In this document: one piece after another, positions 1-61,102 of the stretch
Position numbering within the stretch: position 1 is the stretch's first letter
Layout of the letters: each line of letters begins with the position of its first letter
NCBI GenBank assembly: GCA_013151745.1
Contig: JAADHS010000160.1
Coordinates: 1 to 61,102, forward strand
DNA length: 61,102 nt
Reading direction: 5' to 3'
From: Gammaproteobacteria bacterium
GTDB lineage: Bacteria; Pseudomonadota; Gammaproteobacteria; JAADHS01
The notes under the pieces: generated by a model
Databases searched by the model: none
What the model was told of the DNA's origin: nothing
The model's input: only the letters and a program-made list of their open reading frames with translations
Made by a program: the position numbers and the translations under genes

Positions 1-1
1 T

Positions 2-70
2 GGCGGCGTTAAAATTCCTCGCAATAGCCAGCTATTACTCGTCATTGTGCCTTACCATGAAATGAATTGA
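2..70 (+). other. possible 3' end of an unidentified ORF
   Basis: A 22-codon open stretch runs in from the left edge and ends at TGA 68-70. It reads as a short basic-to-hydrophobic tail (GGVKIPRNSQLLL...). It could be the C-terminus of a gene that starts outside the window, or chance. Nothing else is recognisable between here and the cyaA stop codon at 205. Confidence 0.2.
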
Positions 71-204
71 ACGCACACTAACACCTGAATCTCAAACGCC
101 ACGGGTATATTGTGGTTATCATTTTTGATATCTGTTGTTTTTAGAGGGCTGCCGCTGAAGAAATTTCAGAAAGGGATTTTCAAGCCTCAAGTATGAGCAG
201 TATT

Positions 205-3129
205 TTATACTTGTACCTGCTCTGCCAGTGCATCATTAAGCTGGCGCTCGATTTTCCGTTTGTAATTCAAAAAATAAATAGTTTGTACATGCTCATCAAC
301 CCCACCATGACTTAACATCGCATGAGGCATATCCATATCTGTAATATAGATGGGGTAAGGTTCTCTATTTTTACGTAGCGACAGCACATGTTGAGCCACT
401 TTTTTGAAAAGAGCAGGCCCATATTCTGCTGAAGAAAACTCCATCTCATTACAATAAATCCGAAACACCGGGATATGATCAACTACCGCTCCAATGACTT
501 GTATATTAAACACTCGAGTTGGCCTTGAATTTTGGTGTAATTCACGCCTGGCAATACTAGGATCAGGCGACCCTGCTCTTGATATGATTTCAAAATATTC
601 GATGTCTTTTACTTCACTCATGTTTTCTTCTTCAAAGCCTATGATTTCATACCGTTGACGATTTAATATAGAGTCAAAAAATAGAGAAAAATGGGAAAGC
701 ACGGAACGACCATCAACAAAAGACATTTTTTGAAAGAATAATGAACCTCTTTCATCCAGCACATAAATTTCGGTAAGGACACCCGAAATTTGATAAAAGA
801 GCTGCACAACACCCGGACGATTAAACGAAAACAAGGAAGGAAGCAGCGTTTTTTGGAGAGCCTGCCGGTCTATTACAACAGGTCGATATCGATCATAATG
901 TTCGCCTAGTTGAGCAACTAACTCAGGGTAGGAGTGAGCCACTTCATAATTTAAAATATTATTTTCGATATCAGTAATGTAAAATTTATTTTCTACAGAA
1001 AGAATGTATCTTGAATCTCCTCCTTGTTCCGATTGATAAAAACAAGCAACCACATCTCGAAATAATTCTTCGATGCGTTTTTTTATGGTGATCGCTCTCC
1101 CTGACGAATAGCACTGAGCGGATAACTCTGGCGGGGTTACCCCCTTGCTTATTGGCGTCCATCTCACATATTCCCGCAAACATTCCAATAAACCTGATGC
1201 ACCCGTGTAACGTGATGTTAATACTTCCTTCCAGGTGGTAATGGTAATCATATCAAAGCTTAATGCCAAATTTTCCCCCAAACCGCCATAACTCAATGCA
1301 TCGTTATGATCGCTCATCAAATGATGGCCATTACGAGCGTATTCTTTCATGGGGTCGATGCCTAAATTCACAAATATACCCACATGTAGTGCCAACGCAC
1401 CTGTCATGAAATCTGATATTTCAGTCTTGATTACATTTTTTTCTGGAAACAAGCGTTGAAACGAAAATAACAGCTCTTTTAACTCTCGAGACGTAAAATC
1501 ACTTTCATTACTCTGCATGGCCAGCACAGTATTATTATTCATCATGGCATTGAAATGACACCAGGAAAGTAACTCAATAAGACTGTGCGATCGTCGCAAA
1601 GGCCGCTCTTTTATCGTTTCATTTTCCTTAAGAGGTGCTGTAAACAACAACCAACTTTCTTTACCATCTTGGCCCACTGAACGATAAAAAGATAAATGGC
1701 TTTCCCGAAGATTACTGGAAATGCCTCGATTGACAATTTCAACTTTTCCCGCCTTTCTTTCAAAAGCGGCATAAAGTTTACGACCGAGTATATTTAAATC
1801 TTTTTGGTTTATAGAAGCCAGTTGAGCGTGCTTTCGAGCAAAATCTGATAAAAATCGATAACTAAACGTGAGCGCTTTGACCAATGCCGCCCGCTCCTTG
1901 ACGACGCGCCCAATTTTCCATTCAGAGCGGGAATCAAGCATTGCCAAATAATCCTCTCGCCACGCCCAGGACTGGGTGACAGATTTCATTAAATCACGTC
2001 GCCAGCTTTCTTCTCGGCGTTTATCAGGAACACTGAGTGGTTCATTAACCTTGAAATAAAAACAGCGTCGCAATAAGGACAAGCGCTCACTTTCCTCTCT
2101 TTGTTCCAAATAATCTTCAAGTTTTTTATACATCATAATATAAGGGTCTAGCTCATCAAGATTGATTTCTCCGTCATAAATAGCTTGCTTAAATAAGTGG
2201 CATAGCAATTTGATATCAGGATATTCCGCAGCATAGCTTTCCATCAATAAAAGCTTAAGCACCGACTTATAAGGCGAATCAATACTTTTATACAATTGCC
2301 ATAGCGCCGCACCAAAAAACTCTTCCGCAGGCACACCAGGCAACGCACCAAGGTCTATATATTCATTCTTCGTGATAAAGCGCTTTGCCCGTAAAGATGC
2401 CGCATAAGCTTCATAATTATTTTCTTGGTCCGGTGGAATAATCCACCACAAGGGATAACGACCACACAGTAACAGCCCTGTTCTGTAAAACTCTTCCATC
2501 AACAAGTAGTGTTGCGCACTACCACTGCTTTCTGCTGAAATATCTTCGTGAACCCCCTTGCCGAAAGTTTCCGCTTCCACTAAGAAAAAATGAACCTCAA
2601 GATCAAAGCTCATCGCCCATTCTTCTATGGCTAATCCTTTTTGTCTAAGCTGTTTCAGCTGATCTCCGTCAAGTTCTTTGGTGTGACAGACCCAGATGTC
2701 AAAATCACTTTTTTTAGAATACGCTACGGTGCCACCACTACCCATAAGAAATAGTGAATAAATATCGAAGCGTAATAATGCTCTTCTTTTTTGATCAAAA
2801 CTTTTAGAAAACTTTTTTATGGTTTTAATCGTAAAATCAGAGGGGCGATATTCAGCAACCCCGGCTGGTGTGGATTTAGAAATAAATCCAGGCAAAGAGG
2901 GGTGATTAATATGAAATAATAACGGTAATACTTCGAGAAAATCACGCTGTCGTTCCCGCAAAGCGCTTTGCGTACGCTGTAATCTTTCTCTGTTTAGCGC
3001 CATAAAACGCTTTTTAACCGTATTGATTTCTTCTAAAGTTGGTTTTTCGCTTTTTAACATAGGGTCATACTCTGTATGACTTATCGGCTCAAGCACGCGA
3101 AGATTCAACAAATTTGCGACATCGGTCAC
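205..3129 (-). CDS. cyaA: class I adenylate cyclase CyaA
   Basis: Makes cAMP from ATP in the cytoplasm for CRP-type regulators. The N-terminal half carries the class I nucleotidyltransferase signature: GSGGT near residues 130-134, followed by an SDFDIWVCH motif whose two aspartates (142, 144) are the expected metal ligands. At 974 aa it is longer than the enterobacterial enzyme but within the range of other gammaproteobacteria. The C-terminal half is the usual poorly conserved regulatory region. The start is a GTG with only a weak upstream ribosome site, so a slightly later start is possible. It is transcribed away from the neighbouring PAS/GGDEF gene. A Crp/Fnr-family protein is encoded at 13.7 kb but no link between the two is visible. 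Confidence 0.95.
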   Translation of the reverse strand: MTDVANLLNLRVLEPISHTEYDPMLKSEKPTLEEINTVKKRFMALNRERLQRTQSALRERQRDFLEVLPLLFHINHPSLPGFISKSTPAGVAEYRPSDFTIKTIKKFSKSFDQKRRALLRFDIYSLFLMGSGGTVAYSKKSDFDIWVCHTKELDGDQLKQLRQKGLAIEEWAMSFDLEVHFFLVEAETFGKGVHEDISAESSGSAQHYLLMEEFYRTGLLLCGRYPLWWIIPPDQENNYEAYAASLRAKRFITKNEYIDLGALPGVPAEEFFGAALWQLYKSIDSPYKSVLKLLLMESYAAEYPDIKLLCHLFKQAIYDGEINLDELDPYIMMYKKLEDYLEQREESERLSLLRRCFYFKVNEPLSVPDKRREESWRRDLMKSVTQSWAWREDYLAMLDSRSEWKIGRVVKERAALVKALTFSYRFLSDFARKHAQLASINQKDLNILGRKLYAAFERKAGKVEIVNRGISSNLRESHLSFYRSVGQDGKESWLLFTAPLKENETIKERPLRRSHSLIELLSWCHFNAMMNNNTVLAMQSNESDFTSRELKELLFSFQRLFPEKNVIKTEISDFMTGALALHVGIFVNLGIDPMKEYARNGHHLMSDHNDALSYGGLGENLALSFDMITITTWKEVLTSRYTGASGLLECLREYVRWTPISKGVTPPELSAQCYSSGRAITIKKRIEELFRDVVACFYQSEQGGDSRYILSVENKFYITDIENNILNYEVAHSYPELVAQLGEHYDRYRPVVIDRQALQKTLLPSLFSFNRPGVVQLFYQISGVLTEIYVLDERGSLFFQKMSFVDGRSVLSHFSLFFDSILNRQRYEIIGFEEENMSEVKDIEYFEIISRAGSPDPSIARRELHQNSRPTRVFNIQVIGAVVDHIPVFRIYCNEMEFSSAEYGPALFKKVAQHVLSLRKNREPYPIYITDMDMPHAMLSHGGVDEHVQTIYFLNYKRKIERQLNDALAEQVQV

Positions 3130-3484
3130 CTATTTTCGAAAGCGTATTGCACTAATTAATTGATGTATTTATGGTTTGATAACGCACATCGCCTATTTTG
3201 GACTGTACAGACACCCGGTAAAACGTTTAACCTAGAAAACGCAACTGGACACGGATGTGGAAGATAGAGCGACGCAGGATGCTAAAGCCGAGAGGAAACA
3301 ATCGTAGTTGGCTTGGTTGGTGATGCAACTTTTCTTGCTCAGTCAAAAAAATCAATATCTTATGCTATAGACCGTGGATCAACAGTGTTTTTTTTGGGTT
3401 TAATCTGAGGCTCATTCATCCAGGTTCTTTTATTAGAAATACGAAATATGGGTCGTCTTTTCATCGCTATGGAGTACATCAACA
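3130..3484. other. intergenic region between cyaA and the PAS/GGDEF gene
   Basis: This 355-bp divergent spacer must hold promoters for both flanking genes, but no convincing -35/-10 pair stands out. It contains one copy (about 3231-3260) of the dispersed repeat listed separately. After that comes a purine-rich stretch related to what follows the 41.2-kb copy. A GGAG ribosome site precedes the ATG at 3485. Confidence 0.4.
3231..3260 (+). repeat. dispersed intergenic repeat, copy 1
   Basis: Begins CCTAGAAAACGC and continues through CTGGACACGGATGT. It matches copies near 29.8, 32.6 and 41.2 kb in most positions and is the most diverged of the four. It is flanked by non-coding sequence on both sides. 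Confidence 0.55.
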
Positions 3485-4306
3485 ATGAGCAACTCGCTAG
3501 ACTCAACACTAGCTACTTTATCTTTAGAGACCGCCCCCATTGGCGTGTTGATTGTTCATACCAAAGGGGATATCATCTTTTTCAATAAAACGTTCAAGAC
3601 CCTGTTCCATATCAACCGCCCACCTGAAAGTGCCCATATTGACGCATTACCGACAACGCTTAGAGACGCCATAAAGAATCAAAAAGAAGAAATAACAATA
3701 CATAGCAAGGCAACAGATACAAAACATTTTTATAAATGTTGGTATAATCCATCCGTCGATGAAAAAGATCACTCAATTTGGTTTTTCCTGGATGTGACGA
3801 AAACGACCCAGGTCTATCAAGAGCGTGACCGTTTGGCGAACGAGCTGTCCAAAGTCTCTACGCGTGATCCGCAAACGGGACTCCCCAATAAAAGTGCCTT
3901 GATGCAAGGTCTGGAACCCTTGGTATCACGCAGCCGTCGCTATAACAATCCACTGTCCTTGATTCGCCTCCGCATTAATATAAAAGCAGAATATATTGAT
4001 CAGCTAGAAAATATTATGCTGCTTTTGTCTCGTTTTCTCCGAGATCAAATGCGCTGGGCCGACATGGTAGGCCGGTTAACGGCGAATGAATTTCTGCTAG
4101 TATTGCCCGAGACTGGAGAACAGGCAGCCAATACCCTGGCTCATAAAATAACGAAAAAACTCAGCCAGTTAGCTGTTCAAAAACAAGATTCCATACCCAG
4201 CATTTCTATTGAAAGTGGTGTCTCCAGCTGGTTCAAAGGGGATGATATGATGCGTTTGATCCATAATACAGAACAGAACCTGATACAAAACACAAAGCAA
4301 AGCTAA
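3485..4306 (+). CDS. PAS domain protein with a degenerate GGDEF domain
   Basis: A soluble 273-aa protein with no signal peptide or membrane helix. Residues about 10-110 look like a PAS fold. A short helical linker follows (DRLANELSKVSTRDPQTGLPNKSAL), the usual entry to a GGDEF domain, which fills residues about 128-270. The catalytic GGDEF signature is replaced by LTANEF, so diguanylate cyclase activity is unlikely. A GTP-binding, receptor or partner role is more plausible. The ATG is preceded by GGAG. It converges on argH with an 8-bp gap. Confidence 0.75.
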   Translation: MSNSLDSTLATLSLETAPIGVLIVHTKGDIIFFNKTFKTLFHINRPPESAHIDALPTTLRDAIKNQKEEITIHSKATDTKHFYKCWYNPSVDEKDHSIWFFLDVTKTTQVYQERDRLANELSKVSTRDPQTGLPNKSALMQGLEPLVSRSRRYNNPLSLIRLRINIKAEYIDQLENIMLLLSRFLRDQMRWADMVGRLTANEFLLVLPETGEQAANTLAHKITKKLSQLAVQKQDSIPSISIESGVSSWFKGDDMMRLIHNTEQNLIQNTKQS

Positions 4307-4314
4307 AACCCCAA

Positions 4315-5700
4315 TTACAACGCCCTCTCCCTTGCAATTGCCGCTCGCACTTGTGAGGGTGCGGTTCCCCCAATATGATCACGCGCCGCCACGGAACCTT
4401 CCAAGCTAAGTACCGTAATAACATCTTGTTCTATGTCTGCAGAAAATTTTTGCAACTCCGCTAGAGACAGCTCCGACAAATCTTTATTTTGCTCAACACC
4501 ATAACGCACCGCTTGACCTACCACCTCATGCGCATCACGAAAAGCCAGGCCTTTACGTACTAAATAATCGGCCAGATCTGTCGCGGTTGAAAATCCTTGT
4601 AGCGCTGCCTTTTTCATATTTTTTTTATTGGCCATGATTACCGGTACCATATCAGCAAAAATACTCACCGACATTTTCACCGTATCAACCGCATCAAACA
4701 GCGGCTCTTTATCCTCCTGATTGTCTTTATTATAGGCTAGGGGCTGACCTTTCATTATAGTTAACAGGGCAATCAAATCACCATTCACTCTCCCGGTTTT
4801 GCCTCTGACCAGCTCGGGTATATCCGGATTTTTTTTCTGCGGCATAATGGAAGAGCCAGTGCAAAAACGATCGGGTAATTCGATAAAATTAAACTGAGCC
4901 GATGACCAGATGATCAGTTCCTCTGAAAATCGGGATAAATGCATCATAATAATCGCCGCAGAACTGCAAAATTCAATAGCAAAGTCTCTGTCGCTGACGG
5001 CATCCAGTGAGTTTTCACACAGCCCATCAAAACCCAGTAAAGACGCGGTATAGGCTCTATCAATGGGATACGTTGTCCCTGCCAGCGCCGCCGCCCCCAA
5101 TGGCATCCGGTTGACACGTTGGCGACAGTCCCTCATCCGCAAACCATCCCGTTTTAACATTTCGTACCAGGCTAATAAATGATGGCCAAAAGTGACCGGC
5201 TGAGCGACCTGTAAATGCGTAAACCCGGGCATGATCGTATCCGCTTCTTTTTCGGCCAAATCCAGCAGTCCATTTTTCAAACGATCAAGCTGCATCATCA
5301 AATTATCAATTTCATCACGTAAATATAAACGAATATCGGTTGCCACCTGGTCATTACGTGAACGCCCTGTGTGGAGTTTTTTGCCGGCGATACCTATTTT
5401 TTCTGTTAATTTTGCCTCAATATTCATGTGGACATCTTCCAGAGCAATTGACCACTCGAACTCACCCGCCTCAATATCCAACAAAATTTGATCTAAACCC
5501 TGGCAAATCGACGAACACTCATCCTCTGTCAGCACACCCACCTTAGCCAGCATCTGCGCATGCGCCTGAGAGCCAAGAATGTCATAACGATACAATCGTT
5601 GATCAAAACCCACAGAAGAATTGAAGATTTCTACGGCCACATGAGTCGCTTCGCTAAAGCGTCCTCCCCATAGCTTTCTTTTTGGTTCATTTTTTGACAC
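4315..5700 (-). CDS. argH: argininosuccinate lyase
   Basis: Splits argininosuccinate into arginine and fumarate, the last step of arginine synthesis. The fumarase/aspartase-superfamily signature [12 protein letters not shown] is intact and the [12 protein letters not shown] substrate loop is present. I place the start at the GTG at 5700, ten codons inside the longest open frame: GGAG lies 6 nt upstream of it (5707-5710), and the resulting 461 aa is the normal family length. It is divergent from hemC, and this argH-hemC adjacency is common in gammaproteobacteria. Confidence 0.95.
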
Positions 5701-5808
5701 AAGGCACTCCAAATTTAAAAACAAAATCAACAGGTTACAAATCGTACTAGAACTCTAAGCCAATGCAAGGTAGCATGAGTGTTTTCCGTAAGTACACTTG
5801 AAACGACC

Positions 5809-6738
5809 ATGAGTAAACAAATTATTCGCATCGCAACACGAAAAAGTCCGCTGGCCTTGTGGCAAGCAGAATATGTGCGTGCAAATCTTGAGCAGGCTCA
5901 CCCTGGACTCTCCGTAGAACTTCTGACGATGACCACTCAAGGGGACAAAATACTAGACAGTCCGCTCGCTAAAATAGGTGGAAAAGGCTTGTTTGTCAAA
6001 GAACTAGAAAAAAGCCTTTTGGATAATGAAGCAGACATTGCGGTTCATTCTATGAAAGATGTTCCGGTAGAGCTGCCAATGGGCTTGCACCTGCCCATCA
6101 TCTGTCAGCGCGAAGACCCTACTGACGCCTTTGTTTCTAACGATTTTGCCTCCATTGATGATTTACCACAAGGCGCGATTGTCGGCACCTCCAGTTTGCG
6201 CCGCCAATGCCAGATTAAGCTAAAACGACCTGATTTAATCATCAAAGATTTGCGAGGAAATGTCGGCAGCCGACTCAAAAAACTTGATCAAGGTGATTAT
6301 GCCGCAATCATCCTGGCCTCCGCAGGTCTGATCCGTTTAAAATTGAATGAGCGCATTCGCGACCGCATCGACACCAACATATTACTACCCGCTATAGGAC
6401 AAGGCGCGGTTGGCATCGAATGTCGAAAAAATGACGATCAAACGCTTTCATTATTAATGCCACTCAATCATAAAGAAACCCAAATACGTGTTGCGGCAGA
6501 ACGCGCAATGAATCATAAGTTGGAAGGCGGCTGCCAGGTACCCATTGCCGGATACTCGGAACTTACTGATAACAAACTTTTTTTAAGAGGTTTGGTTGGC
6601 CAGCCTGATGGCCGTATTTTACTCAGAAGTGACGCCAGCGGAGCACCCGAAGATGCCGCAGCCATCGGCATCACCGTCGCCAATGACTTACTTAAACAAG
6701 GTGCAGATAAAATACTAAAAACACTTTATAATGGATAA
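5809..6738 (+). CDS. hemC: porphobilinogen deaminase (hydroxymethylbilane synthase)
   Basis: Polymerises four porphobilinogens into hydroxymethylbilane for haem and sirohaem. The dipyrromethane-cofactor cysteine is Cys242 in LEGGCQVP, the same number as in E. coli when the ATG at 5809 is used. An in-frame GTG at 5779 would add ten residues that do not resemble the family, so 5809 (309 aa) is preferred. First gene of hemC-hemD-hemX-hemY. Confidence 0.96.
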
Positions 6739-6894
6739 ATAAAGAAATTTTTAATACTATTTTTAAGAAAACACTAGAAAAATGGCTCAGCTCAGTTTAA
6801 AGTTTGAGGCTGACACTCAGAAATAGGGCGTTCAGGTATCGTGCTCAATAGTGAGGCATCATTATTTTAACAACATTTCCGCAGGATTTTTTAT

Positions 6895-7674
6895 GTGAAT
6901 CAAAGCGCAGCAATACGTAAGAGTGTTCTAGTAACACGGCCTGCTGACCAAGGAATTGAACTTTGCAACGATATTGTAAACATGGGATGGGAATGCACCC
7001 TTTTCCCCACAATAGAAATAGTTAAAGCAAGCGAAAACGGCTCACTGAGCGCCGTAGTTAAAAACTTTAACACTTTTGACATTGCACTTTTTGTCAGCGC
7101 CAATGCCGTTACTTATGGCCTTAGATGGCTTAAAAAAAATCATCTAAGCTGGCCACAAAACGTACTGATTGGTGCCGTAGGCAAAAGCACAGCGAAATCA
7201 TTGGTTGTTCACGGACAGCTTCATGTTGACCTGATACCCGGTCAACGGTTTGATAGTGAGGGTTTGTTAGCCCTCAATGACTTGCAAAATGTAAAAAATA
7301 AAAATATTGTTATTTTCCGGGGCAACAGCGGCAGAGAGCACTTAGCGAACACCTTAAAAAAACGGGGCGCATCGATAACCTACGCAGAGGTCTATCAACG
7401 ACGCATGCCAAGCCAAAAAATAGCAAGCATGCTCAGTGAAGAACAACGAAACCGCATTAATATTGCCGTTTCAACCAGTAATGAAGGATTAGAAAATTTA
7501 TATATAATGACTGAAAAGGTACTTCGTCCCTGGTTATTGAATTTGCACCTGATAGTATTGAGTTCAAGAACCGTTGTTGTAGCGGAACAGCTTGGTTTCA
7601 AGCACAAACCATTTATAGCAACCCCCGTTGGCAACACAGCAATAACCGAAACATTAAAAAAAATTTTATTATAA
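6895..7674 (+). CDS. hemD: uroporphyrinogen-III synthase
   Basis: Closes hydroxymethylbilane with ring-D inversion to uroporphyrinogen III. The family is weakly conserved. Support comes from the N-terminal VLVTRPADQG motif, the central VIFRGNSGREHLANTLKKRG segment, a 259-aa length and position directly after hemC. It starts at GTG 6895, with an AGGA ribosome site about 9 nt upstream. The 156-bp gap after hemC is AT-rich and shows no clear terminator. Confidence 0.92.
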   Translation: MNQSAAIRKSVLVTRPADQGIELCNDIVNMGWECTLFPTIEIVKASENGSLSAVVKNFNTFDIALFVSANAVTYGLRWLKKNHLSWPQNVLIGAVGKSTAKSLVVHGQLHVDLIPGQRFDSEGLLALNDLQNVKNKNIVIFRGNSGREHLANTLKKRGASITYAEVYQRRMPSQKIASMLSEEQRNRINIAVSTSNEGLENLYIMTEKVLRPWLLNLHLIVLSSRTVVVAEQLGFKHKPFIATPVGNTAITETLKKILL

Positions 7675-7719
7675 ACCGTTATTATATTTCGAAACCCACT
7701 ATAGGGGGAGACAGATTCA

Positions 7720-9225
7720 ATGAGCGAAAAACCAATACCAACCGAAGCTAAGCCTTCAGACTCAACGGCGACTGAATCAACCAGCACAAATAAGGCTCCC
7801 TCCACTGAAGCGAACACATCCAAACCAACCAGCAATATCAATATGAGTATTGCCGCGCCAAAACGACCCAGCAGCGCAGACGAAACACCGGCAAACACAT
7901 ATTCAAAGCGTCATGGTGGCAACGGACTCGCGACAACGGCCATTGTGCTGGCCTTGATTGCAGTTGTTGCAGGAGTTTTCCTATGGAATGAATTGTCAAC
8001 CGTCCAACGTGAATTAGCAGACACCACAGGGCTTGATCAATCCGAGCTGAATCAAATTCAGAGTACCCTTGAACAAAACTCTGAAAACCGCACCGACCAG
8101 ACCACAGCAGAACTTAAAACACTTGTTGCCGAAGCACAAAAAGAACTTGAAAGCGAGATAAAAGAATCTCTATCCCAGTTAGAAAACAATATTAATAGTA
8201 TATCCAGCAACGTTAAACAACAGGACGCAAATACAGCCGCATTGGTCGCGACAACTCGCGAGCTTCTAAAAGGTGAACTAAATCAAGCCACAACAAAAAC
8301 CAATGATGTCATAACACAAACTGATGGTACCCTGTCCGAACTAAAAGGTTCATTCAGTGAGCTGAAACTGCAAGTTCAAAATCGCCTGGATTCAACCATC
8401 GCCAGCCTGGATACCCGCCTTAAATCCACAGAAGACGAACAAACCAAGCTACAATTAATCGTCCAGAGATCACAAGAAGAACTCACTCAAGCCATCGGTA
8501 AAAACCGTACAGACTGGGCATTAAACGAAGTTGAACACATTTTAAGCATTGCAAACAATCAGGTCTCATTGGAAAGAAGCCCGGTAAAAGCCATTACCTC
8601 TTTACGCACTGCCAAGCAACGATTACAAAACATTGACAACCCCCAACTCACAAAAATACGCGAAGCGGTTAATACTGACATTGCAGCACTGGAGAGTCTT
8701 AAAACTCTGGATTTACATAACACGTCGCTCATGATCAACCGTCTGGCTGGCGAAGCAGGTAAATTACGCAATACCGTCACCAAGACAACACCCGCAGTAG
8801 AAGCATTGGCTACAGAGGCACCCATCGCTAAAGAAGAAAACATTGCCTCGACTTCGTTACTTGCAATTAAAGGTTTCGCCAGTGCCGCCTGGCAAGGTTT
8901 AAGTGCTGGTGTCACCATAGCAGAAGGCGGAGAGGTTATAGCCCCTTTACTACCCCCGGAACATGCTTTTTTTCTACAACAAAATCTGCAATTAAAGCTT
9001 GAAAGTGCGCGCTTGGCACTTTTACGACAGGACGATGCCAATTTTCATAGCAGTATTGCTGCGGCGAGAGACTGGACACAACGTTACTTTGATGCAAAAG
9101 ATGATACGACTCAACAATTTATTAAGGACTTAAACAGCCTGGATGCACTGAAACTGGATCCGACCCTGCCTGATATTTCAAATTCTTTAAGAGTATTAAG
9201 AGAAATCAAACCTTCTCTTTCTTAA
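7720..9225 (+). CDS. hemX: HemX-family membrane protein
   Basis: A 501-aa protein with a Ser/Thr/Pro-rich cytoplasmic N-terminus (residues 1-65), one transmembrane helix at about 70-90 and a long predicted coiled-coil periplasmic part (about 95-270), then a helical C-terminal domain. This is the architecture of the HemX proteins encoded between hemD and hemY. Their biochemical role is unsettled: the name 'uroporphyrinogen-III methyltransferase' is historical and no SAM-binding motif is visible. AGGGGGAG precedes the ATG. Confidence 0.88.
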   Translation: MSEKPIPTEAKPSDSTATESTSTNKAPSTEANTSKPTSNINMSIAAPKRPSSADETPANTYSKRHGGNGLATTAIVLALIAVVAGVFLWNELSTVQRELADTTGLDQSELNQIQSTLEQNSENRTDQTTAELKTLVAEAQKELESEIKESLSQLENNINSISSNVKQQDANTAALVATTRELLKGELNQATTKTNDVITQTDGTLSELKGSFSELKLQVQNRLDSTIASLDTRLKSTEDEQTKLQLIVQRSQEELTQAIGKNRTDWALNEVEHILSIANNQVSLERSPVKAITSLRTAKQRLQNIDNPQLTKIREAVNTDIAALESLKTLDLHNTSLMINRLAGEAGKLRNTVTKTTPAVEALATEAPIAKEENIASTSLLAIKGFASAAWQGLSAGVTIAEGGEVIAPLLPPEHAFFLQQNLQLKLESARLALLRQDDANFHSSIAAARDWTQRYFDAKDDTTQQFIKDLNSLDALKLDPTLPDISNSLRVLREIKPSLS

Positions 9226-9326
9226 AAAATTAGACTTATCCGGACTTTATTCGGGCGGAATGACAATAAACAACACACCTTTTTTTCAAGGCAACTTTTT
9301 AAGGTAACCAAGGGGAGCAAGCTATC

Positions 9327-10616
9327 ATGAGGTTCTTAATCCTAACGATAGTCGTTATACTGGGAGCGGTATATTTAGGCTTGGAAATTGAAAAATATCC
9401 TGGCCATGTCATGATTCAAATAGATGATGTAAAAACGATTAATGCGCCTATCGGCCTTACGCTCGGTGCATTATTGGCGGGTTTTATTATTTTTTATATT
9501 GGGGTCAGGCTACTTATAACTACAATACGAAGCCCTAAAACCATACGTCAATATACGAGCAATAGACGCGAAAAAATAGCGAACAATGCGCTCAATCAAG
9601 GTTTTTTACAACTGGCTCAAGGCCACTGGAAACCCGCGCAAAAACTCTTAAGCAAAGCTATGAAACACAAAAAAACAGCAGCTCTGAGTTATTTGGGTAC
9701 CGCAAGAGCAGCCCAGGAACTGGGCAACACAAAAGTTCGAGACAAATGTTTAAAACTTGCAGAAAACACAACCGCAACCTCAGATATCTCAGCTGAAATT
9801 ACAGCAGCCCAGCTTCTGATTACGGATAGAAAACTGGATCAAGCGGCGAACAAATTGCAACAACTGTTGCGTAAAGATCCCAAAAACACACTTATTTTAG
9901 CAGAGCTTAAAGATTGCTACATTAAAAGCCAGTCTTGGGAAGATCTCGCTGAAATCATCCACGACTTACAAGAATATAAAGTACTCACCTCTACAGAAAC
10001 TTTAGCTTTGGCTCGCAGCACCTTTGCTCATGTGCTTGGCAAGGCGTCTCAAACTGGAGAAGACAGCCGCGCTTTGGATGATGCTTGGGGATTGGTTCCT
10101 AGTGAAATGAGAAGAGACAAACAGATTCTGTCTCTATATATCCGTTACCTGCTCGAAAATGGTGAAGGTTCAAGACCTGAAAATATATTGCGCAACAAAA
10201 TCAAACAAGCCTGGGATGACAACCTAGTACACCTCTATGGGTTAGTCGATAGCGGTACTCCCGCACCTCAGCTTGCTACCGCAGAACGTTGGCTCAAGCG
10301 TCGCCCAGACAATGCGATACTACTACTCACTCTAGGAAGATTAGCACTGCGTAACCATTTATGGTCTAAAGCACGATCCTATCTTGAAAAAAGTGTCGAC
10401 CTGGATCCTCGCCCTGAAACCTACATGTTGCTAGGAAAGCTACTGGAACAAACGGGTGAAAATGTCATTGCTGGAGAGTGTTTCCGCGAGGGTCTTAATA
10501 TCACAGTTAGGGATGACCTGAAACTGGAACGCACGCCCATTGAGCTTATTAAAAACAGGCAATCCAGTGCATTATCCATCACCCCAACAACGGCATTAGG
10601 ACCCGTCGCAACGTAA
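9327..10616 (+). CDS. hemY: HemY-family TPR membrane protein
   Basis: A 429-aa protein with two N-terminal transmembrane helices (about 1-20 and 43-65), followed by TPR-like helical repeats (for example AALSYLGTARAAQELG and PETYMLLGKLLEQTGE). This matches the proteobacterial HemY family that ends the hemCDXY cluster. It is not the protoporphyrinogen oxidase that shares the name in Gram-positives. The role is thought to be in late haem biosynthesis at the inner membrane. A strong terminator follows. Confidence 0.88.
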   Translation: MRFLILTIVVILGAVYLGLEIEKYPGHVMIQIDDVKTINAPIGLTLGALLAGFIIFYIGVRLLITTIRSPKTIRQYTSNRREKIANNALNQGFLQLAQGHWKPAQKLLSKAMKHKKTAALSYLGTARAAQELGNTKVRDKCLKLAENTTATSDISAEITAAQLLITDRKLDQAANKLQQLLRKDPKNTLILAELKDCYIKSQSWEDLAEIIHDLQEYKVLTSTETLALARSTFAHVLGKASQTGEDSRALDDAWGLVPSEMRRDKQILSLYIRYLLENGEGSRPENILRNKIKQAWDDNLVHLYGLVDSGTPAPQLATAERWLKRRPDNAILLLTLGRLALRNHLWSKARSYLEKSVDLDPRPETYMLLGKLLEQTGENVIAGECFREGLNITVRDDLKLERTPIELIKNRQSSALSITPTTALGPVAT

Positions 10617-10638
10617 AACTTTTTTCATGTTGTGAACT

Positions 10639-10675
10639 AAAAAAACCCCGCGCAATATAGCAAGGGGTTTTTTTT
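10639..10675 (+). terminator. rho-independent terminator after hemY
   Basis: An A-run and CCCC pair with GGGG and a T-run across a short internal loop. The stem is followed directly by T8 on the plus strand. It ends the hem cluster. Confidence 0.75.
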
Positions 10676-10697
10676 CGTCCCTAAATACACGCCATTC

Positions 10698-10739
10698 TCG
10701 TAGCGTTTAAAGTTTAGGTGTATATAATAGATGCTACGA
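10698..10739 (+). promoter_or_regulatory. promoter with flanking inverted repeat upstream of the beta-helix gene
   Basis: TATAAT at 10723-10728 is a consensus -10. No good -35 lies 16-18 bp upstream. Instead a perfect inverted repeat, TCGTAGC (10698-10704) and GCTACGA (10733-10739), brackets the promoter. This suggests an activator- or repressor-controlled promoter; the regulator is unknown. Confidence 0.4.
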
Positions 10740-10765
10740 ATTGAAATTAAAGTTCGCGGTAAACA

Positions 10766-12460
10766 ATGAGAGGATTCAAGTCAGTGCGATTGACGACATT
10801 TTTTCTAATTTTGGGAATACTATGGTTTATACCGGTTGCGCATGCTCAAGATGTCAATGTCCCAGACGATTATAGCACCATACAAGGTGCCATCGATGCA
10901 ATAGCTCAAACACCAGAGCTTGGGGATACGATTATTGTTGATGTCGGTACTTACGAAGAAAATATTAATTTAATTAGCAACATTACCCTGCGCGGCAAGG
11001 AAACAGCAAGGACGATACTCAAGGCTACTGATGAAAATATCCCGTTGCTACGAATGAATCAAGTCAGCAATGTAACATTGCAAAACTTCACTTTGAATGA
11101 AGGGAATATCGCTGTCGAACTACTAGATAGTTCCAATGTTTTGATTACAAACAATGTCTTCAATGCCGTAAACGAGACTGTAGATGTAGAGACGATCGGT
11201 ATCTCGGTTTTAGGTAATTTCAATTTCACTATCGAGATTGAGAACAATACGTTTTTTGATTTAGATCGTGCAGTTGTCTACAACAATGAAGCTGTAGAGA
11301 TACAAAACAATATTTTTTCTAAAAATGAACTGGCGATTGACAGTATCAATGCATTAGGTTCGATATCTTACAATTGTTTTTATGACAATAATCAACCAGA
11401 AGTACAAGGAACCAATGCAATCACCGGCAATGATCCTTTATTTGTTAATACCTCAATAAGTGATTTTCATTTGATAGAAGGGTCACCTTGTATTGATCAA
11501 GGGTTTGGCGATGATATTATTGATGAAAGCAATGCCGATATGGGTGCTTATGGTGGGCAATGGGCTGATATTTTTCCGTACCCGGTACAAATTTCGAGCG
11601 CGACGGATGCGACAGTCTCAGTGGGATCGCCTACTGTCGATATCACTTGGGGGAAAAACAATGCTTATCTGGTCACCCATACAACCAGACCAGGAGGCTA
11701 TAGAGTCCATTATGACTCAGACAACAGTGGCCCACCTTATAACGGCACCGATGCGGAAGGGGGTACGAAACCATCGCCTATTGATGTTGCTAACATCACC
11801 ACCTTTCGTCTTACGGATTTGTCTCCCGATCAGGCCGCGCCTTCAGCACCCGAGTTATTACGTCTCGATCTTGGCAATGGCCAATTTACAGCACATTGGA
11901 CAGCGCAACCCGGTGCGACAAGTTACAACATTCATTATGGTTTGAACGATACGCAAGAGAAACAAATCGCCGTTGGCAATGTCACGTCCTATACCATCAC
12001 AGGATTAGCCAATGGTGCAACCTATCTTGTTGCTATTACCGCCACTAGCCAGCCGACATACTATATCGCTATCACCACATACGACAACACAGGAAAAAGT
12101 GATAATGAAAGCACCCTGTCCGAAGAAAAAGAAGTGACGCTGGGTCAAGCATTCCACAGTGAATTATCCAATGAATTAACGGTCATTCCAGAGATGACAC
12201 AAGCCTTTCCTGATTTACCCAATGACGGTTGCTTTATCGCCACAGCCGCCTATGGTTTTTATAGTGCACCACAGGTTCAAGCTCTGCGCAATTTTCGAGA
12301 TAAGCATCTTTTAACACATCCGCCAGGTCGCGCATTCGTTCAATTTTATTATAAGCATAGTCCCCCACTTGCCACAACCATTGCCAAACGGCCATGGTTG
12401 AAAGTGCTAGTTCGTCTTGCTTTGGCACCATTTGTTATGATCGCATCGTTGTTCAGCTAA
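10766..12460 (+). CDS. exported parallel beta-helix / fibronectin-III protein with CFI-box C-terminus
   Basis: A 564-aa secreted or surface protein. The signal peptide ends about residue 27 (VAHAQD). Residues about 28-270 form a right-handed beta-helix typical of NosD/pectate-lyase-like repeats (short N/I/V-rich turns, 'IQGAIDAI' entry). A linker follows, then a fibronectin type III domain (about 365-450). The C-terminus has a CFIATAAYG motif at residues 489-497 followed by a conserved basic/hydrophobic helix. That CFI-box C-terminal domain is found on many exported proteins and is presumed to be a processing or anchoring signal. No catalytic residues are evident. The substrate is unknown. 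Confidence 0.75.
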   Translation: MRGFKSVRLTTFFLILGILWFIPVAHAQDVNVPDDYSTIQGAIDAIAQTPELGDTIIVDVGTYEENINLISNITLRGKETARTILKATDENIPLLRMNQVSNVTLQNFTLNEGNIAVELLDSSNVLITNNVFNAVNETVDVETIGISVLGNFNFTIEIENNTFFDLDRAVVYNNEAVEIQNNIFSKNELAIDSINALGSISYNCFYDNNQPEVQGTNAITGNDPLFVNTSISDFHLIEGSPCIDQGFGDDIIDESNADMGAYGGQWADIFPYPVQISSATDATVSVGSPTVDITWGKNNAYLVTHTTRPGGYRVHYDSDNSGPPYNGTDAEGGTKPSPIDVANITTFRLTDLSPDQAAPSAPELLRLDLGNGQFTAHWTAQPGATSYNIHYGLNDTQEKQIAVGNVTSYTITGLANGATYLVAITATSQPTYYIAITTYDNTGKSDNESTLSEEKEVTLGQAFHSELSNELTVIPEMTQAFPDLPNDGCFIATAAYGFYSAPQVQALRNFRDKHLLTHPPGRAFVQFYYKHSPPLATTIAKRPWLKVLVRLALAPFVMIASLFS

Positions 12461-12544
12461 CTAGAAACAAAGCAACTGAATTCCGACAAGCTAATGATCG
12501 CCTGTGCTGCCTTATCGCCCATAAATACAATTAGGAATATAGTT

Positions 12545-13237
12545 ATGAACCCGCCAATAAACCCATTTTTACACTTTATTTGTGTTTGTAGGTCTCGTCT
12601 ATTGGTTTGTATAGTCGGCGTTGTTTTATCTGTAGTCACGGCAACAGCACTGGCAGATGAAAACAGACCTTACTGGTCTACTGAGATTAAATTTGGTCAA
12701 TTTCATCCAGACTTGGAAGAGTGGGACAAGTTTTACGACGACGATTATATGAAACAATACAGTGTTGCGTTAGCCTATAAAATATTACGTCAAGTGGAGA
12801 TTGGCTTAGAGGCGAGTTACATGTCTCTAAATGGTCGCGGAGTTTTACCCCTGAATAATCAAGTCGGAGGAGAGGCTGATTACACTCTTGTTCCTGTCAG
12901 CGCTTATGTTACTTTAAGAGCCATTTTTAGCGAGAACCAACTTATTGTACCGTATGTTGGCGGCGGCATGACTCGTACTTCTTACAAACAAAATGTTAAC
13001 GAGGGTGAGACAAGTAAAGGTAAAACGAACGGGGTCTATTACAAAGCCGGAATACAATTTTTGTTAGATCGCCTTGATACCGGCTCTGCCAATGCACTAC
13101 AGCGTGACTTTGGCATTGATAATACCTACCTTTTTTTCGAATTTTCAAAAATCACTGCAGACATAGATGATGTACTTGGCAATAAAGTTGATTTGGGAGG
13201 TAAAAATTATTTTTTTGGTTTGTTATTTGAATTATAG
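12545..13237 (+). CDS. outer-membrane beta-barrel protein, unknown function
   Basis: A basic N-terminus and hydrophobic stretch ending in TATALADE form a signal peptide. The remainder alternates polar and aromatic residues, like a small 8-10-stranded barrel, and ends in FGLLFEL with the C-terminal aromatic pattern expected for BAM recognition. I prefer the ATG at 12545 because AGGA lies upstream. An earlier ATG at 12494 would put 17 residues before the signal peptide. It may be co-transcribed with the CFI-box gene 84 bp upstream. Confidence 0.6.
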   Translation: MNPPINPFLHFICVCRSRLLVCIVGVVLSVVTATALADENRPYWSTEIKFGQFHPDLEEWDKFYDDDYMKQYSVALAYKILRQVEIGLEASYMSLNGRGVLPLNNQVGGEADYTLVPVSAYVTLRAIFSENQLIVPYVGGGMTRTSYKQNVNEGETSKGKTNGVYYKAGIQFLLDRLDTGSANALQRDFGIDNTYLFFEFSKITADIDDVLGNKVDLGGKNYFFGLLFEL

Positions 13238-13282
13238 AGCCCGAGTATCAATACGGTTCCTAGTACGCCGTCAAGGCTAATA

Positions 13283-13345
13283 GGTGCTAGAAGATAGCAC
13301 CCAAGAAGCCGAGCATAAAGGCAACTCAGGGAGCAGCAGGTTGCC
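13283..13345. other. two adjacent perfect hairpins in non-coding DNA
   Basis: GGTGCTA/TAGCACC (13283-13301, 5-nt loop) is followed by GGCAAC/GTTGCC (13320-13345, 14-nt loop). They lie between convergent genes (OM barrel and DUF2892). Neither is followed by a T-run. They could be a small structured RNA, part of a dispersed element, or an inefficient terminator. Confidence 0.35.
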
Positions 13346-13405
13346 GAGGAAAAGCTGAAGTGCGTGAAAACGTTTACAACCTAATTCCATAGGTACAGTT
13401 AATCT

Positions 13406-13591
13406 CTATTTTGTTTTACAGGTGTTAATACCCAGTAATGCATAAGGTGGACACCAGCTTATCAGTGCTGTGGCGATAAATACCAGGCCAATGGCGCCCC
13501 ACCAGCTTTGAAAGTAGGCTCCAACACCGATTGCAGCGAGTCCAGCAACAATACGAAGATTTTTATCCGTTTTTCCAACATTTTTCTGCAT
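13406..13591 (-). CDS. DUF2892 (YgaP-like) inner-membrane protein
   Basis: A 61-aa protein with the DUF2892 pattern: MQKNVGKTDKNLRIVAG at the start, two hydrophobic helices and a WCPPYALLGINTCK end. In YgaP this domain is fused to a rhodanese. Stand-alone copies often sit in sulfide- and thiosulfate-oxidation clusters, which fits the genes that follow. AAGGA lies upstream of the ATG. Confidence 0.85.
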   Translation of the reverse strand: MQKNVGKTDKNLRIVAGLAAIGVGAYFQSWWGAIGLVFIATALISWCPPYALLGINTCKTK

Positions 13592-13734
13592 GATGTTTTT
13601 CCTTTTTCTGATATTTGATAGGATTCGATAGCCAATATAAGCTAAGGTTTGAGCGCTTGTCTGTGACTAAAATACCTTTCTCAAAAAAATAAAATGTAAT
13701 AAAGAGAGTGCGCATTCCCAAGTTTGAGAGCAGG

Positions 13735-14409
13735 CTATTGTCGATAATTTTGTAAGCCAGCCAGATTGACTACGGTCAGTTTACTGCGAGCGCCTTTGAT
13801 CAGCCCTTTGCCTTCAAATTCTTTGAGAATGCGACTTACCACCTCTCGGCTTGTACCTAGGTCAGAAGCGATTTCGTGATGGGTGATATTGAGAGTTTGG
13901 CCTTGCGATGCAATGGCAATCAGGTAGGCGGCAATGCGTTCGTCCATTCGGTGAAAGGCGACGCCTTCTAGAACAGCGATCACTTCCGTCAATCGTTTTG
14001 CAATTAAACCAAAAATGAAGGTATTCCAAGGTTTTGATTCACTCATCCATTCATGTACTTGTCTTGAGGGGACAAGCACCGCGTCCACATCCGTTTCTGC
14101 GGTTGCGATGGCGGGAAAGGGTGTGTTGCTCATTATGCACGAAGCGGTTAGTACACAACTATCACCTTTGCTAATGCGATAAAGTGTGATTTCACGACCC
14201 GAATCAGCCAGTTTATAGACACGAACCTGGCCTGAGACGAGCAATGCTAATTGATTACATTCCGTACCCTCTGATGCGATGGTGTGGCCGGCGGGAATAT
14301 GAATCAGGGAGGCGCTACGAAAAAACGGTTTACCAAACTCGGACGAGGGATGGTTTAAAAATGGAAAATACTCGCTTAGATGTTGCTGTTGTTTCAAATT
14401 TTCTATCAT
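13735..14409 (-). CDS. Crp/Fnr-family transcriptional regulator
   Basis: 224 aa with an N-terminal cyclic-nucleotide-binding fold (about 25-140), a long dimer helix and a C-terminal winged helix (about 150-215, HHEIASDLGTSREVVSRILKEFEGKGLI). The FNR-type four-cysteine Fe-S cluster is absent. Three scattered cysteines (in GTECNQ and GDSCVLTASC) could be thiol sensors but need not be. It is divergent from the FisR-like activator and lies in the sulfide cluster. The ligand is unknown. Confidence 0.88.
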   Translation of the reverse strand: MIENLKQQQHLSEYFPFLNHPSSEFGKPFFRSASLIHIPAGHTIASEGTECNQLALLVSGQVRVYKLADSGREITLYRISKGDSCVLTASCIMSNTPFPAIATAETDVDAVLVPSRQVHEWMSESKPWNTFIFGLIAKRLTEVIAVLEGVAFHRMDERIAAYLIAIASQGQTLNITHHEIASDLGTSREVVSRILKEFEGKGLIKGARSKLTVVNLAGLQNYRQ

Positions 14410-14422
14410 GACTTAACAGTTT

Positions 14423-14472
14423 AGGAATGAAACACAATAATTTATGCAAGTGGTGCACAAATTTGGTTTCTA
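14423..14472. repeat. ~50-bp direct repeat, upstream copy
   Basis: Runs from AGGAATGA through TTATGCAAGTGGTGCACAAA to GGTTTCTA. A second copy with few differences lies at about 15971-16020, so the pair flanks the FisR-like gene. It contains the palindrome GTGCAC. On the minus strand TTGCA resembles a sigma54 -12 element, with an imperfect -24. This copy lies just upstream of the Crp/Fnr start, so a regulatory role is plausible. Confidence 0.5.
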
Positions 14473-14635
14473 CAAGTTGTTTTATTCTCATTCCCTAGTC
14501 AGAGGGGTTTTTCAGCTCTCTACTCCAAATATAGCGATGGTGATGGTAGAAAACAAATGCTGAAAAAGAGTATAACAGCTACGCCAAACATGACATAATC
14601 TGTTATATAAATGGTCATTATTGACACGGAAGTGA

Positions 14636-15970
14636 ATGAAAAACCAGGCACCGGTCTTTACGCCACCGTCATCGCAACTATTGTCGGTTTTGGAGTATTT
14701 CCAAATGCCGGCTATTATCTTGAGCGTGGACTACCATATTGTTGCAGCCAACGCGGCTTACCGACGCTTATACGGTGAGGAACCTGCAGCAAAACATCGT
14801 TATTGTTATGAAGTTTCCCATGGATATCGAGTACCTTGTGATCAGGCGGGCGAAACCTGTCCGCTTAAAAATGCCATTGCTACGGGTCATAGCCAGAGAG
14901 TATTACACCTGCACCATACGCCACATGGTGAGGAGCATGTTGATGTTGAAACTTTTCCGATAAAAGATTCGTCAGGTAACATCATTTATCTGATTGAGTT
15001 GCTGCGCGCAACGAAGAGCGCAAGTAGCCAGCCCCTCGAATCGGGTCTGGTGGGACGGTCTCCACGCTTCAATAAAATGGTAGAGCTGATACAACGAGTG
15101 GCATCCAGCGATATTAATGTGTTATTGCTGGGTGAATCGGGGACAGGAAAAGAATTAGTCGCTCAAGCGATTCACGAAGGGGGTTCTCAGGCCAAAGCAG
15201 CGTTGGTTCCCTTGGAATGCTCTGGACTTTCAGAATCGTTGTTTGAAAGTGAATTGTTCGGTCATGAAAAGGGGGCGTTCACCGGTGCGAGCAATAGCAA
15301 GCCAGGGTTGGTGGAAACTGCAATCGGTGGCACGTTGTTTCTCGATGAAGTGGGTGATATTCCGCTCAGTCTGCAAGTTAAGTTGTTGCGCTTACTCGAA
15401 ACCGGAACATACCGGCGTGTTGGCTGTCCGGATCCTCGCAAGGCAGATTTTCGTCTGATCTGCGCCACGCACCGTGATCTGAAAGCCATGGTAAAAAGCG
15501 GAGAGTTTCGTCAAGACCTTTATTACCGCATCAGTAGTTTTCCCATTCACCTGCCCCCGTTACGTGACCGTGTAGAAGATATTCCGTTGTTAGTCGAAGC
15601 TTTGTTGACACGCATTCACGGAGACAGCCCGCCTGCTGTTGATGCTCAGGCATTGCAGTTGCTAAAAACGCATGAATATCATGGCAATATCAGAGAGTTG
15701 CGCAATGTGTTGGAATGGGCTCATTTAATGGCCAACGGTGAAATGATCAGAGCAGAGCATTTACCCGATGAATTTCAAGACCAGCAAAACGTCCCAAAAA
15801 GAGATTCCCCAGTTTCCTGGCAAGGTGAAATAATTTCTCTGGACAAAATGGAAAAAAATTACTTACGCTGGGTGCTCGTACACTATTCTGGAGATAAACG
15901 ATCCCTCGCCAAGCAGCTAGGAATCAGTGAACGGACGTTATATAGAAAAATTGAGCAATCGGGTAACTAA
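14636..15970 (+). CDS. fisR: sigma54-dependent activator, FisR-like polysulfide sensor
   Basis: 444 aa. The N-terminal PAS-like domain (about 14-125) carries Cys57, Cys68 and Cys75. The spacing of 11 and 7 is the pattern of the three sensing cysteines described for FisR. The AAA+ domain has Walker A GESGTGKE (166-173), the sigma54-contacting GAFTGA loop (213-218) and FLDEVGDIP. The C-terminus is a Fis-type helix-turn-helix ([19 protein letters not shown]). The expected role is to sense sulfane sulfur and switch on sqr/pdo through RpoN. The leftward pdo-tauE-sqr operon has a matching sigma54-type promoter. The symbol is by analogy. Confidence 0.8.
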
Positions 15971-16020
15971 GGAATGAGAATGAAATAACTTATGCAAGTG
16001 GCGCACAAATTTAGTTTCTA
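15971..16020. repeat. ~50-bp direct repeat, downstream copy
   Basis: Second copy of the repeat at 14423-14472, beginning right after the fisR-like stop codon. The core reads TTATGCAAGTGGCGCACAAA then TAGTTTCTA. Identity is high through the core and lower in the first 15 bases. Confidence 0.5.
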
Positions 16021-16240
16021 TTTGAGTGTTTTAGTTGAAGAACGCTCAAAGAGGAGCCGAAGTTGTGATGCCAGATGCACAAGTTATTTTACTCCTTCCT
16101 AAAGAACGCGTACTTGCCTAAGCCATAATGGCTCTGTGTTAGCTTCTCGGTGGGTTCTCCTGATGAGTCGATTAGACAAATACAAGCAAAACTTGAGTTT
16201 TAAACAAGGAGGTTATAATGCGCTTGTTACTGCAAATATT
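16021..16240. other. non-coding remnant after the fisR-like gene
   Basis: A hairpin TTTGAGTGTT/AACGCTCAAA occupies about 16021-16051. At 16205-16242 there is an ideal ribosome site (AAGGAGG) and an ATG five bases later, but the frame stops after eight codons (MRLLLQIF). Together with the second repeat copy this looks like the control region of a gene that has been lost, now abutting the convergent DUF4197 gene. Confidence 0.35.
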
Positions 16241-17056
16241 TTAAAATGCACCAAAGACTTTTTTCAAAAGATCGCTGTTTCGCATGATGGGGTTATCTCT
16301 GATTTCTTTTTCTTTTTTTGCAATCATGGTCATTAAGCCTTCGATAGACTTGTTGGTTACATAGCTTTCGATATTGTCGTCTTTTTGACCGGGTAGATAA
16401 TCATCAACACCAAATTTGCTTGTTAATGATGAAACGGTATCATTTTGTAAAATACCAGATTTTTTTTTGTAGAACGATTGAAATGAATTGTAGTACTTGG
16501 CTATATTATTATTTTCCATGCTTTTTTTAACAATGGGTGTCACTATTGTTGTTAGGTTGTTTGTGCTGTTTGTTTTAAAATATTGCGTTGCAGCATCATC
16601 ATTACCGGCCAAAATATTTTTAGCATCGGTGATGCTCATATTTTTGATTGAATTTAAAAAAACTTCTGCAGTTTTTGGTGCGGCTTCTTCTGCTGCTCTA
16701 TTTAATGCAAGAATCAAATCATCTACATATTTTTCTCCGCCAACTTTTCGTATCAATTTTTCAGCCGTTTTCATATTTTTGGGAAGGGGGATGGTGACCA
16801 AGGGGTTATTCAGGTAGCCGCCTTTTTTGCCAAGATCCGTCACCGCGAATTTAACACCCTTTGCAAGTGCCTCTTTTAAGGCACCGCTCATGTCACTATT
16901 TGAAAGTCCTGATACTGTCTTGTTAGAATCTGACTGTGTAACAGGATTAATTTCTTTCGTTTTTTCAACCAGTCCATCAAGCTGATCTTGCCATCCTGCG
17001 TACAAATTTGCACTGAAAGTAAGTGAAGCCACAAGTGCTATTTTTATAGTTTTCAT
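16241..17056 (-). CDS. exported DUF4197 protein
   Basis: A periplasmic protein of 271 aa. The start at 17056 gives a clean signal peptide (MKTIKIALVASLTFSANLYAG) and has AGGT upstream. The longer open frame adds 30 unrelated residues and overlaps the neighbouring gene. The body matches the DUF4197 pattern (ALKEALAKGVKFAVTDLG, NRAAEEAAPKTAEVFLNSIK, MSITDAKNILAGNDDAATQYFK). Function is unknown. It is last in the leftward sulfide cluster, though it may have its own promoter. Confidence 0.8.
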   Translation of the reverse strand: MKTIKIALVASLTFSANLYAGWQDQLDGLVEKTKEINPVTQSDSNKTVSGLSNSDMSGALKEALAKGVKFAVTDLGKKGGYLNNPLVTIPLPKNMKTAEKLIRKVGGEKYVDDLILALNRAAEEAAPKTAEVFLNSIKNMSITDAKNILAGNDDAATQYFKTNSTNNLTTIVTPIVKKSMENNNIAKYYNSFQSFYKKKSGILQNDTVSSLTSKFGVDDYLPGQKDDNIESYVTNKSIEGLMTMIAKKEKEIRDNPIMRNSDLLKKVFGAF

Positions 17057-17117
17057 ATTGTACCTATTTGGGATAATTGTAATATATCTTAAAGTGGGTG
17101 AAATCCCGTGCCTAGTT

Positions 17118-17699
17118 TTATTCAGTTCTTTTCGAAAAAGGAACAAAGGCCGCTACGCGGTGGCAATATTCTTTATACTCGGGGTGAGCCAGTATCAGTC
17201 GCTGTTCTTCCAGTTTAGCACCAATAATGAAATAGATCGCAACCACAGTATATAAACTAATGGAATTAACACTTTGTTCTGGCATCGCGAACATAACCAG
17301 CATCATCGCTAAGTACATGGGGTGCCGAACGTAACAATAGATTCCTTTTTCAATAAAGGGATCGATGTTACCAGAATTGTTGCGTAGTCCCAAAAATACC
17401 CTCACGTCAATGGGCATCAGAGAGGCCAAAAATAGAGCAAGCCCCAGCAGTTGTATAACACGTAACAGCCATGCGATAGGGGCGTCAATGTGGTATAAAT
17501 TCGTATCGGGAAGCGAATGGACAAAGGCGAGCCACAGTAATGTCGTGAAAATAGCAAAGATCACATAGCTGAGTCGGTATTTTTGAGTGCTTAAGCCTGC
17601 CCGATAAAGTAATTTTTTGCATCTATTCTGCGCCAACAAACTATGAATTACAGCAAAAATGATGCCTGATACCCATATAGATATAACGGAAGTCAGCAC
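17118..17699 (-). CDS. NnrU/isoprenylcysteine methyltransferase-like membrane protein
   Basis: 193 aa with five or six hydrophobic helices. The C-terminal part has the ICMT/PEMT-type motif YVRHPMYLAMML and GAKLEEQRLILAHPEYKEY, which in this superfamily binds S-adenosylmethionine or a lipid headgroup. The substrate is unknown. It starts at GTG 17699. The only plausible ribosome site, AGGAG at 17709-17713, is supplied by the end of the adjacent palindromic element, so the insertion may have reshaped its translation. Downstream of sqr on the same strand. Confidence 0.7.
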   Translation of the reverse strand: MLTSVISIWVSGIIFAVIHSLLAQNRCKKLLYRAGLSTQKYRLSYVIFAIFTTLLWLAFVHSLPDTNLYHIDAPIAWLLRVIQLLGLALFLASLMPIDVRVFLGLRNNSGNIDPFIEKGIYCYVRHPMYLAMMLVMFAMPEQSVNSISLYTVVAIYFIIGAKLEEQRLILAHPEYKEYCHRVAAFVPFSKRTE

Positions 17700-17711
17700 T
17701 CGGTCGCACTC

Positions 17712-17878
17712 CTAGGAGGCTGTCCGAGAACAGACTGACCTACTGCGACCAAGCTCTTTTGGTCAAATTTTCCGATCATTTTCGTTAAATAGACCCATTA
17801 TTCGCCTCAAATGATCGAAAAATTTGACTCAAAATAGCTTGCTCTCGCTACGATCGCTATTCTCGGACAGCCTCCTAG
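17712..17878. mobile_element. MITE-like ~167-bp palindromic element
   Basis: 19-bp perfect terminal inverted repeats (CTAGGAGGCTGTCCGAGAA at 17712-17730 and its complement at 17860-17878) enclose inner arms. These include a 20-bp pair with one mismatch (17762-17781 with 17809-17828). Nearly the whole element folds into one long hairpin and it has no coding capacity. It sits between sqr and the next gene of the cluster. A solo end lies at 19140. Confidence 0.75.
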
Positions 17879-17899
17879 TGATCAAAACGCTTTTTAGGA

Positions 17900-19105
17900 T
17901 TAATTTCCGCTTAGGCTGAGGTCGCCCCCTTTCAGTAATACATCCCAATAAAATTTAGGTAAAATATACTTTTTAAAGTAGTACATACTGCGCCGTTCTC
18001 GACCTTGGTCAAAAGGGAAGGTTTCTTTTGGGCGAAGGTTATAATCAAATTCGGCGAGCACCAATTTTCCGTAACCTGTGACCAGAGGACATGAAGCGTA
18101 ACCATCATACGCTGCTTTTCCATTTTGCTCGTTCATTGTCGCAAGTAAATTGCTGGTTACAACGGGTGTTTGACTGCGGATCGCTGCTGCTGTTTTGGAG
18201 TTGGGTGTATTAGTACAATCCCCCAGACCAAAGATGTTTTTGTATTCTTTATGTTGCAAAGTATGTAAATCAACATCGACCCAACCTGCTTCGTCGCTAA
18301 TCGGGCTGGCTTTAATAAAATCGGGAGCCGCCATGGGTGGCGTAACGTGAATGAAATCATAACGAATGATTTTCTCTTCTTCTCCTGCTGAAAAGATGGC
18401 TTCTTTTTTATCGGGATTCAGCGCAATCAAGTTGGTTTGGTAGTTCATCGTCAAACCTTTTCTTTCAATGACACGGTTGAGTTCATCCGCGTATTTTTTT
18501 ACAGGAAAAATGCCTGGAGCTGCAGAACAAAAAATCATCTTCGTTTTGTCGCGAACCTTGTTTTTTCTAAAGGCATCATCGGCAAGATAAAGTATTTTTT
18601 GTGCCGCTCCAGGGCATTTGAAAGGCGGTGGAGGTTGTGTAAAAATCGCAGTTCCCCCTTGAAATTCTTTAATGGCTTTCCAGGTCAGGGGAGCGATGTT
18701 GTAGTCGTAGTTACTGACGACCCCGTTTTTACCCAGCTCTTCTTTTAATCCCGGTATTGTGTCCCAATTTATTTTAATTCCTGCGGCAACAACCAAGTAA
18801 TCGTAGGTCACGATTTGACCGGAGTCCATGGTGAGCTGATTTTCTTCAGGTGCTATTTCTGACACGCTTTCTTTTATCCATTTGACGCCACGTGGCACGA
18901 CCTTTTTCATTGGGCGTGCTGTTTTTTCCGCCGAATAAATTCCTGCACCCACAAAGGTCCAGCCGGGTTGATAATAATGGGTTTCTGCGGGTTCTATAAT
19001 GGCAATATCCAGCTTTTCTGCTTCCTTTGCCAGGTGAGCTGCAACAGCAATACCTCCGGTTCCCCCGCCGATGATGACGACTTGATGATGTTTTGAATTT
19101 TGCAT
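17900..19105 (-). CDS. sqr: sulfide:quinone oxidoreductase (type II-like)
   Basis: Membrane-associated flavoprotein that oxidises sulfide to sulfane sulfur and passes electrons to quinone. The FAD-binding GGGTGG is at residues 13-18. The YYQPGWTFVGAG segment is typical of type II SQRs. Cysteines lie in KCPGAAQK (164), IFCSAAPG (193) and GLGDCTNTPNSKTAAA (297); Cys164 and Cys297 are in the positions of the redox pair. 401 aa is normal length. GGAGAGGG precedes the ATG. Third gene of pdo-tauE-sqr. Confidence 0.9.
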   Translation of the reverse strand: MQNSKHHQVVIIGGGTGGIAVAAHLAKEAEKLDIAIIEPAETHYYQPGWTFVGAGIYSAEKTARPMKKVVPRGVKWIKESVSEIAPEENQLTMDSGQIVTYDYLVVAAGIKINWDTIPGLKEELGKNGVVSNYDYNIAPLTWKAIKEFQGGTAIFTQPPPPFKCPGAAQKILYLADDAFRKNKVRDKTKMIFCSAAPGIFPVKKYADELNRVIERKGLTMNYQTNLIALNPDKKEAIFSAGEEEKIIRYDFIHVTPPMAAPDFIKASPISDEAGWVDVDLHTLQHKEYKNIFGLGDCTNTPNSKTAAAIRSQTPVVTSNLLATMNEQNGKAAYDGYASCPLVTGYGKLVLAEFDYNLRPKETFPFDQGRERRSMYYFKKYILPKFYWDVLLKGGDLSLSGN

Positions 19106-19137
19106 AATACCCTCTCCGTTAAAGAGCGCTACCTTGA

Positions 19138-19163
19138 CCGTATTCTCGGACAGCTTCCTCGTC
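19138..19163. repeat. solo end of the MITE-like element
   Basis: TATTCTCGGACAGCTTCCTC is nearly identical to one terminal repeat of the 17.7-kb element. The rest of the element is absent. It lies in the 61-bp gap between tauE and sqr, so sqr is bracketed by element ends. Confidence 0.6.
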
Positions 19164-19166
19164 CTT

Positions 19167-19904
19167 TTACATAGTCAGGGTACGCCAGCTCATAAATATG
19201 CCCATTAAAACCAAAATAATACTAAAACTTTTTTGTAAATAGTGACCCGGAACTCTTTTCAATAAATAGGTACCTATTACGGTACCCATTGAAGCAATCA
19301 AAGCAAAAATAAATGTATCAAATATGGGGATTTCAATTTGACCAAGGTAGCTGATGCCTCCCGCAAGGGCATTCAGGGAGATTAATACCAGAGAATGGGC
19401 AACGGCTACTGGAAAGTGGCTGATACCCAGATAAATCAACGCAGGTACAAGTAAAAATCCTCCTCCGACCCCAAAGACTCCGGTCAAAATTCCGATTGCA
19501 AATCCGGTGACCGTTGCGGGTACAAAACGATAGAGACCAATACGATCAGCTAGCTTTATTTTACTGACCCACCATGTCACCGCAAAAATTAAAGCAGTAA
19601 ATAGCCCCAGTTGTAGTTGTTCAGGAAGGTATTGAGCGAATATCGAACCTGAAACGCTACCTACAATACCTGATAGCCCCAGTGTGACGACCAGTTTCCA
19701 TTGCAAACATTTCCAAACTCGTTGATGAACCAAGGCGACAAAAGAGACTAAGGTGACGATCCATAGACTCATTCCTATGGCTTGTTTTACCGGCATGTCA
19801 GCAAAATAAATCAACGCCGGAACGGTGACCATGCCACCGCCAGCACCAAACATACCCAGTATTATTCCTATGCCAAGCGCGGTTGGCCAAAGAAGTAATG
19901 TCAC
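19167..19904 (-). CDS. TauE/SafE-family sulfite/sulfonate exporter
   Basis: A 245-aa membrane protein with seven or eight helices and the duplicated TauE/SafE motif (GMFGAGGGMVTVPALIYF near the start and GVFGVGGGFLLVPALIYLG in the middle). Beside persulfide dioxygenase and SQR, the likely cargo is sulfite or a related anion produced by sulfane-sulfur oxidation. It begins at GTG 19904. It lies between pdo and sqr with short gaps, consistent with one transcript. Confidence 0.88.
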   Translation of the reverse strand: MTLLLWPTALGIGIILGMFGAGGGMVTVPALIYFADMPVKQAIGMSLWIVTLVSFVALVHQRVWKCLQWKLVVTLGLSGIVGSVSGSIFAQYLPEQLQLGLFTALIFAVTWWVSKIKLADRIGLYRFVPATVTGFAIGILTGVFGVGGGFLLVPALIYLGISHFPVAVAHSLVLISLNALAGGISYLGQIEIPIFDTFIFALIASMGTVIGTYLLKRVPGHYLQKSFSIILVLMGIFMSWRTLTM

Positions 19905-19928
19905 ATTGTTGCGCCTCGATTAAGACAG

Positions 19929-20606
19929 TTATTTTCCGCAGGATTGGTTGCTTGGAACAGCTTCCATAATCAGCTTGGGGTTGGCTAAATTTAATGTTTT
20001 CATAAATTCGACAAACTGACTTCGAGAAAGCTGTAGTCTTGGATTATGATTTTTTTCTTCACCTATTGTCGAGGTGGTTCGACCTTGATAATCGTGCCCC
20101 GGATAAACGATCGTTTTGTCTGGCAAAGTCAAGAGCTTGTTTTGAATTGAATCGTAGAGCTGTCCAGCATTGCCTTGTTGGAAGTCCGTTCTACCGCAAC
20201 CGCGAATAAACAGAGCATCACCGGTAAAAATAGCGTGACCTATTTTAAAACTTAAACAACCGGGAGTATGTCCCGGTGTCTCAAGCACATGAATGGAAAG
20301 TTGACCCAGAGTTAAGGTCTCACCCTCTTCTAATGCTAAATCGGCACATGCCACGCCATTTTTTTTGGCGACGCCTGTTTTACATTGCGTTTTTTCACGC
20401 AAATGACCACTTGCAGTAACATGGTCGGCATGAACATGGGTATCCAGAGCATATTTCAAATTCAGCTCCAACTCAGAAAGCAAACTCAGATCCCGGTCAA
20501 TTTGAGTCAGTACCGGATCGATGAGTACAGCTTCTTTACTTTCCGGGTCTGCAACAAGATAGCTATAGGTCCAGGTGTCGTAGTCAAACAATTGCCTTAA
20601 AATCAT
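19929..20606 (-). CDS. pdo: persulfide dioxygenase (ETHE1-like)
   Basis: Metallo-beta-lactamase-fold non-haem iron enzyme that oxidises glutathione persulfide to sulfite. The HVHADH motif (57-62) and the downstream HTPG, TGDALFIRGCGRTDF and VYPGHDYQGRTTSTI segments are the ETHE1 hallmarks. 225 aa has no rhodanese fusion. First gene of the leftward operon, with a sigma54-type promoter about 60 bp upstream. AAGGAT precedes the ATG. Confidence 0.92.
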   Translation of the reverse strand: MILRQLFDYDTWTYSYLVADPESKEAVLIDPVLTQIDRDLSLLSELELNLKYALDTHVHADHVTASGHLREKTQCKTGVAKKNGVACADLALEEGETLTLGQLSIHVLETPGHTPGCLSFKIGHAIFTGDALFIRGCGRTDFQQGNAGQLYDSIQNKLLTLPDKTIVYPGHDYQGRTTSTIGEEKNHNPRLQLSRSQFVEFMKTLNLANPKLIMEAVPSNQSCGK

Positions 20607-20668
20607 CAGGGTTATCCTTGTGTTTTTGAGCCTGTTGCAAAGCGAATTTTCTCATTACAGCTGGTAAT

Positions 20669-20685
20669 AGCATTATTTACGCCAA
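20669..20685 (-). promoter_or_regulatory. sigma54-type promoter of the pdo-tauE-sqr operon
   Basis: On the minus strand the sequence reads TTGGCGTAAATAATGCT. The -24 TGGC and -12 TGC are present, with GG and GC ten bases apart as required for RpoN. The -12 is about 64 bp before the pdo ATG. This agrees with control by the FisR-like activator encoded at 14.6 kb. Confidence 0.6.
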
Positions 20686-20973
20686 ACAAACTGAATGGGT
20701 TGAAAATAACACTACTCTTTGATTTATAAATATAATTTATTATTGAGGTTAAATGGTTGTTATACGCACACTAGTCTGTGCATGCCATTTTTGACGGTCT
20801 CTTTATAGGGGACTGACAAAAATGACATGTTGTAACAGGTTTAATTTTATTGTAAACGCTTACGGTGTCCCCCGGGCACTCAATTTCAATATAAAACCAT
20901 CTATTTAATCAGGTCAAAATGGCGGTGGTTTGATCTCAAAACCCGACTAGGCCAGGGTATGGAGGAGGTAGTG

Positions 20974-21042
20974 CAATGCAGGAAACAAGGCTAGGAGGCG
21001 AAGCAAAGGAAGTGATTGCGCGTCCATCCCTAAGAATGATAT
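20974..21042 (+). CDS. possible 22-residue leader peptide upstream of pepA
   Basis: ATG at 20974 lies 7 nt after GGAGGAGG. The frame (MQETRLGGEAKEVIARPSLRMI) ends at TAA 52 nt before pepA. The ribosome site is better than most in this window, but the composition is ordinary. It may be a leader peptide or chance. Confidence 0.25.
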
Positions 21043-21093
21043 AAAAGAACGCTTTTAGGCGGCGTACTCATCACATTTTTTCAGGGAAGGGTC

Positions 21094-22599
21094 ATGATGG
21101 ATTTTATCGTAAAAAGTGGATTACCAGAAAAGCAAAGATCGGCCTGTATCGTTGTTGGTATTTTCCAGTCCCGCAAACTGACGGCTGTTGCCGAGCGTAT
21201 CGATGCAGCCTCAGACGGTCATCTTAGCAATATTTTGCGTCGTGGTGATATGGAAGGAGCCATTAGCCAATCCCTACTTCTTTATAACGTTCCTGGAACC
21301 TTGGCGGATCGAATTTTACTAATTGGCTGTGGTAAAGAACGAGAACTCGACGACAACGCATACCGTAAAATAATCCAGCAAACGGTGACGAGGCTGAAAA
21401 ATACAAGCGTAACAGAAGCGGTTTGTTACCTCTCCGAGCTTAATATTAAAGGTCGGGATATGCACTGGAAAGTACGCCAAGCGGTTGAAGTTACTGCGGA
21501 TATGACCTATCAATTCGATCAACTCAAAAGTACTAAAACAAAAAACAAGCGATCCTTACGTAAATTCATACTCACCGTACCCTCGCGACGGGATTTGACC
21601 AAAGCAGAAAAAGCAACTCTGGAGGGGAGTGCCATTGCTACGGGTGTTGATTTAGCCAAAACCCTGGGTAATTTACCCGGTAATATCTGTACCCCCAGCT
21701 ACTTGGCTGACCAGGCAAAAAGCATGGCCAAAAAAAACCGGGCAATGAAGGTCGAAATTTTAGAAGAAGCCGACATGAAAAAACTGGGCATGGGGGCCTT
21801 GCTCAGCGTCAGTCAGGGTAGCCGACAAGCGGCTAAACTCATTACTTTGGACTATCGGGGCGGCGCTAAAACGGCCAAACCTATTGTTTTAGTAGGAAAA
21901 GGTATTACTTTTGATTCCGGTGGGATTTCGCTCAAACCGGGTGGCAAGATGGATGAAATGAAATATGACATGTGTGGTGCCGCCGCCGTTATGGGTGCAA
22001 TGGCAGCGGTTTCCATGCTTAATTTACCGGTTAATGTGGTCGCGATTGTTCCGGCTTCCGAAAATTTACCCGATGGCTTGGCTTCCAAGCCTGGCGATAT
22101 TGTGACCAGCATGTCTGGACAGACCATCGAAATATTAAATACTGACGCAGAAGGTCGGCTCGTTTTATGCGATGCACTAAGTTATGCTGAAAAATTTGAT
22201 CCTGCTGTAGTGATTGATGTTGCCACCTTAACTGGTGCCGTGATTGTCGCTCTGGGACGGCATGCAAATGGTTTGCTGAGTAACCATCCGCCCCTGGTCA
22301 ATGATTTAAACAATGCCAGTAAAATCACGGGAGATCGCGTTTGGGAACTGCCTTTATGGGATGAATATCAAGATCAACTAAAAAGTAACTTTGCGGATAT
22401 GGCCAATATCGGTGGACGCGAAGGCGGTACTATTACGGCAGCTTGTTTTTTGTCACGATTCACTAAAAAATATCATTGGGCTCACCTCGACATCGCCGGT
22501 ACGGCCTGGAAATCGGGCGAAGCAAAAGGGGCGACGGGGCGACCGGTTCCACTTTTGGTGCAATATATCCTGGGCCGATCCGGGAAAAAGAAAAGTTAA
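21094..22599 (+). CDS. pepA: leucyl aminopeptidase (M17 family)
   Basis: Cytosolic hexameric di-zinc exopeptidase, 501 aa. The C-terminal catalytic domain shows GKGITFDSGGISLKPG and the M17 signature NTDAEGRLVL, which hold metal and catalytic residues. PepA proteins can also bind DNA, but that is not judged here. Two adjacent ATGs (21094, 21097) follow GGGAAGGG and either could be used. holC follows in the pepA-holC-valS order common in gammaproteobacteria. Confidence 0.95.
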   Translation: MMDFIVKSGLPEKQRSACIVVGIFQSRKLTAVAERIDAASDGHLSNILRRGDMEGAISQSLLLYNVPGTLADRILLIGCGKERELDDNAYRKIIQQTVTRLKNTSVTEAVCYLSELNIKGRDMHWKVRQAVEVTADMTYQFDQLKSTKTKNKRSLRKFILTVPSRRDLTKAEKATLEGSAIATGVDLAKTLGNLPGNICTPSYLADQAKSMAKKNRAMKVEILEEADMKKLGMGALLSVSQGSRQAAKLITLDYRGGAKTAKPIVLVGKGITFDSGGISLKPGGKMDEMKYDMCGAAAVMGAMAAVSMLNLPVNVVAIVPASENLPDGLASKPGDIVTSMSGQTIEILNTDAEGRLVLCDALSYAEKFDPAVVIDVATLTGAVIVALGRHANGLLSNHPPLVNDLNNASKITGDRVWELPLWDEYQDQLKSNFADMANIGGREGGTITAACFLSRFTKKYHWAHLDIAGTAWKSGEAKGATGRPVPLLVQYILGRSGKKKS

Positions 22600-22609
22600 T
22601 AACGCGATT

Positions 22610-23041
22610 ATGCAAGTCGATTTTTACTTATTAAATGTTTCTGAAACACGAGAAGGTGAGCACTTTGTTTGTCGTTTGACAGAAAAAGTTTTTCGCCAAA
22701 AACACTTTATTTATATCCATACCGATAATCAAAGTGCAACGTCGCGATTAGATGATCTGCTCTGGACATTCAGCCCAGGTAGTTTTTTGCCCCACGTCCT
22801 CGCTCACCACATGACAAAAGACGACAAGGTAAAAATAACCCTGGGATATGCAGATATTCCGGCCACCGCCCATGACGTGTTAATTAACATGGCAACGCAT
22901 GTCCCTCTGGCACACACTCAGTTTTCTCGTATTGCCGAAATTGTTTACAACACCGAGCCACATAAACAGCTCAGTAGAAAGCGCTACCGCTACTATCGAG
23001 AACAAAAATATGCAGTATCCTCACATGAAATGACAATTTGA
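22610..23041 (+). CDS. holC: DNA polymerase III chi subunit
   Basis: Clamp-loader accessory subunit that links SSB to the polymerase III holoenzyme. The start at ATG 22610 gives MQVDFYLLN and a 143-aa product of normal length. The longer upstream open frame is an out-of-frame reading of pepA. Family traits visible are FVCRLTEKVFRQKHFIYIHT, a DLLWTFSPGSFLPHVLA-type segment, and the closing RKRYRYYREQ. It sits 10 nt after pepA, so translational coupling is likely. Confidence 0.9.
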   Translation: MQVDFYLLNVSETREGEHFVCRLTEKVFRQKHFIYIHTDNQSATSRLDDLLWTFSPGSFLPHVLAHHMTKDDKVKITLGYADIPATAHDVLINMATHVPLAHTQFSRIAEIVYNTEPHKQLSRKRYRYYREQKYAVSSHEMTI

Positions 23042-23161
23042 CAAACAAAATTTATGAGCAAAAAGAATTCCGTAAACATCGAAAGAAAAAGTCAAGACCG
23101 TGTACAATTAACGCTTTAAACACTCTCTGTCAAACTGAGCAAGCCAAAATTAATAAACAAT

Positions 23162-26014
23162 ATGGAAAAAACCTATAACCCATCTGAAATTGAATCAACT
23201 TGGTATCAAATCTGGGAAAAAAATCACTACTTCAAACCCAGAGGAGGAAAGGCCACCCCCTATTGCATTATGATCCCCCCGCCCAATGTGACAGGTCGCC
23301 TGCACATGGGTCACGCCTTCCAAGATACCATCATGGATACGTTGATTCGCTTTCATCGCATGAAAGGTGACAACACGCTATGGCAAGCCGGCAGCGACCA
23401 TGCGGGCATTGCCACACAAATGGTCGTTGAACGACAATTAGCCACCGAAAATTTGACACGACACGATTTGGGCCGTGAACAATTTGTTGAACGCACCTGG
23501 CAATGGAAAAAAGAATCGGGCGGTACCATTAGCCAGCAATTGCGTCGTATGGGCAGCTCTCTGGATTGGTCACGAGAACGATTCACTCTGGATGATGGCT
23601 TATCAAAATCAGTACAGGACGTTTTCATCCAGTTATATAACGAAGGGCTGATCTATCGAGGCAAACGGCTGGTGAACTGGGATCCTGTTTTACATACGGC
23701 CGTGTCAGACCTGGAAGTAATTTCAAAGGAAGAAAACGGTTCAATGTGGCATATGCGCTACCCATTAGCGAATGATGACGGTCATGTTATTGTTGCCACC
23801 ACCCGTCCTGAAACGCTGCTTGGTGATGCCGCTGTAGCGGTACATCCTGATGATGAACGATATCGCCACCTGGTTGGAAAAATGCTGAAACTACCGCTTA
23901 CTGGTCGTAACATTCCCATCATTGCTGACGAGTATGTTGACCCGAAATTTGGCACGGGTTGTGTAAAAATAACGCCAGCTCACGACAACAACGATTATCA
24001 GGTATGGCAACGGCACAATACTTCACCTGCACTTCAAGCCTTGCCATTCCATGGTTTAATCAACATTTTTACTATTGACGCCAGCATCAAGCAATCGCCT
24101 CAAGATGATGGGCAACAACATAATGAACTGAACTCCCCTCTGTTTACGGTCGACCTTATTCCCAAACCCTATCGAGGTCTGGATCGTTTTGTCGCACGCA
24201 AAAAAATAGTGGCCGATTTAGAGCAGACAGGCTTACTTGAAAAAATTGAAGATCATCGCCTGATGGTGCCGCGGGGTGATCGCTCACATGCGGTAATTGA
24301 ACCGCTACTAACAGATCAATGGTATGTCAAAACAGGCCCGTTGGCCGAACCTGCAATTCAAGCTGTGGAATCAGGAAAAATTAAATTTGTTCCTGAAAAT
24401 TGGTCTAATACTTACTATGAGTGGATGCGCAATATTGAAGACTGGTGTATTAGCCGTCAAATCTGGTGGGGGCATCGTATTCCCGCTTGGTATGACGATA
24501 CCGGAAAAATTTATGTCGGTCGCAATGAGGCTGAAATTCGTACACAACATAATCTCGACCCCCAGCTTGAACTGACTCAGGATCCTGATGTGCTTGATAC
24601 CTGGTTTTCCTCTGCGCTGTGGCCATTTTCTACATTAGGCTGGCCTGACAAAACAGAGGAATTAACAACTTTCTACCCAACGAGTGTTTTAGTTACCGGC
24701 TTTGATATCATTTTTTTCTGGGTGGCGAGAATGATTATGATGGGGCTTAAATTTACGGGAGAGATCCCGTTTAAAGAAATTTATATCCATGGTCTGGTGC
24801 GCGATGCCCAGGGACAAAAAATGTCCAAATCAAAGGGTAATGTTCTTGATCCCATCGACCTGATAGATGGGATCGACCTCGAAACGTTAATCAAAAAACG
24901 CGCTTCCGGTTTGATGCAACCCAAAATGGCAGAGCGCATCGAAAAAGAAACACGTCAGCAGTTCCCAGACGGCATACCGGCATTTGGTACCGATGCATTG
25001 CGCTTTACCTTTGCTGCTCTGGCCTCGACCGGGCGAGATATTCGCTTTGATATGGGCCGCATAGAAGGCTATCGAAACTTTTGTAACAAGCTGTGGAATG
25101 CGGCTCGTTATGTGTTAATGAACTGCGAAAACAAAAGCATTGACTTGACTCATCTTGAATACAGCCTGGCGGATCGCTGGATTATGTCCCGGCTACAAAC
25201 CACCATTCATAATGTGAATCGTCATCTGGATAGTTATCGCTTTGATCTCGCCGCCAATGAACTCTATGAATTCACCTGGAACGAATATTGTGACTGGTAT
25301 CTTGAATTAGTGAAACCGGCTCTGACTTCAACAAGCAGCTCAATAGCTATTCAAAATGGAGCCAGGTGGACTTTGGTCAGCGTACTTGAAACCGTTTTAC
25401 GTTTGGCTCACCCGATTATTCCGTTTATCACGGAAGAAATCTGGCAGCGCGTAGCACCGCTTATAAAAATAGAAGGCAAGACCATCATGATGCAAAGCTA
25501 CCCTGTTGCAGATAACAACAAAGTTGATCAAGATGCCGTTGCTGATCTGGAATGGGTACAAACTTTTATCCTGGGCGTCAGAAAAATTCGGGGTGAAATG
25601 AATATCCCTCCGAACAAACCGCTTCCCGTACTTTTAAGCCATGGGAGCGTCAACGACGAAACACGTCTTAACGCAAATACCCACCTTATTACAGCTCTAG
25701 CCAAACTGGAATCCATTACCTGGCTCAAAAATGACGACGAAGCACCGGAAGCGGCGACTTCGTTGGTCGGTAAAATGAAACTACTTATCCCACTGGCGGG
25801 CTTCATTGATAAAAATTCTGAAATCACCCGGCTTGAAAAAGAAATCTCAAAAAGAAAGACCGATCTAGAAAAAATTGAGGACAAACTCTCTAATGAACGT
25901 TTCGTCGCCAAGGCACCCGCCGCTGTAGTTGAAAAAGAAAAAACGCGCAGTACCACGCTGCGTCAGGAAATTCAGAATCTTAATGAACAATTTCAGCGTA
26001 TAAGTGATTTGTAA
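23162..26014 (+). CDS. valS: valyl-tRNA synthetase
   Basis: Class I aminoacyl-tRNA synthetase of 950 aa. The HIGH-type motif is HMGH near residue 48 ([12 protein letters not shown]). KMSKS is near residue 556 ([10 protein letters not shown]). The editing domain ([17 protein letters not shown]) lies between them, and a C-terminal coiled-coil arm runs from about residue 880. Full length and intact. Confidence 0.97.
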
Positions 26015-26233
26015 ACCACACATAAAAACCACTCAACAACTGATATTTTACTTTATACCAATAAAATATAAAATGGTGACGCTCTCCAGCCGCACTTGGT
26101 ATTTTTCAAGAGAGTTGTCGAGTGTCCTGTCGCTGTTGTCGAGCTGAAAGAGGTAATTAAATAATCAGTGTATAAGTCGAAAATCAAAATAATTCGATAG
26201 CGCTTCTACTTTGTAGCATGAGCTTCTGTATAT

Positions 26234-27094
26234 TCATGCTTTAAAATTTTTAACGCAATAGTCAATAAATACTCTCGTGATTCGCGATACATGTTTGCGG
26301 CTCGGATAAACAAGACTCACTTGCTGTACAGGCATGGGGTAATCGGGAAGCACCTCTATTAATTCTCCATTTTCGATCGGCTCTTGGCAATAAAACGGCG
26401 GCAATTCTGTAATGCATTTATGATTGAGAGCTAGGTAACGCATGTATGCATAATCATTCGCCCGAATAAAAGGTTTGATAATTACCTTTTCGTTACCTAA
26501 GGACCATACTATGTCCTGGTCTTTCTTAGCCCATGCAGCGCATTTGTGAGCGGCAACATCCAGTGGAATCTTGAACAAATTTTCGGCTAAAAATTCTGGC
26601 GATGCCACGACACGATGACTATAATTCAAAAGCAATCTTGCTATCGCTGATGGGTTAACTAAATCCCCAATTCTTAACGCCACATCGATTCCATCTTCGA
26701 TAAAGTCTAATCGCCTTTCTGTCACAAAAAGATCAATTTCGATGTTGGTGTACAGTTCCTGGAAGCTATCTAACATTTTCCACATTGGTTCGAAACTAGG
26801 TGGTAAGGAAAAGCGCAGGCGGCCTTTTAGGTTTTGCTGTTGCTCGGACAGTGCCAACAGTCCTGCGTCCATTTCTTCTAACCCTCGCGAGGCAAATTCA
26901 TACAATATTGCCCCTGCTTCAGTTAAACGCAGTTTCCGTGTTGAGCGCTCAAGCAAACGTACACCCAATGCTGATTCGAGAGCAGCAACTCGCCGACTGA
27001 CCGTCGCCACCGGTGCTGCCATAAAAGACGCGGCAGCCGAAAAGCTGCCTTTCGTCACTACATTGACGAACATGCGCGTCGAATTCAAATCCAT
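26234..27094 (-). CDS. LysR-family transcriptional regulator
   Basis: 286 aa. The N-terminal winged helix (FVNVVTKGSFSAAASFMAAPVATVSRRVAALESALG) is followed by a periplasmic-binding-protein-like effector domain. I start it at ATG 27094, which has AGGAGG just upstream, rather than five codons earlier. Divergent from the NTF2-like and quinone-reductase genes, which it probably controls. The effector is unknown. Confidence 0.9.
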   Translation of the reverse strand: MDLNSTRMFVNVVTKGSFSAAASFMAAPVATVSRRVAALESALGVRLLERSTRKLRLTEAGAILYEFASRGLEEMDAGLLALSEQQQNLKGRLRFSLPPSFEPMWKMLDSFQELYTNIEIDLFVTERRLDFIEDGIDVALRIGDLVNPSAIARLLLNYSHRVVASPEFLAENLFKIPLDVAAHKCAAWAKKDQDIVWSLGNEKVIIKPFIRANDYAYMRYLALNHKCITELPPFYCQEPIENGELIEVLPDYPMPVQQVSLVYPSRKHVSRITRVFIDYCVKNFKA

Positions 27095-27161
27095 AACCCC
27101 TCCTGCCAAGCCAGGTTTTTACCATGTCAGCACTTATTGTTCCATTTATGAGAAAGTTATT

Positions 27162-27188
27162 CAATAAAAAGCACTCTAATTATTATTG
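27162..27188. promoter_or_regulatory. candidate LysR operator
   Basis: Inverted repeat CAATAA (27162-27167) and TTATTG (27183-27188) with a 15-bp spacer, in the 144-bp gap between the LysR gene and its divergent target. Geometry and position fit a LysR activation site. AT-richness makes chance possible. Confidence 0.35.
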
Positions 27189-27238
27189 GAGTCTTCAATT
27201 AAGATAAGAATTTACTTAACCAATAAGGAAAACACGGT

Positions 27239-27688
27239 ATGAAATCACTATTGACGCTTTTAACCTTTTGCCTATTGTTAGCAGGATTAGCCCACGCTGG
27301 CGGTGACAAGCAGAAAATTAATAATCTTATTTCCCATTATGAAACTGCGCTTAATGGCAGCGACATAGACGGGGTTCTCGGCTTGTACGGGAAAAAGCCA
27401 GTCTTTATGCCACAACATGCTCCAGCGTACGTTGGCAGGGGTGCCGTTAAGCAAGCTTATACGAATGTATTTAACGCTATCAAGCTCGACATAAAATTCA
27501 CTACCCACGAGATTGAAGTGTTAGGCGACACCGCCTGGGCTCGAACCAGTTCTGCGGGAAAGACAACAATTCTAGCGGCTGATGTAGTTGTTAAAGAGGG
27601 TAATAACGAGCTTTTCATTTTTAAAAATGAAGATGGCAACTGGAAGATTCACCAGTACCTATTTTCTACTAATCAACCACGCCAATAA
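27239..27688 (+). CDS. exported NTF2-like (SnoaL/DUF4440-type) protein
   Basis: 149 aa with a signal peptide ending LAHAGG. The rest follows the cone-shaped NTF2-like fold: an N-terminal helix with HYETALNGSDIDGVLGLYG, then YVGRGAVKQAYTNVF, and a closing DGNWKIHQYLFS strand. Members of this group are often annotated SgcJ/EcaC. No catalytic assignment is possible. It begins at ATG after AAGGA and is likely co-transcribed with the following oxidoreductase. Confidence 0.75.
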   Translation: MKSLLTLLTFCLLLAGLAHAGGDKQKINNLISHYETALNGSDIDGVLGLYGKKPVFMPQHAPAYVGRGAVKQAYTNVFNAIKLDIKFTTHEIEVLGDTAWARTSSAGKTTILAADVVVKEGNNELFIFKNEDGNWKIHQYLFSTNQPRQ

Positions 27689-27713
27689 CTGTGTTGGCAA
27701 TAGGAGAATCACC

Positions 27714-28697
27714 ATGAAAGCAATCATCGCAAAACAAACAGGTGGGCCGGAAGTGCTTAAGCTTGTTGATATTGATCAGCCCGTAACACAAGAAGGTGAG
27801 GTGAAAATTCGAGTAAAAGCATTCGGTCTTAACAAGGCAGAAAGCTACTACCGTAGTGGCAATTACGGTACTTTCACACCTGGCCAAGCGCTTGGTATTG
27901 AAGCCGTCGGCGAGATCATTGACGATCCAAGCGGTGAATTTCGCGTAGGCCAAAAAGTCGCAACTGCTATGGGCGGAATGATGTTCAGCCGCCACGGTGG
28001 TTACGCTGAATATATTACAGTTAACGCAAAAAATGTCATTGCAATTGATTCCGAAATAAGTAATGAACAACTCGCTGCATTACCAGAAGCGTATCTAACA
28101 GTATGGGGCGCGCTTGATAAAAATCTCAAAATCGCCTACGGCGAGAGCCTACTAGTGCGTGGTGCCACATCAAGTATCGGAATGGCCGCCGTGGTATACG
28201 CCAAAGCGAGAGGACTGACTGTTATTGCGACTACGCGTAACCCTGCCAGTGTCGATAAACTTAAATCTATAGGTGCAGATCATGTGGTAATCGACGATGG
28301 CGATATTCACGAAAAAGTAAGAGCAATTATACCTGCAGGTGTTGATAATGCATTGGAAGTGGTCGGTGCAGCAACATTAAAAGATACGTTCAAGACCATC
28401 CGCCAGTGGGGTCAAGTTGTGGTCGTTGGTTTGTTGGGCGGTCCATTAGTGCTAGAGTCATTTAATCTTATGGGCGACTTACCCAACACTGTTAAGCTTA
28501 GCTTTTTTGGCAGTGGTCTATTTGGCTCTGAAGCACTTCCACTAAATGAAAGTCCCCTAAATTGGGTCGCTGAGCAGATTGCAAGTGGCGTCATGCCGAA
28601 TACCATTGCAAAGATCTTTGATGCTGACGACATCCAAGAAGCACACCGCCTTTTAGACAGCGGAACTGCGAATGGAAAAATTGTTGTAACGTTTTAA
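27714..28697 (+). CDS. zinc-type alcohol dehydrogenase / quinone oxidoreductase family protein
   Basis: 327 aa of the medium-chain dehydrogenase superfamily, Qor-like branch. The N-terminal GroES-like domain begins MKAIIAKQTGGPEVLKL. A Rossmann NADPH site includes VRGATSSIGMAAVVYAKARG, slightly altered from GGVG. Structural zinc cysteines are absent, as in Qor. The start is ATG 27714 with AGGAG upstream. The LysR/NTF2/Qor trio resembles electrophile- or quinone-response modules. A terminator follows. Confidence 0.85.
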   Translation: MKAIIAKQTGGPEVLKLVDIDQPVTQEGEVKIRVKAFGLNKAESYYRSGNYGTFTPGQALGIEAVGEIIDDPSGEFRVGQKVATAMGGMMFSRHGGYAEYITVNAKNVIAIDSEISNEQLAALPEAYLTVWGALDKNLKIAYGESLLVRGATSSIGMAAVVYAKARGLTVIATTRNPASVDKLKSIGADHVVIDDGDIHEKVRAIIPAGVDNALEVVGAATLKDTFKTIRQWGQVVVVGLLGGPLVLESFNLMGDLPNTVKLSFFGSGLFGSEALPLNESPLNWVAEQIASGVMPNTIAKIFDADDIQEAHRLLDSGTANGKIVVTF

Positions 28698-28715
28698 TTT
28701 TACACATTTAATAAG

Positions 28716-28748
28716 CAGAGTACGAATTGTACTCTGTTAATTTTTTTT
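28716..28748 (+). terminator. rho-independent terminator after the quinone-reductase gene
   Basis: Perfect 8-bp stem CAGAGTAC/GTACTCTG with a GAATT loop, followed by TTAA and T8. Confidence 0.85.
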
Positions 28749-28803
28749 AAAACACCTGTTCGTCTTCATTTTTATAGGCCTAACAGTTTAAATCATCGGG
28801 CTT

Positions 28804-28870
28804 GTCCAACAAACGATTAAGATCGTGGTTCCCTCCTCGTCATCACACGATCTAACCTTATTCGTTGGCT
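28804..28870 (+). other. attC-like site (integron cassette recombination site)
   Basis: Begins GTCCAAC, a perfect RYYYAAC core, followed by AAACG as in many chromosomal attC sites. It ends GTTGGCT, which matches GTTRRRY except one base. Imperfectly paired arms lead to a perfect inner stem GATCGTG/CACGATC (28821-28827, 28846-28852) with an 18-nt loop. A second RYYYAAC-like box (GCCTAAC) lies at 28778. No integrase gene is in the window. Confidence 0.5.
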
Positions 28871-28883
28871 CTTGTGAAATTTA

Positions 28884-29203
28884 TTGGGGGTAATTGTGAA
28901 CGGATTGTATAAAATTATAAAAACTGTGTCTGAAATGGCATTTGCAATTCACGTAGCCGCAGAATTTGGTGCAGATTTTATTACAATTCCATTAGTGGAT
29001 AGAGAAAGTGATCACTCAGAACTTGAAGCAATCATTAAGAACTCTCCTTCGGTACTTTATACTGGGTTCTCCTGAGCAAGTATATGAAGATGCAGCTAAA
29101 ACATCAGCAGTAGGGTTTTCTGGATATAGTATTGAGCGGAATATATTTCAAATATTCTGATTCCAAAGGTATGGTAAATCAACTAAATTCAATTTTTAAG
29201 TAG
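28884..29203 (+). pseudogene. decayed class I aldolase (LsrF/DhnA-type) fragment
   Basis: The frame gives AFAIHVAAEFGADFITIPL...LEAIIKNSPSVLYTG, which lines up with the C-terminal third of LsrF/DhnA aldolases (…AAEMGAQIIKT…). A +1 shift near 29064 continues with GSPEQVYEDAAKTSAVGFSG and then SIERNIFQ, matching the phosphate-binding SVGRNIFQ end. A further stop precedes DSKGMVNQLNSIFK. The N-terminal two thirds are missing. It has at least two lesions and starts just after the attC-like site. Confidence 0.6.
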
Positions 29204-29214
29204 AGGGCAGTAGA

Positions 29215-29622
29215 ATGTATTCATTTCATCATGTTGCGATTAGCGTATCTAATATCGAGTTATCGGGTGATTTTTATAAAGCTTTGGGGTACGAAGAAGC
29301 TTTACATTTTGATGCACAAAATGATTCTTTTAAAATAAAACACCTCAAACTCGGCGAGGCATTTTTAGAGTTATTTTGGTTCAAAAATAGCAGCCATGCA
29401 CCTAAAGAAAGCAAGGAATTAGGGACTGATTTACCAATAAATGGAGTCAAACACTTTGCGCTACAAGTAGGGAAAATTGAGGATGCTAAAGAAGATTTGA
29501 TAAAACGAAAAATTGCATCTGAAATTAAAATAAGGGAAGGAGAAATTGGAGTTAAATACTTTTTCATATGTGATCCAGATGGGATGCTAGTAGAAATACT
29601 AGAAGATAAACGAGGGCTATAG
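29215..29622 (+). CDS. VOC-superfamily (glyoxalase-like) protein
   Basis: 135 aa, two beta-alpha-beta-beta-beta modules: FHHVAISVSNIELSGDFYKALGY, then VKHFALQVGKIEDAKEDL, and the closing FFICDPDGMLVEILE with the usual metal-ligand glutamate. The substrate is unknown. It is markedly AT-rich compared with neighbours. VOC genes are frequent integron cassettes, which fits the attC-like site upstream. GAGGG precedes the ATG. Confidence 0.85.
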   Translation: MYSFHHVAISVSNIELSGDFYKALGYEEALHFDAQNDSFKIKHLKLGEAFLELFWFKNSSHAPKESKELGTDLPINGVKHFALQVGKIEDAKEDLIKRKIASEIKIREGEIGVKYFFICDPDGMLVEILEDKRGL

Positions 29623-29863
29623 GTTAAGAAAAGAGAGGCAATGAAGAATATTAATGAAAAACGAAATTTTGCCATTTCTGTGTACCTATACCCGTAGCGA
29701 TTAAGTTTTCGGGCTGGCACTAATTATGATTGTTTACCGGACACCGTTAAGGTGACCACAATTTTTTCGCTATGTTATCTGAATCAATATTTTGCACTCT
29801 GTACTCGCGTCCAACTGAGTTTTCTAGGATCATGCTATTATCGAAGCACAATTGTTGCCAAAG
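29623..29863. other. convergent intergenic region with repeat copy 2
   Basis: No gene is seen between the VOC gene and lnt. The region contains the inverted copy of the dispersed repeat at 29801-29834. No second attC-like hairpin was found to close a cassette. Confidence 0.4.
29801..29834 (-). repeat. dispersed intergenic repeat, copy 2
   Basis: On the minus strand it starts CATGATCCTAGAAAAC and continues CAGTTGGACGCGAGT. It matches copy 3 at nearly all of 34 positions and is followed by AGAGTGCA, as in copy 4. Confidence 0.65.
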
Positions 29864-31354
29864 CTATTTCCGGAAATGGTAGTAACTGCCCAACGCGAGT
29901 ATGAACAACATCCACGTCACGATCGGCACATTGCCAAAACGTGCATAAGGTGTCAGGCCCGTCATCGGTTGCACGGTTTCTTTTAGAACGGCGATTTCCA
30001 AATCTGCCGAAACAGACTGAAAATTTCCCAGATGATTAACCACGGCAGTTATTCCGGTATTGGTTGCACGCAACATGGGTCGACCTAGTTCTAACGCTCT
30101 CATTTGCGCCATTTGCAAATGCTGGTAGGGGGCATCCGTCCCTTCAAACCAGGCGTCATTACTGACATTAACCAAGACGGTTGCTTGCGGTAATAATGCT
30201 ATCATTTCTTCGCCAAACGCATCTTCAAAACAAATAGAAATACCGACGTCTACCCCCGCCACATGCAACAAGGTTTGTCTTTTTTCTCCGGCACTAAAAT
30301 TGGACATCGGCACATTCATAAAATCAACCAAGGCACCCAAAACCGATTCCATGGGTAAATATTCGGTAAATGGCACTAAATGTTGCTTGTGATAAAAAGC
30401 ATTTTCTTTATTGTTTAATGCAATAACACTATTGTAATAACGATCTGTTTCCAAGTCCGTATAAAGCACGCCAAGCAAGATATCCGTTTTATTTTTTTGC
30501 GCTTCTATCTTGAGATCTTCGATAAAACCCAGTGAACGGTGATAAAAATCGGGTAAAGCCGTTTCCGGCCAGATAATTAAATCACTGTCCCAGTTGTCAC
30601 GACTTAAGTCTCGATATAAATCCATTGAAGGCTGGCGTAGCTCAGGCAACCACTTCTGATCTTGTGGAACATTGCCTTGAATCAAACTCACTTTTATGGG
30701 CTGACCCTGGGCTACAGTCCATTGTACTTGGGACAAAGCAAGACCAACCGCGATACTCGCAAACAAGATACAAGCGGCAACCCATGAAGACTCGCGTCGC
30801 ACAATGGCTACCGATAAAGCTGCAGCCGATAAAGCCAAAATCCAACTTAAGCCATAAACACCCAATATCGGAGCAAAGCCACTCAACGGACCTTCAATTT
30901 GGCTATACCCCACATTAAGCCACGGGAAGCCCGTAAAAATCATGCCTCGCAGCCATTCAATCAGCACCCAAACCGAAGCCAGTAACAACATACAGAAAAT
31001 TGGTTTACTTGTTTTAGACAGCAAACGAGCGGCTAACAAACCCGCAAGGGCAGGAAACAAAGCTAAAAATGCGACAAATACGGAAACAATAAAGAGGGAC
31101 AAACCCGTTGAAACCCCTCCATAGCCGTGGATACTGGTATAAATCCAGGTCACACCCAAACCAAACAAGCCCAGACCAAAAAACCAACCTCGCAAAAAAG
31201 CCTGCCTTGGCGTTGCCTCAATCCAGGAAAAAAATAATATCGCCAAAGATAACAAGGCGATAACATAGTAGTTATGCGGCGCAAACGCCATCGGCATCAT
31301 TGCACCCGCAATTAAAACGCCAACAATATGCCATTTTTCGTTTAAGCTATTCAT
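29864..31354 (-). CDS. lnt: apolipoprotein N-acyltransferase
   Basis: Inner-membrane enzyme that adds the third acyl chain to lipoproteins. About seven N-terminal helices are followed by a periplasmic nitrilase-like domain. The Glu-Lys-Cys triad is visible in WPETALP, YHKQHLVPFTEYLP and ISICFEDAFGEE, and a final helix closes the protein. 496 aa is typical length. Its substrates include the lipoproteins encoded near 45-47 kb. Confidence 0.93.
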   Translation of the reverse strand: MNSLNEKWHIVGVLIAGAMMPMAFAPHNYYVIALLSLAILFFSWIEATPRQAFLRGWFFGLGLFGLGVTWIYTSIHGYGGVSTGLSLFIVSVFVAFLALFPALAGLLAARLLSKTSKPIFCMLLLASVWVLIEWLRGMIFTGFPWLNVGYSQIEGPLSGFAPILGVYGLSWILALSAAALSVAIVRRESSWVAACILFASIAVGLALSQVQWTVAQGQPIKVSLIQGNVPQDQKWLPELRQPSMDLYRDLSRDNWDSDLIIWPETALPDFYHRSLGFIEDLKIEAQKNKTDILLGVLYTDLETDRYYNSVIALNNKENAFYHKQHLVPFTEYLPMESVLGALVDFMNVPMSNFSAGEKRQTLLHVAGVDVGISICFEDAFGEEMIALLPQATVLVNVSNDAWFEGTDAPYQHLQMAQMRALELGRPMLRATNTGITAVVNHLGNFQSVSADLEIAVLKETVQPMTGLTPYARFGNVPIVTWMLFILALGSYYHFRK

Positions 31355-31571
31355 AATAGTAAGAGTGAGAGCGTTTCGCTGTTATCGTTGCACTAAGGGA
31401 CTGTAAATAATTTCTGTCAAGGAATATACCATTTTGCTTGCCCTGAGACATAAAAAGCTCGCTCTCAAAAAACGGGGGCTACCTCACTCAGCAACCGACC
31501 TGAACATCCGGTTTAAAAAACGTCTCCAAATACGGTAACATCATCCTGAATACCGTAAGGAGTGATTTGGA

Positions 31572-32435
31572 ATGACATTTTCAGACTTTATAACTCAACA
31601 TGAAATAACGATTCGTTTAAGCTTTTTTTTCGGCGTTTTTGCTTTGATGGCGCTATGGGAAATCAAAGCACCACGACGAGCGTTGATCGTCTCCAAGGCA
31701 ATGCGCTGGGTCAACAACCTGGGTCTGGTCGTGTTGAACAGTATTATTTTACGCTTGCTTTTTCCGGCAGCGGCAATCGGCGTAGCCGCTTTTGCGACTG
31801 AGCACGGCTGGGGGCTATTCAATCATTTCAGGATTCCCATTCCCTTGGCCGTGGTGCTTTCTGTCATCGCGATGGATTTCATCATTTACCTGCAACATGT
31901 GCTGGTTCATGCTATCCCCACCCTGTGGCGGCTACATCGGGTACATCATGCTGACCTCGATTACGATGTCACCACCGGGGCACGCTTCCACCCCATCGAA
32001 ATTATTCTGTCGATGTTGATCAAATTTGCCACTATTGTAGTGTTGGGCGCACCCGTTGTCGCCGTCGTGATTTTTGAAGTGATATTGAATGCCATGGCCA
32101 TGTTTAATCATGGTAACGTGGGTCTGCCCTCGAAACTGGATCGCTTCATGCGACTCTTTGTTGTCACACCGGATATGCACCGAGTACATCACTCAACTGA
32201 GGACAACGAAACCAACAGTAACTTTGGTTTCAACCTCTCAATTTGGGATCGCCTCTTTGGCACTTACATTGCTCAGCCTCGCGCTGGCCACCTTAAAATG
32301 GACATCGGCATTCACTACTACCGAGACCCCAAACAAGTTTCCCAACTTCCGGGCATGTTGACTCTTCCCTTTGTTGGTAAAATCACAGGGTATGCCATTA
32401 ATCGACGTGAGTGGAAAAAACCAAACAAAAAATAA
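31572..32435 (+). CDS. sterol desaturase / fatty acid hydroxylase superfamily protein
   Basis: 287-aa membrane di-iron protein with about four helices. The histidine clusters expected for the diiron site are present: HVLVH, HRVHHAD, a central HNGN-like region and HRVHHS. It probably hydroxylates or desaturates a lipid; the substrate cannot be read from sequence. A single-gene unit, divergent from lnt. Confidence 0.85.
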   Translation: MTFSDFITQHEITIRLSFFFGVFALMALWEIKAPRRALIVSKAMRWVNNLGLVVLNSIILRLLFPAAAIGVAAFATEHGWGLFNHFRIPIPLAVVLSVIAMDFIIYLQHVLVHAIPTLWRLHRVHHADLDYDVTTGARFHPIEIILSMLIKFATIVVLGAPVVAVVIFEVILNAMAMFNHGNVGLPSKLDRFMRLFVVTPDMHRVHHSTEDNETNSNFGFNLSIWDRLFGTYIAQPRAGHLKMDIGIHYYRDPKQVSQLPGMLTLPFVGKITGYAINRREWKKPNKK

Positions 32436-32806
32436 TAAAAATTTATCTCCCCACATGGGTACAAAGTGTCGCTACCTCGGTATTGATTTTATGCGTCCCT
32501 GCCAAAAATCGCCTCGCTTACGTGACAACGGATCCTTTTTGCCCCAACCACGCCCTGCGTAACCCCCCATGTCAGCATACCTGTCGCTGGAAAAAGTGCC
32601 CTTGTGGGGTACATTCGCGTCCAACTGCGTTTTCTAGGTTCATGATAGACAATGACACAAAAAAGGTCTGCATCTCTCTGCCTCCCGATTGGCTAATTTG
32701 ATGAAGCCATATTTGATGTTTTTTTGATTTTTTTATGATATTTCCTTGACCTTGCGTTTATTACACTGCTCGAATAATAAGTACAGTTAAACCTAGGAAA
32801 AATAGT
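32436..32806. other. intergenic region with repeat copy 3
   Basis: 371 bp without a credible gene. Two loosely similar stretches (about 32449-32485 and 32565-32592), both containing CCCC..CATG then TGTCGCT, suggest an old local duplication. Repeat copy 3 lies at 32611-32644. A TAGGA ribosome site precedes the ATG at 32807. Confidence 0.4.
32611..32644 (-). repeat. dispersed intergenic repeat, copy 3
   Basis: On the minus strand CATGAACCTAGAAAACGCAG is followed by TTGGACGCGAATGTA, the closest copy to the consensus of the four. Confidence 0.65.
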
Positions 32807-33751
32807 ATGAAGTATCAGATATGTGAAAAATGGTTTTTACTCACTTGTCTTTTTATTTTTGGCTTACCATCCGTCGCTTTTGCCGATGCTACCGATGCGG
32901 CTGACGGTCACCACGGCGCTGAAAGCAGCATCGAAATCGAATATTTTAATACAGGTAACTCGAAGTCCAATATCGGAAATGCACAAGTTGAGACCTCTGG
33001 TGTGCTTATTCAGACTGAGTACGAAGCAAACAACAAAGTCTTTTCTTTTAATTACGAACGTTGGAATTACAACTGGACAAACCCGGAGAATCTTCCTTTT
33101 TTTTCCGGTATATCCAATGTTCCCTGGAGTACTTTCAATACACTACAATTTGGTTTTGCTTATGAGCAAGAAATAAAGGATAAATGGGAATTTAATTATT
33201 ATGCTGAAGCTGAATCTTCTTTTGAAAAAGAAAGAAGTGGGTCTAATGAATATGAAATAGGTGTCGATTTTATTTATGAGTCATCCGAAGTATGGACTTA
33301 TACACTAAATGTTAATTTGGAATATTTGGATGCAACAGGCGTAGAACCAGGAGTAGATTTAGAAATCGAATGGAATCACCATAAAAAAGAAGGTTGGTCA
33401 GGTGAGTTTGAAATAAGCAGTGAATTTCCAGAAACGAGTTTGACTTATCACTTCAGCAAAGCACTTTCGACCACTATGTTTTATAATGAAAGCGGCACTA
33501 ACACGATTAGGCTCTCTGACAGCAGCCCAGTGAGCGGCATGCAAGGTGGTTATTTCGAAGACGAGTATAACAGTCTTGGCATGCAACTTGACTATGAGTA
33601 TGCGTATGAAAGTTACGTGTCGTTTTCATTTCAGAAAAACACGGGAAGGAGACTTTCCTTTGTCGACAGCTCAGGGAAAGAAGAAACAGAAACGACATAC
33701 GAATTTGCTGATACTATCGAAGCCTCAATTGGGTTGTCATATACATTTTAA
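32807..33751 (+). CDS. outer-membrane beta-barrel-like protein, unknown
   Basis: 314 aa with a signal peptide ending VAFADA. The mature part is acidic and rich in Tyr/Trp/Phe/Ser in alternating patterns (about a dozen or more strands) and ends in GLSYTF, the C-terminal aromatic signature of OM barrels. I do not recognise a family. It is 276 bp upstream of nikR on the same strand, so it may or may not belong to the metal locus. Confidence 0.6.
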   Translation: MKYQICEKWFLLTCLFIFGLPSVAFADATDAADGHHGAESSIEIEYFNTGNSKSNIGNAQVETSGVLIQTEYEANNKVFSFNYERWNYNWTNPENLPFFSGISNVPWSTFNTLQFGFAYEQEIKDKWEFNYYAEAESSFEKERSGSNEYEIGVDFIYESSEVWTYTLNVNLEYLDATGVEPGVDLEIEWNHHKKEGWSGEFEISSEFPETSLTYHFSKALSTTMFYNESGTNTIRLSDSSPVSGMQGGYFEDEYNSLGMQLDYEYAYESYVSFSFQKNTGRRLSFVDSSGKEETETTYEFADTIEASIGLSYTF

Positions 33752-33799
33752 TCCGTCATTTTACCGAGTTGTTATCTCCTTTTTTACCCTAACAGTACT

Positions 33800-33829
33800 T
33801 TGACACCCATATAACATGGTACTGATACT
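33800..33829 (+). promoter_or_regulatory. candidate promoter upstream of nikR
   Basis: TTGACA (33800-33805) and GATACT (33824-33829) with an 18-bp spacer. The -35 is perfect and the -10 moderate. The implied leader is long, about 190 nt. Confidence 0.35.
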
Positions 33830-34027
33830 GCCAAAGTATATGTGATTGCTTTTTGAGTCGGCTCATTGCTTTTCTCTTGTTTCTTCGTTGTGGGGAATGT
33901 GAACAGGTATCCGTTATGAGTTCTTCAACTGACAAAGCCGGGATGATAAAAGCAGAAGTTATTGCGTTCCCACTCCTGACATGGCACAGTTTAAAAATAC
34001 TATAAATCGTGTTTGGAGGTTGTTTAC

Positions 34028-34498
34028 ATGTCTGAGTTGGTCAGGTTCGGCGTTTCTATTGATCATGGCCTGTTGGATCAATTTGATAAACAAATTGCCC
34101 GTAAGGGGTATAAAAATCGTTCTGAGGCCATTCGGGATTTGATTCGTGACCATATGGTAGAACAGGAATGGGAAGCCAATACGGAGACCGTCGGCACCTT
34201 CACCATGGTCTACGATCATCACACTCGAGACCTTTCGCTAACCTTAACGCACCTTCAGCACTCCTTTGTTGGCGAGATTTGCTCCGTACTGCATGTTCAT
34301 CTTGATCATAATAACTGCCTTGAAGTATTAGTATTGAAAGGCAAAGCCCAGTTGCTGCAATCACTGGCCGACAAGCTGGTCAGTGTACGGGGCGTTAAGC
34401 ACGGCAAACTGACCATGACAACGACCGGGGAGGCCATGCCAAGCGGTCCGGGAGACCATAGCCATGCACACTCTGATGACGGGCACTCCCATTCCTAA
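34028..34498 (+). CDS. nikR: nickel-responsive regulator NikR
   Basis: Ribbon-helix-helix repressor, 156 aa. Residues 1-50 are the RHH DNA-binding domain ([16 protein letters not shown]). The C-terminal ACT-like domain has the four high-affinity nickel ligands His78, His89, His91 and Cys97, each two higher than the E. coli numbers. The tail after residue 140 is an added His-rich segment ([14 protein letters not shown]) not found in E. coli NikR. The start at 34028 follows GGAGG. It is the natural candidate to control the operator at 40.66-40.71 kb. Confidence 0.95.
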
Positions 34499-34513
34499 AT
34501 GGAAGAGTGACAA

Positions 34514-34555
34514 TAAAAAAAGCCGAAGGGGTCGCTGACCCACTTCGACTTTTTT
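34514..34555. terminator. bidirectional terminator between nikR and a convergent porin gene
   Basis: An A7 run, a stem AGCCGAAGGGGTC pairing with GACCCACTTCGACT (small mismatches), then a T-run. The A-run and T-run flank the hairpin, so it can serve both strands. Confidence 0.75.
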
Positions 34556-34608
34556 GCTGTTTCATGCACCTACCGAAGCAGTATGCATATATTTTTTTCA
34601 GGTCAAAC

Positions 34609-35646
34609 CTAGAAACCCACCTGGAACTGGGCTAATAAAACATTGTCGGTATAGCCGATGCTTTCAACAATACCTGTAAAGCTATCGGTATCGCCACTGG
34701 CGAACACATAGTTCAACTGAATACGCGCATCTTTCTGCTTTTTAGCCAGAAAAATATTCCAACCAAGGTAGGTATTGCCCAGGCTGGTACTATTGCCACT
34801 GGCTGTTTCGCTGTCAGCAGCATAGTGACGAAGAACAATTTCGTTCATTTTATTGACTGCGTAACCACCATGCACATACCAAACACTTTCGTCGTAATCT
34901 TTCTTGCCTTTTACATTACTACCAAAAATGTACTCCGCTTTAAACGTCATCGCACCCATTTTGTAGTAACCGGCCAGATCAAATACCGTGTAATCTTCTG
35001 CAGCGGATCCTGAGTCCTGGGTGCTGACACCATAGGAAGCCTCAATGTGCAGATCTTCGTTCATGTCATACATCACCCGACCCGCGTAGGCCGTACCGTC
35101 ACCGGCTTCCCCAAAGTCAACGGCACCCGAACGCTGGGCAGGGTTGAATACACCTACATCATAACCAAAGCCCCCCAGCTTGCGACCGCTCACCATCAAA
35201 CCAGCAGCACGATTTAACACCAAATACGATTCCAAACCCCGCTTGGTAATATCCAACTGCTTGCTGGCGTTGCCGAAGTCCATGCCAACAGGTGTTTTGA
35301 AAATACCGGCACTGATCTTGGCAGCATCATTAAATTTATAACCCACCACCGCATCTTGGATGATTTCAGGTATACCGATGCGGTCACCTTTATCGGTTTT
35401 ATTGAAATCCGCTTGCAGCTTGCCCCACACTTTGCCATGTGTAATTTGGTAGCCCAGACGGATACTATCAGCACCAAAACGTAAGCTATCTGCCGTATTC
35501 CCTTCCTTGCCCTTACCAACAGCAGCGGTAATTTGAGAATAACCAAAGAAGTTGGCTTTCGTGCTACTTTCATCAGCGGCACTCACCATCATCGGTGCGG
35601 CAACAACCGCTGCGGCTGCGGCCAGGGTAATCACATTTTTTTTCAT
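34609..35646 (-). CDS. OprO/P-type porin
   Basis: 345 aa with signal peptide (…MMVSAADE) and a barrel ending AQFQVGF. The order of segments (RLGYQITHGKVWGKLQADF, VVGYKFNDAAKISAGIFKTP, NRAAGLMVSG) resembles the phosphate/polyphosphate-selective porin O/P family rather than general trimeric porins. Specificity is not readable. It lies between nikR and a second porin gene, so a metal-complex substrate is possible but unproven. Confidence 0.7.
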   Translation of the reverse strand: MKKNVITLAAAAAVVAAPMMVSAADESSTKANFFGYSQITAAVGKGKEGNTADSLRFGADSIRLGYQITHGKVWGKLQADFNKTDKGDRIGIPEIIQDAVVGYKFNDAAKISAGIFKTPVGMDFGNASKQLDITKRGLESYLVLNRAAGLMVSGRKLGGFGYDVGVFNPAQRSGAVDFGEAGDGTAYAGRVMYDMNEDLHIEASYGVSTQDSGSAAEDYTVFDLAGYYKMGAMTFKAEYIFGSNVKGKKDYDESVWYVHGGYAVNKMNEIVLRHYAADSETASGNSTSLGNTYLGWNIFLAKKQKDARIQLNYVFASGDTDSFTGIVESIGYTDNVLLAQFQVGF

Positions 35647-35882
35647 GAAACAATTCTCCCCAATATTCGAATTATTTTAATTCAAAAACATACTTCAAGC
35701 ATCAAGATTATATTTATAGCAGTAATCGATGGAAATGCAACACTTTTAATCATTATGTTACAGAGATTTATACCTTTTTGTTGTTTTTACGCAACAATCA
35801 TGTAAAGCGTATTGTGCTCTTTATATGTTGGCGTAAGGTATAATACTTATTACAATAATACTTAACACAGGGAGCCATAAAA
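35647..35882. promoter_or_regulatory. divergent porin promoter region
   Basis: A consensus TATAAT lies at 35839-35844, in the right place for the rightward porin gene, but with no clear -35. An inverted repeat ACAAT/ATTGT (35794-35798, 35811-35815) lies just upstream and could be an operator. The 40.7-kb heptamers are not present in intact form. Confidence 0.35.
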
Positions 35883-36944
35883 GTGAAAAGAAATCTAACG
35901 ACGCTGTCGATAGCCGTAGCGCTGGCAACACCTTTAACCGCTGGGGCAGTCGAAGTTGCCGGTGAAAAACTGGACATATACAGCAAAATTCATGTTTCGA
36001 TTGACTATAGCGACCAAGATGATCCTGATGTCAATAACGATGGCATGAGTATTTCCAGTAACTCCTCTCTCCTCGGCTTTAAAGGCAAGCTACCCTTGGA
36101 AAACGGAATGAAAGTCATTTGGCAAGTTGAGCAAGAAGTACGTTGGGACGACAGCTCCACGGGTAATTTTGCCAATCGTAACAGCTATGTCGGATTGGCC
36201 AGCGACGCGAACAGCCTTCGCGTTGGTGTCTATGACACCCCCTTCAAAACTGTGGCCTCAAAATGGGGGTTATTTGGCGACTCCGTCGGCGAACGTCGAG
36301 GCATGCTCGGTGCTGGTAATCAAAATGGTAATCAACTCAACGAGCGCGTCAAAAACTCGGTGATGTACCAGTTCGAAAATGAGACACTGAATATTCAAGC
36401 CATGTATGCCGTAGAACCAGAAGACACTTCCAATGCGGTTGATGATAACGACAAAGCGATGTTTGGCGCTGGCGTATGGTGGAAAATCAGCAGCCTCACA
36501 CTCTCTATGGCTTACGAAAATTGGAAAGAACACAGTGCAATCCGGGATGGCCAAGCTTTCCGTGTTGCCGCTGTCTACGGTCTCGGCGACCACCAGTTGG
36601 GAGGCATTTATGAGAACATCGACTCCGATACAGTTAACGAATGGCAACGTAACGCCTTCGGCGTAAACTGGAAATGGCAGTTTACGGGGCACACTGATGT
36701 TCGTGCTCAATACATGATGGTAGATGATGCCGACAATTCACCGAACACCGCTGCCAGCAAAATCGGTCTCGGCGTCTTTCACAAGCTGGACAAAAAGGCT
36801 GACGTTTACGTCGCGTATGCGATCACCGACAATGACGATAATGCCCAATTCCAAGCGGTCGATGGTGGTCACGGCAATGAAGTCAAAACGGTTAATGGGG
36901 GCACCCCTAGCTCCCTCTCTCTGGGAATGATCTACAAGCTCTAA
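35883..36944 (+). CDS. Gram-negative porin (trimeric type)
   Basis: 353 aa, GTG start with GGAG 8 nt upstream. The signal peptide ends LTAGAVE. The porin pattern is clear: SSNSSLLGFKGKLPLENGMKVIWQVEQEV, NRNSYVGLASDANSLRVGVYDTPFK, an acidic constriction-loop region, and a C-terminal LSLGMIYKL. Probably general diffusion of small solutes. Confidence 0.85.
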   Translation: MKRNLTTLSIAVALATPLTAGAVEVAGEKLDIYSKIHVSIDYSDQDDPDVNNDGMSISSNSSLLGFKGKLPLENGMKVIWQVEQEVRWDDSSTGNFANRNSYVGLASDANSLRVGVYDTPFKTVASKWGLFGDSVGERRGMLGAGNQNGNQLNERVKNSVMYQFENETLNIQAMYAVEPEDTSNAVDDNDKAMFGAGVWWKISSLTLSMAYENWKEHSAIRDGQAFRVAAVYGLGDHQLGGIYENIDSDTVNEWQRNAFGVNWKWQFTGHTDVRAQYMMVDDADNSPNTAASKIGLGVFHKLDKKADVYVAYAITDNDDNAQFQAVDGGHGNEVKTVNGGTPSSLSLGMIYKL

Positions 36945-36971
36945 AAGACGATACGCATACGAGCTAGGTAC

Positions 36972-37014
36972 GGTGATGACCGGGGAAATATTTTTCCCCG
37001 GTCATCACCTGTTT
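36972..37014 (+). terminator. strong hairpin terminator after the porin gene
   Basis: A 16-bp perfect stem (GGTGATGACCGGGGAA at 36972-36987 with its complement ending 37009) and a 6-nt AT loop, followed by TGTTTT. The T-run is short, but the stem is the strongest in the window. Confidence 0.7.
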
Positions 37015-37154
37015 TCTGAAACTGAATCGCTCTTATCTAGCCCGAAATTCTCACAGGGACACGTGAAAATCGCGCAGTAGATTGTTTTCACAATGGATAT
37101 GGTAAGCAAGAAGAATAGAGATAGAGGTCGTGTGAATCCGGTGAGAAATGCGGG

Positions 37155-37763
37155 CTAGTTAGCATCGCGTATAAACGCAGCCAACAACACAGCCGCATCT
37201 CGTATCGCTACAGCAAATTCGCGAGTGGCCTTATCGGATGAAGCCAGTTCGTCGGCTTTGGCGATTAATTCTTCTAGGGAAAGTCCGGCGTAATCTGCAA
37301 TCAGAGCCGTACCCACATTGCCCTCAAAATCCACCACATATTTTTCATTGACACTCAAAATGGCCGCCTGAGTAAGGCGATGATCTGCATCAATGCCCAC
37401 AGCAAACTCAAGATCACCATGACGATAATTTGTTTTACCCACATAAGCGGCTCCGACGATCACGTTGCTCTGTCTATCGGTGGCCCGGTAGTAGCTGTAA
37501 AGTTTGTCATCCAACTCGACACGGTAGGTTTTTTTCGCCCACTCGACTCCATCGGCTTTCAATGGCTGTTTACGCTTGACGATTTTGGCACCAGCGGGCA
37601 ACATTTCTTTGAGTGCTGCTTTTTTCTTTATAAAATCGACGGTCGATCCCGCATGACCTTTATGCGCCTGGACATTTTGTGACCCGATGGCGAGAGTGAG
37701 ACCCACGACCAACAAGGGAGCAAACAAATAAACAAGCGGACGATGAGTATAATTCAATTTCAT
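37155..37763 (-). CDS. exported FMN-binding-domain-like protein
   Basis: 202 aa with a signal peptide/anchor (…AIGSQNVQAHKGHAG). The core (YYRATDRQSNVIVGAAYVGK, then LEFAVGIDADHRLTQAAILSVNEKY) resembles the fold of FMN_bind/RnfG-type domains. The Ser/Thr-Gly-Ala-Thr flavinylation motif is missing, so covalent FMN is unlikely. It starts with a HKGH metal-ligand-like sequence. Last gene of the putative NikR-controlled operon. Moderately sure of the family, unsure of the role. Confidence 0.5.
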   Translation of the reverse strand: MKLNYTHRPLVYLFAPLLVVGLTLAIGSQNVQAHKGHAGSTVDFIKKKAALKEMLPAGAKIVKRKQPLKADGVEWAKKTYRVELDDKLYSYYRATDRQSNVIVGAAYVGKTNYRHGDLEFAVGIDADHRLTQAAILSVNEKYVVDFEGNVGTALIADYAGLSLEELIAKADELASSDKATREFAVAIRDAAVLLAAFIRDAN

Positions 37764-37795
37764 TTTAATTCCTTATATTAATGGTAATAGCGCAG

Positions 37796-38431
37796 CTAAT
37801 TTTGCTCTGCTGACTTCATCAGCCACAGCTCCCATAACACTCGGAATGAGATGAAAGCAAAGCAAAGCCCTATGGTCGTGCCCATGGCGACGGTCAGATA
37901 AGCAAAACTACCCGAAACAAAACGCACTAAATTGAGGCTGATAATATCGCCCCATAAACCGAAAAACAACAGTGTAACGACGAGAGCTTTAATCGTTTCT
38001 GTCAATTGTGTGAGACAAACAAGTCCCCCCATGGCCAGCAAAAGCAAAGCAAACGACAACAGATGAACATGAGAAACCTGCGCCAGAATTTGCGGCGGCA
38101 GCGTATCATCGCCACTCATTCCCGCACCATGATCCATCTTGGACATATCCATTTGCGAGTGATCCATTCCCTCCATACTCATTTCGCCTTCATCGTCGAA
38201 AGAAAATTCTTCTTCGGCAAAGCCTTGCTCGGCGATCGCGGTCGCCTCAGTACTGGAAAGGCTTTTATCGGCATAATGATCGGCAATGGCTTGTGGACTC
38301 ATACCGACGGACAACGCGGCATTAAACACCGCAGCTAAATAACCACTCCCCAAAATAATAATAAAACCACTGATTAAGATTTTCCATGAAAAAGACACCT
38401 TGGCAAAGTTAAATGCGCTGAGCATCATCAT
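37796..38431 (-). CDS. four-helix inner-membrane protein with Met/His-rich loop
   Basis: 211 aa. One helix lies at about 14-34, then an extracytoplasmic region with a Met/His/Asp-rich metal-binding-like stretch (MEGMDHSQMDMSKMDHGAGM, about 83-102). A cluster of three helices (about 122-200) begins HVHLLSFALLLLAMGGL. No named transporter family is recognisable. It overlaps no neighbour: the DUF4198 stop is 1 bp away, implying translational coupling. A candidate permease or redox partner of the metal system. Confidence 0.55.
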   Translation of the reverse strand: MMMLSAFNFAKVSFSWKILISGFIIILGSGYLAAVFNAALSVGMSPQAIADHYADKSLSSTEATAIAEQGFAEEEFSFDDEGEMSMEGMDHSQMDMSKMDHGAGMSGDDTLPPQILAQVSHVHLLSFALLLLAMGGLVCLTQLTETIKALVVTLLFFGLWGDIISLNLVRFVSGSFAYLTVAMGTTIGLCFAFISFRVLWELWLMKSAEQN

Positions 38432-38432
38432 C

Positions 38433-39239
38433 TTACTCTCCTAAATCGTGGGTTTTAACCCAAAGCACCGCACCCAGCTCAACAGGATAATTTTTTTCTT
38501 CATGACTCATCGTCTCTCCACTTTCAACCAGCGCGGCCATTCCCCACCAACCCGCTTTTGGCATAACATAAGCAAACACGCCATTGGCATCTGTTTTAAT
38601 AACTTGAGTGATAAAGGGATCAGCAGGTGCTTTAAGGTCACCCTTTTCATTATAATACTCAACCTCTACACGAGCAAAAGCCACCGGTTTGCCATTGTGT
38701 TTGACCACGCCACGAAACAAATTATTCGTCCACAGCCCATAGGGTCTGGCCAAGGGGATGATTTCCATGGGTAGACCCAGTTCATGATCCCAGCCTTCTT
38801 CCATGCCAAAGGCATTCACTACTGTTTTGGTGTAATGGATGATAAAGCGCTCTTCCGCAGCCTCCCAATATGGCTGAGGTTCAACGAAAAAAAGATGATC
38901 GCCGGGCTTGCGAATTTTATAACTGCTTTGATAAGCAGACAAGGTATCGCCGGCATGATCCTGATAGCTTGTCTGTTGCAGCTTGTCCAGTAAATCAGTC
39001 TCTTTTCCGGCCACCCAAACGCCAAAGCGTTTGGGTTTTTTCATATTGAGCCCCATACCTTCAAAGGGATGGGTAAAAATCAAATCAAGACGAAGCTCAC
39101 GACTTTCGCCTGCAGAAACAATTTCATCTGAAGGAATAATCATTTGAAAATGAGCGTAAGCGGGTGCAAACACACCCACCATACCGATCATCAATAGTAG
39201 CTTGCTCAAAAATCGTTTACACCACAACGTACTTGTCAT
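38433..39239 (-). CDS. DUF4198 periplasmic metal-uptake-associated protein
   Basis: 268 aa with a signal peptide ending PAYAHFQM. The first mature residues (AHFQMIIPS) are the DUF4198 hallmark, where an N-terminal His can bind metal. FTHPFEGMGLNMKKP, PYWEAAEE and a C-terminal carboxypeptidase-regulatory-like beta domain (FRGVVKHNGKPVAFARVEVE) follow. NikK-type DUF4198 proteins accompany nickel/cobalt importers. Located centrally in the operon. Confidence 0.8.
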   Translation of the reverse strand: MTSTLWCKRFLSKLLLMIGMVGVFAPAYAHFQMIIPSDEIVSAGESRELRLDLIFTHPFEGMGLNMKKPKRFGVWVAGKETDLLDKLQQTSYQDHAGDTLSAYQSSYKIRKPGDHLFFVEPQPYWEAAEERFIIHYTKTVVNAFGMEEGWDHELGLPMEIIPLARPYGLWTNNLFRGVVKHNGKPVAFARVEVEYYNEKGDLKAPADPFITQVIKTDANGVFAYVMPKAGWWGMAALVESGETMSHEEKNYPVELGAVLWVKTHDLGE

Positions 39240-39257
39240 AACACTCTCCTGTATGCC

Positions 39258-40292
39258 TTACAGAGCCGTACTCCAGCCCATACTCCAGCGATATTTTTCG
39301 TCGTTAGAGATGCCCGTTAGTTCTTGGTAGATAGGGAATGAAACATTGGCGTAAACACCCTGTTTCTTGTTAATTTTGAAATTAAGACCGGGCGAGAGAT
39401 AAATCACATCACCACCACTGTTTTTCTTAATTTCATCGTTCTCAATATCTTGTTCGAAGAATATACCATTTAACTCAATGACCGGCACAATTGAACTGTG
39501 ATGAGCAAAGCTCGTTGCCACATCAAACTGCCAGGAATTACCTGCACGAAATTGTTTGGCACCCTGAGTACCAAAACGATAGATTATATCCGCATCTAAA
39601 GCAATTTTTTTCGTGAGATGGCCACTATAGGCCACGCCACCTTGAAAGGTAATCGCACCACTACCGGGTTGGTTATGTGTACCAATGATCTCACTTTTGC
39701 CTGTTCCCTTGTTTATGTCCGTTTCATTTGTAATCTTGCCGGTAGGCAGAATGACACCGAACACAGAGGCCCACTGATTGTCGCCATCGTTGAAAAAGCG
39801 ATAGCGGCCTGTGACCAACATATCACCGAACCCTGGAGACTCTGAGGTAGAAGAGACACAATTGGCCGAACCAAGATCGCCCTTAACCGCCGGGTTACCA
39901 GCAAAACACTCGCTCGCATTTTGATCGCCGTTATCTTTAAAGCCTTTAAAATTGTTGTATTGCAGCATGATATTGATATCCATATCTTCATTGACCGGAA
40001 AGCCAAACGAAAGAAAATAGGCATCCTCACTAGAGTGCATATGTACATCTTCACCATCGGCTCTGAAATCTATCAACTGCTGATCGCTGAACGTTTCATA
40101 ACGACGCGCATCCCAGCGTAAACCAATTACTTTTTCTTCAAGAATGGCCGCACCCACCGAATTGATACTGCCAGAGCCCCCACCGCGAATCGATTCACCA
40201 TGAGCGTGAGCTAATGACATGCCTCCCAGTAGCAGGGGAAGACTTGCTGTGGTCAGTAATGACATTTTACGTAATAATTTGTGTCTGGACAT
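39258..40292 (-). CDS. outer-membrane channel-like protein with His-tipped N-terminus
   Basis: 344 aa. The signal peptide ends MSLAHAHGE, so the mature protein starts with a His pair. A GGGSGSINSVG turn follows, then barrel-like strands (YFLSFGFPVNEDMDINIMLQYN, GFGDMLVTGRYRFF, WASVFGVILPTGK) of the MetA-pathway/'transporter' OM family. A VHMHSSED segment may bind metal. It is probably the OM component of the system. Confidence 0.65.
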   Translation of the reverse strand: MSRHKLLRKMSLLTTASLPLLLGGMSLAHAHGESIRGGGSGSINSVGAAILEEKVIGLRWDARRYETFSDQQLIDFRADGEDVHMHSSEDAYFLSFGFPVNEDMDINIMLQYNNFKGFKDNGDQNASECFAGNPAVKGDLGSANCVSSTSESPGFGDMLVTGRYRFFNDGDNQWASVFGVILPTGKITNETDINKGTGKSEIIGTHNQPGSGAITFQGGVAYSGHLTKKIALDADIIYRFGTQGAKQFRAGNSWQFDVATSFAHHSSIVPVIELNGIFFEQDIENDEIKKNSGGDVIYLSPGLNFKINKKQGVYANVSFPIYQELTGISNDEKYRWSMGWSTAL

Positions 40293-40325
40293 TTTGAACT
40301 CGACTCCCTAATGCTTTAAGTTTAA

Positions 40326-40511
40326 TTATTCGTGGTGACCATCATCATGTTGATGACTATGCTCAATTTCCTCGTGACTATGCTCGTGTTCATGCTCTTC
40401 TGTGACATCCCCATCATGAACATGAGTATGATGTCCGTCATCGTGACGATGGACATGGGTGTGAGTCACCTGACGGTGGATATGCCGATGATAAGTTACA
40501 TCACATGCCAT
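40326..40511 (-). CDS. small histidine-rich protein (61 aa)
   Basis: MACDVTYHRHIHRQVTHTHV opens a protein in which about 20 of 61 residues are His, with Asp/Glu runs and DDGHH repeats. No signal peptide, so it is probably a cytoplasmic metal buffer or chaperone. It has AGGA about 9 nt upstream and is the first gene of the leftward operon, 33 bp before the OM gene. The promoter at 40673-40702 is directly upstream. Confidence 0.65.
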   Translation of the reverse strand: MACDVTYHRHIHRQVTHTHVHRHDDGHHTHVHDGDVTEEHEHEHSHEEIEHSHQHDDGHHE

Positions 40512-40655
40512 CTGATTTTATCCTGCTTGAATATTAAAAAACCGAAAGGAGAATGGACATCTCGAACCTTATCGGCGTAACAATGAAAAAAGCAACAGCT
40601 TTTCTAGTACTTAATTTTCAGCTAAAAGCTTTATTTGCAAAACCAATTACCGCAA

Positions 40656-40714
40656 GTAGCATGATTTAGAGAATCATAGCACCGACCGTGCTACGATGTC
40701 AACACTCGTGCTAC
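40656..40714. promoter_or_regulatory. symmetric four-half-site operator (NikR-type candidate)
   Basis: Four heptamers: GTAGCAT 40656-40662, ATAGCAC 40676-40682, GTGCTAC 40688-40694 and GTGCTAC 40708-40714. The inner and the outer pairs are both centred on 40685, and starts within each half are 20 bp apart. Two 7-bp half-sites at a 20-bp pitch match the geometry of tetrameric NikR. From memory, the GTGTTAC...GTAACAC consensus reported for deltaproteobacterial and archaeal NikR is close to these heptamers. It covers the leftward promoter from about -50 to +9. Confidence 0.65.
40673..40702 (-). promoter_or_regulatory. sigma70 promoter of the metal operon
   Basis: On the minus strand TTGACA (40702-40697) and TATGAT (40678-40673) are separated by 18 bp. 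Both boxes lie inside the four-site operator, so a bound repressor would block polymerase. Confidence 0.65.
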
Positions 40715-40753
40715 TTTACCTGGGAAAATACGTTTTCCAAACTAAAGCTTCAC

Positions 40754-40783
40754 TTGAAATGGCCGTTAGTGAATCTGTATATT
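40754..40783 (+). promoter_or_regulatory. promoter of the His-rich 88-aa gene
   Basis: TTGAAA (40754-40759), an 18-bp spacer and TATATT (40778-40783). It lies outside the operator, which is about 40 bp further upstream, so control of this gene may differ from that of the operon. Confidence 0.5.
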
Positions 40784-40837
40784 CGACAACGGGGTTATCA
40801 AACTTCAATCTAAAAAACAATCAAGGAAACTTTGACT

Positions 40838-41104
40838 ATGGAAGGTAAGCACCAACATTCACATACCCACGAACATCAACACTCACATCAACATGAGCAT
40901 GTACATACGCACGAAGATGGCACTCAGCACAGTCACGGCCATGAACATAACCATGCGCACGCACATGGCCATGAACATGCGCATCAGCATAACCACGCGG
41001 CAGACAGCAATGAACATGACCATCAACATGAGGAAAGTGAACTAGAAGATCATGAGCACAACCACCCCGGCCATGAAAATGAATCCCACGATCATAGCCA
41101 TTAA
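40838..41104 (+). CDS. extremely histidine-rich protein (88 aa)
   Basis: 33 of 88 residues are His, mostly as alternating XH dipeptides (HQHSHTHEHQHSHQHEHVHT...), with a short acidic interruption (EESELED). No signal peptide and almost no hydrophobic residues. It is comparable in composition to Hpn-type nickel-storage proteins and His-rich HypB/UreE tails, but not homologous in any way I can show. I place the start at ATG 40838, 10 nt after AAGGA. Likely a cytoplasmic nickel/zinc reservoir. Confidence 0.7.
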   Translation: MEGKHQHSHTHEHQHSHQHEHVHTHEDGTQHSHGHEHNHAHAHGHEHAHQHNHAADSNEHDHQHEESELEDHEHNHPGHENESHDHSH

Positions 41105-41124
41105 AAAACCTACATAAACAAACA

Positions 41125-41155
41125 CTCAGGCGTGTCTACGCAGTGCATGCCTGAG
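41125..41155 (+). terminator. hairpin after the His-rich gene
   Basis: CTCAGGCGTG pairs with CATGCCTGAG (one wobble) around an 11-nt loop. There is no T-run, so termination strength is uncertain. Confidence 0.4.
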
Positions 41156-41188
41156 GTTAGTACCCTCTCAACAAAACGATAGATTAAT

Positions 41189-41220
41189 CTTAGAAAACGC
41201 AGTTGGACGCGAATGTAGAG
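41189..41220 (+). repeat. dispersed intergenic repeat, copy 4
   Basis: CTTAGAAAACGCAGTTGGAC continues GCGAATGTAGAG. It agrees with copies 2 and 3 and shares the following TGCA with copy 2. It lies between convergent genes. Confidence 0.65.
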
Positions 41221-41295
41221 TGCAAGTCGGATACGCACTAAAGAAGCAGTTATCAGTCAGGGCGTAATAAATTTTTTATTTTTACTCAGGCTAAA

Positions 41296-43761
41296 TCAAC
41301 GCCATTGAGATTCTGCCAACCACTTATCAAACTCATCGACTGGTAAAGGTCGACTGATGAAATATCCCTGCACCAAATCACACCCCAACTCAGCCAAGCG
41401 GTCATAACTTTCTTTATTTTCCACACCTTCCGCAATGACTTGCAAGCCAATATTGTGCGCCAAATCTATTATGGAACGCACAATGACCGCATCGTTGTCA
41501 TTGCTAAACATACCCATGACAAACCCCTTATCTATTTTTATTTCTTTCACAGGTAATTGTTTCAGATAGGCAAGAGAGGAATATCCCGTTCCAAAGTCAT
41601 CGATAGATAAATCAATGTTCATATCATTCAGATGCACCAACACCCCTTCCGCTCTTGCAGGATCGGCCATAATAGCTGTTTCGGTAATTTCGAACCAAAG
41701 CTTGCATTCGGCCCGCCCTAAATTACTCACAATATTAGAAACACGTCGAGGAAAGTCGCTATCCTGAAGGTTTCGCACCGATAGATTAATGGCCATATCA
41801 ACATGGATGCCTGCTTCGTACCATGTGCTTAGCTGCATCAAAGCACGCTTCAACACCCATAACGTCAGAGGCAAAATCAAACCACTTTGCTCAGCAAAAG
41901 GGATAAATGAATCCGGCAACATCAAACCTCGCTTAGGATGCTGCCAACGAACCAGGGCTTCAACACCCATCAAACGTCCAGATTGTAAACTTACTTTAGG
42001 TTGAAAATACAAGACGAGTTGATTTTGCTCTATGGCCTCTCTCAAATCACCCAATAGAGCCAAACTACTCGGTTTGTGCTCATCTTTTGCGGGGTCGTAA
42101 ATAGAAAAACCTTGAGCTGCGCGCTTGGCAACATACATTGCAACATCAGCCATTCTCAGCAATGTCATTTCATCCTTTGCATGCTCCGGATAAAGTGCCG
42201 CACCAATACTCCCACCCACATGTAACAATTGATCATCGATAAGAAATGCATTTTCCAATGAAAACAGCATTTTTTTAGCCACTTTTTCTGCATGTTCTAT
42301 ATCAGAAGAAGGCAATAACACAGCAAACTCATCGCCGCCCAAGCGGGCAATGGTATCGGACTCACGCAAAGTTTCTCGCATTCGAACAGCAACTTGCTGC
42401 AACACCACATCACCATAGTGATGTCCCAAAGTATCATTAATTTCTTTGAAGTGATCCAGATCCATTAACAATAAACTAAACTGCTCACCGGATCTCTGCG
42501 CCAATAAAACAGTCTGCTTTAATCGGTCCGTCAATAAGGTACGGTTAGGCAAACCCGTCAAGCTGTCATGCAATGCGGCATGCTCCATGATCGCCATTTG
42601 ACGCTTTCGTTCCGTAATGTCCCTGATCACACCAACAAAATAACGCCCATCATCAAGCAACATTTCACTGACACTCAACTCAATAGGAAAAATAGTACCA
42701 TCTTTTTTTAAGCCCTCCAGTTCACGAGCCGGTAGACCAATTATTTTCGGCTCCCCTTCATTCACATAAGCATTTACCGGTTTTTCATGGTGAGCAGCAT
42801 AAGGTTCCGGCATCAATACTTCAATCGACGCCCCAAATAATTCTTCATATTGATAACCAAAGGTCTGCAATGCAGCAGGATTAACTGATTCTATCTTACC
42901 CTGCTCATCCATAATTAAAATTCCTTCAAGTACACTATCCATGACGGCACTAACCCGGACTTCACTCTGCCGAATATGCTTTTGCATTTCGTTAAAACGT
43001 GCAGCTAACCTGCCTAATTCATCTTTTCGGTCAACCAATAGAAGAACTTCCCGGTCCCCTTCTGCAACGCTGGATATAGCGGTGAAAAGTTCAGACAACG
43101 GATCTAACACACTCCATCGAAAAATAAAAAAGAGTGCACTACCCAAGATTGAAACTAGGACGAAGGCAATAATCCACAAGTTGCGCTGTAACTGCGTGAT
43201 GCGTGCTGCTCTCGTTTCTGTGGAAATTGAAAGTTTCAGTACCCCTCTCAGACTAGCGCTTTCATAACCATGGCATGACAAACATGCGGTATCAGCCTTA
43301 ATCGGCATAAGCACCGTTATTTCATCGTTATCACCTAAGTTAAAAGAGGTGTTGCCACGCAGAGCCTGCTGAAAAAAATCGGCATCCGCTATTTGTATCT
43401 GTTGGAGAGGGGAAGGGGTTCGCTCAAATATGGGAATACTCAAGAATTCGTTAACGGCATTAACCGTTGATAAATCTGTGAAGGCTTCATTACCATCACG
43501 TCTGTAAATTTTAATATCCGCAATACCCTCGGCCTTGCCCATTCTATCCAGCCACTGGCGTGCGAGCGTACCTTGGCCATTGAGCATCAGCGTTTGTAAA
43601 CTGGCAAGCAACGTCTTGGCATGAACTTCTGCCTGATCAATTTCTTCTTGATAAATAGTATTGACCAACTGCTTCTGGATCCAAAACCCAGCCACCAACA
43701 TCAGCATAAACAAAACAGCCGACATCAATAAAGCCAAGCGCGTTCCCAGACTATTCATCAC
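41296..43761 (-). CDS. membrane GGDEF/EAL protein with periplasmic CXXCH sensor and PAS domain
   Basis: 821 aa. Helix at about 10-28, periplasmic domain to about 193 with a c-type haem motif C160-L-S-C163-H164 (Tll0287-like), helix 195-215, HAMP 216-268, PAS about 272-388, GGDEF about 395-555 and EAL about 565-815. The catalytic motifs are intact: GGDEF at 475-479, EAL at 601-603. It could therefore make and/or degrade c-di-GMP in response to redox state, gas or haem. Last of a leftward run that begins with the ccm genes needed to attach such haem. Confidence 0.88.
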   Translation of the reverse strand: MMNSLGTRLALLMSAVLFMLMLVAGFWIQKQLVNTIYQEEIDQAEVHAKTLLASLQTLMLNGQGTLARQWLDRMGKAEGIADIKIYRRDGNEAFTDLSTVNAVNEFLSIPIFERTPSPLQQIQIADADFFQQALRGNTSFNLGDNDEITVLMPIKADTACLSCHGYESASLRGVLKLSISTETRAARITQLQRNLWIIAFVLVSILGSALFFIFRWSVLDPLSELFTAISSVAEGDREVLLLVDRKDELGRLAARFNEMQKHIRQSEVRVSAVMDSVLEGILIMDEQGKIESVNPAALQTFGYQYEELFGASIEVLMPEPYAAHHEKPVNAYVNEGEPKIIGLPARELEGLKKDGTIFPIELSVSEMLLDDGRYFVGVIRDITERKRQMAIMEHAALHDSLTGLPNRTLLTDRLKQTVLLAQRSGEQFSLLLMDLDHFKEINDTLGHHYGDVVLQQVAVRMRETLRESDTIARLGGDEFAVLLPSSDIEHAEKVAKKMLFSLENAFLIDDQLLHVGGSIGAALYPEHAKDEMTLLRMADVAMYVAKRAAQGFSIYDPAKDEHKPSSLALLGDLREAIEQNQLVLYFQPKVSLQSGRLMGVEALVRWQHPKRGLMLPDSFIPFAEQSGLILPLTLWVLKRALMQLSTWYEAGIHVDMAINLSVRNLQDSDFPRRVSNIVSNLGRAECKLWFEITETAIMADPARAEGVLVHLNDMNIDLSIDDFGTGYSSLAYLKQLPVKEIKIDKGFVMGMFSNDNDAVIVRSIIDLAHNIGLQVIAEGVENKESYDRLAELGCDLVQGYFISRPLPVDEFDKWLAESQWR

Positions 43762-43833
43762 CCAACCACAACCTTGTTTCCGCCGCTATAAACACAAACC
43801 ACCTATAAGCGCGCTCTTTGGTTTTCTACAATG

Positions 43834-45114
43834 TTACGGCTTTTGTATATCAGACCAGGTACTTTGAGCAATGCGCGCGACACCACCAAAACTACCTATC
43901 CAAATACTATCTTCAACGCCATCAGCCATGGAAAATACATTATTTGCAAACAAGCCATCACGCACTGTGAAATTGGTAAATGTGTTTTTTTCCTGATCCA
44001 TTCGTGCCAAGCCTTTACTCGTACCGACCCATAACGTATCACTCGTATCCATATAGAGCATAAAAATATGATTGCCTGGCAAGCCATCTGCCGTAGTGAA
44101 ATTCGTCCATTTATTTCCATCAAAATGAGCCAGCCCACCGCCCCAGGTGCCTGCCCAAACATCGCCGGACGCATCAACTTCCAAGGAAATAATATAATTA
44201 GGATTATAAGCGACATCGATATCCGACAAACCTTGCTCTGCTTTTTGTTGAGCATGATGCCGGGATGCTTTTGCCGGATCATTGGTAAATTTTATGGCAT
44301 CTCGCACTGATTCGATCGGCGCACCCAAACCATCTTCATGCTGCCAGTTTGTCCATTTTCCGTCTTGATAACGCGCCAAACCCGTTTCAGTTGCAAACCA
44401 CATCTCGCCATTCACACCTTCTTCAACACCGTAAACCCAGGGGTTGGGTAAGCCACCCTCTGTATTTTCTACCGTAAACGTATCCCAGCCCTCAGGGTCA
44501 TCCAAACGAGCACCCGCGACTCGATTCACACCAGACCAGGTCGCGATCCAAAGATCGCCATTGCTTGCCAGCTGGCTGTCATAAACAAATTGATCCGCCA
44601 AACCTTGCGGTACATTGTAATTGGACCACAAACCCGTGTTGACGTCCATGACCGACAAGCCTCCACCATAACTCCCGACCAGAAGACGATCATCAATACG
44701 GCTAACGTGAAAAATACCATTCGACAAAATACCGGGAGTTTTATTATCAAATACCGTGTATTGATCCGAACTTGTATCATAACGTATTACCCCACCGGAG
44801 GTTGCGAACCAAACTTGTCCGGCTTCCGCATAAATACCTTTGACATTGCGATTACCAATTTCAAAATGCGCAATACGCCCGGTATCAGGCAAACCTACCG
44901 TACCTGCTCCCGAATCCAGAATTTGTGCGCGTGCAGTTGCAGTTTGAATGGGCTGGGAAGAAGAGACATCGGTATTTATACTTGCGTCGGGCAAGTCACT
45001 CTCTTTAACAACCGTTTGCTCTTTAACAATCGGTTCTTGTTGTCCCAGATTATAAGAAAACAGCGCAATAGCCACGGCAATAACTAAAAAAATTCCAATT
45101 TTTTGGTAACCCAT
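43834..45114 (-). CDS. membrane-anchored beta-propeller (two-component-regulator-type) protein
   Basis: 426 aa with one N-terminal helix (about 5-22) and a long periplasmic part of about seven repeats of the type 'DGDVWAGTWGGGLAHFDG / KWTNFTTADGLPGNHIF'. These are the Reg_prop repeats that normally form the sensor half of hybrid histidine kinases. Here there is no kinase domain. It is paralogous to the next gene upstream (45137-46330), with matching repeat order. Probably a periplasmic ligand-sensing or scaffold protein for the adjoining GGDEF/EAL protein. Confidence 0.75.
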   Translation of the reverse strand: MGYQKIGIFLVIAVAIALFSYNLGQQEPIVKEQTVVKESDLPDASINTDVSSSQPIQTATARAQILDSGAGTVGLPDTGRIAHFEIGNRNVKGIYAEAGQVWFATSGGVIRYDTSSDQYTVFDNKTPGILSNGIFHVSRIDDRLLVGSYGGGLSVMDVNTGLWSNYNVPQGLADQFVYDSQLASNGDLWIATWSGVNRVAGARLDDPEGWDTFTVENTEGGLPNPWVYGVEEGVNGEMWFATETGLARYQDGKWTNWQHEDGLGAPIESVRDAIKFTNDPAKASRHHAQQKAEQGLSDIDVAYNPNYIISLEVDASGDVWAGTWGGGLAHFDGNKWTNFTTADGLPGNHIFMLYMDTSDTLWVGTSKGLARMDQEKNTFTNFTVRDGLFANNVFSMADGVEDSIWIGSFGGVARIAQSTWSDIQKP

Positions 45115-45136
45115 TAACCTCAGCCTCTAACTACGA

Positions 45137-46330
45137 TTACTTCTTCTGTTGCTGTCGCTCAGCGGGTTTGCCTTTAGCCAAACGCGCCACGCCCGTTCGT
45201 GTACCGACCCATATTTCACCCGCTGGAGTGGCTTGTATCGCATAAATACTATTACCCATTAAACCGTCTTTGCTTTGATAGGTCTGCCAGTTTTCACCAT
45301 CATAATAAGACAAACCTTGATTAGTACCAAACCAATAATTTCCATCTGCATCTTGATCCATGCTAAAGACCACATTACTTGCCAAGCCATCTTGAACCGT
45401 ATAGTTATGCCACTTTTTACCATCATAACGACTCACGCCCCCACCCCAGGTACCCACCCAAACATCACCAGAATCTGCTACCATCAAACAGAACACATAG
45501 TTTGGATTATAGGTTTCTCGCCCTTCGGTCAATATGCCCAGGTCATGGCGAGAGCGGGTACCCAGCCCAGTATTAATGCTGGTGGGTAAATCGGCTTCGT
45601 TGGCAGCGCCCATACCTTCTTTATTTGTCCAGGCGTGCCATGTCTCACCATCGTACATGGAGACGCCCCCTTCCGTACCCAGCCACACTCGATCCTGGGC
45701 ATCAACATCGATACCATAGACCCATTCATTGACCAGCTCTTCAACATAAGTTTCGAAATTCTCTCGCGCCGCATCCAGCCTGTTTACACCCGCCCAAGTA
45801 CCGATCCATAAAGTGCCATCGGACTGTTCAGTGATCGAATAAACCCAATAATCGGCTAAGCCGTGCATTGGAAAAAAGGTCTCCCATTCGCCCTTTTTAT
45901 AGGCCGTCAAACCACCGCCATTCGTGCCAAACCAACTGACTCCGGTTTTATCGACAAAAGCAGAAAAAATATATTCATTCGCCAGACCCTCCGCTCTTGT
46001 AAACACATCGCGCACATCTCGACTGAGTAAATCGATATAAAGCAGGCCGACTGAGGTGCCTATCCAAATGGCTCGTTCTGCTTTGTCCATCGCCAAAGAT
46101 CGTACATAAACATCTTTACCCACACCAAATGCTTCATGCACATAAAAGGTTTTTGCTTGCTGTACATTTTCATCGTTTTTTTGTGAAGGAAAAACGAGAG
46201 TAGACGTTTCAGCGGGCGCCTTAGGCAAGGAGGCATCAGAATCAAGTGCCTCCGAACCAGAGCTACACGATAACAACCCACCCAAAATACAAAATATAGA
46301 AAAATTTTTAAGAGTGGTCGAATACATCAA
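45137..46330 (-). CDS. beta-propeller lipoprotein
   Basis: 397 aa with a lipobox GLLSC (Cys22). The remainder is the same Reg_prop-type propeller as the downstream paralogue (AIWIGTSVGLLYIDL, GVSWFGTNGGGLTAYKKGEW, TLWIGTWAGVNRLDA, VWVGTWGGGVSRYDG). No catalytic domain. Two starts one codon apart (46330, 46327) are equivalent. Confidence 0.78.
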   Translation of the reverse strand: MMYSTTLKNFSIFCILGGLLSCSSGSEALDSDASLPKAPAETSTLVFPSQKNDENVQQAKTFYVHEAFGVGKDVYVRSLAMDKAERAIWIGTSVGLLYIDLLSRDVRDVFTRAEGLANEYIFSAFVDKTGVSWFGTNGGGLTAYKKGEWETFFPMHGLADYWVYSITEQSDGTLWIGTWAGVNRLDAARENFETYVEELVNEWVYGIDVDAQDRVWLGTEGGVSMYDGETWHAWTNKEGMGAANEADLPTSINTGLGTRSRHDLGILTEGRETYNPNYVFCLMVADSGDVWVGTWGGGVSRYDGKKWHNYTVQDGLASNVVFSMDQDADGNYWFGTNQGLSYYDGENWQTYQSKDGLMGNSIYAIQATPAGEIWVGTRTGVARLAKGKPAERQQQKK

Positions 46331-46344
46331 ATCGTCTTCTCAAT

Positions 46345-46656
46345 CTAGAGGAAAGTTCGAAGGTAAGCAACAACATCATCCATCTCATCACGAGTCAGAA
46401 TCCCCTGAAAAGCAGGCATGATTTCTTTACCTTGCTCGATAATGTCAAGCAAATCCCTGTTCGGTTTGAATAAACCCTGACCTCGGGTAAAATCCGGTAC
46501 ACTCGGCATCGTCCCCCGCCCGTCATTACCATGACAGGTCGTACAGTGACGACTGTATATTTGTCCACCATTGGCAGAATCAGCAGCATAAGTCACGCCA
46601 CTCAATAACAAACCCACAAGAAACATCGCGACGACACCCTGTCTTTTTTTAATCAT
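46345..46656 (-). CDS. small exported class I cytochrome c
   Basis: 103 aa from ATG 46656 (GGAGTG upstream). The longer frame adds 36 residues that overlap tlpA. The signal peptide ends TYAADS. Haem site C38-T-T-C41-H42, with likely sixth ligand Met80 in IMPAFQG. A mono-haem electron carrier or sensor subunit, adjacent to the maturation genes it depends on. Confidence 0.88.
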   Translation of the reverse strand: MIKKRQGVVAMFLVGLLLSGVTYAADSANGGQIYSRHCTTCHGNDGRGTMPSVPDFTRGQGLFKPNRDLLDIIEQGKEIMPAFQGILTRDEMDDVVAYLRTFL

Positions 46657-46681
46657 GATTTCACTCCGAGTTTTTTCTGCC

Positions 46682-47239
46682 TTATTCAAGTTTATTAATT
46701 TCTTGTGTGATTTGATCAACCATGGTGCGCGTATGCCAAACTTGCTCGCCCACATAACGTGCAATTAAACGGCCATTCTTATCAATTAAAAAGGTATGTG
46801 GATAAGCCACAATGCCCAGCTTTTCATTCGCTTCTAGCCCGTCAATGTCGACATAATTATTGTAAGTCACCCCTTGGTCAGACAAATACTCCTGAACCAG
46901 GTCAACATCATGATCAATAGACAGGCCAACCACTGCAAAAGCATGTTCTTTTAGAATTTGCTCTAACTTTTCCAAACTCGGCAATTCTTTGCGACAGGGT
47001 GGACACCAGGTCGCCCAAAGATTCAAGAGCACAACTTTATCCTGTAGTCGTGCATTCAGCGATATCGGCTCTCCCTGCAATGTGCTCACGCTTAGCTCAG
47101 GAAAAGAGGTGCCTAGCGTGAGGCTATCAGGTGCCAGCTCTGATTGTTCACAGCCGCCCAACAACACACTAGCCATCAGCATCAATAACAGCTGGGTCTG
47201 TCTTTTTTTAAAACCTGAACTCTGCTTATGGCACCACAT
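46682..47239 (-). CDS. TlpA/ResA-like thiol-disulfide reductase lipoprotein
   Basis: 185 aa from ATG 47239. Lipobox LLGGC (Cys30) and a thioredoxin-like domain with WCPPC (79, 82) in NLWATWCPPCRKELPSLE. It is a second CcmG-like protein in the cluster. It could reduce apocytochrome or CcmH thiols, or serve the small cytochrome next door. It overlaps the end of ccmI by 14 bp, indicating coupling. Confidence 0.85.
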   Translation of the reverse strand: MWCHKQSSGFKKRQTQLLLMLMASVLLGGCEQSELAPDSLTLGTSFPELSVSTLQGEPISLNARLQDKVVLLNLWATWCPPCRKELPSLEKLEQILKEHAFAVVGLSIDHDVDLVQEYLSDQGVTYNNYVDIDGLEANEKLGIVAYPHTFLIDKNGRLIARYVGEQVWHTRTMVDQITQEINKLE

Positions 47240-48521
47240 TGTCAATCATAATATTCAGCCCGACCTGGCCCACATCAATCACGGCCGTTGTGCCTTCGAA
47301 ATCACCACTTTGAGCGATGGCATCGCCTGACCTGGATATCCGGGCACTCACAATAATTTGCGGATAATCAGCCAGCGACATGCCCGACATCATCGCCATT
47401 TTTTCATCTAGAGTAAATTCATATGGCAAATCTTGCGCTTGTTTTTTCACTATCGCTAATGGCATACGCGGCCCGTCCACTGCACGCGCATAAATAAAAA
47501 CGGTATCAGTCGGTGAAATTTGTTCTTGATACTCTGGGTCAACTCGTACTGTACCCGAGACGAAAGTCGGGCCTTTTATCACCGCAGCGACCCGTTCTTC
47601 TTCTGGCGGAATAGCACGACCCTCTGCCCTGAGTCGCGCCTCTATCTCGGCTATATTGGTCTCCATTGTATTCGCTTCTTGCGAACCGGGCTGAACGATA
47701 TTTTTCAGTCTACGCCAATAAGACAAAGCAAGCTCATAATCACCCCGTTCATAATGATACGTTCCAGCCAGCCACAAAGATTGAACATTAACCGGGTTTA
47801 ACTCCAATGATTTTCGAATTAAACGCATAGGTCGACCATCCAGACTACCTTCTGCTGCCATGGCAAGCGTATCGGCAAAATCAGCAAGCAGTTGCGGATT
47901 TGTTTCAACCAACGGCATCGCTTTTTCAAACGCGATAACCGCATCAGCGTGTTTTTGTTGAAAGCGGTAAGAACGCGCCAACATCAACCAGCCTTCGATA
48001 TCATCAGGATTTTCTTCTAAACTCGCTGCCAACTGGTTCACCATCGCTTCAACCTGGGCACCGGTATCCGGATGTTCCACTGAAGCACTACCTGTATCGG
48101 AACCTTCTCCAGCTACCGCTACAACCGGAGGAACACCCGTCACCGCCGTTGGACTGCCTAACTCCATATAGAGTAAAATAGAACACAAGGGAATAAGCAC
48201 AGCCAAAGCAATCACTAATGGGCGGCCACTCGGCTCTGTTGTTGTCTGAGTGGTCGACCCACTGGCATTTTTTTTTGCACCCTCCACATCTTGCAAGAGA
48301 CGACGTTCAATTTCATGCTTCGTGCGCTCATAATATTCAAGGGTAATAGCACCATTTTGATTGTCGCGTTCCAGTTCAGCGAGCTGATCTTTATATATTG
48401 ATACGTTCAGTTCATCATGTTCAATGACTTTATCAGCCACCCTCTTGGACAACAAAGGCGGCAATACAAACAGCATTGCGGCAACAAAAAGACTAGCCGC
48501 AATAATCCAAAAAACAACCAT
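47226..48521 (-). CDS. ccmI: cytochrome c maturation protein CcmI
   Basis: 431 aa. Two N-terminal helices flank a cytoplasmic loop (KRVADKVIEHDELNVSIYKDQLAELERD), which is the CcmI signature. A periplasmic TPR region (about 160-310) presents apocytochrome to the CcmFH ligase, followed by an extra beta domain at the C-terminus. The complete form is fused as in Pseudomonas CycH. Confidence 0.9.
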   Translation of the reverse strand: MVVFWIIAASLFVAAMLFVLPPLLSKRVADKVIEHDELNVSIYKDQLAELERDNQNGAITLEYYERTKHEIERRLLQDVEGAKKNASGSTTQTTTEPSGRPLVIALAVLIPLCSILLYMELGSPTAVTGVPPVVAVAGEGSDTGSASVEHPDTGAQVEAMVNQLAASLEENPDDIEGWLMLARSYRFQQKHADAVIAFEKAMPLVETNPQLLADFADTLAMAAEGSLDGRPMRLIRKSLELNPVNVQSLWLAGTYHYERGDYELALSYWRRLKNIVQPGSQEANTMETNIAEIEARLRAEGRAIPPEEERVAAVIKGPTFVSGTVRVDPEYQEQISPTDTVFIYARAVDGPRMPLAIVKKQAQDLPYEFTLDEKMAMMSGMSLADYPQIIVSARISRSGDAIAQSGDFEGTTAVIDVGQVGLNIMIDNVVP

Positions 48522-48524
48522 AAC

Positions 48525-49004
48525 CTACTTCTCCCCCGCCTCTTTATTAAGTAGAGCGGATACTCTGACCTGATCTTCCTTAGATAAGGGAGTCATATCA
48601 TCAATCACATTATCTTTTGTACGTGCTAAATTTTTGTATAGTAAAGCCAGCGCACCAAAGAATAATAAAGCCGGACCTAACCAAAGTGCTAAAGTAGAAA
48701 GCTTAAAAGCAGGTCGGTATCTTACAAAATCGCCGTAACGCTCTTCCATATAGCTCACTATTTCAGTTTCACCTTTTCCTTCTTCCACCATTTCACGAAC
48801 CTGTCGTCGTAAGTCAACGGCCACCCCAGCATCCGAGTCGGCTATAGTCTGGTTTTGACAAACCAGACAACGCAGCTCTTTAGAGATCTCCATGACCTGG
48901 GCTTCAACAACGGGATCCTCAGCCATGGGCGTCGCTTCTTTAGCCAAGCTATCCGTAACCCCAATTGCCAATAAAATAATAACCAGGCTAAAAAAGCGCA
49001 TCAC
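48525..49004 (-). CDS. ccmH: cytochrome c maturation protein CcmH
   Basis: 159 aa, signal peptide, periplasmic LRCLVCQNQTIADSDA with the redox-active CLVC pair, then a C-terminal membrane helix (about 105-125). Reduces apocytochrome thiols before haem ligation. It overlaps ccmG by 4 bp. Confidence 0.94.
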   Translation of the reverse strand: MMRFFSLVIILLAIGVTDSLAKEATPMAEDPVVEAQVMEISKELRCLVCQNQTIADSDAGVAVDLRRQVREMVEEGKGETEIVSYMEERYGDFVRYRPAFKLSTLALWLGPALLFFGALALLYKNLARTKDNVIDDMTPLSKEDQVRVSALLNKEAGEK

Positions 49005-49546
49005 CCCTGCAACTCCTTGATTTTTGGAATAATAATTTTTTCTAAATCCTGGTACGTAACCGGACCGATATGCTTGTATTGAATGATGCCATTTTTATCA
49101 ATAATAAACGTTTCCGGCGCACCATAAACACCCCAGTCAATAGCCACACGACCCTCATAATCAAATGCAATATAAGTATAGGGATCCCCACCATGTGTAC
49201 GCAACCACAGCTGTCCGTCTTTACGCTCATCTTTATAGTTAAGCCCAACGATCGCCACAAAATTGCGCTTGGCTAATTCTATAAAAGCAGGATGCTCAAT
49301 ACGACACGAAGGACACCACGACGCCCAAACATTAAACAACCATACTTTTCCCTTCATCTGGCTCGTAGAAAAAGTTGCGTTGGCATCGTGCAGTGTAGGC
49401 AGCTCAAATACCGGCGCTGCTTTACCAATCAAAGGTGAGGGTACTTCTGAAGGCTTCAGAGATAACCCCCTATATAAAAAACCAGCCAAAATCAAAAACA
49501 GAGCCAAAGGCAACAAATAACGAAGAGAACGAAAAAAACGAGCCAT
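49001..49546 (-). CDS. ccmG: thiol:disulfide interchange protein CcmG (DsbE)
   Basis: 181 aa with an N-terminal anchor and a thioredoxin fold containing WASWCPSCRIEHP. It also has the CcmG-specific GVYGAPETFIIDKNG cis-proline segment. It keeps CcmH or apocytochrome reduced in the periplasm. Confidence 0.94.
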   Translation of the reverse strand: MARFFRSLRYLLPLALFLILAGFLYRGLSLKPSEVPSPLIGKAAPVFELPTLHDANATFSTSQMKGKVWLFNVWASWCPSCRIEHPAFIELAKRNFVAIVGLNYKDERKDGQLWLRTHGGDPYTYIAFDYEGRVAIDWGVYGAPETFIIDKNGIIQYKHIGPVTYQDLEKIIIPKIKELQG

Positions 49547-49550
49547 AATA

Positions 49551-51569
49551 CTACCCCTCCGCTGGCACAGCAGGGGAAGATTTGTTTCCAGATTTCCCTT
49601 CTTCTTTTTCGACTTTTAATGGATTACGACGACGCACTGTTAATCGATATCGTTTATCCGTCATTGCCAGCAAGCCACCCAAAGCCATAAAACCCGCACC
49701 GGCCCAAATCCAGGCGACTAAAGGTTTGTAATAGAGGCGTACACTCCAGGAACCACCACCGACAGGCTCACCTAGCGAAACATAAATTTGCTCAAAGAAG
49801 GTCGATTCAATAGCCGCCTCAGTCATCGGGTTAGTTTGCACGGTATAAACCCGTTTTTCAGGTTGCAACAAGGCAAAGGGCTTATCATCTTTACTCACAA
49901 CAATAATACCGCGTTGCGCTTCGTAATTGGGCCCAGGCACCTTGACCACACCATCAAACAAAAAGGTATAGCCCGACAAGGTGATCGTATCGCCCACATC
50001 CATGCGAACATCTTTTTCTTGTTCAAAACCTTTAACAAAAGTCACACCCAAGACAAAAATGCCAATACCAAAATGCGCAACAACCATGCCCCAAAAATGC
50101 ATAGGTTGTTTTGCCAACTTAACGATGACCGATTGATCGCTGTTCATTGAGTTAACACGGTTGACGATATTAACAAACACAGAGGCAATAACCCATCCTG
50201 CTAATAAGGTGCCGAAACTGACTAATAGCGATCCGCCCCCCATTAAAAGAGGTAAAACAATCGCCGCAATAACACCGGCAAGCAAGGCCCATTTTAAACG
50301 TGCCTTGAGTTCAGGGATTGCTGCCTGCTTCCACTTGGCTATCGGGCCAACCCCCATCAAAAATAACACAGGCACCATGAGAGGGAAAAATACAGCATTA
50401 AAATAAGGCTCACCCACTGACAGCTTACCCATCCCCATCGCATCATGAATAAGAGGATAGATCGTACCCAACAGGACTGCACCACAAGTCACGGATAACA
50501 TAACATTACCGGTTAACAACATCGATTCACGAGAAACCAATTTAAAGTCTCCGCCAAAACCGACTTTCGGCGCACGCCATGCAAATAATGCCAGTGAACC
50601 ACCGACGACGACCCCAAGGAAAAGCAAAATATAAGAACCTCGTTCTGGGTCGGTAGCAAAAGCATGAACAGAAACTAACACACCAGAACGCACTAAAAAC
50701 GTACCCAGCAAACTCAAAGAAAATACCGTAATGGCCAACAGCAAGGTCCAGTTACGAAATGTACCTCGTTTATCGGTGACCGCCAAAGAATGAATCAGTG
50801 CCGTCCCCGCGATCCACGGCAAAAAAGAAGCATTTTCTACGGGATCCCAAAACCACCAGCCACCCCAGCCCAGTTCGTAGTAGGCCCACCAGCTACCGAG
50901 TGCAATACCTACTGTTAAAAATGCCCAAGCTGCCGTCGTCCAGGGACGAGACCAGCGCGCCCAAGCGGCATCAATACGACCGCTGATCAACGCGGCAATC
51001 GCAAAAGCAAAGGCAACAGAAAAACCAACATAGCCCATGTACAAGAGCGGCGGATGAATCACCAAGCCTGGGTCTTGCAACAAAGGGTTGAGATCACGAC
51101 CATCCAGAGCCGCTGGAAACAGGCGCTCAAAAGGATTAGAAGTTAACAACAAAAACAAAAGGAAACCGATAGAAAGAAAACCCAACACACCCACCACGCG
51201 CGCAAGAGTCTGATCGTCAATACTGCGGCTAAAAAGGGTGACACCAACCGTCCATAAAGAAAGAAAAAGAATCCATAAGAGCATCGACCCTTCATGCCCC
51301 CCCCATACCGCAGCGAACTTGTACATGGTTGGCATCAATGAATTTGAATGATTCGCCGCATAAAGCACCGAAAAATCATCCTGTAAAAAAGCGTAGGTTA
51401 AACAAACAAAGGCTAAAGCGACAAACACACATTGCCCCTGAGCAACCGGTTTGGTCAGCGCCATCCAGGAGGCATAGCCCTTATGAGCACCGACCAACGG
51501 AAAAAATGTTTGTATTATTGACAAACACAAAGCGATAATCAGAGCTAACTGCCCTATCTCTGGAATCAT
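49551..51569 (-). CDS. ccmF: haem lyase subunit CcmF
   Basis: 672 aa, about 14-15 helices. The tryptophan-rich WWD motif GWGGWWFWDPVENASFLPW is intact, as are flanking haem-ligand histidines (WGGHEGSMLLW, HPPLLYMGYVG). It transfers haem from CcmE to apocytochrome together with CcmH and CcmI. AGGAG precedes the ATG. Confidence 0.96.
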   Translation of the reverse strand: MIPEIGQLALIIALCLSIIQTFFPLVGAHKGYASWMALTKPVAQGQCVFVALAFVCLTYAFLQDDFSVLYAANHSNSLMPTMYKFAAVWGGHEGSMLLWILFLSLWTVGVTLFSRSIDDQTLARVVGVLGFLSIGFLLFLLLTSNPFERLFPAALDGRDLNPLLQDPGLVIHPPLLYMGYVGFSVAFAFAIAALISGRIDAAWARWSRPWTTAAWAFLTVGIALGSWWAYYELGWGGWWFWDPVENASFLPWIAGTALIHSLAVTDKRGTFRNWTLLLAITVFSLSLLGTFLVRSGVLVSVHAFATDPERGSYILLFLGVVVGGSLALFAWRAPKVGFGGDFKLVSRESMLLTGNVMLSVTCGAVLLGTIYPLIHDAMGMGKLSVGEPYFNAVFFPLMVPVLFLMGVGPIAKWKQAAIPELKARLKWALLAGVIAAIVLPLLMGGGSLLVSFGTLLAGWVIASVFVNIVNRVNSMNSDQSVIVKLAKQPMHFWGMVVAHFGIGIFVLGVTFVKGFEQEKDVRMDVGDTITLSGYTFLFDGVVKVPGPNYEAQRGIIVVSKDDKPFALLQPEKRVYTVQTNPMTEAAIESTFFEQIYVSLGEPVGGGSWSVRLYYKPLVAWIWAGAGFMALGGLLAMTDKRYRLTVRRRNPLKVEKEEGKSGNKSSPAVPAEG

Positions 51570-51604
51570 AGCACTCTCCTTGGAGTCTATTTTATAATGA
51601 CTAA

Positions 51605-52081
51605 TTAATTAGCTATTAAAGTCGTCGTGGTTGATTTGCTATCATTTTCAGCTTTTGCCTGCTGGCCTTTTTCCAACGCTTCTGCTACTTCAGGCGGCAT
51701 ATAGGTCTCGTCATGCTTGGCTAAGACTTCCTCCGCCCGAAACAGATTACTCGATTCCAGACGACCTTGTGTTACCACACCCTGCCCCTCACGAAACAAA
51801 TCGGGGAGAATGCCAACAAACACCACCGGCATATCAACTGCGTGATCCGTTACAATAAAGTTAACGGTCAAGCCATCGTCTTGACGTTCGATACTCCCCT
51901 CTTTCACCAAACCGCCTAAACGAAAGGGTCGATCAACAGGCGCTTCATTCGCCATGACCTGAGTCGGACTAAAAAAGAAAACCATATTACTTTGAAACGC
52001 ATTTAATACAAGCGCGGCAGCGATACCTATACCGGCTACGCCCCCCACAATAAATGCAATTTTTTTATACCTGCGCTTCAT
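51605..52081 (-). CDS. ccmE: haem chaperone CcmE
   Basis: 158 aa with an N-terminal helix and a beta-barrel OB fold. The covalent haem-binding histidine is His123 in LAKHDETYMPPE. The C-terminal tail is rich in Lys/Glu/Ser. It overlaps the ccmD end by 17 bp. Confidence 0.94.
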   Translation of the reverse strand: MKRRYKKIAFIVGGVAGIGIAAALVLNAFQSNMVFFFSPTQVMANEAPVDRPFRLGGLVKEGSIERQDDGLTVNFIVTDHAVDMPVVFVGILPDLFREGQGVVTQGRLESSNLFRAEEVLAKHDETYMPPEVAEALEKGQQAKAENDSKSTTTTLIAN

Positions 52082-52250
52082 CTTTTTGCCTCTTAGTCAT
52101 TCTTACCATACGACACACTCGCTGCCAAACCATTTTTCGGTGCTGCTTTAACCATACTAATTCAACGATAATGCAAAAAAGGGTCAATCCATAACAGCTC
52201 CACACATAAACGGAATACCGCCCCATATCCAGTGCTTCTGCAATGCTCAT
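52065..52250 (-). CDS. ccmD: haem exporter subunit CcmD
   Basis: 61 aa: one membrane helix (YSVYVWSCYGLTLFCIIVELVWL) followed by a basic cytoplasmic tail. It stabilises holo-CcmE release from CcmABC. It overlaps ccmC by 4 bp. Confidence 0.88.
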   Translation of the reverse strand: MSIAEALDMGRYSVYVWSCYGLTLFCIIVELVWLKQHRKMVWQRVCRMVRMTKRQKDEAQV

Positions 52251-52993
52251 TTTTTTTCACCTTCTTGCACGAGTGCTGCAACCCAATCCGTTTTGCTCTC
52301 GCGCTGTAAAATTTCAGTGCGAACACGAGAAAGCGCGACCCCTATGGTGTAAGACCAAAAGCAAAGTGTCATCAGCAAAATAGAAATCAGCATCTCTACG
52401 CCCATCGTCGATTCATTTAATTTCAATGAAGGCGGCTGATGCAAGGTACTCCACCAAATAACAGAAAAATAAATAATCGGAACATTAACAATGCCAACCA
52501 ACGCCAGCAATCCCGTTGCTTTTGCAGCACGACGGGGATCTTCAATCGCGGCACCCAAAGCAATAAACCCAATGTACAAAAAAAACAGGATGAGCTCACT
52601 GGTCAGGCGAGCATCCCATACCCACCAAGTCCCCCATGTGGGCTTACCCCATACCGCCCCTGTAACCAAGGCGAGAAAAGCAAAGAGCGCACCGGTCGGC
52701 GCTAAACTTTTAGCCATCATTGCTGACAAACGCGTATTCCAAATCAAACCTGACGCCGCCCACATCGCCATAACAACATAGATAAACATCGACATCCAGG
52801 CAGTAGGAACATGGATAAACATAATTTTATAAGACTGACCTTGCTGGTAATCTGCTAATGGCGCTTCAAAAAAAGAATAATAAAGACCCGCAATACCCAA
52901 CAATGCCGCTGCCCACATAAACCATGGAATCATCTTTCCTGCAAGGGGATAGAACGTCGCGGGGGCCGCATATTTAAATATATTAATTTTCAA
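52247..52993 (-). CDS. ccmC: haem exporter subunit CcmC
   Basis: 248 aa, six helices, WWD motif GTWWVWDARLTS and periplasmic histidines flanking it (FIHVPTAWMS, STLHQPPS). Loads haem onto CcmE. Confidence 0.95.
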   Translation of the reverse strand: MKINIFKYAAPATFYPLAGKMIPWFMWAAALLGIAGLYYSFFEAPLADYQQGQSYKIMFIHVPTAWMSMFIYVVMAMWAASGLIWNTRLSAMMAKSLAPTGALFAFLALVTGAVWGKPTWGTWWVWDARLTSELILFFLYIGFIALGAAIEDPRRAAKATGLLALVGIVNVPIIYFSVIWWSTLHQPPSLKLNESTMGVEMLISILLMTLCFWSYTIGVALSRVRTEILQRESKTDWVAALVQEGEKK

Positions 52994-53001
52994 AAACTAA
53001 C

Positions 53002-53670
53002 CTACTCAACTGAAATTTTTAATGCTGCAGCCGTTGCCCAGGGTGCCAGCACCACAGAGACAAACAATCCCGCGCCCAATAAAGACAAGTGCGCCTGCGC
53101 ACCTAAGCCCGACGCACTGGCTTCCACCGCACCCGCACCAAAAACCAAAACGGGTATATATAAAGGCAAGATCAGCAAAGAGATCAACACCCCGCCCCCT
53201 CTGACCCCAAGCGTTAAAGCCGCACCAATCGCACCAATCAAACTCAAAATGGGGGTACCTAACATTAAAGCGCCTATCAATACAATGATAGCCTCGCCGT
53301 CCAAATCAAATTGCAAGCCCATCACTGGCGCAATAAAAACCAAAGGCAAACCGGAAACCAACCAATGCGCAAAAACTTTCCCTAAAACCAAGATAGACAA
53401 GGGTTGCGGCACCAACAACATTTGCTCCAACGTGCCATCAACATAGTCATTATAAAACAATCGACCCAATGCCAGCATGGAGGCCAACAATGCGGCAACC
53501 CAAACTACACCCGGCGCAATTTTCCTTAAAGTATCCGCCTCCGGGCCCACTCCTAAAGGAAAGAGGCTGACCACAATAATAAAAAAAAACAAAACGGTCA
53601 AAAAATCTGCGCGCCGTCGCATGGCTAACAGTAACTCTCTACGCACCACCGAAAAAAACGCAGAAAACAT
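53002..53670 (-). CDS. ccmB: haem exporter subunit CcmB
   Basis: 222-aa ABC-type permease with six helices and the CcmB patterns FFFIIVVSLFPLGVGPE and NDYVDGTLEQMLLVPQPL. Partner of CcmA. Confidence 0.94.
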   Translation of the reverse strand: MFSAFFSVVRRELLLAMRRRADFLTVLFFFIIVVSLFPLGVGPEADTLRKIAPGVVWVAALLASMLALGRLFYNDYVDGTLEQMLLVPQPLSILVLGKVFAHWLVSGLPLVFIAPVMGLQFDLDGEAIIVLIGALMLGTPILSLIGAIGAALTLGVRGGGVLISLLILPLYIPVLVFGAGAVEASASGLGAQAHLSLLGAGLFVSVVLAPWATAAALKISVE

Positions 53671-53677
53671 AAAATTC

Positions 53678-54295
53678 CTAGTGTTTCAAATGGATATGAC
53701 GAACATGAACACCTTCAAGCGCAACTTCTTGGTGCGTCGTTAAAATCACCATCCCGCCTTGCTGCACATGATGGACAATCACATCCTGTAACACCGCAAC
53801 AGCGGCAACATCCAGCGCGGTAAAAGGTTCATCCAAAATCCATAACTTACTCTTATTCAATATAAAACGAGCTAATGCCGTACGTTTTTTTTGGCCTTGA
53901 GAAAGAACGCTGGTAGGTAATTCCTGGCAAATTTCCACACCTAATTTAGCCAAAACTAAAGAGATTTGCTCTTCCGTCACCCGCACACCAGCTAAATGGG
54001 CTGAAATCGTTAAATTTTCCAGGGCCGTCAGCTCATCCTTCAATCCATTCAAGTGGCCAAAATAGGAAATATGTCGATGATAATCCTCTGCAAGCTTGCT
54101 TGTTTGCTCGCCATCCCAAGTAATGTCACCTGCCTCAGGCACTACTAAACCACAGATTGCACGTAATAATGTGGTTTTGCCACTCCCATTGGGGCCATGC
54201 ACATACAGCACTTCACCTTCAGTCAAGCCAAAAGAGAGACCTTCGAACAATTGATTATCCCCTCGCACGCAGGCAAGATTACTTACTTCCAACAT
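53678..54295 (-). CDS. ccmA: haem exporter ATPase CcmA
   Basis: 205-aa ABC ATPase: Walker A GPNGSGKTT (34-42), signature LSQGQKKRTALARF and Walker B LWILDEPFTALD. First gene of the ccm run and 7 bp before ccmB. Confidence 0.95.
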   Translation of the reverse strand: MLEVSNLACVRGDNQLFEGLSFGLTEGEVLYVHGPNGSGKTTLLRAICGLVVPEAGDITWDGEQTSKLAEDYHRHISYFGHLNGLKDELTALENLTISAHLAGVRVTEEQISLVLAKLGVEICQELPTSVLSQGQKKRTALARFILNKSKLWILDEPFTALDVAAVAVLQDVIVHHVQQGGMVILTTHQEVALEGVHVRHIHLKH

Positions 54296-54634
54296 AGCTC
54301 GTTACTATTTTTTATTGATGTCACTATTTAGCCCCCTGAAAAAGCGAATTTCAGGGAGAGTCTGAATCATTACTATGTGTTTGACTGCTCGCTGAGCAGT
54401 GACTTAAAATTTGCTAACTCTTTAATAAAAGGGGAGCACTGCACAGGTAAAAACAGGTGCCTCAAACACCTTAAATCCTTGGCAGAAATTCATTATTTTT
54501 TAACCACACTGTACGGCACACCACTTGTTTTTATTTAAAATTCAAATGATTAACAGAGGCGTGGTTACTTCTGCTCTTAAAATAACCTCTAACAGTATTT
54601 AATTATACTATAGCAACAGCAACTATTCAGCTAC
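54296..54634. other. intergenic region upstream of ccmA
   Basis: 339 bp holding the ccm promoter and the end of the FGE-like gene. It contains two perfect hairpins, CCCTGAAA/TTTCAGGG (54334-54356) and ACTGCTC/GAGCAGT (54384-54400), plus a smaller AGGTG/CACCT one near 54450. These may be terminators for the upstream leftward gene or regulatory structures. I see no gene. Confidence 0.45.
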
Positions 54635-55438
54635 TCATAAAGACCGCGCCAAACGAAATCCGTTCCCTGCATCATTCATATCCGCAACATAACTGCCACG
54701 AGTAGCAGAGCGAACATATTGACTCTCACTATTCCAAGCTCCGCCTCTTAACACTCGACTCGCACAATCGGCTTGCTCTGTCCAGGCTCGCCCATCACTG
54801 GGCGCATCGGTATAATTATCATGCCAACAATCTTCGACCCACTCCCATACGTTGCCATGCATATCGGCCAGCCCCCAGGCATTGCGTTGACGCTGCCCTA
54901 CCGGCCGAGTTCCTACATTTCCACTATGGCCATACCAAGCAAACTTAGCCAACTCATTTTTTGGAAAGGAGTATGATGTTGTTGTCCCACTACGTGCCGC
55001 GTACTCCCATTCCGCTTCTGTGGGGAGACGATACTTAGTCGTTTCTTCATGCTCGTTTAATCGCTGAATAAATTCCTGCACCTGAATCCAGGTGACCTGA
55101 TCAACTGGCCGTTTAGGATGTTTATAAAGGCTGGGATTACTACCCATCACCGCCACCCACTGCGCTTGCGTCACTTCAGTTTTACCCAAATAAAACGCGC
55201 CCAGCTTAACTTGTCGTTGCGGCCGTTCATTCGCTGAACCATCACGACCACCCATAGTAAATCGACCCGCAGGGATTATAGCCATAGGCAAATTCAGAGA
55301 CTCGACAATAAAACCAGGCTCTTCCTTTATTTTTTCTGCCTGCAACGAAGGCAACAAAACCGTCAGAACAACCGCCAATAGCAGCACAATAATTACGGGA
55401 AAACCCAACTGAAACCACACCTTTGACGCAGAACTCAC
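54635..55438 (-). CDS. FGE-sulfatase-fold (SUMF1-like) membrane-anchored protein lacking catalytic cysteines
   Basis: 267 aa from GTG 55438, chosen because AGGAGG lies 8 nt upstream. The longest frame adds 30 cysteine-containing residues of no clear origin. An N-terminal helix (about 8-30) anchors a formylglycine-generating-enzyme fold: AGRFTMGGRDGSANERPQRQV, YRLPTEAEWEYAAR, DMHGNVWEWVEDCW, RVLRGGAWNSE and GFRLARS. The C-terminal copper-binding cysteines of true FGE are replaced (AWNSESQ), so sulfatase maturation is unlikely. Divergent from the moxR-bat cluster. Confidence 0.8.
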   Translation of the reverse strand: MSSASKVWFQLGFPVIIVLLLAVVLTVLLPSLQAEKIKEEPGFIVESLNLPMAIIPAGRFTMGGRDGSANERPQRQVKLGAFYLGKTEVTQAQWVAVMGSNPSLYKHPKRPVDQVTWIQVQEFIQRLNEHEETTKYRLPTEAEWEYAARSGTTTSYSFPKNELAKFAWYGHSGNVGTRPVGQRQRNAWGLADMHGNVWEWVEDCWHDNYTDAPSDGRAWTEQADCASRVLRGGAWNSESQYVRSATRGSYVADMNDAGNGFRLARSL

Positions 55439-55554
55439 AACCAGCCCCTCCTTTTTTTTATTGGAAGCACAGTGTACATTGTAGCTAACATAAAACCCAC
55501 ACTCTTGGAAACGGACAGGATAGAACAATACAGTCCCTTAACTTTATTATTGAA

Positions 55555-56511
55555 ATGACTCAGACATTACAAAAACTCGAACATCGAATTAGCGAAACCA
55601 TCGTTGGCCAACAGGCACTCATTAAACGCCTCTTGATTACGCTGCTTTCTGACGGTCATCTACTCATCGAAGGCGCACCGGGGCTCGCCAAAACGACCGC
55701 AGTGCAAGCGCTGGCCGATGGTATCAACACTCAATTTCAAAGAATCCAGTTTACACCTGACTTAATTCCGGGCGATATCACCGGCACCGATATTTTCATT
55801 CCACAAGATGGACATTTTCAATTTGAAAAAGGCCCTATATTTAATCAGATTATTCTTGCTGATGAAATCAACCGTGCACCACCGAAAGTACAATCTGCGT
55901 TATTGGAAGCGATGCAAGAACGACAAGTCACCATCGGCAGCCACACCCGAACGCTTCCCGAGTTGTTTTTGGTGATCGCCACCCAAAACCCACTGGAACA
56001 TGAAGGTACTTTTCCACTGCCTGAAGCACAGCTTGATCGTTTTTTTATGAAGGTCAACTTAAACTACCCCAGCGTTGAAGAGGAACTGGAAATTTTGCAC
56101 CGTGACCTGGATCGCCACACCACGGCGGCAGCAACAAAAAAAGAACCGGTCATCAATGAGGCAGAGATACATACGGCTCGTCGCGCCGTACAACAAGTTT
56201 ATATCGACCCCATGCTAAATCGATATATCGTAACCCTGGTTCACGCCACTCGTGATCCCACACAATGGGCACCTCAATTAAACGAACATTTACAACGCGG
56301 CGCTTCACCTCGCGCCAGCCTCGCGCTTGCTCACGCCGCGCGAGCACATGCCTATTTAGCAGAGCGAGACTTTGTTGAACCCGGCGACATCACCGCCTTA
56401 GCAGAAGACATACTCAACCATCGCATCGCCTTGAGCTTTGCTGCACACGCAGAAGGTATGAGCACACGTGATGTGATTGACACCCTGCTTGATGTCGTAC
56501 CGATTCCCTGA
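55555..56511 (+). CDS. MoxR-family AAA ATPase
   Basis: 318 aa. Walker A EGAPGLAKTT, Walker B ILADEINRAPPK, sensor ATQNPLEHEG and a C-terminal lid with RGASPRASLAL. MoxR ATPases act as chaperones for VWA-domain partners, here the BatA/BatB proteins encoded downstream. The stop overlaps the next start by one base. Confidence 0.93.
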   Translation: MTQTLQKLEHRISETIVGQQALIKRLLITLLSDGHLLIEGAPGLAKTTAVQALADGINTQFQRIQFTPDLIPGDITGTDIFIPQDGHFQFEKGPIFNQIILADEINRAPPKVQSALLEAMQERQVTIGSHTRTLPELFLVIATQNPLEHEGTFPLPEAQLDRFFMKVNLNYPSVEEELEILHRDLDRHTTAAATKKEPVINEAEIHTARRAVQQVYIDPMLNRYIVTLVHATRDPTQWAPQLNEHLQRGASPRASLALAHAARAHAYLAERDFVEPGDITALAEDILNHRIALSFAAHAEGMSTRDVIDTLLDVVPIP

Positions 56512-57413
56512 TGCCTTTCCTGTCCTCACCATTGATGAGTCACTCTGAGTTTACGCAGATACATGCTCAGGTCAGTTTATGGCGCAATCGTTCACACATT
56601 GCCCGCAGCTACGGATCCGGCACGCATCGTTCCTGCTTTCGTGGGCAAGGCTTAGAAACGGTTGATACCCGCCCCTACCAACCAGGCGACAACATTCGGC
56701 ATATGGATTGGCGTGCAACGGCGCGTAGCGGCAAGCCCATCAGTAAGGTCTTTATGGATGAACGACAGCATAATCTTTTTTTGCTTATCGATCGCCGCCC
56801 GGCGATGTTTTTTGGTACACGCAATATGCTCAAAGTCACTGCTGCAATTAAAACAGCGGCGATACTTGCTTTTTCCTCCATCATCAATCACGACCGGGTA
56901 GGCGGCATTATTATTGATCAGCAACAACAGACCTTGTTCCCGTCAACACGAGCGCTTAATGCGACGCTAAAGTTGCTAACCGCCGCCGCCGCACCACAAA
57001 CTGAAAACACCCGGCAAGAAAACAATTCACTCGACAAAGCGTTGGCCACCGCGCTCATCACCGTCCCGAATAACGCCACGCTATGCTTAATTAGTGACTG
57101 TGATTTTGTAACCGCATCACAAACACACAAGGCGATATACGCACTCATTGATAAACACCCGGTACAAGCCTTTCAAATAACCGACCCGGCAGACTACAAA
57201 CTAGAGAACGTAGGAAAACTACGCATTGCCTCGCCTGATGGCACAGCAACTTGCACGATTGATACCCGCAATAAACAAATTCGCGATGCCTATGCCGTCC
57301 GCGCAACTGAACAGCAAAAGTGTATTCGCTTACAACTACATAGATGGGGTATCAAGCACCATACCATTCAAACTAATTACGACATATCAACTCAAATTGA
57401 AACCTTAATATGA
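56511..57413 (+). CDS. DUF58 protein
   Basis: 300 aa with the DUF58 motif: GQGLETVDTRPYQPGDNIRH then MDWRATARSGKPISKVFMDE. A VWA-like fold (LFLLIDRRPAMFFG) follows. Soluble. Standard second gene of moxR-bat clusters, usually thought to couple MoxR to the membrane VWA proteins. Confidence 0.9.
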   Translation: MPFLSSPLMSHSEFTQIHAQVSLWRNRSHIARSYGSGTHRSCFRGQGLETVDTRPYQPGDNIRHMDWRATARSGKPISKVFMDERQHNLFLLIDRRPAMFFGTRNMLKVTAAIKTAAILAFSSIINHDRVGGIIIDQQQQTLFPSTRALNATLKLLTAAAAPQTENTRQENNSLDKALATALITVPNNATLCLISDCDFVTASQTHKAIYALIDKHPVQAFQITDPADYKLENVGKLRIASPDGTATCTIDTRNKQIRDAYAVRATEQQKCIRLQLHRWGIKHHTIQTNYDISTQIETLI

Positions 57414-57850
57414 ACAAAGACATTCCCTTCAATATGCTGGCTGACATTGAGCTGCCTAACGAACCCAACTGGTATAGTGAGATCACTTTCGTTGTTATTG
57501 CGTCAGGCTTACTGCTCGCATTGATTGTTTGGCAAATAATTAAACGTAAACTTTCACAACAAACCAGGCTCGCAGAGCAGGCACTTGACGACGTCATCGA
57601 CCAACACCAATCAACGAGCATCAATCAACGAGAAGCGGCATTCCGTATTGCCACGGTATTGCGCCTCAGTCTCAATCTGTCACAACTGACACTACAAGCA
57701 CCTGATGCTCTGCAACATGAACAAACCCTTTGGCACAAAACCATCCAACAACTCGAACAGCTGCGTTACCAACACCACTGCGATACTCCGCTTTCCCCGG
57801 AATTAATCCAACAAGTACGGCGGTGGATTCAATACGGAGCAGCACACTAA
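57410..57850 (+). CDS. DUF4381 membrane protein
   Basis: 146 aa with the conserved opening MLADIELPNEPNWYSEIT before a single helix (about 25-45) and a cytoplasmic helical tail. It overlaps the DUF58 gene by 4 bp. Found only in this type of cluster; function unknown. Confidence 0.85.
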   Translation: MNKDIPFNMLADIELPNEPNWYSEITFVVIASGLLLALIVWQIIKRKLSQQTRLAEQALDDVIDQHQSTSINQREAAFRIATVLRLSLNLSQLTLQAPDALQHEQTLWHKTIQQLEQLRYQHHCDTPLSPELIQQVRRWIQYGAAH

Positions 57851-57854
57851 CATC

Positions 57855-58853
57855 ATGCTTCATTTTGACGCACCGCTATGGCTACTCGGCATCTTGCTTT
57901 TATTGATGGCTTATATAATTCAACGAAAACGACAGAGCACACCATCATCACCCACCCTCAGCACCCTGCGTCACCCCAAATACGCAATACTCAATGACAT
58001 TGCAACACAACAGCAAAAACGTGCCTCATCCACACCCTGGCTTTGGCTTGCAAGTTGTACTCTGCTCCTTATCGCACTCGCCGCACCCTACTGGCATGAC
58101 CCCAGTTCGGATCAACACGCCAATGGTCGTAATATTGTATTAGCGCTGGATGTATCCGATTCGATGCGTGCAGAAGATTTCATCATCGACGACAAGGTGG
58201 TCAACCGCCTGGCCATGCTTAAACACATTGTTGATCAATTCATCAAACAACAGACTGGCGATCGTTTCAGCTTAATTATTTTTGGCGATGATGCCTTTAC
58301 GCTCAGCCCACTGACCCGAGACCAAACCTTATTACGCAAGCTGCTCAGTGAACTTCAACCGAATATCGCCGGTATCAAAACAGCGTTGGGCGATGCTCTT
58401 TTTTTATCGATATCCCGCCTGGCTTCGGTAAATAATCAAGGGCTGGTGATTCTTTTAACGGATGGTGCGAACACCAGCGGTACACTACATCCAAAACAAG
58501 CATTACAGCTCGGTAAACAATCCGGGATCCCTGTTTACACCATCGGCATCGGTTCACATCGTCGCGTTGCTTTCCCCAAAGCCGAACTGGAAAAACCGAT
58601 ACTGACACATATGCCTCTGGATGAAACCTTACTACAGACGATTGCCAACGAAACAGGCGGACGTTATTTCAGAGCAGAGACCACTGAACTGCTAAGCCAG
58701 ATCACACAAGAAATCAGCGCCATCGAAACCATCACCAAAGAAGAAAAGCAAGCCATTTCCGGCACAGACGGTTACTGGATACCGGCATTACTGGCTTTAA
58801 TATTGTTGCTTTTGCATTACCATCTCAACTATAAGAAGGTTTTACCGGAGTAA
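57855..58853 (+). CDS. batA: BatA-like VWA-domain membrane protein
   Basis: 332 aa. Two N-terminal helices, a periplasmic VWA domain with MIDAS motif LDVSDSMRAEDF and a TDGANTSG loop, and a C-terminal helix (about 305-325). Bat proteins have been linked to stress tolerance and envelope integrity; the ligand here is unknown. Confidence 0.9.
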   Translation: MLHFDAPLWLLGILLLLMAYIIQRKRQSTPSSPTLSTLRHPKYAILNDIATQQQKRASSTPWLWLASCTLLLIALAAPYWHDPSSDQHANGRNIVLALDVSDSMRAEDFIIDDKVVNRLAMLKHIVDQFIKQQTGDRFSLIIFGDDAFTLSPLTRDQTLLRKLLSELQPNIAGIKTALGDALFLSISRLASVNNQGLVILLTDGANTSGTLHPKQALQLGKQSGIPVYTIGIGSHRRVAFPKAELEKPILTHMPLDETLLQTIANETGGRYFRAETTELLSQITQEISAIETITKEEKQAISGTDGYWIPALLALILLLLHYHLNYKKVLPE

Positions 58854-58862
58854 CCCGCACAG

Positions 58863-60518
58863 ATGAATTTCTATGAACTACATTGGCGAGAACCCCTATG
58901 GCTAGCTGCGCTGTTGTTATTGCTGCTGTTGATATTTTTACAACACCGAAGTAAACACAAACAAAATTTTCGCTTGAGTCATTTTGCAGATCGTCACCTG
59001 TTGCCCTATTTTATCAACCCTGGAAAGCCATTCAGGTACGGACTAATTTATAGCGCCTACAGCCTGTTGATCTTAGCCTTGAGCGGCCCCTTTTTAGTCT
59101 CTGACCAGCAACAGCAAAACCAGCATAAAGCCCTCGACATTGTTTTAATTGTTGACATTTCACCCTCGATGAATGCAACAGATATCACGCCTAATCGCCT
59201 GACTCGCGCCAAAGCCGAGATCAAAGATTTACTCCAACTGAGGGCAAGAGACCGAGTCGCTCTGATTACTTTTTCTGCCAATGCTTACTTAACCTTGCCG
59301 CTAACTCACGATAAAGACGTCATCCAGCAATTTGTTCAGGCGCTCAGCAGCGACCTGGTTCGCCGTAAAGGATCTAATCTCAGCCGAGCCATTGAATTGG
59401 CACAAGAAACTTTATCAGCAAGTAAAAGCAACAGTCGCGCTATTATTTTATTAAGCGATGGCGAACATCACACGCCGCGCATACAGCAACAAGCAAAAAT
59501 GCTACAACAACAAAACATTCCACTATTCGTCATGGGCATAGGCACGACCAGCGGCGCACCGGTTATCGATCATACAGGCAACACCCTGACTCACCAGGGT
59601 CTGCCCGTCATCTCGAAACTCAATTCAACCGCATTACAAAGTCTCGCACAGATTACCCAAGGGGTTTATAGCACGCCAACAGCAGACAATACCGGTTGGG
59701 GAAAAATCAATATAGAACTCGAACAACTCAGCACGCTGAATTCTTACGAAACTTACACACAAGCGACCTTTAAATTACCCCCTTGGCTGCTCATGACAGC
59801 CTTAATCCTGATCTTGCTACCGGCTCTACCTCGCGTCCGTTTTATAAGCTGGACACTTTTTTTAATTTTGCCTGTGACCACACTTTCACCAAGCGCCACC
59901 GCCAGTGCCTGGCAAGAAGCTCAAGCCCTTGCCGCACTGAAAAACAATGACCTCAATGTGGCGGAAAATCATTACCGCAACATAGGAGGATTTAATGGCA
60001 ACCTGGGTCGCGGCAGTGTCGCTTATAAAAAACAGCTCTGGCCACAAGCCGCTAAAAATTTCAACAAAGCAGTGCAATCCGCACAAACAGATCAAGAGCG
60101 TGCCAAAGCCCACTACAATCTCGGCAATGCACTTACCCAAATGAAAAAAACCAAGAGCGCTGTCATGGCCTATAAACAAGCACTGCGTTTCCAGCCCAAC
60201 TATCCCCGCGCTACGTTCAACTTAAACCTGGTAGAGCGAATTCAACACCTCCCAGCAACGCAGGATAAAAAGCAAACCGACACCCACATGCAACAACAAA
60301 CGCCCACTCGTACCGAGCAAAATGAAACCGGCCACCGCCCTTCAAAAAATGAAGACAACAAAACCACAGCTCAAATAAAACAGGAAAAACAGAGCTTGCA
60401 AACAGGCGAGTTTCAAGGTGCTTACATTCCGGAGAAATTGGAAAAACTACTGCAAAAAAGATATCTGCGCCGGGATCAAATCGACGGACTGAGCAAAGCG
60501 GAAACAAAACCATGGTGA
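58863..60518 (+). CDS. batB: BatB/BatC fusion: VWA domain plus TPR
   Basis: 551 aa. Two N-terminal helices, VWA domain with VDISPSMNATD, helix at about 305-322, another at about 328-346, then a periplasmic TPR region (about 350-455; AKAHYNLGNALTQMKKTKSA). A Gln/Thr/Lys-rich tail ends PEKLEKLLQKRYLRRDQIDG. BatB and BatC are separate genes in some bacteria; here they are one protein. Confidence 0.88.
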   Translation: MNFYELHWREPLWLAALLLLLLLIFLQHRSKHKQNFRLSHFADRHLLPYFINPGKPFRYGLIYSAYSLLILALSGPFLVSDQQQQNQHKALDIVLIVDISPSMNATDITPNRLTRAKAEIKDLLQLRARDRVALITFSANAYLTLPLTHDKDVIQQFVQALSSDLVRRKGSNLSRAIELAQETLSASKSNSRAIILLSDGEHHTPRIQQQAKMLQQQNIPLFVMGIGTTSGAPVIDHTGNTLTHQGLPVISKLNSTALQSLAQITQGVYSTPTADNTGWGKINIELEQLSTLNSYETYTQATFKLPPWLLMTALILILLPALPRVRFISWTLFLILPVTTLSPSATASAWQEAQALAALKNNDLNVAENHYRNIGGFNGNLGRGSVAYKKQLWPQAAKNFNKAVQSAQTDQERAKAHYNLGNALTQMKKTKSAVMAYKQALRFQPNYPRATFNLNLVERIQHLPATQDKKQTDTHMQQQTPTRTEQNETGHRPSKNEDNKTTAQIKQEKQSLQTGEFQGAYIPEKLEKLLQKRYLRRDQIDGLSKAETKPW

Positions 60519-61102
60519 AAATAAAAAAAGAAATTTGTAAGCTGGTCTTGTTATTTTTATTCACCGCGTCAAGCCTCGCTGCCGAGTTCACGGCTGAGGT
60601 GGATCGCAGCGAACTGAACGCCGACGAACATCTTACATTAACCTTATCACTGAACAACAGCGACACTCGGCTGCGCGCCCAAGGCGTCTCACCGAATATC
60701 GATTTATCTGTTTTAACCTCCGATTTTGACCTGGGTACACCAGAGGTGAAAAACCGTTACAATATCTATCGTAACCGAGGACGCTCTACTTCCAGCCTCA
60801 GCATTAGCCTTTTTCCTAAAGAAACGGGCAACTTCACCATCCCCGCCTTTCACCTTGACGGCTTGACAACCGCAACCTTACCCATTAAAGTTCAAGCCCC
60901 ATCGGATGCGCCACTGGCCTTTACCCAGGCCACCGTTAATCAGCAAAAAATCTGGGTGGGGCAGCAACTGGTCATCCATCTGGATCTCTTTACTCGTATC
61001 CCGTTAGAAAGTGCCAAACTGGGTGGCGCACTTGAAACCGAACCCACCCCACTGGAACTCATTGAACATATTCGGCTGCCGCGCACAGAACGAACTGAAA
61101 AA
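60512..61102 (+). CDS. batD: BatD-family protein (partial, runs off the window)
   Basis: Starts at ATG 60512, overlapping the end of the previous gene by 7 bp. Signal peptide (LVLLFLFTASSLAAE). At least two beta domains of the BatD type follow (AEVDRSELNADEHLTLTLSL; IYRNRGRSTSSLSISLFPKE; NQQKIWVGQQLVIHLDL). 197 codons are present and remain open at the right edge. Completes the aerotolerance-type bat cluster. Confidence 0.88.
   Translation, partial: MVKIKKEICKLVLLFLFTASSLAAEFTAEVDRSELNADEHLTLTLSLNNSDTRLRAQGVSPNIDLSVLTSDFDLGTPEVKNRYNIYRNRGRSTSSLSISLFPKETGNFTIPAFHLDGLTTATLPIKVQAPSDAPLAFTQATVNQQKIWVGQQLVIHLDLFTRIPLESAKLGGALETEPTPLELIEHIRLPRTERTEK

Follow-up and report, generated by a model that had tools for sequence, protein, structure and literature searches.

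The outer-membrane proteins FecA3 and FrpB4 of Helicobacter pylori are NikR-regulated nickel receptors of the TonB-dependent kind that belong to a nickel uptake route. To our knowledge, little is understood of how nickel crosses the outer membrane and the periplasm in Gram-negative bacteria when neither TonB receptors nor NikA take part. NikK and NikL are accessory subunits that take the place of NikN in NikKMLQO importers (PMC545781, PMC2667541), a few of which are predicted, from their B12 gene neighbors, to be cobalt carriers (PMC2667541). A separate nikK gene is known in D. vulgaris (PMC545781), and a DUF4198 protein from Ideonella binds nickel with a Kd of 18 nM via its N-terminal histidine (PMC12537917).

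Here, we compare with these systems a locus on a 61,102-nucleotide contig of a gammaproteobacterium (JAADHS010000160.1, assembly GCA_013151745.1), the whole of which we call the window. The earlier note had described six genes around one control region, two of them encoding histidine-rich proteins, as a candidate NikR-controlled nickel (or cobalt) system that could span the envelope. All six were present where it had placed them when sequence and open reading frames were checked. The features of the locus are as follows.

34013-34498, + strand: nikR, nickel-responsive repressor (NikR_C PF08753, E 5e-31; NF003381 equivalog, 204 bits, cut-off 105)
37155-37763, - strand: exported protein with FMN_bind/RnfG fold (fold from model; no Pfam hit of its own)
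37796-38431, - strand: four-helix membrane protein with a Met/His-rich periplasmic loop (no Pfam family)
38433-39239, - strand: NikK (DUF4198/PF10670), periplasmic (PF10670, E 3e-62)
39258-40292, - strand: outer-membrane beta-barrel (PF13557, E 4e-11)
40326-40511, - strand: His61, a 61-aa histidine-rich protein whose gene comes first in the cassette (20 of 61 residues His, 33%)
40656-40682, + strand: predicted NikR-type box over the -10, GTAGCATGATTTAGAGAATCATAGCAC (GTARCAC-N13-GTARCAC, up to 2 mismatches)
40673-40702, - strand: sigma-70-like promoter of the cassette, TTGACA-18-TATGAT (11/12 matches, extended -10)
40688-40714, - strand: predicted NikR-type box over the -35, GTAGCACGAGTGTTGACATCGTAGCAC (GTARCAC-N13-GTARCAC, no mismatch)
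40838-41104, + strand: divergent histidine-rich protein, 88 aa (33 of 88 residues His, 37.5%)

The cassette is transcribed on the minus strand in the order His61, outer-membrane (OM) barrel, DUF4198 protein, four-helix protein and FMN-binding-like protein, and the second histidine-rich gene leaves the same intergenic region in the opposite direction. For this divergent gene the ATG at 40838 is the better start, and nikR probably begins at the ATG at 34028. The distance from nikR to the cassette is 2.7 kb, taken up by a pair of divergent porin genes (34609-36944) with no strict NikR box between the two. Since the order OM barrel, DUF4198, four-helix, FMN-binding-like recurs in many gammaproteobacterial genomes, the row is more than a chance assembly. 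Barrel orthologs, 66-88% identical, hold the same position in the cassette; histidine-rich reading frames also lie upstream of the barrel gene in two related loci (L014 and L020), and a third (L015) carries a homolog of the divergent histidine-rich protein. Both histidine-rich proteins of the window are likely nickel buffers, judging from their composition. A search for defense systems gave no hits, and a description of this cassette was not found in the open-licence literature.

Control of the cassette by NikR is well supported by the predicted sites. A nikR gene is present in the genome and a predicted NikR box covers the promoter: with at most two mismatches, GTARCAC-N13-GTARCAC has just two matches in the 61 kb window, 5 bases apart, which between them cover the -35 and the -10 of the cassette promoter. 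Promoter-like sites in general were no more frequent than in shuffles. The published NikR box of delta-proteobacteria is GTGTTAC-N13/14-GTAACAC, with half-sites also found reversed (Rodionov and co-workers, PMC545781). Allowing one mismatch per half-site, this consensus finds a single pair in the window, at 40688-40714, whose half-sites (GTAGCAC) are each one base off a consensus that comes from another class. A strict box lies upstream of 10 of 15 related cassettes, against 0.13 expected in resampled sequence, a count that depends on the delta-proteobacterial consensus and includes the close relatives L015 and L078, which share the same box; the other five cassettes have no strict box. Related boxes stand 5' of nikL and nikM in three genomes (G058, G060 and G084), and the genome of the window has a weak one before its nikL. 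The broad pattern GTRNYAC-N13-GTRNYAC was not enriched genome-wide, occurring at three places with an equal count in the reversed control, and strict pairs were therefore used; at the other two places (L038 and L039) no nickel gene was seen. At known uptake genes, NikR represses at boxes that overlap the promoter. The overlap observed here fits repression by nickel-bound NikR, and repression rather than activation would be its mode of action.

The DUF4198 protein is, by its sequence, NikK, known as the periplasmic subunit of the NikKLMQO nickel importer. It falls with the NikK proteins of importer operons in one clade, apart from the type b DUF4198 proteins, and it is the only DUF4198 protein in the genome; a search of solved structures with it as query returned nothing. 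Reading the frames of the window bears out the earlier note in that no nikMQO, NiCoT or HupE gene is present there, yet contig C228 of the same genome carries a nikL-nikM-nikQ-nikO row without an adjacent nikK, and this row contains the one CbiM-family gene of the genome. NikK and NikL, NikM, NikQ and NikO are thus all encoded, though not in one row, an arrangement that is usual but not obligatory. Single rows do occur in relatives. In G002 (L090), which shares its family with the window's genome, nikR, nikK and nikLMQO are neighbors, and in G307 the order nikK-nikL-nikM-nikQ-nikO-four-helix-FMN follows an upstream NikR box, a gap of about 40 bases separating nikO from the adjoining four-helix gene. 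In G024, the same genome as G067, nikKLMQO lies ~11 kb from the cassette.

The locus therefore resembles the NikKLMQO (NikKMLQO) ECF transporter in its NikK, its NikR control and the nikLMQO genes of its genome, and in the single row of G307. It differs in that nikK has been relocated to a NikR-controlled unit of its own, to which the OM barrel, the four-helix Met/His-loop protein, the RnfG-fold protein and the histidine-rich proteins have been added. This suggests that nikLMQO can be served by an 'orphan' nikK from another place in the genome. Because in G307 the four-helix and FMN-fold genes end an importer row behind a NikR box, their products look like accessory parts of the importer. What is new are these two accessory families, neither with an earlier tie to nickel, and the arrangement, which brings together NikK, NikR, an OM channel and the two unnamed families as a single unit; nickel import as such is already known, so the novelty claimed in the earlier note is narrowed accordingly.

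Nearly all exported proteins of the system share a feature at their mature N-terminus. With signal-peptide cleavage sites read by eye, a histidine follows directly after the likely site in 11 of 12 OM barrels, 12 of 12 NikK, 6 of 7 NikL, 12 of 12 FMN-fold and 2 of 2 DUF3347 proteins. The window's DUF4198 protein would be cut between AYA and HFQM, and all 12 orthologs start with histidine. The HAHGE that had been noticed at the mature N-terminus of the OM protein is real, the barrel's mature start with histidine being HGESIRGGG. Like FecA3 and FrpB4, the barrel would be a NikR-controlled OM protein in a proposed nickel uptake route; unlike these TonB-dependent receptors, it belongs to the PF13557-type channels and has a histidine at its N-terminus.

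A Pfam scan assigned the four-helix protein to no family. It is a distant homolog of four-helix membrane cytochromes of other gammaproteobacteria (L004-L009), with which it shares the layout and a conserved SHxH and Asp in or near the helices, whereas a Met/His-rich loop stands where they have their CxxCH heme loop. The relatives themselves form a family of four-helix membrane proteins with CxxCH loop and conserved SHxH, and the two members scanned (L004 and L008) matched no Pfam family above its cut-off. The structure model showed four long helices at low confidence (pLDDT 66), and a fold search with it gave nothing usable. NiCoT permeases have about eight helices and an HX4DH signature; the four-helix protein has four long helices in this low-confidence model and, by reading, no HX4DH. 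Met/His loops frequently point to copper or silver, and the sole match of the loop among Cop/Pco proteins, to CopI, was below threshold (E 0.038).

The FMN-binding-like protein was modeled by AlphaFold with a pLDDT of 82, and its best Foldseek match was RnfG (probability 0.99, E 5e-3). At the sequence level, FMN_bind matches were found in 2 of 12 members and were weak (best E 0.043). Its predicted fold is thus that of RnfG and NqrC; unlike these, it lacks a covalent flavin motif, no Rnf or Nqr genes were seen beside it, and its mature form starts with HKGHAG, after a likely cleavage behind VQA. All 12 members have such an AHxGHA start after the likely signal peptide. The flavinylation motif Dxx(S/T)GA(T/S) was absent, by reading, from the aligned orthologs, among which a near-equivalent Thr is not conserved.

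To assess co-occurrence, we used a sample of 369 gammaproteobacterial genomes, in which the FMN-fold protein was found in 11 and NikR in 42. NikR was encoded in 10 of the 11 cassette genomes versus 32 of the 358 others (Fisher p 1.3e-9), a value that overstates independence because the genomes are related; the 11 fall in six families, hence fewer independent events. The co-occurrence with nikR envisaged in the earlier note is thereby borne out, G317 being the one cassette genome without it. NikM was present in 8 of the 11 and not seen in G183, G203 and G317, absences that are soft since the relatives are mostly draft genomes. Beyond the window's own, no FMN-fold homolog was found in a 398-genome sample of the phylum, so that the family seems restricted to certain gammaproteobacteria, and no plasmid record contained one. 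As for nickel consumers, urease is encoded in the window's genome; a NiFe hydrogenase was looked for there and, with none found, dropped as a candidate.

We consider it quite probable that the cassette serves nickel acquisition under repression by NikR, as a module working with the NikLMQO ECF importer of the other contig. The sequence itself gives the gene set, the boxes, the co-occurrence, the identity of NikK and the gene rows with nikLMQO in relatives; from these we infer nickel as the substrate. The best reading is an envelope nickel relay that would feed NikLMQO. When cell nickel is low, NikR would leave the two promoter boxes and the cassette would be expressed. Nickel may then enter through the non-TonB OM barrel and be caught in the periplasm by the N-terminal histidine of NikK, which would pass it to NikL/NikM; NikQO would then drive its import with ATP, in this putative order. 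The four-helix protein could act as a membrane-anchored accessory carrier and the RnfG-fold protein, with its HKGHAG start, as a soluble one, both holding nickel beside the importer, and the two histidine-rich proteins might buffer it. Urease is the likely consumer in this genome. A more specific version, a bucket chain of N-terminal histidines in which the four-helix and flavin-less RnfG-fold families, together with a non-TonB OM channel, feed the ECF importer, is tentative and somewhat doubtful.

The same genes could be read as part of a heavy-metal resistance island that works alongside CDF and Czc-type RND pumps to retain surplus nickel, cobalt or zinc in the envelope or to export it. Sequestration would suit the histidine-rich and Met/His-rich proteins, and because several relatives have efflux genes beside the cassette (CDF genes precede it in L011, L015, L078, L079 and L080; CzcA/AcrB-type RND pump genes lie near it in L011, L012, L013, L078, L079 and L080) we retain this reading, albeit as an unlikely one. 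In the window, however, no RND or CDF efflux gene stands beside the cassette, the NikR boxes cover the promoter as in a repressed uptake gene, and NikK is an importer subunit; moreover, the genes of G307 and G024 sit with nikLMQO, not with pumps. Cobalt in place of nickel, with a NikK-type system supplying B12 synthesis, would agree with the predictions from B12 neighbors (PMC2667541) and with the place of NikM in the CbiM family, but the NikR boxes, the nikR genes adjoining nikLMQO in relatives and the urease of this genome argue against it, no B12 genes were seen beside the cassettes, and we regard it as very improbable.

Two further readings concern the accessory proteins and, like cobalt supply, are less likely than a nickel relay feeding NikLMQO. 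The earlier note had taken the product of 37796-38431 for an unrecognized permease replacing the missing transporter. A cassette that works alone through such a new permease would fit the three cassette genomes without visible NikM and the conservation of SHxH and Asp in or near the helices. Nevertheless, NikLMQO is present in this genome, and G213 lacks the four-helix gene altogether, G215 has an internal deletion in it, and both keep NikM, so the gene is dispensable there; in G307 it stands behind a complete nikKLMQO, and its relatives are heme-c-bearing proteins, not known carriers. We thus rejected it as the main transporter, and a stand-alone permease seems improbable. Equally improbable is the redox-linked route, in which a flavin on the RnfG-fold protein would send electrons via the four-helix protein so as to release nickel from its ligands. 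The predicted RnfG/NqrC fold, the few FMN_bind matches and the cytochrome relatives of the four-helix protein would agree with it, but the missing flavinylation motif, the unconserved Thr and the Met/His loop in place of the heme site weaken it.

Several variants of the locus were also encountered. One form of the cassette (L017/G088 2061-5759; L022/G024; L010 6598-10511) keeps the four-helix and FMN-fold genes and swaps in another OM protein, with an AHHGG start, a DUF3347 protein and a type b DUF4198 protein. In G183 (L018 9869-10657; L081), the interval between this second OM gene type and the four-helix gene is without DUF3347 and DUF4198, and neither NikM nor DUF4198 was seen in that genome. 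The NikO of the window's genome (L052 291-1337) bears a long histidine-rich C-terminal tail, as does that of G307. Finally, a conserved neighbor gene, 77-79% identical, lies near the cassette or nikR at 31572-32435 in the window, at 5806-6081 in L015 and at 5870-6721 in L078.
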